Shown: positions 1-46,535 of the stretch, in pieces
Layout: each line of letters begins with the position of its first letter
Numbering within the stretch: position 1 is the first letter of the stretch
Source of the DNA: Myxococcales bacterium
GTDB taxonomy: Bacteria; Myxococcota_A; Polyangia; Nannocystales; Nannocystaceae
NCBI GenBank assembly: GCA_014240065.1
Contig: JAAZXR010000014.1
Span: forward strand, 36,863-83,397
Length of the DNA: 46,535 nt
Reading direction: 5' to 3'
The notes under the pieces: generated by a model
What the model was told of the DNA's origin: nothing
What the model saw: only the letters and a program-made list of their open reading frames with translations
Database searches by the model: none
Translations under genes and position numbers: made by a program

Positions 1-50
1 CCGCCAAGAAGAAGGCGAAGAAGCCCGCCAAAAAGCGCGCGAAGAAGTAG
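1..50 (+). CDS. C-terminal end of a Lys/Ala-rich protein (partial)
   Basis: Reading from base 3, the frame encodes AKKKAKKPAKKRAKK and stops with TAG at 48-50; the rest of the gene lies before the window. Such AKKPAKK tails are typical of histone H1-like or HU-like DNA-binding proteins and of basic extensions on other nucleic-acid-binding proteins, so a nucleoid-associated role is an inference only. A strong intrinsic terminator follows at once, which supports this being the true end of a gene. Confidence 0.6.
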   Translation, partial: AKKKAKKPAKKRAKK

Positions 51-70
51 CTGACCTCTTGTCAGAATCT

Positions 71-106
71 CGCCGCCACGGAACACCGTGGCGGCGAATT
101 TATTTT
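71..106 (+). terminator. Rho-independent terminator
   Basis: A perfect 11-bp stem (CGCCGCCACGG paired with CCGTGGCGGCG) closes a 4-nt AACA loop and is followed by AATTTATTTT. It lies 20 bases after the stop of the Lys/Ala-rich gene and would end that transcript. Confidence 0.9.
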
Positions 107-174
107 CTCATCCAGACCGCCATCGCGTCGAACAGCAGGAGCCGGCTCGCCTCCCACTCTCCACGAAACGGCTC

Positions 175-930
175 CTAACTGCTCGCCCCGAGCACTTTTT
201 GGAAGCTTCGTAGATTGGAGAAGGCGCGCGGTCCAGCGAAGACCACGCGGATGGCTTGTGCCGCGGCCGAGTCCTCAAGTCTGAACGCCAACGACTCAGC
301 CTGCGCGTCGCTGAGGCGTACGGGCTGCCCCGCCCCACCGACGCGTACGCACGCGTCGGTTGGATCGACGGTGTCGCCGATCTCGCTGTCGGCCAGCACG
401 CAGCGCGCGCTCGTGCCTCGCACAACCGAGGCCATGTCCGCCGGCGTCCACAGGCCCGTGGGCTCCCAGACGAGCTCCAACTCGCTGGCCTCGTGGCGCT
501 CGAGGAACGCCCGGAGGCGGCGACGCCCCAACGCTCCTGGTGTCATGGAGGCGGGCGTCGCCAAGATCAAGGAGCGGCCGCCGAGCTCACGCAGCGCGCG
601 TATCGAGGCCTCGAGCGCGGCCTCGCAGACGGTGGTGTCTTGGAGGTGACCGCAAGCTCCCGAGTCCGCGTCCAGTTGAAGGGTCCTCGTGCCTCGCCCG
701 GGGAGCGGGTCTTCTTGTCGGTGGGTGAGGTAGTGCCACGCGTACAGCCCGACGCTCGACATCGCGGGGAGCCGACGTCGCAGCTGCTCGCTCAAACGCG
801 TCGCGCCTTGGCCGCGTGGCATATTCAACAAGGTGCCGCGCAGCCACACCTCATGCAGCGGGAGGCCCCGAGCAAATCGGGGGATCTCTTCTTGATCTTG
901 AATGACCGCTGCGAAGTGAAATTTTGCCAC
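175..930 (-). CDS. DUF72-like (YecE-type) protein, divergent
   Basis: A 251-residue protein. The central and C-terminal part resembles the DUF72/YecE family, a TIM-barrel fold of unknown biochemical role: a strand with [12 protein letters not shown], then [10 protein letters not shown] (the family's usual V-W-E-P-R-G-x-W region) and a following [11 protein letters not shown] strand. The usual N-terminal G-T-S-G-W-x-Y and N-S-T-F-Y signatures are not evident; the closest is LYAWHYLTH near residue 65, so this is a divergent member or a related barrel. The start is GTG at 928-930. No Shine-Dalgarno sequence is seen, but TAGCGT lies 6 nt upstream, as in several other genes here. It is divergent from the transaldolase gene. 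Confidence 0.6.
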
Positions 931-936
931 CGGCAG

Positions 937-942
937 ACGCTA
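937..942 (-). promoter_or_regulatory. Putative -10 (TAGCGT) for leaderless mRNA
   Basis: On the minus strand TAGCGT ends 6 nt before the GTG at 930. The spacing puts the transcription start on or next to the start codon. One of the eleven TANNNT sites in the window. Confidence 0.45.
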
Positions 943-1019
943 GCGGAAAGCGCTGGTCAATTCTAGTGTGGGGCGAGGGGATCCGCCCGGCCCCACCACC
1001 AAGAGGCGCAAGGAAGCTC

Positions 1020-1673
1020 ATGAAACTTTTTATTGACACCGCAGACACCGAGGAAATCCAGCGAGCCGCGGCCATGGGCGTCCTCGACGGGGTTACGACC
1101 AACCCCTCCCTCATCGCAAAGACCGGGGAGCCGATGCGACAAGTGCTCACGACGATTTGCGAGCTCGTGGACGGGCCAGTCAGCGGCGAGGTGTTCTCCA
1201 CGGACTACGACGGGATGATGCGCGAGGCCCAGGCGCTGGCCGCGATCGCGCCGAACCTCGTGGTCAAGGTGCCCTTGATCCCTGAGGGAATTCGCGTGGT
1301 GAAAACCCTCACAGAGCAGGGCATCAAGACCAACGTCACGCTGTGTTTCAGCCCGCTCCAAGCCCTCATCGCCGCCAAGGCGGGGGCGACCTACATCAGC
1401 CCGTTCGTCGGACGGCTCGATGACGTCGGTCACGACGGGATGGGGCTCGTGGAGCAGATTGTCGAAATCTACGGAAACTACGGCTACGAGACCCAAGTCC
1501 TCGTGGCCTCCGTGCGTTCACCGATGCACGTCGTGGAGGCGATGCGGATGGGTGCCCATGTCGCGACCGTTCCCTTCGCGGTCATCGACCGCCTGTTGGC
1601 GCATCCGCTGACGGATCTTGGCCTCGCGCGCTTCATCGAAGACGCGAAGAAAATTCCAGCCGACGATCGTTGA
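1020..1673 (+). CDS. tal: Transaldolase / fructose-6-phosphate aldolase family
   Basis: A 217-residue enzyme of the short transaldolase group (TalC/FSA type, usually 212-220 residues). It transfers dihydroxyacetone units between sugar phosphates in the non-oxidative pentose phosphate pathway; some members only cleave fructose 6-phosphate. The N-terminal [13 protein letters not shown], the GVTTNPSL loop, the Schiff-base lysine K83 in NLVVKVPL and [13 protein letters not shown] followed by SPFVGRLDD are all family hallmarks. ATG at 1020 follows an AGGA ribosome binding site at about 8 nt, one of the few clear ones here. Sequence alone does not separate transaldolase from FSA activity. It is monocistronic and convergent with the kinase gene 9 bases away. 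Confidence 0.95.
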
Positions 1674-1682
1674 GCGCGACGC

Positions 1683-3245
1683 CTAGGCGGACTCCAACGA
1701 GCCACGGAATTTTGGCAGCGTGACGGTCACCGTGGTGCCGCTGTCGACGACGCTCGAGAGCTTGATCTCGCCGCCGAGCGTGCGGGCGATGTCTCGTACA
1801 ACGGGCAACCCGAGGCCCGTGCCGAGCGTCCCTTTCGTCGTGTAAAACGGCTCGAACACCCGCTCAACCTTGTCTTCCGGGATCCCGCGTCCGTCGTCTT
1901 TGACCACCAGCAGCACGTTGTCGCCCTCTTCGTGGAAGGAGATATCGATCGAGCCGCGATGACCACCGCCGCCGTCGAACAGGCCATCGAGCGCGTTGGT
2001 CACGAGGTTCATGATGATCTGATAGATCTCGTCCTTGTCGCCGAACACCGTGATGTTGTCGGCCGCCGCGCTGATCGTGAGATCGAGTCTCCGCACCTTC
2101 CCCGCGCGCCGCAGCGCGACGAGGACCTCGTCGACCGATCTTTGGAGCAGCACGGCACCCCGGCTCCGAACGCGTGGGCGCAGCGGCGCGAGGATTTGGT
2201 CGACATGCTCACCTATTCGTCGCGCCGAGTCATGCAACAGCGCCGCCATCGGGTCGTCGTCGGTGGCGTGATCGTGAAGCGAGAGGTACCCGATCAGCGG
2301 ACCCAAGTCGTTCTTGATCTCGTGAGCGGCGCTTCCCGCGAGGATCCCTACGGTGGCGAGGCGCTCCGCTTGCTGCAGCTGCAACGAGAGTGACTCACGC
2401 TTTGGGTCGTGGTGGACCAGCGCGACCGCGTAGGCCTCCGTGGTCGTCGCGTCCAGCGTGGGCATCTCGCAGCGGAAGATCCGTACATCGCAGAGGTGTC
2501 GCGCGCCGCGCCGCTCCGAGAGGACCATGGAGCCGTTCCACGGATCATCGGGGCTTTGTGCACCGAGCAGCTCACCGACCATGGCGGAGAGGTCGCCTTC
2601 CGTAGGATGGGCCTGGAAAAAATCGTCGACCGGTCGACCGATGACGAATCGCGGGGCCAGATCCAACAGCTCGATGAAGCTGTCGCTCGCGTCGACGATC
2701 TGCCCGTCGTTGTTGATGACCACGATGCCCTCGGCGGCGCGGTTGAACAGCAACGAGAGCAGCGCCGCCCGCTGTCCGCTCCTCCCGGCGGCCTCCCGGC
2801 GGGACGCGAATTCCGCGTCTGCTCTTTGTTGGGCGGCGCGCAACGCGAGGCTCTCCAGCTCGGCGCGTCGCGTCGCCTCTACCAACGCGGAGGTCTTGAT
2901 CGGTTTGGTGAGGTAGTCGAACGCGCGCTCCCGCAGCGCGGATTGTACGGATTCTACGCGGTCGTCGGCCGTCACGACGACGACTGGGATGTTCGCGTGG
3001 GTGCCCTCAAGCCCACGAAGCAGATCAAATCCGCTCTCGCCCACGAGCCCGAGATCCGTGATGATCACGTCGGTTTGTGTCTTCTCGAGGATGTCGAGCG
3101 CCAACTTGATGGTGTCTACCGGGTGGACCTCGTACCCGGCCCGCTCCAGGGTGTCAGCGTACAAGAGCCTCGTCGATTCATCATCTTCAATGATGATGAC
3201 GCGCTTTTGCCCGACCTCCGTCGCGTTGTCGTCGGGAGGGCTCAA
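1683..3245 (-). CDS. Hybrid sensor kinase: receiver-PAS-HisKA-HATPase
   Basis: A cytoplasmic 520-residue signalling protein. Residues 14-125 form a response-regulator receiver (acidic pair E20/D21/D22, phospho-acceptor D64 in VIITDLGL, K114 in YLTKPIK). Residues 160-285 look like a PAS domain (GIVVINNDGQIVDASDSFIELLD). The HisKA box is ILAGSAAHEIKN with H308, and the ATPase has an N box (IIMNLVTNALDG), a G1 box (DDGRGIPE), an F box (FEPFYTTK) and a G2 box (GTGLGL). It is therefore a complete kinase with an N-terminal receiver, so it probably takes phosphate from, or is gated by, another kinase. Its TTG start overlaps the stop of the upstream gene (TTGA), indicating translational coupling. No membrane segment is present. 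The output partner is not evident. Confidence 0.9.
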   Translation of the reverse strand: MSPPDDNATEVGQKRVIIIEDDESTRLLYADTLERAGYEVHPVDTIKLALDILEKTQTDVIITDLGLVGESGFDLLRGLEGTHANIPVVVVTADDRVESVQSALRERAFDYLTKPIKTSALVEATRRAELESLALRAAQQRADAEFASRREAAGRSGQRAALLSLLFNRAAEGIVVINNDGQIVDASDSFIELLDLAPRFVIGRPVDDFFQAHPTEGDLSAMVGELLGAQSPDDPWNGSMVLSERRGARHLCDVRIFRCEMPTLDATTTEAYAVALVHHDPKRESLSLQLQQAERLATVGILAGSAAHEIKNDLGPLIGYLSLHDHATDDDPMAALLHDSARRIGEHVDQILAPLRPRVRSRGAVLLQRSVDEVLVALRRAGKVRRLDLTISAAADNITVFGDKDEIYQIIMNLVTNALDGLFDGGGGHRGSIDISFHEEGDNVLLVVKDDGRGIPEDKVERVFEPFYTTKGTLGTGLGLPVVRDIARTLGGEIKLSSVVDSGTTVTVTLPKFRGSLESA

Positions 3246-3931
3246 CGGACCTCTCTCGTCATGGCAAGTCGGAGGGTGAGGCCGGCGTGGTCGTTGAGCT
3301 CGATGTCAAAGTCAAGCTCGCACTTGGACGCCGCCTCGATGCGCGCCCGGTAGGCCTCGGCGATTGGAGTTCTCGTTCGCGCTTCTCCATCGACCTTGAC
3401 AAAATTGAAGCGCCAAAGGACGTGTTGATCGTCCACCTCCGTCGCCTCAGAGATCTCATACGAAACGCCTGGGCCATGGATGGTGGCCGCCATCGCGCCG
3501 AGGACAAAGTCCAAGATCACGAGGTGGATGGGCCCACAAATTTCCGCGCAAACGGCGAGGTGGACTTGGGAGCCTCGCGGCCATTCGACGCGCTGTCTCG
3601 CGCGGCGGCGAGCGAGGACCTGATGCACCGCGTGGGCGATGATTCGGGGCTCCCGCGGGCGATCGGGCGCGGGGGAGTTGCGCGCGAAGTCACCCAAGCC
3701 CTTGACGAGGAGCCGCATGCGTTCACCGGCCTCTGAAGCTTGCTTGACCCGGGAGGACGCGGGGTGAGTCGGCTCGACGAGATCGCCGAGCAGCTCGAGC
3801 AAGACGCCGATGGTCTGAAGTGGATTGCTAATGTCGTGAGAGGAGATCCCGAGCAGCTCTTGAAGCGTCGCGCTCGCGGATGGAATATTCATCGCATCGA
3901 TCGTACGCGTCGTCTGGTCGTCCCGACTCAC
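3242..3931 (-). CDS. HisKA-domain protein with degenerate ATPase (pseudo-kinase)
   Basis: A 229-residue cytoplasmic protein. Residues 22-85 match a HisKA dimerization/phosphotransfer helix pair, with ISSHDISNPLQTI holding the expected phospho-accepting His (H32) in an S-H-D-x-x-N-P-L box. The C-terminal half is the size of an HATPase domain but shows no N box, no D-x-G-x-G and no G2 loop, so ATP binding is unlikely. This suggests a phosphotransfer or scaffold role like ShpA/ChpT-type proteins. It is followed by the receiver-kinase gene with a 4-base stop/start overlap, so both are probably made together and may interact. GTG start at 3931; a start at the internal ATG (MNIPSAS) is also possible. 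The function is inferred from architecture. Confidence 0.75.
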   Translation of the reverse strand: MSRDDQTTRTIDAMNIPSASATLQELLGISSHDISNPLQTIGVLLELLGDLVEPTHPASSRVKQASEAGERMRLLVKGLGDFARNSPAPDRPREPRIIAHAVHQVLARRRARQRVEWPRGSQVHLAVCAEICGPIHLVILDFVLGAMAATIHGPGVSYEISEATEVDDQHVLWRFNFVKVDGEARTRTPIAEAYRARIEAASKCELDFDIELNDHAGLTLRLAMTREVR

Positions 3932-4061
3932 CCCCAGTTCATAGGACGCGAGGCGATAAGTGTAAAGAGGCGCCGCCCTGGGCAGAGCAGCGGGCTGTTG
4001 TGCGTTGTACGGGTGCAGCGCCGTGACCCGGAGGCGGCGAGAGTGGTAGGGTCGCGGCGCC

Positions 4062-4733
4062 TTGCGTTCAGTTCGCCAGCATGTAAATCCACTGGGGCTC
4101 GATTTTCAGATCCCACGAGCCGACGCCTACGTGCGGCCGTCTACGCTCTCGGAGGAGGCGCCGTTGGAGGTAGAGCTTGGGTGCGCGGACGCCCAGTTCG
4201 CGTTCGAGCTGGCGAGGAGACGACCAGAGCGCCCGGTGGTTGGTCTTGAAATCCGCGAGAAGCTGGTGACGGCGAACCGTGTCCAGGCGGCCCGTGAGGG
4301 GCTCGCGAACCTGTATTTTGGCTATGTAAATCTCAACGTCGATTTGGATCGGGTCTTCGGAGCGGATCAGGTCGCCCGGTTTCACCTCCTATTTCCAGAT
4401 CCGTGGTTCAAGGCGCGCCACCAAAAACGGCGGGTCGTAGACGAGGGTCTTTGCGGGACGCTGGCCCATCAACTCAGGCCCGGGGGTGAGCTGCACATCG
4501 CGTCGGATGTGTTCGAAATCGCGTTGGATGCGATGGAGGTGTTTGAGTCCCCAAGAGTCGAGGGCATGGGCTTTCGCAACCTCGCGGGGGCCTGGAGTTT
4601 CTCCCGGGATAACCCCACAGAAATCGCGAGCAAGCGAGAAACCACGACCCTCGCTCGTGGACAGCGGGTGTGGCGTCTCCGCTATGCGTGGGAAGCGACT
4701 GTCGCGGCCGGGAAGGCCGCGGAGTTACCGTAG
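4062..4733 (+). CDS. trmB: tRNA (guanine-N7-)-methyltransferase
   Basis: A 223-residue TrmB, which makes m7G46 in the variable loop of tRNAs using S-adenosylmethionine. The sequence shows the SAM-binding E-L-G-C-A-D motif, VVGLEIREKLV, the signature LLFPDPWFKARHQKRR and a C-terminal region carrying SFSRDNPTEI and ASKRETTT, close to the family's T-x-[YF]-E-x-[RK] recognition element. The start appears to be TTG at 4062; no ATG or GTG lies in frame nearby, and TAGGGT ends 9 nt before it. The length fits the family. It is divergent from the two-kinase unit and overlaps the end of the following minus-strand gene by 9 bases. Confidence 0.95.
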   Translation: MRSVRQHVNPLGLDFQIPRADAYVRPSTLSEEAPLEVELGCADAQFAFELARRRPERPVVGLEIREKLVTANRVQAAREGLANLYFGYVNLNVDLDRVFGADQVARFHLLFPDPWFKARHQKRRVVDEGLCGTLAHQLRPGGELHIASDVFEIALDAMEVFESPRVEGMGFRNLAGAWSFSRDNPTEIASKRETTTLARGQRVWRLRYAWEATVAAGKAAELP

Positions 4734-5234
4734 CGACTCGATGGAAGGTCGGTCCAGCGCGTCCTCGAGCGCCGCGCAAGCGCCGTATCGCTGGCCAGCC
4801 ATGCGCGCCGCTTTCACGTCGCCAGCGTCGTTCGCGGCGGTCACTTGAGCCGCGAGCGTGTCCACGCACGCACAAAAGCCAATCGCGTCGCGCCGCGCGT
4901 CCTCCTCGGCGCATCGGCGATGTTGCTCGTGCAGCATCCACGAAGAGAATTGGCTCTGGCAATCGAGCGAGGGGAATTCGGCCGGCAGCGCGCAGCCGCA
5001 CAGCGCCTCGTCGCGGTCGACGTCCAGCGCGTCGACGCACAGGGTCTTCATAAACTCGTCATCGATACGCAGCTGCGCATCGAAGGCGCCGATTCCTCCC
5101 ATGATTTGGCCGTACAAACTCGGCAGAAATCCGAGGGCGAGCCCGAGCCCGAGGGGGGCGGAGACCAGCAACCCAAGCAGGACGCCCCGCCACCGTGATT
5201 TTGGGGGATCGTCGATGTCCGCGATGACAGGCAC
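4725..5234 (-). CDS. Membrane protein of unknown function, Cys-containing
   Basis: Translation from the GTG at 5234 gives about 169 residues: a short cytoplasmic N-terminus with PPKSRWR, one long hydrophobic stretch (GVLLGLLVSAPLGLGLALGF) and a C-terminal domain with several cysteines (LCVDALD, LCGCALP, LDCQSQF, CAEED, FCACVD, YGACAAL), probably periplasmic and disulfide bonded. No known family is recognised. An ATG 69 bases upstream (5303) would extend the protein, but the GTG has TAGGTT exactly 7 nt upstream, matching the leaderless pattern of other genes here, so I prefer it. It is convergent with trmB. Confidence 0.65.
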   Translation of the reverse strand: MPVIADIDDPPKSRWRGVLLGLLVSAPLGLGLALGFLPSLYGQIMGGIGAFDAQLRIDDEFMKTLCVDALDVDRDEALCGCALPAEFPSLDCQSQFSSWMLHEQHRRCAEEDARRDAIGFCACVDTLAAQVTAANDAGDVKAARMAGQRYGACAALEDALDRPSIESLR

Positions 5235-5241
5235 GCGACGA

Positions 5242-5247
5242 AACCTA
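5242..5247 (-). promoter_or_regulatory. Putative -10 (TAGGTT) for leaderless mRNA
   Basis: TAGGTT on the minus strand ends 7 nt before the GTG at 5234 and helps to choose that start over the ATG at 5303. Confidence 0.4.
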
Positions 5248-5456
5248 CCAGGACCGGCGCAGATATGCCCGTCGGTCGCCAAAGAGCGCTCCATACGGCC
5301 CATGGAGCGGCAGATCTGCGCTGGAGGCCGCTCGCGCCCACTCGGGCGCCGTTGAGGGGGACTCGTGGGGGAGACCGCCCGGAGATCGTAGGGCTCGCAG
5401 GACCGTGTTTCGCGAGGCCGACAGATGGGATACCCTCGGGCTACTTCGGAGCCTTG

Positions 5457-6194
5457 ATGCGTTCACGTAATCTCTCTCAAATCGGTCTTGCCACGCTCGC
5501 GAGCGTTGGCTTCTTGTCAGCGCAAATTCCGGTGGCACACGCCCACGCCTTCGAGCCCGCTCCGGCAGAGGAGCCCGCTCCGGCAGAGGAGCCCGCTCCG
5601 GCAGAAGAAGCGGCGCCGGCAGAGGAAGCGGCGCCGGCAGAGGAAGCGGCCGGCGAAGAAGCGGCCGGCGAAGAAGCGGCCGGCGAAGAAGCGGCCGGAG
5701 AGGAAGCGGCCGGGGAAGAAGCGGCGCCGGCAGAGGAAGCGGCCGGCGAGGAAGCGGCCGGCGAGGAAGCGGCCGGAGAAGAAGCGGCCGGAGAAGAAGC
5801 GGCCGGAGATGAAGACGACGCGGGAGATGACGCGTTGTTGGCGGAGGCGACCACCCCCGATGATTTTTCACTCGATGACGGCGCCCCGAAGCGCACGGGC
5901 AAAGGGATGCTCATCGCCGGAGGTAGCGCCCTGGGCTTGGGAGCGATCCTCGCGGGGATCACCTTTCCAGTGACCCAGTGTCCGGTCGAGGGCGAGAGCT
6001 GCAAAGCAGGCGAGCAGCGTGAACTGTTTTTGGCGAGCGCCGTCGCGGTGGGGACGCTCGGAGCGATCTTGTTGACCGCGGGGTTGGTGACGAGGCTCAA
6101 GTCGAAGCGCTCGGAGACGGAGAAAGCCTCCGCTATCCTGGCGCCGACGTGGATGCCTTCTGGCGCTGGGTTCGCGGCCGTCGGCCGATTCTAG
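5457..6194 (+). CDS. Exported/membrane protein with Ala-Glu repeat linker
   Basis: A 245-residue protein. Residues 1-31 are a signal peptide (basic MRSRN, hydrophobic core, cleavage near VAHAHA). A long Ala/Glu/Pro/Gly low-complexity stretch follows, built first from six-residue EPAPAE/EAAPAE units and then from five-residue GEEAA units, and next an acidic spacer. Two hydrophobic segments (MLIAGGSALGLGAILAGITF and FLASAVAVGTLGAILLTAGLV) flank a loop with two cysteines, and a short basic tail ends the chain. This is a common myxobacterial layout of an envelope protein whose repeat linker may cross the periplasm or peptidoglycan. GGAG lies 5 nt before the ATG. The function is unknown. Confidence 0.75.
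   Translation: MRSRNLSQIGLATLASVGFLSAQIPVAHAHAFEPAPAEEPAPAEEPAPAEEAAPAEEAAPAEEAAGEEAAGEEAAGEEAAGEEAAGEEAAPAEEAAGEEAAGEEAAGEEAAGEEAAGDEDDAGDDALLAEATTPDDFSLDDGAPKRTGKGMLIAGGSALGLGAILAGITFPVTQCPVEGESCKAGEQRELFLASAVAVGTLGAILLTAGLVTRLKSKRSETEKASAILAPTWMPSGAGFAAVGRF
5553..5810. repeat. In-frame tandem repeats, 18-bp then 15-bp units
   Basis: About five 18-bp units (GAGCCCGCTCCGGCAGAG and variants) are followed by a run of 15-bp units of the GAAGCGGCCGGCGAA type, interrupted once by an 18-bp unit. All are multiples of three, so copy-number change would lengthen or shorten the Ala-Glu linker without a frameshift. Confidence 0.9.
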
Positions 6195-6229
6195 TCGGCG
6201 GTAACGCGCTTGTTGTGGCCATGAATGTG

Positions 6230-6919
6230 TCAGGCTTCGCGTTCCCACGCGAGGGCGAGCGCGCGCGCGCGTGCTTCGCAGGCGCCCGATGTGGCGGCCT
6301 CAAGTGAAGAGATCGCCGCGACAGCCGCGGCCCCGGCGGCGCGAACTTGAGGCAGTCGCTCCGCTGTGATCCCACCGATGGCGACCACGGGGCCCTCGTA
6401 GTGACGGCACGCGAGACCGAGCGCTTCGATGCCTGTCACAGGTGCCGTATCCAGCTTGGAGCTCGTGGAGAAAACCGGTCCGAATCCAATATAGTCGGGC
6501 TCAACGAGCGCGGCGGCGGCGACCTGTTCCAGGTTGTGCGTGGAGAGCCCCAGCCCTCGGCCTCGCCTCCGCAGCCGCCGCAGCGCCGCGTCAGCGCCCG
6601 GAGATCGCCGTGATGAATGGTGATCTTCTTGTCCGAGGTGTACCCCCCAAATCCCTGTCACGTCGGCCGCGGCGGCCTCGATGTCGTCGTTGATGACGAG
6701 GGCGACGCCGAGCCCCGCTGCGATCGGCCCGAGATGGTGAACGAGTCGAATTCGTTCGTCGGCCTCGCCTCCCTTCGCGCGGAGCTGTACGAAGCGCACA
6801 CCGGCCTGGGCCCACGCGCGCAGCCGCGACTCCGGATCGGGTGCCACCGAGGACGGGTGGTTCAAAATGCCGTACACGCCTCGTGGAGAGCTGCGCGGCT
6901 GCGAGGGAGGGAGCACCAT
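6230..6919 (-). CDS. thiE: Thiamine-phosphate synthase
   Basis: A 229-residue TIM-barrel enzyme that joins hydroxymethylpyrimidine diphosphate and the thiazole phosphate carboxylate to give thiamine phosphate. All signature elements are visible in order: QLRAK (45-49), INDD (76-79), GVHLGQED (92-99), GLSTHN (124-129), [14 protein letters not shown] (142-155) and VAIGGI (179-184). The length is normal for ThiE. No other thiamine gene is adjacent, and I see no TPP riboswitch in the 67 bases before uvrB. It is divergent from uvrB, so the promoters overlap. TAGGCA lies 6 nt before the ATG, close to the TANNNT pattern. Confidence 0.93.
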
Positions 6920-6974
6920 GAAGGTTGCCTACCACGCAGCGCGCGAAGCCGCGAGCATCTGCGCCGAGGGTTGC

Positions 6975-6980
6975 TATGGT
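6975..6980 (+). promoter_or_regulatory. Putative -10 (TATGGT) of uvrB
   Basis: TATGGT ends 6 nt before the ATG at 6987. No Shine-Dalgarno sequence lies in the gap. No LexA-type operator was recognised by eye. Confidence 0.45.
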
Positions 6981-6986
6981 GCCTCC

Positions 6987-9131
6987 ATGACGACGGACAG
7001 CGGCGACAGCGACGGGCAGCCGGGGGCGACCCCACCCGCCTCCAAGTCCTCGACCTGGGACCTCGAGGATGACGTTCGCCCAGGGATCTCCGCGGACCGC
7101 GACTTCGAGCTCGTCACGAACTTCGAACCGGCCGGGAGTCAGCCGCAGGCCATCGCGGAATTGACGGCGGGGCTCCAGCAGGGCGCAGATCATCAGGTGT
7201 TGTTGGGAATCACAGGCAGCGGGAAGACCTTCACCATGGCGAACGTCATCGCGGAGGTGCAGCGCCCGACCCTCGTCCTCGTTCATAACAAGACGCTCGC
7301 GGCGCAGCTCTACGGCGAGTTCAAGGCGCTGTTCCCTCACAACCGGGTCGAGTACTTCGTCAGCTACTACGACTACTACCAGCCGGAAGCCTACGTGCCG
7401 TCCACGGACACCTTCATCGAGAAGGATTCCAACATCAACGATCAGATCGACCGCATGCGACACGCGGCGACCTATGCCCTCTTGAGCCGACGTGATGTGA
7501 TCATCGTGGCGAGCGTGTCATGCATCTTCGGTATCGGCGCCGCCGAGGCGTACTACGGCATGGTCGTGCCGATCTCCGTGGGTCAACAGATGGATCGAGA
7601 CGCGCTGTTGCGGCGCCTGGTAGAGATGCAGTACGAACGAAACGACGTGGATTTCCATCGCGGGACGTTCCGGGCGCGCGGTGATGTCGTGGAGATTTTC
7701 CCTCCCTACGAAGACTCGACGGCGGTTCGGGTCGAGTTCTTTGGCGACGAAATCGACAGCTTGACGGAGGTTGATGTGCTCCGCGGCACCTCGCGCGGCA
7801 CGATGACGAGGGTCACGATCTTCCCTGCGAGCCACTACGTGACGCCCAAAGAGCAGCTTCGCGAAGCCATCGAGGGTATCCGCGTAGAGCTCAAGGCGCG
7901 GCTGGCGGCGCTCAGCGACCATGATCGTGTATTGGAGGCGCAGCGCCTGGAACAGCGGACCATGTTCGACCTCGAGATGTTGGAGGAGATGGGTCGATGT
8001 GCCGGCGTGGAGAATTATTCGCGGCACCTCACGGGGCGCGCTGCGGGGCAGCCTCCGCCGACGCTCGTCGACTACTTCGCGGACGATTTTCTTATCTTCG
8101 TCGATGAGTCGCACCAGACCGTGCCGCAGATTCGGGCGATGTATAAGGGGGATCGCAGCCGCAAGCAGACGCTCGTGGAGCATGGGTTTCGGCTCCCGTC
8201 CGCGCTCGACAACCGCCCTCTGCAGTTTGAGGAGTGGGCAGCGCGGGCGAAGCAGACCATCTACGTGAGCGCGACGCCCGGTGCGTACGAGCTTGAGAAG
8301 ACCGAGGGCGTGATCGTGGAACAGCTGATTCGACCCACAGGGTTGCTCGATCCCGAGATCGAGGTGCGACCGATCGCGGGACAGGTAGACGATCTGCATG
8401 ACGAGATTACGAAGGTGGTCAGTCGAGGCGAGCGTGTCCTGGTGACGACGCTCACCAAGCGCATGGCGGAGGACTTGACGGAGTATTTTGGCGAGCTTGG
8501 GGTTCGGGTCCGCTACCTGCACTCGGACGTAGACACCCTTGAGCGGATTGAGATTCTCCGCGAGCTTCGCCTCGGTTCATTCGACGTGCTCGTGGGGATC
8601 AACTTGCTCCGCGAGGGGCTCGACATCCCGGAGGTGAGCTTGGTGGCCATCCTGGACGCCGACAAGGAGGGCTTCTTACGCGAGACCAAGAGCCTGTTCC
8701 AAAGCTGCGGACGGGCCGCACGAAATATTGACGGCCGGGCCATCATGTACGCGGATCGCGTGACCCGGTCGATGGAGGTGGTCATCTCCGAGACCAAACG
8801 CCGGCGGGCGCTCCAGGTGGAGTTCAACGCCGCGCACGGGATCGTACCGCGCTCCACGACCGCCGCGATTTCGCCCATCGAGATCGACCGAGACGCCGCA
8901 GCCGGGCACGCTCGCGGATCTGGAAGAGGGCGCAAGAACGTGGCCGAGGCGCCGGTCGGTGTCGTGGCAGCCCCCGTCGAGGCCATGACGCTCCCGGAGC
9001 TAGAGGCGGAGATCGCCACGGTCCGCGCCACGATGCGCGGGGAGGCGGAGGCGCTTCGGTTTGAGGAGGCCGCCCGCGCGCGGGATCGACTGCAGGTGCT
9101 TGAGGCGTACAGACTCGCGGTGGCGCACTAG
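6987..9131 (+). CDS. uvrB: Excinuclease ABC subunit B
   Basis: A 714-residue UvrB, the damage-verifying helicase-like subunit of nucleotide excision repair. It shows Walker A GITGSGKT (residues 74-81), the beta-hairpin region [12 protein letters not shown] and [16 protein letters not shown], the helicase DESH box ([12 protein letters not shown]), YVSATPG, the motif V-VI region [14 protein letters not shown] and [19 protein letters not shown], and a C-terminal UVR domain ([12 protein letters not shown]) that would contact UvrC. The ATG at 6987 is preferred because TATGGT lies 6 nt upstream; the frame stays open further upstream. The first 40 residues are a hydrophilic extension beyond the usual start. 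Confidence 0.98.
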
Positions 9132-9164
9132 CTTCGTGACGAGCGCTGGATCTTCGCTTGAGTT

Positions 9165-9178
9165 CAGCCCGCGGGCTG
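9165..9178. promoter_or_regulatory. 14-bp perfect palindrome before the XRE gene
   Basis: CAGCCCGCGGGCTG is a perfect inverted repeat ending 16 nt before the ATG of the small HTH gene. XRE-family regulators often bind such operators at their own promoters, so autoregulation is a reasonable inference. In this GC-rich DNA a chance palindrome is also possible. Confidence 0.4.
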
Positions 9179-9194
9179 GCGAGACTAGGGATCC

Positions 9195-9581
9195 ATGGAG
9201 CACTTCGACACGAGACTCGGCCAATTTTTTTTGGATCTTGGGCGGAGGATCCGGATGGCGCGCGAGCGCCGGGGTTTGACGCAGGCGGAGGCTGCGTCGG
9301 CGGCAGATCTCACGCCCAATGTTTGGTCGAAGCTGGAGAACGGGCGCTTTGTGAACCCCGGGCTGCGAACCTTGGCCCGGGTGGCGTGGTCGTGGGATGG
9401 CTCCGTCGCCGACCTGTTGTCAGAGGGGCCGCGGCCTGTGGACACCCCGAGGCTCCGACATCGCGCCCAGCTCGCGGCGCTCGTTCGGCGCGCGAACGAT
9501 GACCAGCTGCGGTTGATGGTGGCGTTGGCGCGCGCCGTGGTCACCCAAGACGCCGCATCACCTCCCGATCGCGAGGCGTAG
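9195..9581 (+). CDS. XRE-family helix-turn-helix regulator
   Basis: A 128-residue protein. Residues 12-70 are a Cro/C1-type HTH: LGRRIRMARERRGLTQAEAASAADLTPNVWSKLENGRFVNPGLRTLARVA, in which LTQAEAASAADLT forms the first part of the HTH and PNVWSKLENG the recognition helix and turn. The C-terminal 50 residues are helical and charged, without a known ligand domain. No toxin, phage gene or kinase partner is next to it. The ATG has AGGG 4 nt upstream. It is convergent with the LeuA-like gene, 3 bases apart. The targets are unknown. Confidence 0.85.
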   Translation: MEHFDTRLGQFFLDLGRRIRMARERRGLTQAEAASAADLTPNVWSKLENGRFVNPGLRTLARVAWSWDGSVADLLSEGPRPVDTPRLRHRAQLAALVRRANDDQLRLMVALARAVVTQDAASPPDREA

Positions 9582-9584
9582 CAG

Positions 9585-10825
<1,241 letters not shown>

Positions 10826-10829
<4 letters not shown>

Positions 10830-12028
10830 TGTGGACGCTCCAGGACGACGGCGATGCCCTGGCCACCGCCAATGCAGGCGGCCCCAACCGCGTAGGTGCC
10901 CTGGGTGCGGTTCAGCTCGTGGGCGAGGTGGGCGACGATGCGCGCGCCGGAGGCGGCCAGCGGATGGCCGAGGGCGATGGCGCCGCCGTTGACGTTCGTG
11001 ATGTCTCGCTTGAGCTCGAGCGCGCGTTCGCAGGCGAGGTACTGCGCGGCGAAGGCCTCGTTGATCTCCACCAAGTCCATCTGATCGAGGCTCAGACCCG
11101 CGTGCTTCAAGGCGCCCTTGATGGCGGGGACGGGGCCGATGCCCATGATATTTGGTTCGACGCCAGCCACGTAGTAGCCGCGGAGCCGCGCGAGGGGGCG
11201 GAGCCCGTGTCGCTCGACGGCGCTCGCGGAGGCGAGCACGACGGCGGCGGCGCCGTCGCAGATTCCGGAGGCGTTCCCGGCCGTGACGACCCCGTCTTTC
11301 TTAAACGCCGGCGGCAGCTTGGCCATGTCTTCGAGCGTCGCTTGGGGGCGCGGGTGCTCGTCGGTGTCGATGATCTTGTCGCCCTTGCGTCCGGCGATGG
11401 TGACCGGGGCGAGCTCGGCGTTGAAGCGTCCCTCGCTGTGCGCGACGCCCCACGTGTGCTGGCTCCGCAGGCCGTAGCCGTCCACGTCCTCGCGCGAGAT
11501 ATTGTATTCTTGCGCCAGGTTCTCCGCGGTGATCGCCATGGGGCAGCCGCAGTAGCTGTCGGTGAGCGACGACCACAAGGTGTCTTCCATCTCGAGGTTC
11601 TTCCCGAGGCGTGTGCCCCAGCGGGCGCCGCGCACGGCGTAAGGGGCCTGGCTCATGCTCTCCGCGCCGCCCGTGAGCACCACGTTGGCCTCGTTGAGCA
11701 GGATCTCGTGCGCGCCCGAGATCAGGGCTTGAAACCCCGAACCGCACAGCCGGTTGACGGTGAGCGCCGGCGTCTCGATCGGTGCGCCGGCGCGCAGTCC
11801 GACGTGGCGCGCGAGATAGATCGCGTCCGCTGATGTCTGCGCGACGTTGCCGAAGACCACAGTGTCCACCGCGCTCGCGTCGATCTTCGCGGACGCCAAG
11901 GAGGCCTCCGCGGCGATGACCCCGAGATCGGTCGCGGAGAGAGTTTTGAGCGCGCCTCCGAACTTTCCGAACGGGGTCCGGCGGGCGGCGACGAGGTACA
12001 CGGGGGTGGTTTCAAGCGCTTGGGACAT
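10826..12028 (-). CDS. Acetyl-CoA acetyltransferase (thiolase)
   Basis: A 400-residue thiolase of the biosynthetic/degradative thiolase II group. Nucleophile C95 sits in VNRLCGSG, the NEAF motif at 324-327, H355 in GGAIALGHPLAASGAR and C385 in GAACIGGGQG; the full catalytic set is intact. It condenses two acetyl-CoA or cleaves 3-ketoacyl-CoA; homologues serve polyhydroxybutyrate, mevalonate or fatty acid metabolism. The start MSQALETTPV is at 12028, preceded by GAGAGG about 5 nt upstream; the frame remains open far upstream, but that part is the shadow of the lipoprotein gene. The next gene is the LeuA-like enzyme with an ATGA overlap. Confidence 0.95.
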
Positions 12029-12182
12029 ACAGCCTCTCGTTTCTATTTTGATGATGCCACGGGCGCGCCGCGGGATCCCCGTGGACCTCGCGCCAGCGAT
12101 GGACGAGGGTTGAGCTTCCTCACCTCGCGTGGGTCGAAACAGAGGTTTTAGGGGCGAGGGCCGCGGAAGGTGCCGTCGCGGC

Positions 12183-13301
12183 TCACGGACCGGCGATGCT
12201 GCCGCCGCAAAGGTCTCCGCGGGATCGCAGCCCGGCGGGCGAGAGGAAGAAGATCTTCGGGACGCTGGCGTCGGTCTCGGATTCGCTGGCGGTCGCGGCG
12301 GCTTCGTCCGCGGCGGGGTCTTCTTCGCCGCTCTCCTGCGGGCTGTCTTGATCCTCTTCGCCCCAATGCTCGTCCCAGCGGTCGATGGGTGCGGCCTGCT
12401 CGTGGGCGTTGTTGTCGGCGTCGTCCCCGGTGGATCCGGCGACCAAGGAGGCCGGGTCCACGTGCACCTCGAGGAGATGGATCTTGACCGTCTGCTGCTC
12501 TCCGTTGCTATCGGTGGAGGTGACATCGATGTGGGTCGCGAGCTGCCGATCACCGAAGGCTTCAAAGTCGCGGTGCGCAATTTGAAACACGCGCTGCCAT
12601 CGGTCTCCCTCCCGTCGTTGAACCGAGGTCCCCGCGAAGCGCCACGCCCCCGCGATCCAGCGAAACCGAAGCTCTTGGCGCATGTCGTCGTCTTCGAGGA
12701 CCAGCAATTCGTGACCGGGGTAGGCGCGCTCCCACCGCTGCACGTCGCCTCCTGGCGACCGCGAGGCGGAGACGAGCACGGGCGCGTCACCCAAGAGCAT
12801 GGAGACCAGGGCCCGGGGTTCCATGGCGACGCCGAGGAGCGCCGCGATCGCGCATGGTGAGGGCTCCCCCTCGTAGAATCCGCGAGCGCTCGGACGCCCA
12901 GAAATTTGGCGGAGCTCGTAGCGATCGGGTCGCAGCGCCACAGACACCAGCTCGTTGCCGGCGATTTGGACGGTGCCGACGAAGCGGTCTGGGCGCTGGG
13001 CCGAGAACATGAGCGTGGCGCTCCCGGCACGCTGTCGCACCTTCGCGCGCGGGACCTGGATCGCTTCGATGCTGGATTCTCCGCCGCGCAGCAAGACGGA
13101 GGGGTTCGGCGGCGGCCCGTCGTACGGTGCTCGGACGTTTTTTGGGTGGCATCCCGAGATGAGGCCGGCGAACAACACGAGCAGCGTCACTCGACGCAGC
13201 CCACCCCGGGCACGGACTCGATCTACGACCGGGCGTCTCCATGGCAGCGCTCGGTCTCGTGGGGGAGCGAGCATACGGTTGCGCGGAGGCGATGGCACCA
13301 C
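12183..13301 (-). CDS. Lipoprotein, LolB/DUF4292-like
   Basis: A 372-residue predicted lipoprotein. The hydrophobic core TLLVLFAGLISGC carries a lipobox ending at C51, preceded by basic LRR, so the n-region is unusually long if translation starts at the GTG at 13301. That GTG is chosen because TAGCCT lies exactly 6 nt upstream; the ATG at 13274 or the GTG at 13190 are alternatives. The body (ATLMFSAQRPDRFVGTVQIAGNELVSVALRPDRYELRQ, then YEGEPSPCAIAALLGVAMEP and a second half-barrel) resembles the LolB/DUF4292 lipoprotein fold that carries lipid-like ligands at the outer membrane; this match is by pattern only. The C-terminus is acidic and disordered (EEDQDSPQESGEED). Confidence 0.7.
   Translation of the reverse strand: MVPSPPRNRMLAPPRDRALPWRRPVVDRVRARGGLRRVTLLVLFAGLISGCHPKNVRAPYDGPPPNPSVLLRGGESSIEAIQVPRAKVRQRAGSATLMFSAQRPDRFVGTVQIAGNELVSVALRPDRYELRQISGRPSARGFYEGEPSPCAIAALLGVAMEPRALVSMLLGDAPVLVSASRSPGGDVQRWERAYPGHELLVLEDDDMRQELRFRWIAGAWRFAGTSVQRREGDRWQRVFQIAHRDFEAFGDRQLATHIDVTSTDSNGEQQTVKIHLLEVHVDPASLVAGSTGDDADNNAHEQAAPIDRWDEHWGEEDQDSPQESGEEDPAADEAAATASESETDASVPKIFFLSPAGLRSRGDLCGGSIAGP
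13264..13285. repeat. 22-bp direct repeat, copy 1
   Basis: The 22 bases 13264-13285 (core GAGCATACGGTTGCGCG) recur without mismatch at 13358-13379. This copy falls inside the N-terminal codons of the lipoprotein gene if the GTG at 13301 is used. Confidence 0.85.
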
Positions 13302-13307
13302 GCACGC

Positions 13308-13313
13308 AGGCTA
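13308..13313 (-). promoter_or_regulatory. Putative -10 (TAGCCT) for leaderless mRNA
   Basis: TAGCCT on the minus strand ends 6 nt before the GTG at 13301 and lies between the two 22-bp repeats. Confidence 0.4.
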
Positions 13314-13357
13314 GCAGGCATCGGGATGGCGTGCGCGGGCGGTCCAAGAAAACGTCC

Positions 13358-13379
13358 GGAGCGAGCATACGGTTGCGCG
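13358..13379. repeat. 22-bp direct repeat, copy 2
   Basis: Identical to 13264-13285, 94 bases away. It lies about 45 bases upstream of the putative -10 of the lipoprotein gene, a position suitable for an activator or repressor site, or it may be part of a dispersed intergenic repeat. Confidence 0.85.
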
Positions 13380-13687
13380 ACGGTCTCCGCGAGCCCCAGC
13401 CACGGAGAGGTCAATTTGACGACCGCGGGTGTGACCGTCGTCGGGGAGGACACGCGGTGTCACGACATGAAAACACGACGAGCGGTGCGGTTGTCCCGTC
13501 GAAAACGCGCGCGCGAGGGTCGGATGACGCGCAGCGCCGCGGGGGTGAGCGCCGCCGGCGCTGTCGGCGTGTGAAGCCACCGGCGGCGGGGCGTGTCTTT
13601 GTAGGGCAGCGGGGAGGGCTGCCGCCTAGGTGTGAGACCACGGGCGCGTTCGAGGCGGGGGGGCGATCCCATCCACCTCGCGCGACC
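13380..13687. other. Gene-free stretch
   Basis: No convincing gene, RNA or terminator was found here. Open frames exist on both strands but they are low-complexity, Arg/Pro-rich and lack start signals. The region joins the divergent side of the lipoprotein promoter to the tandem duplication behind the hydrolase gene. Confidence 0.5.
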
Positions 13688-13732
13688 GCGTCACCACCTC
13701 GCGCGATCAGATCGCGTCACCACCTCGCGCGA

Positions 13733-13739
<7 letters not shown>
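13688..13739. repeat. 26-bp perfect tandem duplication at a gene end
   Basis: Two identical 26-bp units (13688-13713 and 13714-13739) contain CACCTCGCGCGATCAGATC; a third, 5-base-shorter degenerate copy lies just before them (13674-13690). The second unit includes the stop codon and last codons of the hydrolase lipoprotein, so the duplication copied the 3' end of that gene. Confidence 0.9.
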
Positions 13740-14908
<1,169 letters not shown>

Positions 14909-15044
14909 GGTGTCCTCGTCTGATCAGCAGTTGCCGGCGGGGGTCGGCGGGTTCACGCACACGACCGATCTTTTTGTTCCGCCGTTCGCAGCTCCCCGCA
15001 GGGCACACGGGCTCCACGCCGGACGAACCGCCGTAAAACACCGT

Positions 15045-18000
15045 TTATCGCCGCTCAGCGATCCATGCGCGTACGGCGCTTCGGGTCGAGTTCGAGGGCC
15101 CCGCGGTGCGCGCTGCCAGGGCGCGTGCAGCTCGCTCGGCGAGCGCCATGGCCTTCACCTTGTCGCCGCCGCTTCGCCACAGCGCGCGCGCGTAGGTAAA
15201 ATCGGTCTCAGCCTTGAACGCGGGATCGACGGCCACATCGGTCCACAAGGCCTCGGCACGTTCGACCGCAAGCGCCGACTCGTGCGCACGATCGAGGGCC
15301 AACAGCGCTCGGGCCATGCCCGTCAAGGGCACGGCGAGGAGGGGATGATCGCTGCCCACCGCTGGTTCGGCCAGGCTGAGCACGCGACGATACGCGGCCA
15401 GCGATTCGCGGGGTCGCTCAAGTCTCGCGAGCACACGGGCGCGCTGGCTGAGCGGCGCTGCGAGGGCGGGGTGTTCGGCGCCGTGCGAGGTCTCCACGAT
15501 CGTCATCGCGGTGTCCATGATCTCCAGCGCGTGATCGTGCTCGCCACGGGCGCACGCGAGCTCGGCGGCGATGATTTTGATGTCCACGAGGGCCATGCCC
15601 GAGAGTCCATTTTCCGCGAGGAGCGTCTTTGCCCCGTCGTAGTCACCGAGGGCCGTCGCCGCGTCGGCGGCGATACCACGAAGCCAGGCGCGGTCTCCTC
15701 TCATGGCGAAGGAGGCGTCCCCCATGTCATCGAGGGCTCGTCGCGCGAGTTCGAATCCGGCCGAGTATTCGCCTTGGTCGCGCAGGTGCTGGGCGAGGTT
15801 CCCGCGGCACCGGATGACCAGCGGGTGATGAGGGCCGTGGGCGTCGTGGAGGATCTCGAGCGCGCGAGTGAAGGTGTCGCGGGCGTCGTTGTAGCGGCCG
15901 GCGCTGCGCATCAACAGCCCATGATTCATCAACGTCACGCCAACTTCGGGGTGGCGTGGTCCATAGTCGAGCTCGGCCATCTCGAGCGATCGCTCCAGCG
16001 CGTGGGAGGCGTCCGAGAGCCTGCCGATCTGTTGATAAAGCAGCCCCAAGTTGTTGGCGATGGCCATACGCTGGCCGCGGCCAGCTTCACCTCTCGCGGC
16101 GGCCAGCTCGTCGGCGCGCCCAAAGTGCGCGAGGGCCTTGGAGACCTCCCCGCGTTGGGAGGCGATCGAGCCCAGGCCGTTGTGCAGCTCGATCGTCAGC
16201 GCGTCGTCTCCCCCCACCGCCGCGATGGACGCGCGAGCCCGCCGCGCCCATTCGTCGATCTCTTCGGGGTCCGAATCTGCGGATGCCGCGAGCAAGACCA
16301 AGGACACCGCCGCGCCAGCCACCGCCCACTCTTGCGTCCCCCCGCCGCCAAGATCGAGGGCCTTTTGCAGGTTGTCGTTCGCCGCATCGAGCGCGCCCGC
16401 TTCGTATTGTAGCCGACCAAGCGCCACCCGAGTCTCCGCCTCAAGCCCCTCGTCGTCGGCCCTCACAGCGAGGCGCATCGCTCGCTGTGCGGCGTCGACG
16501 GCGTCTCCGTAGCGGCCGCTGATCTTGGCTGAGGAGGCCTCGGAGAGCAGGCTCCCGATCTGCTTGGCTTCGGTAGAGAGCGGACCGCGCGCGGGATTCT
16601 TCGCCAAGCAACGACCGACGGGCGGCAGGCCGCGGAGGCTCTGCACGGCGCCGCGCACCGTGGGTGCGTCCGCGGCCGCGAATCGCGAGATGAGCGCTCG
16701 CATCTCCGTGAGCCGCCACTCGAGACACAAGAGCCGCTCGAGGCGTTCGGGGGAGCTTCGCGAGCTGCTGTCGTCACACGCGGCCTCGTGCATCTTCGAC
16801 CAATCCGTTGTGTAGCGCTCCATATGCGCGCGCACAAACCTCCACGCGTCGTCGGCGAAGGGTTGGTCGGTGGCCTCGAACGCGGCGCGCACCCGCTGTT
16901 GTTGCTCCTCATTCCAGCTCGAACCCAGCGCGGCGCGGCCGTCCTCGCACGTTCGATCTTCGCGGGTCGTGGAGACGTAGATCAACGCCGCCACCAACGG
17001 CGCGACGATTCCAGTGAATCCGATGGTGAGCGCCCGGCGGCGCTTGGCCCGGGCCGCCGTCTCGAGCGCCCTCAAGAGCGCGGCCATGGTCGCGAACCGA
17101 TCGGTTGGATTTGGCGACAGGCCCCGTCGCAGCGCCGTGTCTAGGTGATGGGGCAACGCCGGAGCGGCCGTCGTGAGGTGCCCCTCCACCACCGCGGTCT
17201 TGAGCGTCTCGAGGTTGTCCGCGGTGAACGGTCGCGCGCCGCACAGCGCCTCCCACAAGGTGACGCAGAAACTAAATTGATCGCTCCGGGCGTCCGCGGC
17301 CCGGGCGAGATGCTGTTCTGGCGCCATGTACGCGGGCGTGCCCATCACGGCGCCCACCCGGGTCAAGCCTTGCCTGCGCAGGGGGTCGGCGCCCTCGGCG
17401 TCTGATGGCAGACTCGCGGGGCCGTCCGATGGGACCGCGAGCTCGGGAGGCTCGAAGGCCTCGACGTCGCGGGCGAGGCCGAAGTCCACCACGCGCGGTC
17501 GTCCATCACTCCCCACCAGGAGATTCGCGGGCTTGAAGTCGCGGTGCACGAGCCCCCGCTCGTGGGCGGCGTGCAGACCACGTCCCGCCGCCATGAGGAC
17601 GCTGAGAATCTCCGCGCGTGATGGCTGCGTGAACCGCAGCCATTCGTCGAGGGTGTGGCCCTCGACCAGCTCCATCACGACGAAGATTCCGGGGCCGTCT
17701 CGGGCGTCGTCGTCTGGAGGACGCACGGGCTCGTGAGCCCCGACGTCGTAGACCGCGACGACGTTGGGGTGGGACAAACGGGCGAGGATTCGGCCCTCTC
17801 GAATCAGGCGCGCGCGCTGTTCTTGGGCGCGGTCGGTGTCGGGTGTCGGATGCAAGAACTTAACCGCGACCCGTCGATCGAGCTCCGGGTCGTAGGCGGC
17901 GTATACGGAGCCAGTGCCCCCCGCACCGAGTCGCTCTGCCAACACATAGCGCGACATGAGCACTTGTTTTGCGGGCGTGCCAAACAGCTGCCCCAACACG

Positions 18001-18119
18001 GAGGACATGGCGCGCCGCTCCTCCACCGGGTCACCCGAGGCCTCGTCCGCCGCCGTGCGCAACCTAGCGCCAACGTCCGCGTCTTGAGGGTCATCATCCT
18101 CACGGCTCGAGGGAACCAC
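15045..18119 (-). CDS. Ser/Thr protein kinase with TM segment and TPR domain
   Basis: A 1024-residue Hanks-type kinase. Residues 58-350 hold the kinase domain: G-loop LGAGGTGSVY (64-73), K87 in VAVKFL, HRDFKPAN with catalytic D194, DFG at 212-214 and MGTPAYMAPEQ. Residues 363-383 are a single membrane segment (LTIGFTGIVAPLVAALIYVS), and residues 480-1000 contain many TPR-like helical pairs (for example LGLLYQQIGRLSDASHALERSLEMAE). The TPRs would lie outside the cytoplasm and could sense a ligand or partner. Start is GTG at 18119, with TACCGT 6 nt upstream. It is divergent from an ECF sigma factor gene 80 bases away; paired kinases of this type are known to phosphorylate ECF factors in other bacteria. 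Confidence 0.93.
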   Translation of the reverse strand: MVPSSREDDDPQDADVGARLRTAADEASGDPVEERRAMSSVLGQLFGTPAKQVLMSRYVLAERLGAGGTGSVYAAYDPELDRRVAVKFLHPTPDTDRAQEQRARLIREGRILARLSHPNVVAVYDVGAHEPVRPPDDDARDGPGIFVVMELVEGHTLDEWLRFTQPSRAEILSVLMAAGRGLHAAHERGLVHRDFKPANLLVGSDGRPRVVDFGLARDVEAFEPPELAVPSDGPASLPSDAEGADPLRRQGLTRVGAVMGTPAYMAPEQHLARAADARSDQFSFCVTLWEALCGARPFTADNLETLKTAVVEGHLTTAAPALPHHLDTALRRGLSPNPTDRFATMAALLRALETAARAKRRRALTIGFTGIVAPLVAALIYVSTTREDRTCEDGRAALGSSWNEEQQQRVRAAFEATDQPFADDAWRFVRAHMERYTTDWSKMHEAACDDSSSRSSPERLERLLCLEWRLTEMRALISRFAAADAPTVRGAVQSLRGLPPVGRCLAKNPARGPLSTEAKQIGSLLSEASSAKISGRYGDAVDAAQRAMRLAVRADDEGLEAETRVALGRLQYEAGALDAANDNLQKALDLGGGGTQEWAVAGAAVSLVLLAASADSDPEEIDEWARRARASIAAVGGDDALTIELHNGLGSIASQRGEVSKALAHFGRADELAAARGEAGRGQRMAIANNLGLLYQQIGRLSDASHALERSLEMAELDYGPRHPEVGVTLMNHGLLMRSAGRYNDARDTFTRALEILHDAHGPHHPLVIRCRGNLAQHLRDQGEYSAGFELARRALDDMGDASFAMRGDRAWLRGIAADAATALGDYDGAKTLLAENGLSGMALVDIKIIAAELACARGEHDHALEIMDTAMTIVETSHGAEHPALAAPLSQRARVLARLERPRESLAAYRRVLSLAEPAVGSDHPLLAVPLTGMARALLALDRAHESALAVERAEALWTDVAVDPAFKAETDFTYARALWRSGGDKVKAMALAERAARALAARTAGPSNSTRSAVRAWIAERR

Positions 18120-18125
18120 ATGCTC

Positions 18126-18131
18126 ACGGTA
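18126..18131 (-). promoter_or_regulatory. Putative -10 (TACCGT) of the kinase gene
   Basis: TACCGT ends 6 nt before the GTG at 18119 on the minus strand. Confidence 0.4.
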
Positions 18132-18147
18132 GCACGCCCACGTGTCG

Positions 18148-18167
18148 CGGCGCGGTCGGCCGCGCCG
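18148..18167. promoter_or_regulatory. 8-bp inverted repeat between kinase and ECF genes
   Basis: CGGCGCGG, loop TCGG, CCGCGCCG form a perfect hairpin or operator in the middle of the 80-base divergent promoter region. It could bind a dimeric regulator acting on both genes. TACATAT follows at 18187 near the GTG of the sigma factor gene. Confidence 0.45.
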
Positions 18168-18199
18168 GAGGCCGTAGATCCCATGTTACATATGAAGGG

Positions 18200-18853
18200 G
18201 TGGCTCCTTCTCCCCCGCACGACGAGGACTCCGATCTTGAGGATCGACGATTGCTCGACGCTTGGGGTGGTGGAGATGAGGCGGCCGGCGCGACCCTCGT
18301 CGCTCGGCACTTTCGTCGGGTCTTTCGTTTTTTCCGCGGCAAGGTCGCGAGCGACGCTGAAGACCTGACGCAGCGGTGCTTCATGGCCTGCGTGGAGCAG
18401 CGCGAGCGCATGCCCAACGAGGCGCGATTCCGGGCCTACCTGATGGGCATCTGCTACAAACAGCTGTTGATGTTTCTGCGCAGCAAGGGGCGCCACGACC
18501 GAAAACACGAGGACTTCTCGCGCATGTCGATCGAGGAGATGACGCGTTCGCCGAGTCGCGTCGTCGCGGCGCGTGAGGAGCAACGCCTGTTGCTCACGGC
18601 GCTGCGCCGTATCCCAGTGGAGCTGCAGGTCGTGATCGAGTTGCTTTATTGGGAGGAGATGACCGTGGTCGAAATTGGCGAAGCCCTCGGGATCCCTTCG
18701 GGGACCGTAAAATCGAGGCTTCACCGCGCGCGAGGCCTGCTTCGCGGGCGCATTGAGGAGGCGGCTGAATCCTTGGCTGTGGCGGCGAGTACCATCGACA
18801 ACCTCGAACGGTGGGCGCGCGAGCTTCGGGAGATGTTGCCCGAGAAGGTCTGA
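18200..18853 (+). CDS. ECF-type RNA polymerase sigma factor
   Basis: A 217-residue group IV sigma factor. Region 2 spans residues 30-100 (ARHFRRVFRFFRGKV, DAEDLTQRCFMACVEQ, FRAYLMGICYKQLLMFLR) and region 4 spans 135-185 (RIPVELQVVIELLYWEEMTVVEIGEALGIPSGTVKSRLHRARGLL). A short C-terminal tail follows. No anti-sigma factor is adjacent; instead the divergent neighbour is a transmembrane Ser/Thr kinase, which fits sigma factors controlled by phosphorylation, such as the ECF43 factor EcfP of Vibrio parahaemolyticus. Whether this protein belongs to that group cannot be told here. GTG at 18200 is the only plausible start; TACATAT lies about 7 nt upstream. Confidence 0.93.
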   Translation: MAPSPPHDEDSDLEDRRLLDAWGGGDEAAGATLVARHFRRVFRFFRGKVASDAEDLTQRCFMACVEQRERMPNEARFRAYLMGICYKQLLMFLRSKGRHDRKHEDFSRMSIEEMTRSPSRVVAAREEQRLLLTALRRIPVELQVVIELLYWEEMTVVEIGEALGIPSGTVKSRLHRARGLLRGRIEEAAESLAVAASTIDNLERWARELREMLPEKV

Positions 18854-19076
18854 CGTTGAGCGGCGGGCTCTGGTTCCACTCCGCGCATCTTCCACGGCGA
18901 AGATCTTCGACGACACGACGCTCCGGCGGAGCCCGCCCGCGAGCCGCCCGATCCCGTCCGCGAGCTGCGACCGCGCAGCCATGCGCGTGCGTCGCTGCGC
19001 GCGCAGCTTCCCACGCGGTCGCGCAGGCGACGACCCCCGCCGCTTGAGGGGTGCGTCGCCGCCTGCTGTCGAGCGC

Positions 19077-19574
19077 TCACGGCAGAGGCCGCAGGGTAGT
19101 CTCTCCCTTAAGGGACAAATAGGGCCGCATCTTCGCGAAGGTCTTTCTCCCGATCCCCTTGACGCGCAAGAGGTGGAGGGGGTCGCTGAAGTCCCGCTTT
19201 TCGCGGTACGCGAGGATTCGACCGGCGATGGCCGGCCCCACGCCGGGCAAGAGCTGCCACTGGGTGGAGCTCGCCGTGTTGATATTGAGCTGCCCCTGGA
19301 GGCGAGGCGCAGGCGGCTCCTTCGCGGTCGGTTCGTCGTCGCTGAGGACCAGAGGGTTCGCGCGGCTCAGGTGCGTGAGCTTGAATTGGGCGCTCCCGCG
19401 CCTGAGATCGCGGAGATCTTCGACGTGGGCCGCGAGCGCGTCCCCGCCCCCCGCTGACAGGGCGTGCGCGCCCGCGTGGACGCCGGCGTGCGCGTCTGAG
19501 TGGGAGGGGATGACGGCGGTGGCGCCTGCGAGGGCGAGCACCGAGGTGAGAAGATACGTTGTGATTTTTTTCAT
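19077..19574 (-). CDS. Exported ComEA-like helix-hairpin-helix protein
   Basis: A 165-residue protein. Residues 1-28 form a signal peptide (MKKITTYLLTSVLALAGATA), followed by a His/Ala-rich stretch with HAGVHAGAHA that might bind metal. Residues 95-155 are two helix-hairpin-helix motifs of the ComEA type: INTASSTQWQLLPGVGPAIA and LLRVKGIGRKTFAKMRPYL. ComEA proteins bind incoming double-stranded DNA in the periplasm during natural transformation; HhH proteins of this kind are also seen in other exported DNA-binding roles. AAGGAA lies 9 nt before the ATG. No other competence gene is adjacent. Confidence 0.85.
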   Translation of the reverse strand: MKKITTYLLTSVLALAGATAVIPSHSDAHAGVHAGAHALSAGGGDALAAHVEDLRDLRRGSAQFKLTHLSRANPLVLSDDEPTAKEPPAPRLQGQLNINTASSTQWQLLPGVGPAIAGRILAYREKRDFSDPLHLLRVKGIGRKTFAKMRPYLSLKGETTLRPLP

Positions 19575-19783
19575 GACAATGGTTCCTTTGAATCAACACG
19601 ACTCGGCGCCGGCGACGTGGTCACCGCTGAAACGCGAGATCGATCGTGGAGCCTGCAAAGCACGTCGTGTGCCAGGGGACCGCTCAAGGAATTGTTCGCG
19701 TTTTTGGAAGCGTCACGCTCTCGGGTTCGAGCGCCGGCTGCGACGTCGGTCAGGAGGGCTCATCGACGGGCCACCTCACCGGC

Positions 19784-19826
19784 GCGTGATCGCTGAGCTC
19801 ACCACGGCGTGATCGCTGAGCTCACC
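19784..19826. repeat. Two 20-bp repeats at 23-bp period near a gene end
   Basis: GCGTGATCGCTGAGCTCACC occurs at 19784-19803 and 19807-19826, ending 10 bases before the stop codon of the following minus-strand lipoprotein. The placement matches the tandem duplication at 13688-13739, also just behind a minus-strand lipoprotein gene. Confidence 0.88.
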
Positions 19827-19835
19827 GCTCGCGCC

Positions 19836-20369
19836 CTAGCTGGCCGGATCGGGCATGCAAATTTTTCCCGACAACAACTTCGACGGGTTGTCCGGGTTGG
19901 GTGAGACGTACACGCCGCCGCTCCCCGTGGCTCGACACTCGTAACCACCGCGACAATCCGAGTCCTTCTTGCACTTGAGACGGCAGCTCGTGCGCACGCT
20001 CAAGATGTAGCCGCACAGCCCCTCGGGGAGGCAGAGCTCGTCGGCCGCGCACAGGTCGAGCGGCGGCAGCGCGGAACCATCTTGAGCCTCGCTCCACGTG
20101 TCCTCCCGCGCAGGGTCACACGCGACCGTCAAGAATGCCGAGCCGTACGCGGCGACGCAGGTCCCCTCGGAGGGGCAGGTTCCGTACGCGCAATTTTCGA
20201 TGGTGCACTCCCCTTCCCCGCTGGGGTCGAACGGGGCGTTGGAGAGATCACACTGGCGCTCTCCACGGATGCTGCAGTCCACGGCGCGCACGCAGGGATC
20301 GCCAATTTTTGGCTGACACGCCGCGAGGGCGAGGGCGAATGGCACGAGGGCGAGGCGACGGAGGAACAC
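19836..20369 (-). CDS. Cys-rich lipoprotein
   Basis: A 177-residue predicted lipoprotein: MFLRRLALVPFALALAAC gives the signal peptide and lipobox (C18). The mature part holds about 15 cysteines in short loops (GDPCVRAVDCSI, ENCAYGTCPSEGTC, DLCAADELCLPEGLCG, CRLKCKKDSDCRGGYECR), a pattern common in surface lipoproteins of myxobacteria and resembling small disulfide-knotted modules of animal secreted proteins. The function is unknown. The frame is open far upstream over the opposite gene, but the GTG at 20369 is the start: it directly precedes the signal peptide and has TAGGCT 8 nt upstream. Confidence 0.8.
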   Translation of the reverse strand: MFLRRLALVPFALALAACQPKIGDPCVRAVDCSIRGERQCDLSNAPFDPSGEGECTIENCAYGTCPSEGTCVAAYGSAFLTVACDPAREDTWSEAQDGSALPPLDLCAADELCLPEGLCGYILSVRTSCRLKCKKDSDCRGGYECRATGSGGVYVSPNPDNPSKLLSGKICMPDPAS

Positions 20370-20377
20370 GGCGTGGC

Positions 20378-20383
20378 AGCCTA
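20378..20383 (-). promoter_or_regulatory. Putative -10 (TAGGCT) for leaderless mRNA
   Basis: TAGGCT on the minus strand ends 8 nt before the GTG at 20369, between two divergent genes whose starts are only 48 bases apart. Confidence 0.4.
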
Positions 20384-20417
20384 CCCCAACAAGCCCTTTG
20401 GAAGCTAGGTCGAAACC

Positions 20418-21785
20418 GTGGCAGGCTCCACTGAGGTGGATCTCGACGAACTCATGGCCCGCTTGACGGCGCTCGCCAAGGCCCAGGCGTCCTCCGGCGA
20501 GGCGGGCTCCGAGGACGGGGCCGGCGGGAACTTTGACTGCGTCGGCTGCGAGGGCTGCCGTCGGTGTCGATTTTGTGCCGCGTGCAGCGATTGTGAGGAC
20601 TGCACCTACTGCGAAGAGTGCGTCGAGTGCGTGTCGTGCACACACGCGGTGCGGAGCGTGGAGTGTGGCGACTCGAGCCACCTTCGCGACTGTCGCGGCT
20701 GCGAAGACAGCCGCTACTTGCTGCTGTGCGTCGAGTGCGTGTCTTGTACCTACTGCCTCGGGTGCGTCGGACTCGAGGGTGAGGAATTCCACGTGCTCAA
20801 CGAGTCGGTCTCGCGCAGCCAGTATTTCAAGCTCGTGAAGGCCTTGAGCATCGAGATGGAGGTGCGAACCCACCTCGGGTGGAGACCCGCTGTGATCGGG
20901 CTCGAACCGGCGGAGCGCGACCCCGCGTGGGGCGACGGGGCGCAGGCTGACGAAGGAGATGGGGAGCTTCGCGCGGCGACGGAGCCGATCCACGAGATCC
21001 CAGAAGACACCTCGGGGCTCGCTGCGCAGGCCGGGGGTGGCCTCGCGGGCCCGGGGTCGCAGCGGGGCCGAGGCGTCACGCACGATTCACGTTCGGCGGC
21101 TGCCGCTCACCGCGGTGAAGAAGATGAGAGGCGGTCGTTTACGGGATTTGAAGATCCGCCGACGCCGAGCGCCTCGTCCGCTGTCGGGAGGTCCGGGTGG
21201 ATCTCGGCCATCGCCGACGCGACGGGTGGCGCCGACGAAGACGACCCGATCACAGATTCCTCGCTGCCGGAGGTGACCCACACTCGCCTCATCGAGCCCA
21301 CCGATCCACGGGCTTCGATTGGGTCGCCCGAATCCAAGGGCCCGGAGCATCTGAGCCTCGACGCGCTCGATGCTGAGGGCGCTGGTGACGAGGCGTCCAA
21401 GCGGCCACCCACCCTCTCCTCGCAGAGGCTTGGAGAGGCTGTGAGCCGTTCGGTGCGTGGGCGCGGCGAGCGACGCCGCTCGGGAGACGGGGAAGGGCTC
21501 GATCCGCTCGGCGCGCTCGGGGAGGGCGGAGCGCCACGCAGCACGCTCTCGAAGCTCCGCGCAGGCGCGCGCGGGCCTTCGACCGCGACCGACCAACGAG
21601 TCGAGACCTCGTCGGAGGAGGAGCCGCCTCGTTCCTTGTTTGATCCAGTGTCTGCCCCCTCGGCGCCGCGCAAGGGCGACGCGAACGAAAACAGCGAGTC
21701 TTCGCGGGCGAGCCTGCGGCGCGGTCGAAGGCCCGTGCGGCGTGGGCGGCCCCCGAGCGACGATGACGATCCAGCGAAGGACTGA
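20418..21785 (+). CDS. Protein with cysteine at every third residue, disordered tail
   Basis: A 455-residue protein with no signal peptide. After a short helix, residues 41-116 contain 20 cysteines, all in one three-residue register: C41, C44 and so on to C74 are twelve in a row (CVGCEGCRRCRFCAACSDC and onward), then C83, C92, C95, C104, C107, C110, C113 and C116. Positions of the register that lack Cys hold Ala, Ser or Leu. A compact alpha/beta-looking segment follows (EFHVLNESVSRSQYFKLVKALSIEMEVR, 123-150), and then about 300 residues rich in Glu, Ser, Arg and Pro that look disordered. The regular spacing suggests a three-sided repeat coil or a metal/cluster-loaded rod. I know no function. 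GTG at 20418; TAGGTC lies 6 nt upstream. Confidence 0.75.
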   Translation: MAGSTEVDLDELMARLTALAKAQASSGEAGSEDGAGGNFDCVGCEGCRRCRFCAACSDCEDCTYCEECVECVSCTHAVRSVECGDSSHLRDCRGCEDSRYLLLCVECVSCTYCLGCVGLEGEEFHVLNESVSRSQYFKLVKALSIEMEVRTHLGWRPAVIGLEPAERDPAWGDGAQADEGDGELRAATEPIHEIPEDTSGLAAQAGGGLAGPGSQRGRGVTHDSRSAAAAHRGEEDERRSFTGFEDPPTPSASSAVGRSGWISAIADATGGADEDDPITDSSLPEVTHTRLIEPTDPRASIGSPESKGPEHLSLDALDAEGAGDEASKRPPTLSSQRLGEAVSRSVRGRGERRRSGDGEGLDPLGALGEGGAPRSTLSKLRAGARGPSTATDQRVETSSEEEPPRSLFDPVSAPSAPRKGDANENSESSRASLRRGRRPVRRGRPPSDDDDPAKD

Positions 21786-21824
21786 TCCGCCGCTCTCTTC
21801 GCGCAGGACCGGGGCGAGGCGCGC

Positions 21825-22673
21825 CTACGCGCTTTGATCACTCGGGCCAAGGGGCGGGTCTCCCCCGAGTCGGGAGGCGACGGCCGCCGCCTCTTGGACG
21901 GCCCTCGCCAAGACCGAGCGAATGCGGCCGTCCTCCATGGTCAAGAGTCCGGCGATGGTGCAGCCGGCGGGCGTGGTGACATCGTCTTTGAGCGCGGCGG
22001 GGTGGGCACCGCTGGCGAGGACCATGCTCGCGGCGCCTTCGAACACGGAAGCGGCGATCTCCACGGCCCGGTCTCGCGGGAGCCCCATCATGACGCCCCC
22101 GTCTGTGAGCGCCTCGATCATCACGTACACGAAGCCTGGTCCGCTGCCGTTGAGGGCGGTCACGGCGTCCATGTGGGCGTCGTCGAGCTCGATGCAGCGC
22201 CCGACGGCGCAGAAGATGTCGCGGACCGATTCGAGCTGGGCGTCGGAGACACCGGGCGCGCGGGCGAGGACGGTCATGCCCTTGCCCGCGGTGCAGGGGG
22301 TGTTGGGCATGGCGCGCACGCAGGCCGAGGCGGGGCAGCGCTCGCGCAGCCGGGCGAGGGGGACGCCGGCGGCGATGGACACGATCACCTTCCCCTCGAG
22401 GGCGGTGACGATGGCGGGATCGGACAAGAGCTCGAGCGCGCCTTTGGGCTTGAGGCACAACAACACGATCTCGGCGCCGTCGATGGCGGCGCGGTTGTCC
22501 TCGAGGGCTTGGACGCCGTAGGTGGTCGCGAGGCTCTCGCGCCTGGCCTCGCGGCGGCTCGTGGCGAGGAGGTCCGCGGGGGGTCTCGCGCCGGAGGCGA
22601 GCAGCCCGGCCACGATGGCCTCACCCATGGTGCCGCAGCCGAGGATGGCGATGGGGGATTGCGCGTGTGCCAT
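21825..22673 (-). CDS. proC: Pyrroline-5-carboxylate reductase
   Basis: A 282-residue ProC, which reduces pyrroline-5-carboxylate to proline with NAD(P)H in the last step of proline synthesis. The Rossmann motif AILGCGTMGEAIVAGLL is at residues 8-25, VLLCLKPKG follows, VRAMPNTPC contacts the cofactor, and the C-terminal dimerization domain carries LNGSGPGFVYVMIEAL and TPAGCTIAGLLTMEDG. The length fits the family. It is a single gene, convergent with the Cys-triplet gene. TAACAA lies 6 nt before the ATG. Confidence 0.97.
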   Translation of the reverse strand: MAHAQSPIAILGCGTMGEAIVAGLLASGARPPADLLATSRREARRESLATTYGVQALEDNRAAIDGAEIVLLCLKPKGALELLSDPAIVTALEGKVIVSIAAGVPLARLRERCPASACVRAMPNTPCTAGKGMTVLARAPGVSDAQLESVRDIFCAVGRCIELDDAHMDAVTALNGSGPGFVYVMIEALTDGGVMMGLPRDRAVEIAASVFEGAASMVLASGAHPAALKDDVTTPAGCTIAGLLTMEDGRIRSVLARAVQEAAAVASRLGGDPPLGPSDQSA

Positions 22674-22785
22674 GCAGCCTTGTTACCACAGGCGCCGGGC
22701 TTGACCGGGCGCCGCGGTCGCCATGGATCTGCGATCCCGCGCGAAATTTGGTGAAAGAGGCGGTGCCGCGCGACGATAGCGGCAC

Positions 22786-23184
22786 GTGCTCAAACCCCTG
22801 AAAATGCTCGTGACCCTCGCCGCCCTCGCCCTTTGCGTGTGGGCCTGTTTCTCGGTGCGGCTCGGGTCGCGCACGCTCGCGGAACACGCCGACGCGATCG
22901 GCCAGACCCCCGAGGCCGCCGCGTTGATCGAGGGGACGCGTGAGACCATCAACCCCGCGCTCGAGCGGGCCCGGGAGCGGGTCCTCGGCGAATATGTGAC
23001 GGCGCCCACCTACCTCGAACCCGGAGAGCCCGCCACGCAGGAAGCGAGTCCACCCGCCGAGTCCATCTACGCGGGACAAGGTTCGAATCTCGACATGGGA
23101 GCGCGGGATCGAGGGGCGACGCCAAGGCCTGCGCCCGAAGGGGCGACCCGCGCGGCCACGTCGCGACTTCCGGGTCGACGGTAG
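22786..23184 (+). CDS. Small single-pass membrane protein
   Basis: A 132-residue protein with an N-terminal basic-hydrophobic segment (LKPLKMLVTLAALALCVWACF), probably a membrane anchor or signal peptide, then a helical stretch (AAALIEGTRETINPALERARERVL) and a Pro/Ala/Arg-rich tail that is likely unstructured. No family is recognised. GTG start at 22786. It is followed after 107 bases by the TonB-dependent receptor gene, which has its own ribosome binding site and probably its own promoter. Confidence 0.55.
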   Translation: MLKPLKMLVTLAALALCVWACFSVRLGSRTLAEHADAIGQTPEAAALIEGTRETINPALERARERVLGEYVTAPTYLEPGEPATQEASPPAESIYAGQGSNLDMGARDRGATPRPAPEGATRAATSRLPGRR

Positions 23185-23250
23185 CCGCGACAAGGACGCG
23201 CGTTCGAGGGATGTCTTCCACGAAAGACGGGGATCCCCCTGGGGGTCGAC

Positions 23251-23256
23251 TATAGT
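23251..23256 (+). promoter_or_regulatory. Putative -10 (TATAGT) of the receptor gene
   Basis: TATAGT lies 35 nt before the GTG of the TonB-dependent receptor, with GGAGG between them at 23281. No good -35 is seen. This would give a normal leader of about 28 nt, unlike the leaderless genes. Confidence 0.4.
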
Positions 23257-23291
23257 CTCCCGGTGTCTCTTGTCGTGACGGGAGGTCTCCT

Positions 23292-25769
23292 GTGAGGCGG
23301 GCGGACCCTCGGTGGGCGCTTCGCATGCTCGTGGCGTGCGCCTGCATCGCAGGTGGGTGGCCGGTCGCGGCGGCGAGCGCTCCCCCACGGGATGCGCCGC
23401 CCTCCCCTGCCCCCGCGCCGTCCTCCCCTTCCCCCACGCCCTTGGAGCCCGCAGGTCTGGGCTCGGACGCGCCGGACGCTGCGGAGGTGCCGACAGCGGC
23501 GACCCACGGGCTGTGGGTGGGGGCCGTGCGGGTGGCGGGCGCCAAGGAATCGCTCGCGGGGGCGCAGGTGATCCCCGCCTCGGGCAGCGCGCCGTTCGAG
23601 ACGAACGAAGACGGTGAGTTCGAGCGCTGGCTGCTCCCCGGCACCTACGGCTTCATCCTGCGCGCGGAGGGATTCGAAGACCTCCCGGTACAAGTGACCC
23701 TCGCGGTGGGCGAGCGCGTCGAGCTCGAGTACCGCCTCCTCGAAGATCTCGATCGCGCGCGGTACCGGACCACCGTCGTCGATGATTTGGAGGTCGCCGT
23801 GTCTCGGACGCGGCTGGTGGAGGAGGAGATTCGCGGCGTCCCCGGCAGCCGCGGGGATCCGTTCAACGTGATCAAGAGCTTGCCAGGTGCCAACCAGGTC
23901 GCCGGCTTCTTGCCCTACGTGGTCGTCCGCGGCGCGGCGCCTGGGAACACCGGCTACTACCTCGACGGCCTGCGGGTCCCGTTGTTGTTTCATGTGGCGG
24001 CCGGACCCTCGGTGATCCACCCCTACTTCATCGACACCGTCGATTTCTACCCGAGCGGCGCGCCTGTGCGGCTCGGGCGCTTCGCCAGCGGGATCGTGGA
24101 GGGGCGGACGCGCAAGGCCCGGAGCGACCGGCTGCGCGGCGAGGTGGACGTGCGCTTGACCGACGCGGGGGCGCTGTTCGAGGTGCCCCTCGGCCGCCGC
24201 GTGCTGCCCGGCTGCGAGGAGGAGAAGCGACGCGACTGCCCACGTGGACCCGCCCGCGCCTCGTTCACGGTGGCTGGCCGCTACAGCTACCTCGGTGGGC
24301 TCTTGTCGCTCGTCCCGAGCCTCAACGCGCGGGTGCAGTTTTGGGATTTTCAAAGCCGCCTCGACCTGGACCTCGGACCGAGGGTCAGCTATCGCGCCTT
24401 CGCGTACGGCTCCAACGATCTCCTCGGCCAACGAGAAGCGCAGCGATTTAACGAGGACACGGAGCAGTTTGAGACCTATCAGCCCGACCCCATCGTGCAG
24501 TTTCGTTTCTATCGGCTCGATCAGCGGATCGTCCACGAGCTCGCCTCTGGCGGCGAAGCTCAATACAAGGTGGGGCTCGGCTACGATCGCACGGGCTTCG
24601 GCATCGATCGCGCCGGGGTGTGGCGGGTCATGCCACGGCTGCAGCTGATCAAGCCCATCCGTGAGGGCGTGGAGCTTGGGATCGGGCTGGACACCGAGTT
24701 TCAGTTTCACCGAGTTGACGCCTCCATCGACGAGGTGACGCTCGCCGATCCCGAGACGCTCTCGCTGGTGCTCAGCAACCGCAACGTCTCGTTGCTCGGG
24801 GCCTGGATGGACCTGCGGTGGCGGCGGGGTCGGGTGGAGGTGCGCCCCGGCGTGCGCGTCGACGCCTACATCCAAAACGGAGAGAGCGGGCATCTGCTGG
24901 GCGTCAAAAAAATCAGCAGGGCCCTCGGCGTCGATCCCCGGCTGTTGACCCGGGTCCGGCTGCATCCGCGATGGGTGTTGCGCCAATCGCTCGGGATATA
25001 TCACCAGCCCCCAGATTTACCGGTGCCGCTGCCCGGCATCGAGTCCTTCGGCTTCGAGCGGGGGCTGCAGCGCAATATTCAAGGTACGGTGGGCTACGAG
25101 TTTGAGCTGCCAGGAATCGCCGTCTTGACCCAAGACGCGTACGTGGGTCGCCTGTCGAATCTCCAGGACTTCGACTTGGAGGCGGCGAACACGTCGTTTG
25201 ACGAGGTGGAGGATTTGTTCGGCGCTGTGAACGGTTGGACCTTTGGGCTCGAGACCATGTTGAAGCTCGACCCCCGCCGCCGGACCTTCGGCTGGATCGC
25301 CTACACCCTCTCCCGCAGCATTCGACAGTATCCCGTCGGGGGTGCCGCGCCCTCCGCGTGGGATCAAACCCACATCCTCAACGTGGTCTTGGGCTACCGG
25401 ATCGGGCGCAAGTGGAGCTTCGGGGGCCGCGCCCACTACCACACCGGCAGGCCCTACACGCCGTCGTCTGGGTTTGGGGTGACGAGCGCGGAGCTCGCGG
25501 CGAACCGGAACAGCCGGCGCCTGCCAGGATTCTTTCAGTTCGATTTTCGCGTCGACCGGATCTGGACGCTGCCGGAGTGGGAGGTGCGCTTGTTCTTGGA
25601 TGTCACCAACGCGACGGTCAACGTCGAGGTCATCGGATGCTCGGGCACGGGCGCGGACGACACCTCCCCCGAGGGGACGCAGACCCGCGCCTCAAGGCTC
25701 GAGGAGTGCGGTGTCGCCCAAGGGATCCCCTACATCGTGCCGGGGCTCGGGGTGCGGGCGTCCTTTTGA
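23292..25769 (+). CDS. TonB-dependent outer-membrane receptor with carboxypeptidase-like N-domain
   Basis: An 825-residue outer-membrane protein. Residues 1-30 are a signal peptide, followed by a Pro/Ser/Ala linker (PPSPAPAPSSPSPTP) and a carboxypeptidase-regulatory-like beta sandwich near 75-155 (SGSAPFETNEDGEFERWLLPGTYGFILRAEGF). The plug domain follows at about 165-270 (VPGSRGDPFNVIKSLPGANQ, VVRGAAPGNTGYYLDGLRVP), then a beta-barrel that ends in Phe (GLGVRASF), as expected for BAM-inserted proteins. The transported ligand is unknown; no Fur box was seen upstream. GTG at 23292 follows GGAGG at 6 nt. It is monocistronic, and its 3' side meets a minus-strand terminator. Confidence 0.92.
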   Translation: MRRADPRWALRMLVACACIAGGWPVAAASAPPRDAPPSPAPAPSSPSPTPLEPAGLGSDAPDAAEVPTAATHGLWVGAVRVAGAKESLAGAQVIPASGSAPFETNEDGEFERWLLPGTYGFILRAEGFEDLPVQVTLAVGERVELEYRLLEDLDRARYRTTVVDDLEVAVSRTRLVEEEIRGVPGSRGDPFNVIKSLPGANQVAGFLPYVVVRGAAPGNTGYYLDGLRVPLLFHVAAGPSVIHPYFIDTVDFYPSGAPVRLGRFASGIVEGRTRKARSDRLRGEVDVRLTDAGALFEVPLGRRVLPGCEEEKRRDCPRGPARASFTVAGRYSYLGGLLSLVPSLNARVQFWDFQSRLDLDLGPRVSYRAFAYGSNDLLGQREAQRFNEDTEQFETYQPDPIVQFRFYRLDQRIVHELASGGEAQYKVGLGYDRTGFGIDRAGVWRVMPRLQLIKPIREGVELGIGLDTEFQFHRVDASIDEVTLADPETLSLVLSNRNVSLLGAWMDLRWRRGRVEVRPGVRVDAYIQNGESGHLLGVKKISRALGVDPRLLTRVRLHPRWVLRQSLGIYHQPPDLPVPLPGIESFGFERGLQRNIQGTVGYEFELPGIAVLTQDAYVGRLSNLQDFDLEAANTSFDEVEDLFGAVNGWTFGLETMLKLDPRRRTFGWIAYTLSRSIRQYPVGGAAPSAWDQTHILNVVLGYRIGRKWSFGGRAHYHTGRPYTPSSGFGVTSAELAANRNSRRLPGFFQFDFRVDRIWTLPEWEVRLFLDVTNATVNVEVIGCSGTGADDTSPEGTQTRASRLEECGVAQGIPYIVPGLGVRASF

Positions 25770-25783
25770 ACGCGCCATAAAAA

Positions 25784-25810
25784 CCGCCGCCGGAGGAGAG
25801 CCGGCGGCGG
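25784..25810 (-). terminator. Rho-independent terminator for the minus strand
   Basis: A perfect 10-bp stem (CCGCCGCCGG and CCGGCGGCGG) around a 7-nt loop. On the minus strand it is followed by TTTTTATGG; on the plus strand no T-run follows. It therefore ends a transcript coming from the right, namely the small gene at 25871-26059, and may also back up termination from the receptor gene. Confidence 0.8.
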
Positions 25811-25870
25811 CAGCGTTGACACGTTCAAGACAGAGACACAAGGAACAAAAATTGGAGGGTCGCTCGACCT

Positions 25871-26059
25871 CTAGGCAGCGGCAGCGGCGGCGGCGGCGGC
25901 GGGCCGAGGCGTCGCGACGTTGGTACGTCGCGAGGGCGCGGGGCTCGCCCGCAGAATGTGGGGATCGTCGTGCATTCGTTTGAGGTCGGCGAAGAACGGG
26001 CGCACGGTGATTGCGTGGACGAAGGAGCGGGCGAAGGCGAGGTTCTTTGGGTGGTTCAT
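25871..26059 (-). CDS. Small protein with C-terminal poly-alanine
   Basis: A 62-residue open frame: MNHPKNLAFARSFVHAITV at the N-terminus, then PFFADLKRMHDD, HILRASPAPSRR and a tail of nine alanines before the stop. By my count 51 of 62 codons end in G or C, as expected for a real gene here, and a strong minus-strand terminator stands 60 bases behind the stop. No Shine-Dalgarno sequence precedes the ATG. It matches no family I know. The C-terminal Ala run recalls protease-recognised tails but is genome-encoded. An alternative is that the region is a non-coding transcript. Confidence 0.5.
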   Translation of the reverse strand: MNHPKNLAFARSFVHAITVRPFFADLKRMHDDPHILRASPAPSRRTNVATPRPAAAAAAAAA

Positions 26060-26253
26060 GGCGGTCGTTCGATTGTCGAAGGGAGCGGAAGGTTCGGTCG
26101 TCTCGTGCACCCAGATACATATGCAGATGCGGTGCCAACCCCGTTTGACACCCACAAAAACGCGGCACACACGCATTTTGTGAGCGAGCGAAGGTACGGA
26201 TCACCCCGGTGAGATTCGACGTGATCGCTCGATATCGTTCGAATTCAGCCGCT

Positions 26254-26475
26254 TCAGCGCTCTTCGTCAACGTGGCGGTTCGTCACCATGGGCCGCGCGA
26301 ATTCGCCGGTGGGCGCGCCCGCGATCGCCACGGGCGTGACGATCGCGAGCGCGGATTGGCCGACCTTCTGACAATCCCGTCGCGTCCGCTTGGACATCTG
26401 CGACACGGGTGCCGCAGACGCTCGCATGCAGGCCAGCCCGGCCGATCCACCGGACGTCCGGGGGGCTCGCCTCAT
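26254..26475 (-). CDS. Possible small protein downstream of the DUF938 gene
   Basis: A 73-residue open frame whose ATG is 12 bases behind the stop of the DUF938 gene on the same strand, with GAGG about 10 nt before it. Codon third positions are mostly G or C. The sequence has a mild hydrophobic stretch (SALAIVTPVAIAGAP) and no recognised motif; an internal start at MSKRTRRDC is possible. The remaining DNA between this frame and 26060 is comparatively A/T-rich and may hold the promoter of the small poly-alanine gene. Confidence 0.3.
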   Translation of the reverse strand: MRRAPRTSGGSAGLACMRASAAPVSQMSKRTRRDCQKVGQSALAIVTPVAIAGAPTGEFARPMVTNRHVDEER

Positions 26476-26487
26476 CGACGGCTCGCC

Positions 26488-27102
26488 TCAGCGCGGGCGA
26501 TGAAAGATGGCGCACAGGTTGTTGGCGGGCATCGCTTCGACGTGGCGCTGGACCAGCCCGTGCGCCACGGCGTGCTCGGTGACGACGTTGAGGTCACGGA
26601 CACCCCACGCAGGATCCCGTTCCTTGAGGCGGGCGTCGAAGGCTTCGTTGCTCGGCGCCGTGTGTGCGCCCTCGCGCGTGAAGGGTCCGTACAAGATGAA
26701 CGTCCCGCCGGGCCCCAGGATCGTGGCGGCGCCCGCGAGCAGACCGAGGCACGCTTCCCATGGCGCGATGTGGATCATGTTGCAGCACAAGAGGGCGTCG
26801 ACGGCGTCGATCGGCCACGGCGTCCGCAGCACGTCAAGATCGAGCGCTGGCGCGACGCGGTCCCCTACCCCGCGCTCGCTCCGCCACGCGTCGATGCTCG
26901 CGCGGTGCTCGGGATCGGGGTCCGAGGGGATCCACCGCAGCTTCGGGCGCGAGCCCTGCATGGCGAAGTAGGTCAGATGCTCCCCGCTCCCGCTGGCGAT
27001 CTCCAGGAGCGTGCCCTCGGCGGGGAGCCACGGGTCGAGCGCGCTCATGATGGCGTCGCGGTTGCGTTCGGTCGCGGGGAAGTAGAGGCGTGCGTCGTTC
27101 AT
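26488..27102 (-). CDS. DUF938 SAM-dependent methyltransferase-like protein
   Basis: A 204-residue protein of the DUF938 family (class I methyltransferase fold). Signature segments are RNRDAI, LLEIASGSGEHLTYFA (the SAM glycine loop), WIPSDPDPEHRASI, CCNMIHIAPWEACLGLL, GGTFILYGPF, the TAPSNEAFDARLKERDPAWGVRDL region and a C-terminal MPANNLCAIFHR. The family is widespread and its substrate is not established. I start it at MNDARLYFPAT (27102), where conservation begins, although the frame is open 19 codons further. No ribosome binding site is obvious. Confidence 0.88.
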   Translation of the reverse strand: MNDARLYFPATERNRDAIMSALDPWLPAEGTLLEIASGSGEHLTYFAMQGSRPKLRWIPSDPDPEHRASIDAWRSERGVGDRVAPALDLDVLRTPWPIDAVDALLCCNMIHIAPWEACLGLLAGAATILGPGGTFILYGPFTREGAHTAPSNEAFDARLKERDPAWGVRDLNVVTEHAVAHGLVQRHVEAMPANNLCAIFHRPR

Positions 27103-27183
27103 GGGAGGCGCCGATCTCGAAGCGCAGGCGAAGGCTGCCGCCTCCCACACGCGAGGCACTCGCCGACCGCAGCGCGTCGACGG

Positions 27184-29211
27184 TTAGAAGGGGTTCGACG
27201 CGCCCACGCCATTTTGCGTCGAGGGGCCGCCGCTCGGCTGGCCCTGATTCGCCTTCAGCACGCGGTCCACGGCGTCGGCCAAGAACCCGGAGTCCATCAC
27301 GACTTGGAAGGTCCCCGTGGCCGACGGGAGGAGCTCGCTGTACATTCGCATGGTGGCGAGGTCCGTGGCGAGGTCCGTGGGGAGCTGCGCGAGCATGCGC
27401 TCGGACTCGGGGTTTGTGGCGTCGAGCTTCGCGATGTTTCGGACGATGTCCACGAAGGCTTGGGGGTTCGCGGCGCCGATGGACTGCGATTGCGGGTGGT
27501 GATCGAAGATGGCGTTGATGGCGGCCGGATCGACGCGGTCGCCCTTGCCTTTGGCGACGTCGATCGTGTTGTTCGTAAAGGCCTCGTCGTCTCCCACGGT
27601 GACGGACATCACGATTCTCCCGTCGAATTCCGCGCGCTCGATGACGAGGTTGCTCGCCAACAGCCGCTCCATGAGGGCGCGGTCGGTGCCCTTGACGTCC
27701 TGGGCGTCACCGCGGATGCGGCCCTTCAGTTCGTCCGTCATCGCGAGGGTCACGCGATCCACGGGGACCCCGTCGTGGGTGTGCTTGTCGGCCTCGAAGG
27801 TGTAGCTGATCGATTTGGCCGCGCGCTCGCCGAGGAGCGTTTGAACCGAGACGCTCTTGGCGGTCGATACGAACAGCTCGCGTCGGTCGCCGGTGGTGCG
27901 GAGGATCGCGCCGATAGATCCGAAGATGCTCCCCTCCTTCGGCGCGTGAAAGACCACGGTCTGCCCGGTGTTGGTGGGCTCGAGGGCGGTGTTGAAGTCG
28001 TTGATGGCTTTGGTGCAGGTGCCGGAGTCGGGGGCGGAGGTCAGCGCCGCCCACACCCCGCAGAGGCTGTTGATGTTCTCCGCCAATGGCGCACCCTTCC
28101 ACGACGCCGGGGACTGGTAGGCCGACATGAACATGTCGGCGGCGGCGGGGAGCTCGAGGGTGATGTCACGGCTCGCGCTCTCGTCGGCGAGCTTGGCGTT
28201 GTCGAGCAGGTCGGATCCTTCGGCGGGGACGATGGCGCCGCCGATTTGAAGTCCCCATCCGTGCAGCCCGAGGGTGAAGGTCGCTTGCGTCGAGTTCTCG
28301 AGGTTTTCACGCTGCGAGCCGCCGCTCATTTCTTGAGCCTCGCCGATGGCCGCGGCGAGCTTTGTGGCAGCGGCGGCGTCGTCGGGGTACAGGCTCTCGG
28401 CGATCATTTTGGACTGCTCGCTGCTGGTTTGAGAGTCGAGCTGCTCGAGGAGCGGCTTCACCTCTTCAGGATAGTTTTTGATCAAGCTGCGGACGAAGAG
28501 CGTCGCCTCAATATTCCCGGTGAGGCCCGCGGTGCGCTTGACGATGTTGGCGTCGAGATACTCGCGCGCGTCGGCGAAGGCGCCGGGATAGACCGTCAAC
28601 GCTGCGTGGCTGGCGAGATCGTCGATGAACAGGGTCTTTCCTTCGAGGTCGTAGGCCGCGAGGTGTCCCTTCGCGTCCTCGAGCTTGTCTTGCGCGCCGA
28701 GGTCCCGCACCAGGGCGGCCGCCCCGCCCTTGTATCCGACGGCGCACGCGGTGGGGGCGTCGGGATACTTCTTGAGATCGAGCAGCGCGCATCCCATGGG
28801 CGCCTTCAAATTAATATTTTGAGCGATCACGCCGCGTTGTTCGAGAGCCATGGCCGCGAGCGCGCGCAAGGCCCCCTCGTCGAACTTGCCCTTGTGTACG
28901 GGAGGTGCCACCTGTCCGAGCTCTGCGAGGAGATTGCTGACGTCATTCAAGAGGATGTGCCCGAACACGCTGTCGCCGTGGCGGAAGGTGGGGATGGCTG
29001 TGGGGAACTGCGCGTCATGGAGCCCCTTCGCGCTGCGCGACGCGGGCGCGGTCGCGGCCCCCTCCCCCGCCTTCGCGGGATCTTGTGCTCGCGCTGTGGC
29101 GTCGGCGTCGGGGGCCTTGTCCTTGCAGCCGGGGAGCGCGACCGCTAACAGGCTGAGGGTGGTGAGGACGCCGCGGGCGCGCGAATAACGGGACAGAGTT
29201 GGGTTGGGCAT
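27184..29211 (-). CDS. Large lipoprotein of unknown function
   Basis: A 675-residue predicted lipoprotein: MPNPTLSRYSRARGVLTTL leads into a hydrophobic core and the lipobox VALPGC (C29). The mature protein begins with an Ala/Lys/Asp-rich linker, then mixed alpha/beta segments with no motif I recognise; the C-terminal part has DAINAIFDHHPQS-like His/Asp stretches and an N/Q/G-rich end (GQPSGGPSTQNGVGASNPF). It is most likely anchored in the outer membrane. GGAGACC precedes the ATG. Its start codon is only 14 bases from the divergent start of the processing protease, so the promoters must lie inside the opposite coding regions or be very compact. Confidence 0.75.
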   Translation of the reverse strand: MPNPTLSRYSRARGVLTTLSLLAVALPGCKDKAPDADATARAQDPAKAGEGAATAPASRSAKGLHDAQFPTAIPTFRHGDSVFGHILLNDVSNLLAELGQVAPPVHKGKFDEGALRALAAMALEQRGVIAQNINLKAPMGCALLDLKKYPDAPTACAVGYKGGAAALVRDLGAQDKLEDAKGHLAAYDLEGKTLFIDDLASHAALTVYPGAFADAREYLDANIVKRTAGLTGNIEATLFVRSLIKNYPEEVKPLLEQLDSQTSSEQSKMIAESLYPDDAAAATKLAAAIGEAQEMSGGSQRENLENSTQATFTLGLHGWGLQIGGAIVPAEGSDLLDNAKLADESASRDITLELPAAADMFMSAYQSPASWKGAPLAENINSLCGVWAALTSAPDSGTCTKAINDFNTALEPTNTGQTVVFHAPKEGSIFGSIGAILRTTGDRRELFVSTAKSVSVQTLLGERAAKSISYTFEADKHTHDGVPVDRVTLAMTDELKGRIRGDAQDVKGTDRALMERLLASNLVIERAEFDGRIVMSVTVGDDEAFTNNTIDVAKGKGDRVDPAAINAIFDHHPQSQSIGAANPQAFVDIVRNIAKLDATNPESERMLAQLPTDLATDLATMRMYSELLPSATGTFQVVMDSGFLADAVDRVLKANQGQPSGGPSTQNGVGASNPF

Positions 29212-29225
29212 GGCCGGTCTCCAGA

Positions 29226-30521
29226 ATGGCGCATACTAAACCAAAGCCCGTGCGAGATCTTCCCGCAAAACTGCGTCTGCGCCTGCGCGAGTCGCGAATC
29301 GCTCGCTCAACCCGGCGCTCTCCGCTGTTTTGGCTCGTGTGCGGCGGGGTGATGGGTGGGCTGCTGGTGGCCGCCGCGGGGGAGGCCGCGCGTCGAGAGG
29401 CGATGGATCGGGCGATGTTCCACGCGGCGGTGGATGTGGTGCTCGACCGCTATGTGGAGCGCGTCGAGGGCCCGGGGGCGCTGAGGTCGAACCTCGACGA
29501 TTTCGTCTCCAACCTCGATCCCTACAGTTACGTCCTCGATCCCGAGCGTGCCAGCGAGACTCGGGGCCGCGACCATGACCCGCGCGCCGACGGGGTCGGG
29601 GCGGCGTTTGTCCTGCGCCCCGCAGGTCGTGCGCCCGCACGAATTGAGGTGGCGTTTGTGCGCGAAGAGACGCCGGCGTCGAGGGCCGGCGTGCGGGCGG
29701 TAGATGAGGTGGTCGCGATCAATGATCGCGGCGCCGCGGCGTTCGGACATCAGGGCCGGCTCGACGACTACCTTCAATCACCCCAAGGCGGCGAGCTTCA
29801 CCTGCGACTGCGAGCGCGGACCGGTGGTTCGCCACGGACGATCACGCTGCGCCGGGTGCGGATGGATCCTCCGGCGTTGGTCGAACCTTCGGTGGTCACC
29901 ATCGCGGGAAAAAAGCTCGTATGGCTTCGAATTCGGACGTTCCTCCGGGGTACGCAGCGGGCGGTGGAAAAGGCGATCGACGCTCATCGACGTGACGACG
30001 CCGGCGATATCGACGGGTGGGTCCTCGATCTTCGCGGCAACCCGGGGGGCGTGGTGGACGAAGCGGTGGGCGTGGCCGACCTGTTTTTGAGTGAGGGCTT
30101 GATCACGAGGTTCCGCGGGCGCGGCGGGCAGATCGTCCGTCAAGAGCGCGCGAGCGCGGCGGCGTCCGATGTGCAGGGCCCGGTGGCGGTCCTCCAAGAT
30201 CGCTACACCGCTTCTGCGGCGGAGCTGTTGGCGACGGCCTTGGGCTCTTCGGATCGGGCGGTCCTCATCGGGGAGCGCAGCTTTGGGAAGGGCTCGGTGC
30301 AAGAGATGATCGGACTTGCGGACGGCAGCAAGATCCGACTGACGGTGGCGCACTACTACGGACCTGATGATGAGGCGATCCACGGCGAAGGTGTGCGACC
30401 GGACCTCGCGCTCGGCTTAACCGCCATGGAGCACGACCAAGTTGCCCGCTCGATCCACGATGCGCTTTTCGCGCAAACGTCTTCGGCTGCGGGCGATGAT
30501 GTCCGCAAACCCGTGCGTTAA
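29226..30521 (+). CDS. S41 C-terminal processing protease, membrane anchored
   Basis: A 431-residue CtpA/Prc-like serine protease. Residues 33-53 are a membrane anchor (LFWLVCGGVMGGLLVAAAG). A PDZ-like domain spans about 120-205 (ASRAGVRAVDEVVAINDRGA). The protease core shows WVLDLRGNPGG (266-275), the nucleophile S330 in RYTASAAELLATAL and the general base K355 in ERSFGKGSVQ. Such enzymes trim periplasmic proteins, cell-wall hydrolases or lipoproteins. I start at MAHTKPKPVR (29226); the frame is open nine codons further but would overlap the divergent gene's start. The neighbouring lipoprotein is a possible substrate, with no direct evidence. Confidence 0.93.
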   Translation: MAHTKPKPVRDLPAKLRLRLRESRIARSTRRSPLFWLVCGGVMGGLLVAAAGEAARREAMDRAMFHAAVDVVLDRYVERVEGPGALRSNLDDFVSNLDPYSYVLDPERASETRGRDHDPRADGVGAAFVLRPAGRAPARIEVAFVREETPASRAGVRAVDEVVAINDRGAAAFGHQGRLDDYLQSPQGGELHLRLRARTGGSPRTITLRRVRMDPPALVEPSVVTIAGKKLVWLRIRTFLRGTQRAVEKAIDAHRRDDAGDIDGWVLDLRGNPGGVVDEAVGVADLFLSEGLITRFRGRGGQIVRQERASAAASDVQGPVAVLQDRYTASAAELLATALGSSDRAVLIGERSFGKGSVQEMIGLADGSKIRLTVAHYYGPDDEAIHGEGVRPDLALGLTAMEHDQVARSIHDALFAQTSSAAGDDVRKPVR

Positions 30522-30646
30522 TGCGCCTTAAAGGGGCGATAATTGGGAAATCTAGCCGATTCTCGCAAATTATTTGGATGTCAGTAGATGTAGGATGTTT
30601 ACTTATCTCTGCTCACCCCTGGACGACAGGGGGAAAGGACACCAGC
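30522..30646 (+). promoter_or_regulatory. A/T-rich leader and promoter region of the roadblock gene
   Basis: This 125-base gap is clearly richer in A and T than its surroundings (for example TCGCAAATTATTTGGATG and GGATGTTTACTTATC). It should contain the promoter of the roadblock gene, which has a good AAGGA ribosome binding site at 30635. No single -35/-10 pair stands out. The low GC may also mark a binding site for a nucleoid protein or a regulator. Confidence 0.4.
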
Positions 30647-31081
30647 ATGCCAGAACGTGAACCACTTCGTCTCCCACGGCTTCCTCATCCCAAGCGGCCA
30701 CAGCCGCGACCTGACCACGGACCTCGCGAGCGTCGCGTCGACCGCCCCGACGGGGCGGCGGACGCACTCACGCGGGCCCTCGGGTCGTCGGCCGGGCGCG
30801 CGGGCCTTGAGGCGGTCGTGGTGGCCGATGATCGGGGGATGATGGTGTCCTCGAGCCCCGCGAGCGTCGGGCTCGATCTCCTCGCGGCGGTGATGCCTAT
30901 CGTCGCGCGTGGCGAGGCGCGAGCCAAGATCCGTCATCGCGGCGCGCAGCGTGAATTCTCGGTGTGCTCCATGGACCTTTTTGGAGAGCGCCTGCACGTG
31001 GGGGCGTTGGGCGGAGATCTCTTTGGACGTGAGCGAGAGCTGCGCAAGAGTTCGCGCGCGGTGGTTCGAATTTTGGCCTAG
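30647..31081 (+). CDS. Roadblock/LC7-like domain protein
   Basis: A 144-residue protein. The first 40 residues are Pro/Arg-rich (PLRLPRLPHPKRPQPRPD). The rest looks like a roadblock/LC7 domain: GLEAVVVADDRGMMVSSS, LDLLAAVMPIVARGEAR, then FSVCSMDLFGERLHVGALGG and a C-terminal helix. In myxobacteria, roadblock proteins such as MglB act on small GTPases; no GTPase gene is next to this one. AAGGA lies 8 nt before the ATG. The frame continues upstream without a plausible start. The family match is by pattern and moderately sure. Confidence 0.7.
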   Translation: MPEREPLRLPRLPHPKRPQPRPDHGPRERRVDRPDGAADALTRALGSSAGRAGLEAVVVADDRGMMVSSSPASVGLDLLAAVMPIVARGEARAKIRHRGAQREFSVCSMDLFGERLHVGALGGDLFGRERELRKSSRAVVRILA

Positions 31082-31154
31082 GAGTCGCGCGCGAATACGC
31101 TCGATTACGAAAAAACCGGCGCTGGTGACCGATTTTGGGGGGTCTAGCGAACTA

Positions 31155-31160
31155 TAGAAT
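31155..31160 (+). promoter_or_regulatory. Putative -10 (TAGAAT) of 31169-32086
   Basis: TATAGAAT spans 31153-31160; TAGAAT ends 8 nt before the GTG at 31169. No -35 of the usual type is visible. Confidence 0.45.
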
Positions 31161-31168
31161 GAGCCCGT

Positions 31169-32086
31169 GTGTCCGATGTACGGGTGAGCATTGTAGCGAT
31201 GTCCAAAATGAAATCCTCGACCCTCGCGCGCGCGCCCTGTGCGGACGCGACACACCAGCGGACACTTGAGCCGCTCGTGTGGGCCGTGCGCCGCGACCTT
31301 GGTCGGCTGCTCGGTGCGATGTATGAGTCCGGCGTCGGGCTCGACGCGATCTCTTCAGAAGATCGCGAGCGCCTCGAGCGATGCGAGGCGATCACGGGCC
31401 GCTTCTTGTCGGACGGTCAGGCGCTGGGATCCGCCGCGGTTCGGGCGGCTTCACTTGAGCTGCGCGCCGTCGAGGGCGACATCGTCCGGCGCTTGGGGCG
31501 GGCGGCCCTCGCCGAAGTTCGACGACACGAAGATAGCCTCTCGGGCTGTGAATCAGCGCTGCTCCGCGCTCTTTGTGCCCCCCCTCCTCACGCGTCCGAC
31601 GTCGCGGTCGCGGATGTCAGCAAGGATGACAAAAGCCTCGCGGCCGGGCTCGAGCGGCTCTCACACCGTCGACTCTGCGTCGTCATGAAGCGGCTTGGAG
31701 TCCCCGAATGCGAATCGCCGGGAGGTGCCTTCGACGCGGCGTGGAGCCGCACGCACCGCCGTCGCATCGAGGAATCCCTCGCCGAAAAGCTCTGCGATGA
31801 GGGGCTGCTTCGCATTTTGTTGGCGACGCTGAGCGCCGACGCGCGCCGGCTGGTTCGGGCGATCTTGTTCGAGGAGCTGACCGCGTCTTTGCGCGAGCGC
31901 CTCAGGGCGACCGCGCACGGTGTGCAGCGTCCTGGCCGGTTCGAGGTCACGACTCCCATTCAGTCGCTTTGCGAGTGTGCGATCGTGTTTGCGGAGCGCG
32001 GGGGGCTGTGGATTCCCGACGATCTCCATGCGCCTCTCTTGCGGATTCTGGCCTCGGAGGCGCCAAAACCCCGGTTTCTGGTGTGA
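31169..32086 (+). CDS. Hypothetical helical protein
   Basis: A 305-residue cytoplasmic protein, mainly alpha-helical by composition (ERLERCEAITGRFLSDGQAL, VRRLGRAALAEVRRHEDSL, ESLAEKLCDEGLLRILLATL), with no family I recognise and no transmembrane segment. Start choice: GTG at 31169 with TAGAAT 8 nt upstream, which would give a near-leaderless mRNA; ATG at 31199 is the alternative but has no ribosome binding site either. It lies between the roadblock gene and the Crp/Fnr gene on the same strand, each with its own promoter-like element, so an operon is not required. Confidence 0.65.
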   Translation: MSDVRVSIVAMSKMKSSTLARAPCADATHQRTLEPLVWAVRRDLGRLLGAMYESGVGLDAISSEDRERLERCEAITGRFLSDGQALGSAAVRAASLELRAVEGDIVRRLGRAALAEVRRHEDSLSGCESALLRALCAPPPHASDVAVADVSKDDKSLAAGLERLSHRRLCVVMKRLGVPECESPGGAFDAAWSRTHRRRIEESLAEKLCDEGLLRILLATLSADARRLVRAILFEELTASLRERLRATAHGVQRPGRFEVTTPIQSLCECAIVFAERGGLWIPDDLHAPLLRILASEAPKPRFLV

Positions 32087-32104
32087 TTTTGTAGCACGCA
32101 GGGC

Positions 32105-32110
32105 TATACT
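32105..32110 (+). promoter_or_regulatory. Putative -10 (TATACT) of the Crp/Fnr gene
   Basis: TATACT ends 6 nt before the ATG at 32117, so transcription should start at about the first base of the gene. TGTGA at 32083 is a half-match to a Crp operator, too weak to claim autoregulation. Confidence 0.55.
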
Positions 32111-32116
32111 CCGCGC

Positions 32117-32824
32117 ATGGCGGTGGAGCCACAGGACGCGGAATCCATTCGGAACTATCTGATGTCGTTTGCCGGCTGGGAATTGGTCCCCGACGACGTC
32201 GTGGCGCGGCTGATGGAGGGGGTCGAGTGCATGGAGGTCAAGCGCAAGCGCTCGATCTTCCGCCGTGGCGAGCCCGGGCCGGGTCTGTTCTTGGTGAAGT
32301 CAGGTGAGTTCAAGCTCAGCTTGATCTCCTCCGAAGGCCGCGAGCAGATCTTGTATCTCGCGGAGCAAGGAAAGATGATCGGTGAGGGGTTCTTGCCGCA
32401 GGAGGTGCAGTGCGCCGCGTCGGCGTTCGCGATGCAAGACTCCGAGGTCTGGCGCTTTGACACCGCCGACGTCATCCGCTTGAGCGCAAAATCAGAGGCC
32501 CTCGCGTTCGCGTTGATGCGGCACATGGCGTTCCGTTCCAACCGCCTCATCGACCTGGTGTTGGATTTGTCGTTGCGCTCCGTGCAGCGCAGGCTCGCGA
32601 GTTTCTTGTATTCCCTCGCCATTCGCCAGGTGACCGACGACGGGAAGCCCGTGGTGATCCCGCGGCAGCTTGACATGAACACAGTCGCGGCGCGCCTCGG
32701 CACCGTGCGTGAAGAGATCTCGCGCGCCCTCAATCGCATGCAGCGAGAGGGCGTCTTGTCGCTGAGCCGGCAAGAGATCGTGGTCCTCGACATTCAAGCG
32801 CTCGAGCGCGTGACCTACGAGTGA
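32117..32824 (+). CDS. Crp/Fnr-family transcription regulator
   Basis: A 235-residue regulator. Residues 20-140 form a cyclic-nucleotide-binding-like beta roll (FRRGEPGPGLFLVKSGEFKLSL, REQILYLAEQGKMIGEG). A long dimer helix follows (ALMRHMAFRSNRLIDLVLDL), then a C-terminal winged helix (LDMNTVAARLGTVREEISRALNRMQREGVLSL, 190-225). The strict cAMP contacts of E. coli CRP (R-S/T-A in the phosphate pocket) are not evident, and there are no four-Cys FNR cluster ligands, so it may answer to another signal. It is followed at once by the S41 lipoprotein gene, 12 bases apart, which could be co-transcribed. Confidence 0.93.
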   Translation: MAVEPQDAESIRNYLMSFAGWELVPDDVVARLMEGVECMEVKRKRSIFRRGEPGPGLFLVKSGEFKLSLISSEGREQILYLAEQGKMIGEGFLPQEVQCAASAFAMQDSEVWRFDTADVIRLSAKSEALAFALMRHMAFRSNRLIDLVLDLSLRSVQRRLASFLYSLAIRQVTDDGKPVVIPRQLDMNTVAARLGTVREEISRALNRMQREGVLSLSRQEIVVLDIQALERVTYE

Positions 32825-32836
32825 GGACGCGGCGAC

Positions 32837-34324
32837 GTGGAATCTTCCCACGTAGGCCACAAGTCGACCATACGGTCGCGAAGGTCTGGCGTTGGGACGC
32901 CGCCGAGGCGAGATTGGCGGGCCGCGCTGGCTGTGATGCTCCTCGCTGCCGCGTGTCGAAGGGGAGGAGGCGACGCACCCTCCTTGGACCAAGTCGAGCC
33001 GGAGGTGATGGCCGAGCCGGCGTGCGCTTCGTGGGCTTCGCTCACGCCCGACACGCTCCCCGCGCTGCCGAACGGCCCCTACGTCGAGACGCTGGAGGTG
33101 GCGTGGGAGCTCGTGCGGCGGCGGCACCCGGATCCAACCCTGCGCTGTCTCCCGTGGCCTGAGTTGCGTCGTGAGTACGGCGAGAAGATCGCGGCCGCGA
33201 CGACGCGCGAGGAGGCCTACGCGTTGCTCAACGAGCTGCTCGGGAGCTTGAAAGAGAGCCATATCTACGCATGGCCGCCCCAGGCCGCGGGCAGGCGAAT
33301 CGACGGAGATGGAGCGATCGGCCGCAGCGAGGCGCGGTTTGTGATTTTGGACGGGGCGCCCCGCATGGTGGGCGAGGAGGCGAGGGCGAGGGGCTACGCG
33401 GGGGCGGTGCTCATGGAGGTGGACGGCGTTGAGATCGCCGCGCTGCACGAGCGGGGCGCCGGCAGACCACCCTCCATGCGGGGCGACGCCAGGCTCCGCG
33501 CGACGCTCGATGAGGCGCTGCGCTGCCGTGAGGGCCAGCAGCGCGGCTTGAAGGTGGCGGGGGCCGGAGCAGCTGGAACGCCGAGCCCCCCTCGTGTGGT
33601 GCAGGTGGGCTGCGCGCCGCTCCATGGCGCGCGCGTCTCGTTGGGTCACCTGCGCGAAATTCCCACGCGCGTGCGGGCGGAGATGATTCCGGAGACAGGG
33701 ATAGGATCGCTGGCATTCAACGTATGGATGCTGCCGATGCTGCCGACGATTCGCGAGGCCATGAGGTCGCTGAGGGCGCAGGGGATGACTGAACTGTTGA
33801 TCGATCTGCGTGGCAACCCAGGGGGGGTGGGGTCGATGGTGATGCCGGTGGGGCGCATGTTGATCCGAGCGGACGCCTCGCTCGGAGAGCTGAGGATGCG
33901 CGACCATGTGCAGCGATTGGTGGTGGCGGGTGAGCCCGACGCGTTCGCAGGTCCAGTCACCGTGCTCGTCGACGAGGCCACCGCGAGCACGTCGGAGATT
34001 TTCGCCCAGGGCATGCGGGACATCGGCCGCGTCAGCGTCGTGGGGGCGCAGACCTCGGCGGGGATGGCCCTGCCTTCTGTCATCGAGGCCTTGCCCGATG
34101 GCGGCGCCCTCCAGCTGGTGGTGGGGTATCACCAGAGCCCCTCGCGAGGTGCGCCGGAGGGGCGCGGTGTGACCTTGGACGTGACCTTGGACGTGGATCC
34201 CGCGGCGTTGATGACCCAGGATGACCCGGTGCGAGCGGCGGCGCTCCATTGGATGCTCCAGCGCGAACGACCGCGTGGGAGCGAGCGTGGGCCGAGTGAT
34301 CACAGGGCTCGAGTTCCACGATAG
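32837..34324 (+). CDS. S41-like protease lipoprotein (tricorn/S41B type)
   Basis: A 495-residue predicted lipoprotein with lipobox MLLAAAC near residue 40. The N-terminal helices (YVETLEVAWELVRRRHPD, REEAYALLNELLGSLKESH) are the usual cap of S41 peptidases. The core has TELLIDLRGNPGGVGSM and the nucleophile in DEATASTSEIFAQGM. The residue where Ctp-type enzymes hold the catalytic Lys (G-K-G) is replaced (GAQTSAGMALPS), which fits the S41B/tricorn subgroup that uses Ser-His rather than Ser-Lys, or an inactive relative. GTG start at 32837 gives a long n-region. The next gene, a lipoprotein, begins 10 bases after its stop. Confidence 0.82.
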   Translation: MESSHVGHKSTIRSRRSGVGTPPRRDWRAALAVMLLAAACRRGGGDAPSLDQVEPEVMAEPACASWASLTPDTLPALPNGPYVETLEVAWELVRRRHPDPTLRCLPWPELRREYGEKIAAATTREEAYALLNELLGSLKESHIYAWPPQAAGRRIDGDGAIGRSEARFVILDGAPRMVGEEARARGYAGAVLMEVDGVEIAALHERGAGRPPSMRGDARLRATLDEALRCREGQQRGLKVAGAGAAGTPSPPRVVQVGCAPLHGARVSLGHLREIPTRVRAEMIPETGIGSLAFNVWMLPMLPTIREAMRSLRAQGMTELLIDLRGNPGGVGSMVMPVGRMLIRADASLGELRMRDHVQRLVVAGEPDAFAGPVTVLVDEATASTSEIFAQGMRDIGRVSVVGAQTSAGMALPSVIEALPDGGALQLVVGYHQSPSRGAPEGRGVTLDVTLDVDPAALMTQDDPVRAAALHWMLQRERPRGSERGPSDHRARVPR

Positions 34325-34327
34325 GCT
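34322..34327 (+). promoter_or_regulatory. Putative -10 (TAGGCT) overlapping a stop codon
   Basis: TAGGCT begins with the stop codon TAG of the S41 lipoprotein gene and ends 7 nt before the ATG of the LolA-like gene, so the latter may have a leaderless transcript of its own besides any read-through. Confidence 0.4.
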
Positions 34328-34334
34328 GCCCGTC

Positions 34335-35288
34335 ATGGACCTCGTCTCTCGCTGGACTCGTGCCTGTGGCCGCGCCTGCCTGCTCGGTTGCCTGGCGACG
34401 CTGACGTTCGCGTGTCGTTCGCCGCTGCCCGGCGACGGCGCCGCGGGTGACGGTGGAGCGGACGCGTCGCGCTCGCTACCCACGGGGAAGGAGCTGCTGG
34501 CCGCCCACGCCGCGGCGTGCGGTGGTGTCGCCGCCGCGGCGTCGATCCGTTCGCTAAAGATCGACAGTCGCATCGAAATTCGAGGGCAGGCGATCCGCGC
34601 AGACGCCGAGTACCAGTGGCGAGAGGACGGCCGATTCCTTCAGGTGCAGCGAATTGAAGGGGTAGGGGAGGTGGTGAGCGGCTTTGATGGTGTCGACGTG
34701 TGGTCCCAAGATCCGATTTACGGAGACCGGGTCTTGAGCGGTGAGGAGCGAGCCCAGGCGCTGTGGCTGGCGAGCCCGGTGTCGTGGGCGAGGTACGCCG
34801 AATACGTGGCGGAGGCGAACACCACGGGGCGTCGCACCGCGGCAGGGCGCACGTCGTATGAGGTGGAGCTCAAGATCAACGGCGGCGCGACCGCTACGGC
34901 CCGGTTCGACGCGCAGACGAAGCGACTCACGGCGCTGTCGATGGAGGTGATCTCGCCCTCAGGTGCGCAGCCTGTCACGGTGGCGTTCGAGGACTACCGG
35001 GCGGTCGCGGGGTACGAGATGGCGCACGTTCAGGTGGTGACCTCCGCGACCGGGATCATTCGTGAGGAGTACCGCGTCGTGGTGGCGAACGCGCCGCTTC
35101 AAGACGGTGTGTTCGCGCGCCGGAAGTCCGCGGAGGTGAAGCAGGTCGCGAAGCGAGACCTCGATGGCGATGGGCTCGCAGATCGCTCGGGCGAGCAGGC
35201 GTCGCCCGACGCCGCGAGCCGGCCTCGGCCACCCGCGGAGCCGGCGGTGGCGTCGCCCGACGCCGCACGAGTCGGGCGCGAGGAGTGA
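34335..35288 (+). CDS. Lipoprotein with LolA-like fold
   Basis: A 317-residue predicted lipoprotein: MDLVSRWTRACGRACLLG leads to the lipobox LTFAC at about residue 27. The body begins KELLAAHAAACGGVAAAASI, then has beta strands RSLKIDSRIEIRGQ, ADAEYQWREDGRFLQVQRI, the VVSGFDGVDVWSQDP turn, and later VTVAFEDYRAVAGYEMAHV. This order (helix, A-C-G-G, curved sheet, G-F-D-G-x-x-x-W) is that of LolA/LppX-like and similar outer-membrane carrier proteins, so binding a hydrophobic ligand is likely; its identity is unknown. The C-terminal part holds a DLDGDGLADRSGE stretch and a Pro/Ala-rich tail. The partner protease gene directly precedes it. Confidence 0.75.
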   Translation: MDLVSRWTRACGRACLLGCLATLTFACRSPLPGDGAAGDGGADASRSLPTGKELLAAHAAACGGVAAAASIRSLKIDSRIEIRGQAIRADAEYQWREDGRFLQVQRIEGVGEVVSGFDGVDVWSQDPIYGDRVLSGEERAQALWLASPVSWARYAEYVAEANTTGRRTAAGRTSYEVELKINGGATATARFDAQTKRLTALSMEVISPSGAQPVTVAFEDYRAVAGYEMAHVQVVTSATGIIREEYRVVVANAPLQDGVFARRKSAEVKQVAKRDLDGDGLADRSGEQASPDAASRPRPPAEPAVASPDAARVGREE

Positions 35289-35461
35289 GCGCGAGCCCAG
35301 GCCAAGGCCGCTCGATCCTCTCAGTGGAGTGAGATCGTCGGCCGCGCGCGCGAGGGTGGCGGGGTCGAGCAAACGCGCGCACTATGCGCGAAATCCCAGT
35401 CGTCCGCTGCGCACCCGCTGCGAAACGCCTCCCAGCTCCGCCGTGCCGACGATGCCAGAAA

Positions 35462-35480
35462 GAAAATGAAAATCGTTCTC
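35462..35480 (+). promoter_or_regulatory. Fur box 1
   Basis: GAAAATGAAAATCGTTCTC matches the 19-bp Fur consensus GATAATGATAATCATTATC at 15 positions by hand count. It lies 87 bases before the bfd ATG and stands out as A/T-rich in GC-rich DNA. Confidence 0.75.
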
Positions 35481-35530
35481 ATTTGAGGTTGCGAGGGCCG
35501 CACCGCCGCGGTAGATCCAATTTAGGTACT

Positions 35531-35549
35531 GAAAACGATTATCAGTTCC
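35531..35549 (+). promoter_or_regulatory. Fur box 2
   Basis: GAAAACGATTATCAGTTCC matches the Fur consensus at 13 of 19 positions and ends 17 bases before the bfd ATG, where bound Fur would block transcription. With box 1, 50 bases upstream, it predicts iron repression of bfd. Confidence 0.7.
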
Positions 35550-35566
35550 AACAAGCCCCCTCCGCC

Positions 35567-35758
35567 ATGCTCGTCTGCATCTGCAAAGGCATCTCTGATC
35601 GCAAGCTCCACGAAGAAATTCGCAAGGGGCATCGAACGCTCGCGCAGATTCGGACAGGGTGTCAGGCCGGCACGGATTGTGGCGCGTGCGTCCAGCAGAT
35701 CCGCCAAATCCTCGGTGCGCGTGCTGGCGTGAGTCACCACGAGACCGCCGCGGAGTAG
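35567..35758 (+). CDS. bfd: Bacterioferritin-associated ferredoxin
   Basis: A 63-residue 2Fe-2S protein that reduces the heme of bacterioferritin so that stored iron can be released. The cluster ligands C4, C6, C38 and C41 (MLVCICKGIS and TDCGACVQQI) occupy the same positions as in E. coli Bfd; C32 is an extra cysteine. Two Fur boxes precede it, consistent with induction under iron limitation. The frame is open far upstream, but the start MLVCIC is fixed by the family. The bacterioferritin gene follows 230 bases downstream, so the pair may be separately controlled. Confidence 0.95.
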   Translation: MLVCICKGISDRKLHEEIRKGHRTLAQIRTGCQAGTDCGACVQQIRQILGARAGVSHHETAAE

Positions 35759-35988
35759 CTGCTCGTCGAAGCTCGTGGGGTCGCCGCGAGCGGTGATCTC
35801 GGAGCGTCGTCGCGGCGGCGGTCGGCGCCTGCCTACTTGAAAATAGATCTCAATATTCGCGTCGCGACTGTCCACTGGACGCGCGTTGATCGTCGAGAGA
35901 GAAACCGCGTTTCATCCTCGGGTGGGGCGCTCGAATCGTGTTGAACGACCCCTAGACGCCGGTGATTGTTGGCGTGCATGCTCATGGC

Positions 35989-36465
35989 ATGCAAGGTGAT
36001 CCCAAGATCGTCGAACTCCTCAACGAAGTCCTCACCGGCGAATTGACCGCCATCAATCAGTACTTCATCCACGCCAAGATGTGCGCCAACTGGGGCATCT
36101 TGGAGCTGGCGAAGAAGGTCCGTGAGGAGTCCATCGACGAGATGAAACACGCGGAGCAGCTCATCGATCGCGTCCTTTATCTCGACGGGGTGCCGAACCT
36201 CCAGCGCCTGTCAAAGTTGAACGTGGGCGAGACCGTGACCGAACAATTCACGGTGGATTTGGAGCTTGAGAAGCTCGCCATCGAACGACTCAACCGCGGC
36301 GTCGCGCTGTGTCGTGAGCTCGGAGACAACGGGACCCGAGAGCTGTTGGAGGGGATCTTGGTGTCGGAGGAAGAGCACGCAGATTGGCTGGAGACCCAGC
36401 TCGATCTCGTGCACCGCCTCGGGGAGCCCGGCTACGTGGCGGAGCGGCTCGGCGGCGTCGGCTGA
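35989..36465 (+). CDS. bfr: Bacterioferritin
   Basis: A 158-residue heme-containing ferritin that stores iron as a mineral in a 24-subunit shell. All diiron ligands stand at the canonical positions: E18, E51, H54, E94, E127 and H130; M52, the heme ligand, is also present, so it is a true Bfr rather than a non-heme ferritin. The start [15 protein letters not shown] fits the family exactly, although the frame continues upstream. In the 230-base gap after bfd I see only a weak A/T-rich stretch at 35837-35857 (TTGAAAATAGATCTC) that could be a further promoter or poor Fur site. It is convergent with the Cys-rich lipoprotein gene. Confidence 0.97.
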
Positions 36466-36474
36466 GCGCGGCGC

Positions 36475-37473
36475 CTATTTGCAGGTATCGTCGGGTAGGC
36501 AGCCGCTCTCGCCCGATCCTGGGTTGTCCACGGTCCAGCAGCACGGGAATTCACCCGAGAGATCACAGGCGGAATTGGCCATGACGCAACAGCTCGGGTC
36601 GGGCACCACGAAGTCCTCCGGGTTGGGTTCTTCGAAGCCCCTGCAGTCATCTTCGCAGCTGAACTCGCAGACGAGAGCGAGCGCGGAGCCGTCGCCTCCC
36701 GTGCAGGTGGATTGGCAGTGCTCGATGATGTCGGCGACCTCGGCGAGGTCGCCATCACACACCTCGGAGGGGATGGCGAACAGGTTGCCGAAGCGATCGA
36801 GATCCTCGTAGCTCGCGTCGAGCTCACCGTTGCCGCAGCCGGAGCAGTCGGTGCGACCGTAGGTGCACGACTGCGAGCAGTCGGAGAAGTTCACCGTCCC
36901 GCCGCCGTAGGCGCCGAGCCCCGGAGGAGGCTTTAAGGAGGTGCAAGGGATCGGCGCGACGAGGGCGTCCTCCGAAGGGAGACACCGGCCGGTCATGAGA
37001 TCGCAGACGCCACCGACGCCGGCGCAGTCTTCATCCTCCTCGCAAAATACTTTGTACTCGCACTCTTCGCCCGGGTCGTTCAGGCCGTTCCCGCACGCTT
37101 CGCAGTTGGAGTAGTCGAGGGTGCAGGTTTGAGAGCAGAGGATCTCTCCGGAGTTGCCCGGGCACTTGGCGCCGTTAAAGTCGTCTTGGTCGCACGCCTC
37201 GTCACCTGCGGCGATGCCGTCGTTGCACACAGCGCACACGTCGGCGTCAGCGAGGATCTGGCAGGTGTTGGGATCGCACTCTGCCTTACCCAAGGGGAAG
37301 CCCAACGCCACACAGGCGGCCTCATGACCGCGTGAAATATCTGCGGGATCGCACTGCTCACCCGCCCGCGTATCGACAAATCCATCGCCGCAAGAGATGC
37401 TGCGCTTGAGATCGACGAGGCAGCCAGACGCGCTGACGAGGCTGCACAGCAAGAGGAGTGGGACGACCCGCAC
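36475..37473 (-). CDS. Cys-rich lipoprotein with myxobacterial repeat modules
   Basis: A 332-residue predicted lipoprotein: MRVVPLLLLCSLVSASGC is the signal peptide and lipobox (C18). The mature part has repeated modules of the form CGNG/CGDG-x(4-8)-G-E-x-C-D/E (for example SCGDGFVDTRAGEQCD, CNDGIAAGDEACD, CGNGLNDPGEECE, CGNGELDASYED and SEVCDGD), which match the short Cys-rich DUF4215-like or myxococcus repeats seen on many cell-surface proteins of this phylum. They may bind calcium or form a rigid stalk. The function is unknown. GTG at 37473 has TAGGCT 6 nt upstream. A small minus-strand frame behind the subtilase gene fills most of the 145-base gap before it but is not convincing. Confidence 0.82.
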   Translation of the reverse strand: MRVVPLLLLCSLVSASGCLVDLKRSISCGDGFVDTRAGEQCDPADISRGHEAACVALGFPLGKAECDPNTCQILADADVCAVCNDGIAAGDEACDQDDFNGAKCPGNSGEILCSQTCTLDYSNCEACGNGLNDPGEECEYKVFCEEDEDCAGVGGVCDLMTGRCLPSEDALVAPIPCTSLKPPPGLGAYGGGTVNFSDCSQSCTYGRTDCSGCGNGELDASYEDLDRFGNLFAIPSEVCDGDLAEVADIIEHCQSTCTGGDGSALALVCEFSCEDDCRGFEEPNPEDFVVPDPSCCVMANSACDLSGEFPCCWTVDNPGSGESGCLPDDTCK

Positions 37474-37479
37474 ATTCTA

Positions 37480-37485
37480 AGCCTA
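37480..37485 (-). promoter_or_regulatory. Putative -10 (TAGGCT) for leaderless mRNA
   Basis: TAGGCT on the minus strand ends 6 nt before the GTG at 37473. Confidence 0.45.
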
Positions 37486-37618
37486 GCAGAACGACCGGTC
37501 GATTTCCGAATCCTCCAAGACCATGGATCGCGCGCCCTCGCGCACCACAAGCGCGTTGTCGGGGGTCTGTTCAGCTATGCGAGGTTTGAGACCGCTCGCA
37601 CCGCGCTGGCCGCGACGC

Positions 37619-39532
37619 TCAAGAGTGGTGAATTGTGGGGTTGGTGACGCGAGAGATCGACGCGACGCGTCGCGCGAGGCCCAGGCACACGAGGGCATTG
37701 GCCGCCATGAAGGCGCGGTCCCATGCGGTCCCGCCGGGGACGGCTGTGAGGATCGTCGGGAGGACCACCGCGCCGTGGATGCAGACCGCGGCCCATCCGG
37801 CGCTGAGGCCGATCAGCCACGGGCGCAGGCGCGGCCGGTGCATGGTGGTCAACACCAGCGTGAGGGGCACGAGCGCCGAGAGCCCGAGGGCGAGGGCGAG
37901 GGCGGACATGTTGCTCGCTTGTGCCACGAGGTAGGGTGCGGCGACGCCGGTGGCGCCACCACAGATCGTGGCGGTCCCCATCGTGATCGCCGCGTGCAGC
38001 GTGCGGCCGCGAGACGCCCCCGCGAAGCCGAAGATGGACAACGCCGACACGAGCAGGGCGAGGAGCCCTCGCTCCGCCTGGTAGTCCGCGCCCTGGGCGG
38101 AGACCACCGCGGCGTGGGCGTCGATGATTCCCGCCCCGAACTCCTTGTCCCACTCGACCTTGTTCGGGTGGATGGCTGTCTGTTTCAAGATGCGTTCGAC
38201 CTCGGTGGGGTTGGTCACGCCGGCCGAGGCGATGAGGGCGGCGACGCCGGCGGCGTGGGGAGAGGCCATCGACGTGCCTTGAAACCAGAGGTAGTCGTTC
38301 TCCGCCGGCTGTTGGATCTTGATGGTGTTTTGGAGCACGCCGTCGGGGTGACCGTCGCCGTTTTTATCGTCGCGCATATCACCACCCGGCGCAGAGATGT
38401 CGAGGGCCTTGCCCCAGTTCGAATAAAACGAGCGCGCGCCTGCGAAGTCGGTGGCCGCGACCGCGACCGCGCCGTCGTAGGCGGCGGGATAACTCACCCG
38501 CGAGCGTTTCTCGTTTCCCGCCGCGCAGATCACCGTGGTGCCCTGCTCGTGGGCGTACTCCACGGCCTTCGCCATGACCCGCGATGGGAGCGGTCCGCCG
38601 AGGCTCATGTTGATGACGTGGGCCCCCTTGTCCGCGGCGTATCGAATGGCCGCGGCGATGCCAGGGACGCTGCCGCCGCCGGTGCTCCCTAACACCTTGA
38701 GCGGCATGATCTTGGCGTGGTGCGCGACGCCGGCGACTCCGAGTCCGTTGTCGGTCGCCTGGGCGATCGTGCCGGCGACGTGTGTGCCGTGGGCGTGGTC
38801 GTCGAGGCCCTCGGGGAGCGAGTTGTCTACGAACGTCTCGCCGTCGACGAACTCGATGCCCGCGAGGTCCGGGACCGCGCGCACACGCACGCCCTCCCAG
38901 TCGAGATCTTTGTAGGCGACGCCCGTGTCGATCACGGCGACGACCGTGCCCGCCCCCCGCGTGAGGGTCCACGCCTCGGGCGCCTTGATCGCGTCGAGGT
39001 GCCACTGCAGCGGAAACATCGGGTCGTCGGGGGTGAAGCGCGGTTTGTCGGGTTTGGCCGGGCTCACCTCGGCGAGCGGCCCTTGGCTCACCGAGCGCGC
39101 GTGACGGGGCAGGGTGTAGACCAACTCAGGCTCGGTCCCTTCGACGAGCGCGTGGTGATCGAGCTCGGCGCGGAGCTGCGCCAACGCGCCGATGGCTCCG
39201 GTGACGAGGTAGAGGTTGTCCGATTCGGCGTAGGGCGCCGCGAGCTTCATCTCGAATTCGGGAGACGCGTCGAGGCGGCGGACGAAGGCCTCAATCTCCT
39301 CGTTCGTCGCGGCCTCACCTTCTTGAGGATCGAGCATGTCGACCACCAGCGCGCCCGTGCCACTCCCCGAAGACACCGCCTCCGCGAGGGAGGGGAGGGG
39401 AGGCTCGCTCGCGTTCGGCGACGAGTCGAACGCGGAGGTCGGGCTGTGGATCCAGCCGAGCACGAGGCAGGTGGCGGCGAGGTAGCAGACGACGGCGCGA
39501 GGAGAGAGAGCGAGGGGACGATTCGTGGACAT
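37619..39532 (-). CDS. Subtilisin-like serine protease with multi-pass C-terminus
   Basis: A 637-residue S8 protease. An N-terminal hydrophobic segment (AVVCYLAATCLVLGWIH) serves as signal or anchor. A propeptide-like region follows (residues 60-165), then the catalytic domain with D202 in AVIDTGVAY, H248 in HGTHVAGT, oxyanion N340 in CAAGNEK and S421 in GTSMASPHAAGVAAL. The extended loop DISAPGGDMRDDKNGDGHPDG carries possible calcium ligands. The last 150 residues hold about five hydrophobic helices (GLLALLVSALSIFGFAG, ALALALGLSALVPLTLVLTT and others), unusual for subtilases and suggesting inner-membrane anchoring with the catalytic domain in the periplasm. A GGAG ribosome binding site precedes the ATG. 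Targets are unknown. Confidence 0.93.
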   Translation of the reverse strand: MSTNRPLALSPRAVVCYLAATCLVLGWIHSPTSAFDSSPNASEPPLPSLAEAVSSGSGTGALVVDMLDPQEGEAATNEEIEAFVRRLDASPEFEMKLAAPYAESDNLYLVTGAIGALAQLRAELDHHALVEGTEPELVYTLPRHARSVSQGPLAEVSPAKPDKPRFTPDDPMFPLQWHLDAIKAPEAWTLTRGAGTVVAVIDTGVAYKDLDWEGVRVRAVPDLAGIEFVDGETFVDNSLPEGLDDHAHGTHVAGTIAQATDNGLGVAGVAHHAKIMPLKVLGSTGGGSVPGIAAAIRYAADKGAHVINMSLGGPLPSRVMAKAVEYAHEQGTTVICAAGNEKRSRVSYPAAYDGAVAVAATDFAGARSFYSNWGKALDISAPGGDMRDDKNGDGHPDGVLQNTIKIQQPAENDYLWFQGTSMASPHAAGVAALIASAGVTNPTEVERILKQTAIHPNKVEWDKEFGAGIIDAHAAVVSAQGADYQAERGLLALLVSALSIFGFAGASRGRTLHAAITMGTATICGGATGVAAPYLVAQASNMSALALALGLSALVPLTLVLTTMHRPRLRPWLIGLSAGWAAVCIHGAVVLPTILTAVPGGTAWDRAFMAANALVCLGLARRVASISRVTNPTIHHS

Positions 39533-39743
39533 TGTTGGGGCTCCGGGCGCGTCGGACGGCGACCTTTGTCAGTATAGACGCCAACCCTCGCGGGGGCACG
39601 GACTCCAGCCTTGTTTCGCCCGTGGATCTGCTGAATTGCCGGGCCTGGAGGCGTCGCGGGGCGCGAAGGGCTCCACGCCGCTCGCACGTCCACCGCGCGA
39701 GCGGCAGCGCGGCGCCATCTTCGTGCACCGTGCGGCGGCGCGT

Positions 39744-40310
39744 CTAGTTCGAGCCGGGATCTTCACACGCCGTGGCGGCGGCGAGGGTGCCGGCGGCGAG
39801 TTGACAGCGCGCGACGAAGGCTTGGTTGGAGATGCACGCCTCGAGCACAGCCTTCGTCAACTGTGGTCGCTTCGTTCGATCTCCGGCGGCCGCGCTCAAG
39901 AACGCGAGGTGCGGTCGCACCAGCTGACAGTGGCAGGCGTGCTCTTCCGTAGGTGACTGCGACAAGTTGATGCAGCCCGTGAGCTGCCTGGCGATGTCGG
40001 GGGCGGGATCGAGGAGGCACCAGCGCTGCTGCATGGCCTGTTGGGCGGCGGCGGCGAGGGTGGATGCCTCCGGTCTCGGCGTGACCACGCGGCCTTGCGC
40101 GGCGTCGATGGCTCGGCTGATCCACCCGCGGGTGCATCGCGCGTCGTCGTGGCTCATGCGGTCGATGGCGTTCACCACGGCGGGGGCGTACATGCCGCTG
40201 GGATCCCCGGCGTCGATGGGTGTCTCGCCAGGTGCGGACCCACGGCAGGCGACGCTTACGGCGAGGCCGCCGAGCATGCTCCACAAGAAGAGGGAGCGCG
40301 ATCTGTTCAT
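39744..40310 (-). CDS. Small Cys-containing lipoprotein
   Basis: A 188-residue predicted lipoprotein. MNRSRSLFLWSMLGGLAV leads into lipobox VSVAC (C22). The mature part is mainly helical with paired cysteines (DARCTRGW, QRWCLLD, TGCINLS, HACHCQLV, EACISNQ, VARCQLA, ATACED), so it is probably disulfide-bonded in the periplasm or at the surface. No known family. The frame runs 66 codons further upstream but the signal peptide marks the start at 40310. The 211-base gap on its right side (39533-39743) shows only an 8-bp inverted repeat (CCGCTCGC/GCGAGCGG, 39678-39704) without a T-run. Confidence 0.72.
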   Translation of the reverse strand: MNRSRSLFLWSMLGGLAVSVACRGSAPGETPIDAGDPSGMYAPAVVNAIDRMSHDDARCTRGWISRAIDAAQGRVVTPRPEASTLAAAAQQAMQQRWCLLDPAPDIARQLTGCINLSQSPTEEHACHCQLVRPHLAFLSAAAGDRTKRPQLTKAVLEACISNQAFVARCQLAAGTLAAATACEDPGSN

Positions 40311-40778
40311 CCGTCGCACTGCTCTTGTTATGTAGACTCCCCGACGCGCCATGACCGTCCTAATCATGGACATCGGGGGCTCTGCGTGAAAACAGCGCAG
40401 CGGAACATCGCTCGCCCGGTGTCGAGAACGCGTCAAGAGCGCGATTTTGGCGACAGCGGGCGCCAATATCGGCCCGGCGGAGTGGGGGGCGCCGTCTGCG
40501 CTTTGCACGCAGCGGGGGCCTTGGTGATCGTGGGTGGCCGGGTCGGCGCAGACGTCGGCGCGCGAAGCTGGCGATTTACGGGCGGTCGCGGCGGCATGTG
40601 GAGCGTCGACGGAGCCGTCGAACCCGCGGCATGTTGGGTGTGTTCGTCACGCGACCGCGGGCGCGCGGGGCTGCCGACTCGGCGAACGCCGCCGACCACC
40701 TCGCGGCCGTGACCGCTGGTGTCGATTCGAGCGTCCTGAACCCTCGCCGACCTCGCATCCTTCGCGGTCTTTTTTGAG
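40311..40778. other. Gene-free stretch before the tRNA
   Basis: About 470 bases with no convincing gene. Open frames on both strands are Arg/Gly/Pro-rich and lack start signals, and one plus-strand frame simply runs through the tRNA. The left end should contain the promoter of the minus-strand lipoprotein gene, but no clear element was found; TACATA about 20 nt before its ATG is the nearest. Confidence 0.5.
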
Positions 40779-40806
40779 TTGTGCTCGGCCTTGGAGCCTG
40801 TACTAT
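40779..40806 (+). promoter_or_regulatory. Promoter of tRNA-Arg
   Basis: TTGTGC at 40779-40784 and TACTAT at 40801-40806 are separated by 16 bases. The -10 ends 9 nt before the first base of the tRNA, so only a very short 5' leader would need trimming by RNase P. Confidence 0.6.
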
Positions 40807-40815
40807 CCCCGTCAC

Positions 40816-40892
40816 GCGCTCGTAGCTCAGCTGGATAGAGCACCAGGCTTCGAACCTGGGTGTCGGAGGTTCAAGTCCTTCCGGGCGCGCCA
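40816..40892 (+). tRNA. tRNA-Arg, anticodon UCG
   Basis: A 77-nt cloverleaf. The acceptor GCGCTCG pairs with CGGGCGC (one G-U), the D-arm is GCTC/GAGC, the anticodon stem CCAGG/CCTGG encloses the loop CTTCGAA with anticodon TCG, and the T-arm has TTCAAGT. Discriminator G and an encoded CCA end it. It reads CGA and possibly other CGN arginine codons. The variable loop is short (class I). Confidence 0.96.
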
Positions 40893-40948
40893 TTTGTTGT
40901 AGGTGTTCGCCGTGATATTGTGGGCGGCCATCGAAGATCGAGGTTGTC

Positions 40949-42223
40949 ATGGATCGTCTGTTCGCATTGATCACAGCCGCCGTCCTCGCCGGCGGATGCG
41001 CGCCCGCCACCCTCAGGGATCCATCCTCAGTCTCGGGTGCGGCCAGTGATCCTCTTGAGCGGTGGCCCGCGGACGAACTCCCCAACGGTGTCATGGCGTC
41101 GTGCAAGGTGGTGAACGACGAACACCGTGCGGATGGTGGAACCGCAGACGTGCAGACGACGATGATCGAAGCGAGCGACGGCGCGTTTGGGATCATGCTC
41201 CCGCGTGCTGAGGATTGGCAACTCCAGTGTGATCCGCAGCATCTATTGTGGGCGTTCTCCAAGTCCCAGCGCATGCAGCTCACAGTGAACCCGCACCAGC
41301 TCGACCCTCAAGAAAGCAGCGAGCCCGAGCTGTACCTGACGCTCCTCGCACACAAGGTGATCCAGGGGCTGCAATCACACGGCGTCGTCGCATCGGACGT
41401 GGAACTCACAAAATTGCCAGATCCGGAGGTCTATCTGATGGAGATGGAACTCTCCGCTCCAGCGGGAGAGCAGTGGCCGCTCTTCCCACAACACAGCATC
41501 TTCACCACGAGAGCAGGGCCGGGGGACACGATGTTGGACGCACACCTCACCACCTATCATCGCGACCCAGACGAGCGACGATCGCTACGGTCCACCGCGC
41601 AATTTGTCCTGGGTAGCTTCGCGACCCCCGAGATGCTCGCGAAGTGGGAGCTGAAGAGACTCTTGATCGCGACCGCAGATCCAGCCGTCGCGCAGGACGT
41701 GAACGACGAGGTTATCGACAAAGTTCAGGGCGGGCTCGGATGCGAGCGCGGCTCCGTCGCACGGTATTGTGAGGCGCTCGCGGATTTCAAGGGGGCGAAG
41801 GCGCTCGACCCGAATACCGCCGCGGTATGGGCCGGCACTCGGCTTGTCTTCGCGCCCGCCGCCGCGCCGAAGGTGAGTGATTCGATGGGGGAGGACGTGC
41901 GCTATTTCCGTGTGAGCGGGCAGCGGGCATCGACCGGCTCGGTGTCGCCATCCAACGAGTCCGAGGCGAAGGAATTGGGCGCGATCGTGGAGCAGATGAA
42001 GGTGGGTCGCGCCCCCAACCCCGACTCGGAATTGATGAAGTATTTACGCTCGTCTCTGCCAATTGAATCCAGCGCGGTCGCGCGAGCAGGAGGGAGCCTC
42101 TCGTTTTCACGCCTCGGAGGAGAATTTCGCGTGTTCGTGCGTGAAAATGAGCGAGAAGTGCTCGTGGTCGAACTCTACAGTGATGGTAGCGCGGTCGCGG
42201 TGGGCATCTTTCCCAAGCGATAG
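40949..42223 (+). CDS. Lipoprotein of unknown function
   Basis: A 424-residue predicted lipoprotein: MDRLFALITAAVLAGGC gives lipobox LAGGC (C17). The mature protein contains amphipathic strands and helices (ELYLTLLAHKVIQGLQSHGV, STAQFVLGSFATPEMLAKW) and ends in beta strands (GGEFRVFVRENEREVLVVELY). No family is recognised. A GAGG ribosome binding site precedes the ATG, and TATTGT at 40916-40921 is a plausible -10 with a leader of about 20 nt, so it is one of the conventionally led genes. It lies behind the tRNA but has its own promoter. Confidence 0.75.
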   Translation: MDRLFALITAAVLAGGCAPATLRDPSSVSGAASDPLERWPADELPNGVMASCKVVNDEHRADGGTADVQTTMIEASDGAFGIMLPRAEDWQLQCDPQHLLWAFSKSQRMQLTVNPHQLDPQESSEPELYLTLLAHKVIQGLQSHGVVASDVELTKLPDPEVYLMEMELSAPAGEQWPLFPQHSIFTTRAGPGDTMLDAHLTTYHRDPDERRSLRSTAQFVLGSFATPEMLAKWELKRLLIATADPAVAQDVNDEVIDKVQGGLGCERGSVARYCEALADFKGAKALDPNTAAVWAGTRLVFAPAAAPKVSDSMGEDVRYFRVSGQRASTGSVSPSNESEAKELGAIVEQMKVGRAPNPDSELMKYLRSSLPIESSAVARAGGSLSFSRLGGEFRVFVRENEREVLVVELYSDGSAVAVGIFPKR

Positions 42224-42271
42224 CGCGGTGACGCGTAGCTCGCGCCGCCGCTCGCCCCCTCGTGCCCGCGG

Positions 42272-44191
42272 CTAGCGACTGCCGCGGACGACTCGACCGC
42301 CGACGTAGGCGACCTCGAGATGACGCGAGGGGATCAGCACGGAGAATCGGCTGCCGCTGCCCTTGGGATTGTCTTGCAAGGTCACGTCGCCGCCGACCTC
42401 GCGCAGCCGCTCTCGAGCGGCGTCGAGGCCGACCCCGCGTCCGCTGATGTCGGTCGCCAGTTCGCGCGTAGAGAATCCGGGCGCGAACACGAGCTGTCGG
42501 ATCTCGTTGGGGCTGATATCGGCGTCCTCGGTGATCAAGCCTCGCTCTCGTCCTCGGCGCGCGAGGATCTCAAGATTGATCCCCTTGCCATCGTCATCCA
42601 CCGCGATCTGGAGACACTTCGTCGCGTTGTCGTAGCTCAGCGACATGGAGACGGCGCCCATGGGATCCTTGCCCGCGCTTTCGCGCTCCGACGAGGATTC
42701 GATGCCGTGGTCCAAGGCGTTCCGGATGCCGTGGGTCATGGCGTCCAGCACAGATTGCGCGACGGCGCTCGGCATGTACACGTCGTTGCGCGTGGATGGA
42801 ATGCCATGGAACGCGATCGTTTTCTCGAGGCGCTCGGCCAGGTGATGGCTCATGGATTCGAGGGGAGAGAGCGTGCGGAGGAGGCTGACGTTCTCGGCGC
42901 GGAGCGCCCCGCTGAGCAGGGAGCGAGCGTCCGCGAGCATCTCGACGGGGCCTTGATTCTCGAAGTTGCCGAGCATGTCAGAGAGCAGCTCGAGCGTCGC
43001 GGTCGTCGCGTCGTCTTCGGAGCTCCCCGCGATCTGTTGTTTGACGTCGACGATGCTGTTGAAGTGCTTTTGTAGCGCGTCGAGGTGCTCCCCAATTTTC
43101 GCGAGGTCGCTCTCTGCTTCGAGCACCGCGTACTCGGTGACGTGGGCGTGCTCGGAGAGCTCTTCGAATTTAAGCAGCTTGCTGTTGCCCTTGATGGTGT
43201 GGAGCGCTCTCATCAGGAGGATCCGATCCTTGTCACTGAGGGATCCAGCCGTGGCGGCGGCCCCGTAGATCGCGCGAATTTGTTCGATGCGGTCGGTTTC
43301 GGAGCGAAAGAACATCTCTCGCACCTGACGGTCGCCCTCGGACAGCGCGATGACGATGGAGGCTCTCCGATTCGCGACCTCCGCCGCTGTTCGGAGGGCG
43401 CGCAGCTCGGTGATGTCGCTGACGATGAACAGGACGCGATAGATCAGCCCCGCGTCATCAAGCAAGGGGGCGTAGCGGAGCTGGAACAGACGAGGAGGAC
43501 CCGACGGGTCGGCTCCAGGCGGCCGGTATTCGACGTTCTCCATGAACACGTGGTCGTTGAAATACCAGGCGAACTCCTCCTCGCCGAAGGCGGTGGACAT
43601 GGCGGCGAGGTGCAGTTGAAAGGCGTCGTGACTCTCGTCGAATTCCCCGAACAACAGGTGATTGGCGTCGACGCCGTTGAGGTCGTCGAGCTGGAAGATC
43701 CGCTCGCAGGACTTGGAGAAGAGCGGCTGGATGACGAAGTCCTTGTCCACCATGAACACGGCGTCGACCAGGGTGTTCAGGATGCGCTCGAGCAGCGCCC
43801 GCTGCTCACGTTCCGCGGCGGCCTCGCGGCTGGACTGGGCCAAGGCCTCTTGGGTTTCACCGTGGGGACGAGCGACGAGGATGAAGTAGGTTTCGCCGCC
43901 GAGCTCCACCCGTTTGCCGCTGGTGAGACATCCGATGGAGCGGCCGTCCGCGTGGCGCAGCAGCATGGTGAGCTCCATGACCTCGTCTTGGTCTTCGAAC
44001 ACAGAGTCGATGCCAAGCATGCTGAGCATCTCGCCATCGCCGAACAGGTCGTCGATGTCGGTGTCGACCAACGAATCAGGCTCAAACCCCAAGATCTTGT
44101 GGAAACCACGGCTCGCGCGGACGACAACACCGTTCTCACGGGTGACCAATACGAGGTCGGGGAGATTTTCGAGAATGGATTGCCAGTTCAT
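42272..44191 (-). CDS. PAS-PAS-HPt histidine kinase, CheA-like without CheW domain
   Basis: A 639-residue cytoplasmic kinase from the ATG at 44191. Two PAS-like domains occupy about 1-110 (ILENLPDLVLVTRENGVVVRAS) and 135-265 (ERILNTLVDAVFMVDKDFVI, YRVLFIVSDITELRAL). An HPt domain follows with the phospho-accepting H331 in MRALHTIKGNSKLL, as in CheA P1. The ATPase has the CheA-type N box VLDAMTHGIRNALDHGIESS, the G1 box DDDGKGI, FAPGFSTRE and the G2 box SGRGVGLDAARE. The protein ends right after the ATPase, so the CheW-binding P5 domain is missing; PAS input replaces receptor coupling. ATG at 44305 (38 codons upstream) is the alternative start. Partner response regulators are not nearby. Confidence 0.9.
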   Translation of the reverse strand: MNWQSILENLPDLVLVTRENGVVVRASRGFHKILGFEPDSLVDTDIDDLFGDGEMLSMLGIDSVFEDQDEVMELTMLLRHADGRSIGCLTSGKRVELGGETYFILVARPHGETQEALAQSSREAAAEREQRALLERILNTLVDAVFMVDKDFVIQPLFSKSCERIFQLDDLNGVDANHLLFGEFDESHDAFQLHLAAMSTAFGEEEFAWYFNDHVFMENVEYRPPGADPSGPPRLFQLRYAPLLDDAGLIYRVLFIVSDITELRALRTAAEVANRRASIVIALSEGDRQVREMFFRSETDRIEQIRAIYGAAATAGSLSDKDRILLMRALHTIKGNSKLLKFEELSEHAHVTEYAVLEAESDLAKIGEHLDALQKHFNSIVDVKQQIAGSSEDDATTATLELLSDMLGNFENQGPVEMLADARSLLSGALRAENVSLLRTLSPLESMSHHLAERLEKTIAFHGIPSTRNDVYMPSAVAQSVLDAMTHGIRNALDHGIESSSERESAGKDPMGAVSMSLSYDNATKCLQIAVDDDGKGINLEILARRGRERGLITEDADISPNEIRQLVFAPGFSTRELATDISGRGVGLDAARERLREVGGDVTLQDNPKGSGSRFSVLIPSRHLEVAYVGGRVVRGSR

Positions 44192-44691
44192 CGATTTTTC
44201 GACCAGAGGAGCGAGCCCGTCCGACAGTAGCAAGGATCGCTGCCCATGTGCCGCAAATTTCTTTCCCTGACGGTCTCTCGACGTCGCACGGAACCGCGAC
44301 GCCATCGCGCCGCGAGCGCTCTCGTCATCACCCTAGGCGTTCGACGGAGTGGGCCGCGGCGCGGACACCCCAAACGACACGATGTGGTCCGCGATGGTCC
44401 GGTCTGACCGCGAATCACTGGGTCCGAAGGAGCGCCATCGAAGGCGCGCCCGAGCAGGTGGTGGGAGGTGGTGGGAGGTGGTGGGCCGCGATGACTTCCG
44501 TGGCGAGCAACGGATGGCCGCGGGTAGGTTCGCGACCAAGATCATTGGACGGTGCGAACGGCGGGTCAATTTCGACCGGGGACGGGTGGGTCGCCTTCGC
44601 CTGCGCGCCTCACCATGAGGCCGATCACGGGACCATGAACGCCGCCCGAAGAGGATCACAACGCCCGTTGTGGGGGGGTGCCCGGGGCGCG
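44192..44691. other. Gene-free stretch
   Basis: About 500 bases between the divergent kinase and thioredoxin-like genes. It holds a triple 10-bp repeat (44456-44485) and a possible kinase -10 (TACTGT on the minus strand near 44226). The open frames here are Arg-rich and unconvincing. Confidence 0.5.
44456..44485. repeat. Three tandem 10-bp units (AGGTGGTGGG)
   Basis: AGGTGGTGGG is repeated three times without change. The G-rich strand could form a quadruplex, or the units may be binding sites. It is about 220 bases before the thioredoxin-like gene. Confidence 0.85.
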
Positions 44692-44697
44692 TATGCT
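44692..44697 (+). promoter_or_regulatory. Putative -10 (TATGCT) for leaderless mRNA
   Basis: TATGCT ends 7 nt before the ATG at 44705 and favours that start over the ATG inside the hexamer (44693). Confidence 0.45.
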
Positions 44698-44704
44698 TGC
44701 GACG

Positions 44705-46189
44705 ATGAGGAGCTTCGCAGTGTTCGCCGCAGTGACATGGGTGGTGTCGTCGATGGGATGTGAGGGCCGGCGCGTCGTCCCAGCGCCCGCGCGTGACGAC
44801 GGCGGGCGTGAGGACGCGAAGACACCGCCGCCTGAGGCGGCCGACGTCGAGGTGACCGCGACGAACGACGTCGAGCCCGCGGCCCTCGATCCCGCCGGGA
44901 TCGAGTGGTTCGAAGACGACCTCGCAGCCGCGACGAGGCGGGCGACCTCCACGACGCCGAACAAGCCGATCCTCGTGGATATGTGGGCCAGCTGGTGCCA
45001 CACCTGCCTGTCGATGCGACAGACAGTGCTGCGTGACGCGGGGCTCGCGGGCTACGCAGACAAGCTCGTGTGGCTCGCGCTCGATACGGAGCGGCCCGAG
45101 AACGTCGCGCTCGTCGAGAAACTCAACATGAGCATGTGGCCGACGTTTTATGTGCTGGATCCACGGGACCAGTCCGTCCAGGCGGTCTTCGCCGGGGGCG
45201 CCTCCGTGGAGCAGTTTCAAGAGTTTTTGTCTGATGGGCTCGCGAGCTTTCGCGCGAAGCGAGCGGATGGGGGCGGTGAAATCGACGCGGCGCAAGGGTG
45301 GATGACCAAGGCCGCGGCGGCGGTCGCGGCGACTCAATTCGAAGAGGCGGAGGCGGCGCTCATCAAGGCGTTGGAGGTCGCGCCGTCAGCGTGGTCACGT
45401 CGGCCCGACGCGCTCGTGGAGCTTATTCGTGCGCGCTACAAGCAGGGGGCGTTGGATCGGTGTGCGGCGTTGGTCTTCGATTCGATGGACGCGGTGGCGG
45501 CGTCGAAGGCGGCCAGCGTCACCGACTTCACGGTCTATGGGAGTCGCTGCCTCGAGCGGTTGAACGCGGCCGACCGCGCGCGCGCGCTCCGTCAAATGGC
45601 GGCGGCGCTCGTCGACTTGGAGGGGGATCCGCAAGCGCGGCTGAGCGTCGATGATCGCAGCGATCTTCTGTACAATCTGCGCGGGCTCTACGAGGCATTG
45701 AACGACACCGCCGCGGCGCGGGCGGCGGCCGTACGGCAGCTCAAGGTGTTGTCGCTCGCGGCGCACGCCGCCAAAACCCCTCAAGAGGCGATGATCTACG
45801 CCTGGCCTCGCGCGGAGGTCCACGTGTACCTCGACGAAGCGGCGAAGCTTGAGCCGGAGCTTGTGGCGCTGCACAACGCGCTCCCGGCAGAATACGATCC
45901 GCCCTATCGTCTCGGATGGTTGCGGATGCAGATGGGGAACGCGCGCGGCGCCGTGAAGCCACTTGAGCGCGCGTTATCATTGGTCTATGGACCGAGGAAG
46001 GCGCGGGTGTGGTCCTTGCTTGCAGACGCGTACGCGCAGCTTGGAGATCACGCGGGCGAGCGTCAGGCGCGGGAGGGAATCGTCGCCCATCTCCGCGGAC
46101 TCCCGCCGGGGCTTCGGAATGAAGAGCTTGAAAACAGCGCCCTCGCGGCGTTGGAGGCGGCGAGAACACGCCCCGCGCGAAAGCGGTGA
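44705..46189 (+). CDS. Thioredoxin-like lipoprotein with C-terminal TPR-like repeats
   Basis: A 494-residue predicted lipoprotein. MRSFAVFAAVTWVVSSMGC ends in a lipobox (C19), followed by a charged Pro/Glu linker. Residues 75-185 are a thioredoxin domain close to the DsbD C-terminal domain or DUF899/thioredoxin_7 type: PILVDMWASWCHTCLSM with active-site C-H-T-C, then MWPTFYVLDP holding the cis-proline. The rest, about 300 residues, consists of helical hairpins with TPR-like character (QFEEAEAALIKALEVAP, ALVELIRARYKQGALDRC, GNARGAVKPLERALSLVY). It probably reduces or isomerises disulfides of envelope proteins, of which this window has many. Start ATG at 44705; ATG at 44693 is possible. Confidence 0.9.
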   Translation: MRSFAVFAAVTWVVSSMGCEGRRVVPAPARDDGGREDAKTPPPEAADVEVTATNDVEPAALDPAGIEWFEDDLAAATRRATSTTPNKPILVDMWASWCHTCLSMRQTVLRDAGLAGYADKLVWLALDTERPENVALVEKLNMSMWPTFYVLDPRDQSVQAVFAGGASVEQFQEFLSDGLASFRAKRADGGGEIDAAQGWMTKAAAAVAATQFEEAEAALIKALEVAPSAWSRRPDALVELIRARYKQGALDRCAALVFDSMDAVAASKAASVTDFTVYGSRCLERLNAADRARALRQMAAALVDLEGDPQARLSVDDRSDLLYNLRGLYEALNDTAAARAAAVRQLKVLSLAAHAAKTPQEAMIYAWPRAEVHVYLDEAAKLEPELVALHNALPAEYDPPYRLGWLRMQMGNARGAVKPLERALSLVYGPRKARVWSLLADAYAQLGDHAGERQAREGIVAHLRGLPPGLRNEELENSALAALEAARTRPARKR

Positions 46190-46267
46190 GCGGCGCCGGG
46201 TGGGTTTGCTATGGTTGGCTCGGCGACGGCATTCATGCCAGTCACCACCAAAGATGGATAACAGCCA

Positions 46268-46535
46268 ATGAATCGTCGATCGTTAATAGTGCAAGGACTT
46301 TTGGGTGTGGCGCTGGCGGCCGGCGGATGCGCCGACAAGGGTGGGCTCACCGCCGGGGGTGACGGTGACGCTTCTGCTGGCGAGGCCGATTCGACCGGAG
46401 ACGTCGGTGACTCTGATACCAGCGCGAGTGGAGGCGGCACCGAGGAGGGATCGGCGAGCGCGGACGCGGGAGACGGAGACGGAGACGGAGACGGAGACGG
46501 AGACGGGGACGGAGACGGGGACGGGGACGGGGACG
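46268..46535 (+). CDS. Lipoprotein with Gly-Asp repeat (5' part)
   Basis: The first 89 codons of a gene cut by the window end. MNRRSLIVQGLLGVALAAG leads to lipobox AAGGC (C21); then comes GLTAGGDGDASAGEADSTG, an acidic/Ser-rich linker and a Gly-Asp repeat that is still running at 46535. The layout is the same as in the hydrolase lipoprotein at 13733-14908, so a catalytic or binding domain may follow beyond the window. TATGGT at 46210-46215 is a possible -10 with a leader of about 45 nt. Confidence 0.85.
   Translation, partial: MNRRSLIVQGLLGVALAAGGCADKGGLTAGGDGDASAGEADSTGDVGDSDTSASGGGTEEGSASADAGDGDGDGDGDGDGDGDGDGDGD
46475..46535. repeat. GGAGAC/GGGGAC hexamer array
   Basis: Near-perfect hexamers encode (Gly-Asp)n and continue past the window edge. 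Confidence 0.9.

Follow-up and report, generated by a model that had tools for sequence, protein, structure and literature searches.

A conserved, unnamed domain of Myxococcota with cysteine at every third residue

Described proteins with evenly spaced cysteines

The antifreeze proteins of the beetles Tenebrio and Dorcus (TmAFP, PDB 1EZG, InterPro IPR016133) form a 12-residue right-handed beta-helix with the consensus TCTxSxNCxxAx, in which C2 and C8 of each coil are believed to be paired (PMC8038014). They are secreted by means of a signal peptide and bind ice through a Thr-x-Thr array, formed by coil positions 1 and 3. Cysteine at every third residue is also found in the heterocycloanthracin-type bacteriocins (Haft 2009, PMC2674419, TIGR03601). 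These peptides are small and modified, carry a leader and are encoded with a maturation operon; they need a heterocycle-forming system, and their repeats vary by insertions and deletions. An unbroken C-x-x register occurs as well in PHROG_15341 (function unknown), which includes proteins of the Campylobacter T4-like phages CP21 and CP220 and of Vibrio phage 1.238. The relative in Vibrio phage 1.238 has been independently annotated with the insect antifreeze protein entry IPR016133.

Here we describe a real, conserved, unnamed domain with this spacing, encoded in a window of 46,535 nucleotides (the whole stretch of Nannocystaceae DNA that was analysed). It shares with TmAFP a coil of 12 residues, as judged from autocorrelation at 12, 24 and 36 residues, an inward residue at every third position, which is small or uncharged in the myxobacterial domain, and a preference for larger residues at coil positions 2 and 8 and small ones at 5 and 11. 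Unlike TmAFP, it is bacterial, has N- and C-terminal caps and much more cysteine, and lacks both the Thr-x-Thr array and a signal peptide. Nor does its sequence give any sign of a C2-C8 disulfide in each coil, position 2 being Leu or Val in 22% of cases.

The gene, its cysteine register and its inheritance

The gene is present as a single copy in its own genome, and a 93% identical relative is found in another Nannocystaceae MAG. Its parts, in coordinates of the window, are as follows.

20418 to 21785, plus strand: gene of the 455-residue protein, with a GTG start, as given by translation of the frame
20439 to 20489, plus strand: conserved N-terminal helix, residues 8-24 (DLDELMARLTALAKAQA), aligned in all homologues and a helix in the low-confidence AlphaFold model (pLDDT 55-59 there)
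20532 to 20771, plus strand: region of the C-x-x register (residues 39-118), which spans some six and a half 12-residue coils with predicted inward Cys, Ser, Leu or Ala at every third residue
20571 to 20753, plus strand: aromatic/His ladder with one residue per coil (F52, Y64, H76, H88, Y100 and Y112), its spacing continued by F124
20745 to 20792, plus strand: possible local metal site (C110, C113, C116 and H125), proposed from conservation
20766 to 20867, plus strand: conserved C-terminal cap, residues 117-150 (VGLxxxEFHVLN...R..YFKLVKAL)
20913 to 21782, plus strand: low-complexity tail rich in Gly, Ala, Ser and Arg, residues 166-455
21711 to 21743, plus strand: short basic motif SLRRGRRPVRR, residues 432-442, which recurs near the C-terminus of Nannocystaceae homologues

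A first, sequence-only reading had placed twenty cysteines of this protein in one three-residue register between residues 41 and 116, and the translation bears this out. The protein has 20 cysteines in total, every one at 41+3n: twelve in a row (41, 44, ..., 74), as had been stated, and then 83, 92, 95, 104, 107, 110, 113 and 116. The gaps had rightly been given as Ala, Ser or Leu (A77, S80, S86, L89, S98 and L101), and the span was correct save for a trivial offset at its end (residue 116 ends at 20765, against 20767). Simple arithmetic puts the chance that 20 cysteines fall in one of three registers at about (1/3)^19 = 1e-9. Evolutionary conservation is the stronger proof that the register is real, since its 26 positions align without any indel in 64 homologues. 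The three-residue spacing thus survives in 64 of 64 homologues, which agrees with the earlier proposal of a structural repeat that is regular and lines up every third residue. The same conservation of the 455-residue protein led us to reject a spurious open reading frame.

Among the 1664 register cells of these homologues, cysteine makes up 68.5% (1140), serine 17.6% (293) and leucine 7.8% (130), the few others being Val, Thr, Ala, Ile, Gly and Met, with one Asp and one Asn. A single cysteine lies off the register, against the 1140 on it. The in-between positions hold many charged residues. Because the register is essentially never charged (the one Asp and one Asn only), its positions are most likely buried. 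Individual homologues carry 13 to 22 register cysteines, and most positions are replaceable.

Relatives were found in 67 of 284 Myxococcota genomes by a search with the core sequence. A profile built from 15 relatives matched 138 of 373 Myxococcota genomes (completeness at least 90%), always once per genome. Within the Nannocystaceae, the family of the window, there was a match in 28 of 29 genomes and in 18 of the 19 good ones, a few of the matches being short. Many homologues are stand-alone proteins of about 140-190 residues. In a tree of 64 cores the family label changes seven times, which is the minimum of seven, and none of 200 shuffles was as low; the gene of this domain is therefore of old origin and has mostly been passed on vertically. 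The 455-residue protein has no match among Pfam or NCBIfam models. There was no PADLOC match either, and a defence system was rejected on that account.

The bacteriocin precursors deserve consideration at this point, as repeated Cys-Xaa-Xaa units are the mark of the published Bacillus family (PMC2674419). That the protein is the precursor of a heterocyclised Cys-Xaa-Xaa bacteriocin of heterocycloanthracin type has, in our view, a negligible probability. The domain has a fixed length without indels and is inherited vertically across the phylum, whereas in the published bacteriocins Cys-Xaa-Xaa units are gained and lost by insertion and deletion, and there is no NCBIfam match. We rejected the bacteriocin precursor because YcaO is absent from the genome, which is 97.7% complete; the same search was positive in five of 14 controls.

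The neighbours of the gene include proC in Nannocystaceae and, elsewhere, genes for D-Tyr-tRNA deacylase, a MrfA-type helicase, MoCF and Smr proteins. No neighbour is general, and the neighbourhood, which is not conserved beyond families, offers no hint of function. Within the window, a divergent gene for a Cys-rich lipoprotein-like protein (LALAACQPKIGDPCVRAVDCS; 19836-20360, minus strand; no Pfam match) lies directly opposite the start of the 455-residue gene. Further along are a ComEA-like helix-hairpin-helix protein with a signal-like N-terminus (19077-19574, minus strand; PF12836) and a Ser/Thr kinase with TPR repeats that adjoins a divergent sigma-70 family factor (15045-18853). The window also holds repeat arrays: a hexanucleotide array at 14619-14774, which codes for the Gly-Asp-rich linker of an alpha/beta hydrolase lipoprotein, a 15-base tandem repeat of nearly 14 copies at 5553-5814, and an 11-copy GGAGAC hexamer at the window end (46469-46535).

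The twelve-residue period and the role of the cysteines

When the residues between register positions are examined by profile autocorrelation, peaks stand at lags of 12, 24 and 36 residues, with p values of 0.003, 0.0005 and 0.005 from 2000 triplet shuffles, and no other lag up to 36 has a p value below 0.15. By coil position, the register holds Cys or large aliphatics at 2 and 8, and either Cys or Ser at positions 5 and 11; hardly any large residues are seen outside the former pair, and most of the Ser falls on the latter. Given that every third residue is most likely buried and that the surface repeats every 12, a solenoid with four short sides per turn is the best reading, a fold that we infer from these patterns. 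The period also points to four columns directed into the coil, rather than to one face. In a PDB search with the family profile, the top rank was 1EZG (E 0.043, with a large bias term), in the same coil phase, such that the most constant cysteine column of the family falls on C8; this match is weak and driven partly by cysteine composition. AlphaFold gave a pLDDT of 38 for the window protein with one relative, from a shallow alignment, and of 37 for the phage CP21 protein alone, from a single sequence, values too low for a usable model. AlphaFold 2 is, moreover, reported to over-predict beta-solenoids when repeats are perfect (PMC11795689).

PHROG_15341 was matched by profile over residues 39-116, i.e., in the repeat part only (E 1.1e-6, 29 bits). 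The match starts at profile position 43, and the N-terminal part of the phage family (LIDGYYIDSDNNKW...) is absent from the window protein. Repeat number differs among the phage proteins, from 27 register positions in CP220 to 76 in CP21; their repeats are nearly pure cysteine and their termini are different. The Cys-rich phage relatives show neither the C-terminal cap nor the 12-residue period, and the lack of the period counts against the solenoid reading. Phage C-x-x proteins may share the coil but not the caps. A scan of viral contigs with the window protein, the family profile and a degenerate pattern of the C-terminal cap returned no relatives.

Several observations were made on the phage proteins themselves. 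The CP21 protein (L035:2575-3429, L038:4001-4849) has 284 residues, and nearly all of its 76 register positions are cysteine; the 27-position version of CP220 lies between the portal and ligase genes. A protein of another viral contig (L095:3001-3636) is an almost pure Cys-Ser-Gly repeat with the N-terminus of the Vibrio phage 1.238 protein and a different C-terminal part. A match in Flavobacterium phage FL-1 (L036:1966-2310) is a short tandem repeat that reads C-x-x in one frame; it is doubtful as a C-x-x protein because the annotated frame reads AP-V/I repeats.

What the cysteines do can be approached from their changes along the tree, reconstructed by simple parsimony with midpoint rooting and hence approximate. 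There were 160 changes between Cys and other residues, with 119 Cys losses in a two-state count. In a full-state count, 85 of 127 Cys losses (two thirds) occurred without change at either register neighbour. Cysteines at i and i+6, the spacing paired in the beetle protein, changed together once, against 7.1 times expected, and in opposite directions eight times, against 3.2. Register neighbours (i and i+3) changed together 18 times, against 7.7 expected, most often from Cys-Cys to Ser-Leu. This last excess reads as packing compensation in a narrow core, since a large aliphatic residue in the register is mostly preceded by a small one (121 times, against 45 by Cys) and never adjoins another large one; local pairing could explain it too.

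These changes bear on the suggestion that the thiols form a disulfide or metal ladder, which is probably wrong: the register accepts Ser, Leu, Val, Ala and Thr as well as Cys, the Cys losses are solitary in two thirds of cases, the number of cysteines is often odd and pairing at i/i+6 is avoided. A disulfide-laddered solenoid in an oxidising compartment, like that of the Tenebrio antifreeze protein, would agree with the coil length and inward spacing, given the C2-C8 pairing proposed for the beetle protein (PMC8038014). It is nevertheless very improbable. The signal peptide is lacking, as had been noted from the sequence and as is seen in the N-terminus (VAGSTEVDLDELMARL), which has no hydrophobic stretch. 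Of 54 non-redundant homologues, 36 have an odd and 18 an even number of register cysteines (29 are odd when the C-terminal cap is included), and the i/i+6 pairs show the deficit of joint and excess of opposite changes given above.

We also consider it unlikely that the domain is a metallothionein-like rod, in which stacked squares of four cysteines, one per coil, would hold a line of Zn, Cu(I) or Fe-S on the axis. A coil has up to four cysteines, all of them inward, 50 of 64 homologues have CCCC in the last one, and i/i+3 pairs do change together more often than by chance. However, stacked metal sites would hardly tolerate such turnover of cysteine, be it the 119 losses or the 85 of 127 without a neighbouring change. 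Some coils keep only one or two cysteines, position 101 is Leu, Val, Ile or Met in 64 of 64 homologues, and position 98 is Ser in 55 of 64. In a metallothionein-like store, moreover, the number and position of ligand cysteines would be conserved, whereas here the number ranges from 13 to 22 and most of them can be replaced.

We favour a solenoid packed by cysteine. An N-terminal helix would lead into a beta-solenoid of six to seven turns with 12 residues per turn, followed by the C-terminal cap. Its narrow core would be filled by four inward residues per turn, one every third residue. Cysteine would usually take these places, being small and hydrophobic and well tolerated in a reducing cytoplasm, with Ser and Leu as partners where it is replaced; the thiols would then be reduced. 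On balance, sequence patterns make it fairly probable that the domain is a cytoplasmic 12-residue beta-solenoid with a thiol/Ser/Leu core and an aromatic/His ladder outside, the latter as the proposed partner-binding face. There is a small chance that its interior is a channel of free thiols, in a conserved cytoplasmic solenoid of the beetle-antifreeze type whose aromatic ladder binds a dedicated partner. If true, this intracellular fold family would be new and its role in several families of myxobacteria a core one; it might also be a thiol-lined tube in which metal is held, or redox handled, along the axis.

Caps, tail and the aromatic ladder

The repeat had been described as fused to a compact domain and a disordered tail. 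Both are indeed joined to it, but what was called compact is the conserved cap that belongs to the repeat domain itself, with G118 and N128 in 64 of 64 homologues and L127 and F124 in 63. Cysteine-rich zinc-ribbon proteins of CPR bacteria end much alike, in CFGCxxLxxKxYxI(L/F)N, and likewise show a C/S register, which we regard as a lead only. The solenoid end may be closed by a single structural metal site made of C110, C113, C116 and His or Cys at 125, with the other cysteines as core filler. This refinement, which is compatible with the solenoid, is possible but somewhat doubtful. C113 and C116 are found in 64 and C110 in 60 of 64 homologues, and position 125 is His in 55 and Cys in six of the 64, an exchange often seen in zinc ligands; three homologues, however, have Phe, Tyr or Leu there.

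Very long tails are typical of the Nannocystaceae homologues. Variants of the basic motif close disordered tails that are otherwise dissimilar (SLRRGRRPVRR, LRLGRKPKRR, SVLAARRPVRR and SIRRAKRPRR, from the window and the C-termini of L097-L114), sometimes with two motifs per protein. The frequent presence of this motif near the tail end in Nannocystaceae suggests tethering.

The most conserved outward feature is coil position 1, on the side that bears the ice-binding Thr of the beetle protein; it is aromatic or His in 93% of cases (mean entropy 0.86 bits in 64 homologues). F52 is found in 64 and Y64 in 61 of the 64; positions 88 and 112 are H/Y and Y/F. With 0% Thr at coil position 1 and a mixed position 3 with 15% Thr, the ladder cannot be an ice-binding face of the beetle-antifreeze type. 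It is probably this exposed ladder, and not the row of thiols, that forms the working face. We tentatively suggest from its conservation that it might bind a partner: the outward Phe/Tyr/His ladder would then take up some flat ligand, such as a strand of a protein. Of the whole reading, this binding role is the weakest step. Tethered to its disordered tail, whose end region bears the basic motif, the Nannocystaceae form of the domain would act as a scaffold or adaptor.

When a sequence is regular and rich in thiols, disulfides or the storage of metal usually come to mind. In this protein, which lacks an export signal, the pattern of evolution suggests cysteine as the packing residue of a solenoid with a circumference of only 12 residues. 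Whether the thiols or the aromatic face are the working part becomes a directly testable question. The domain is a possible natural template for small reduced solenoids, and, as a single-copy gene of whole myxobacterial families without a Pfam, NCBIfam or PADLOC model, it represents an untouched conserved gene.
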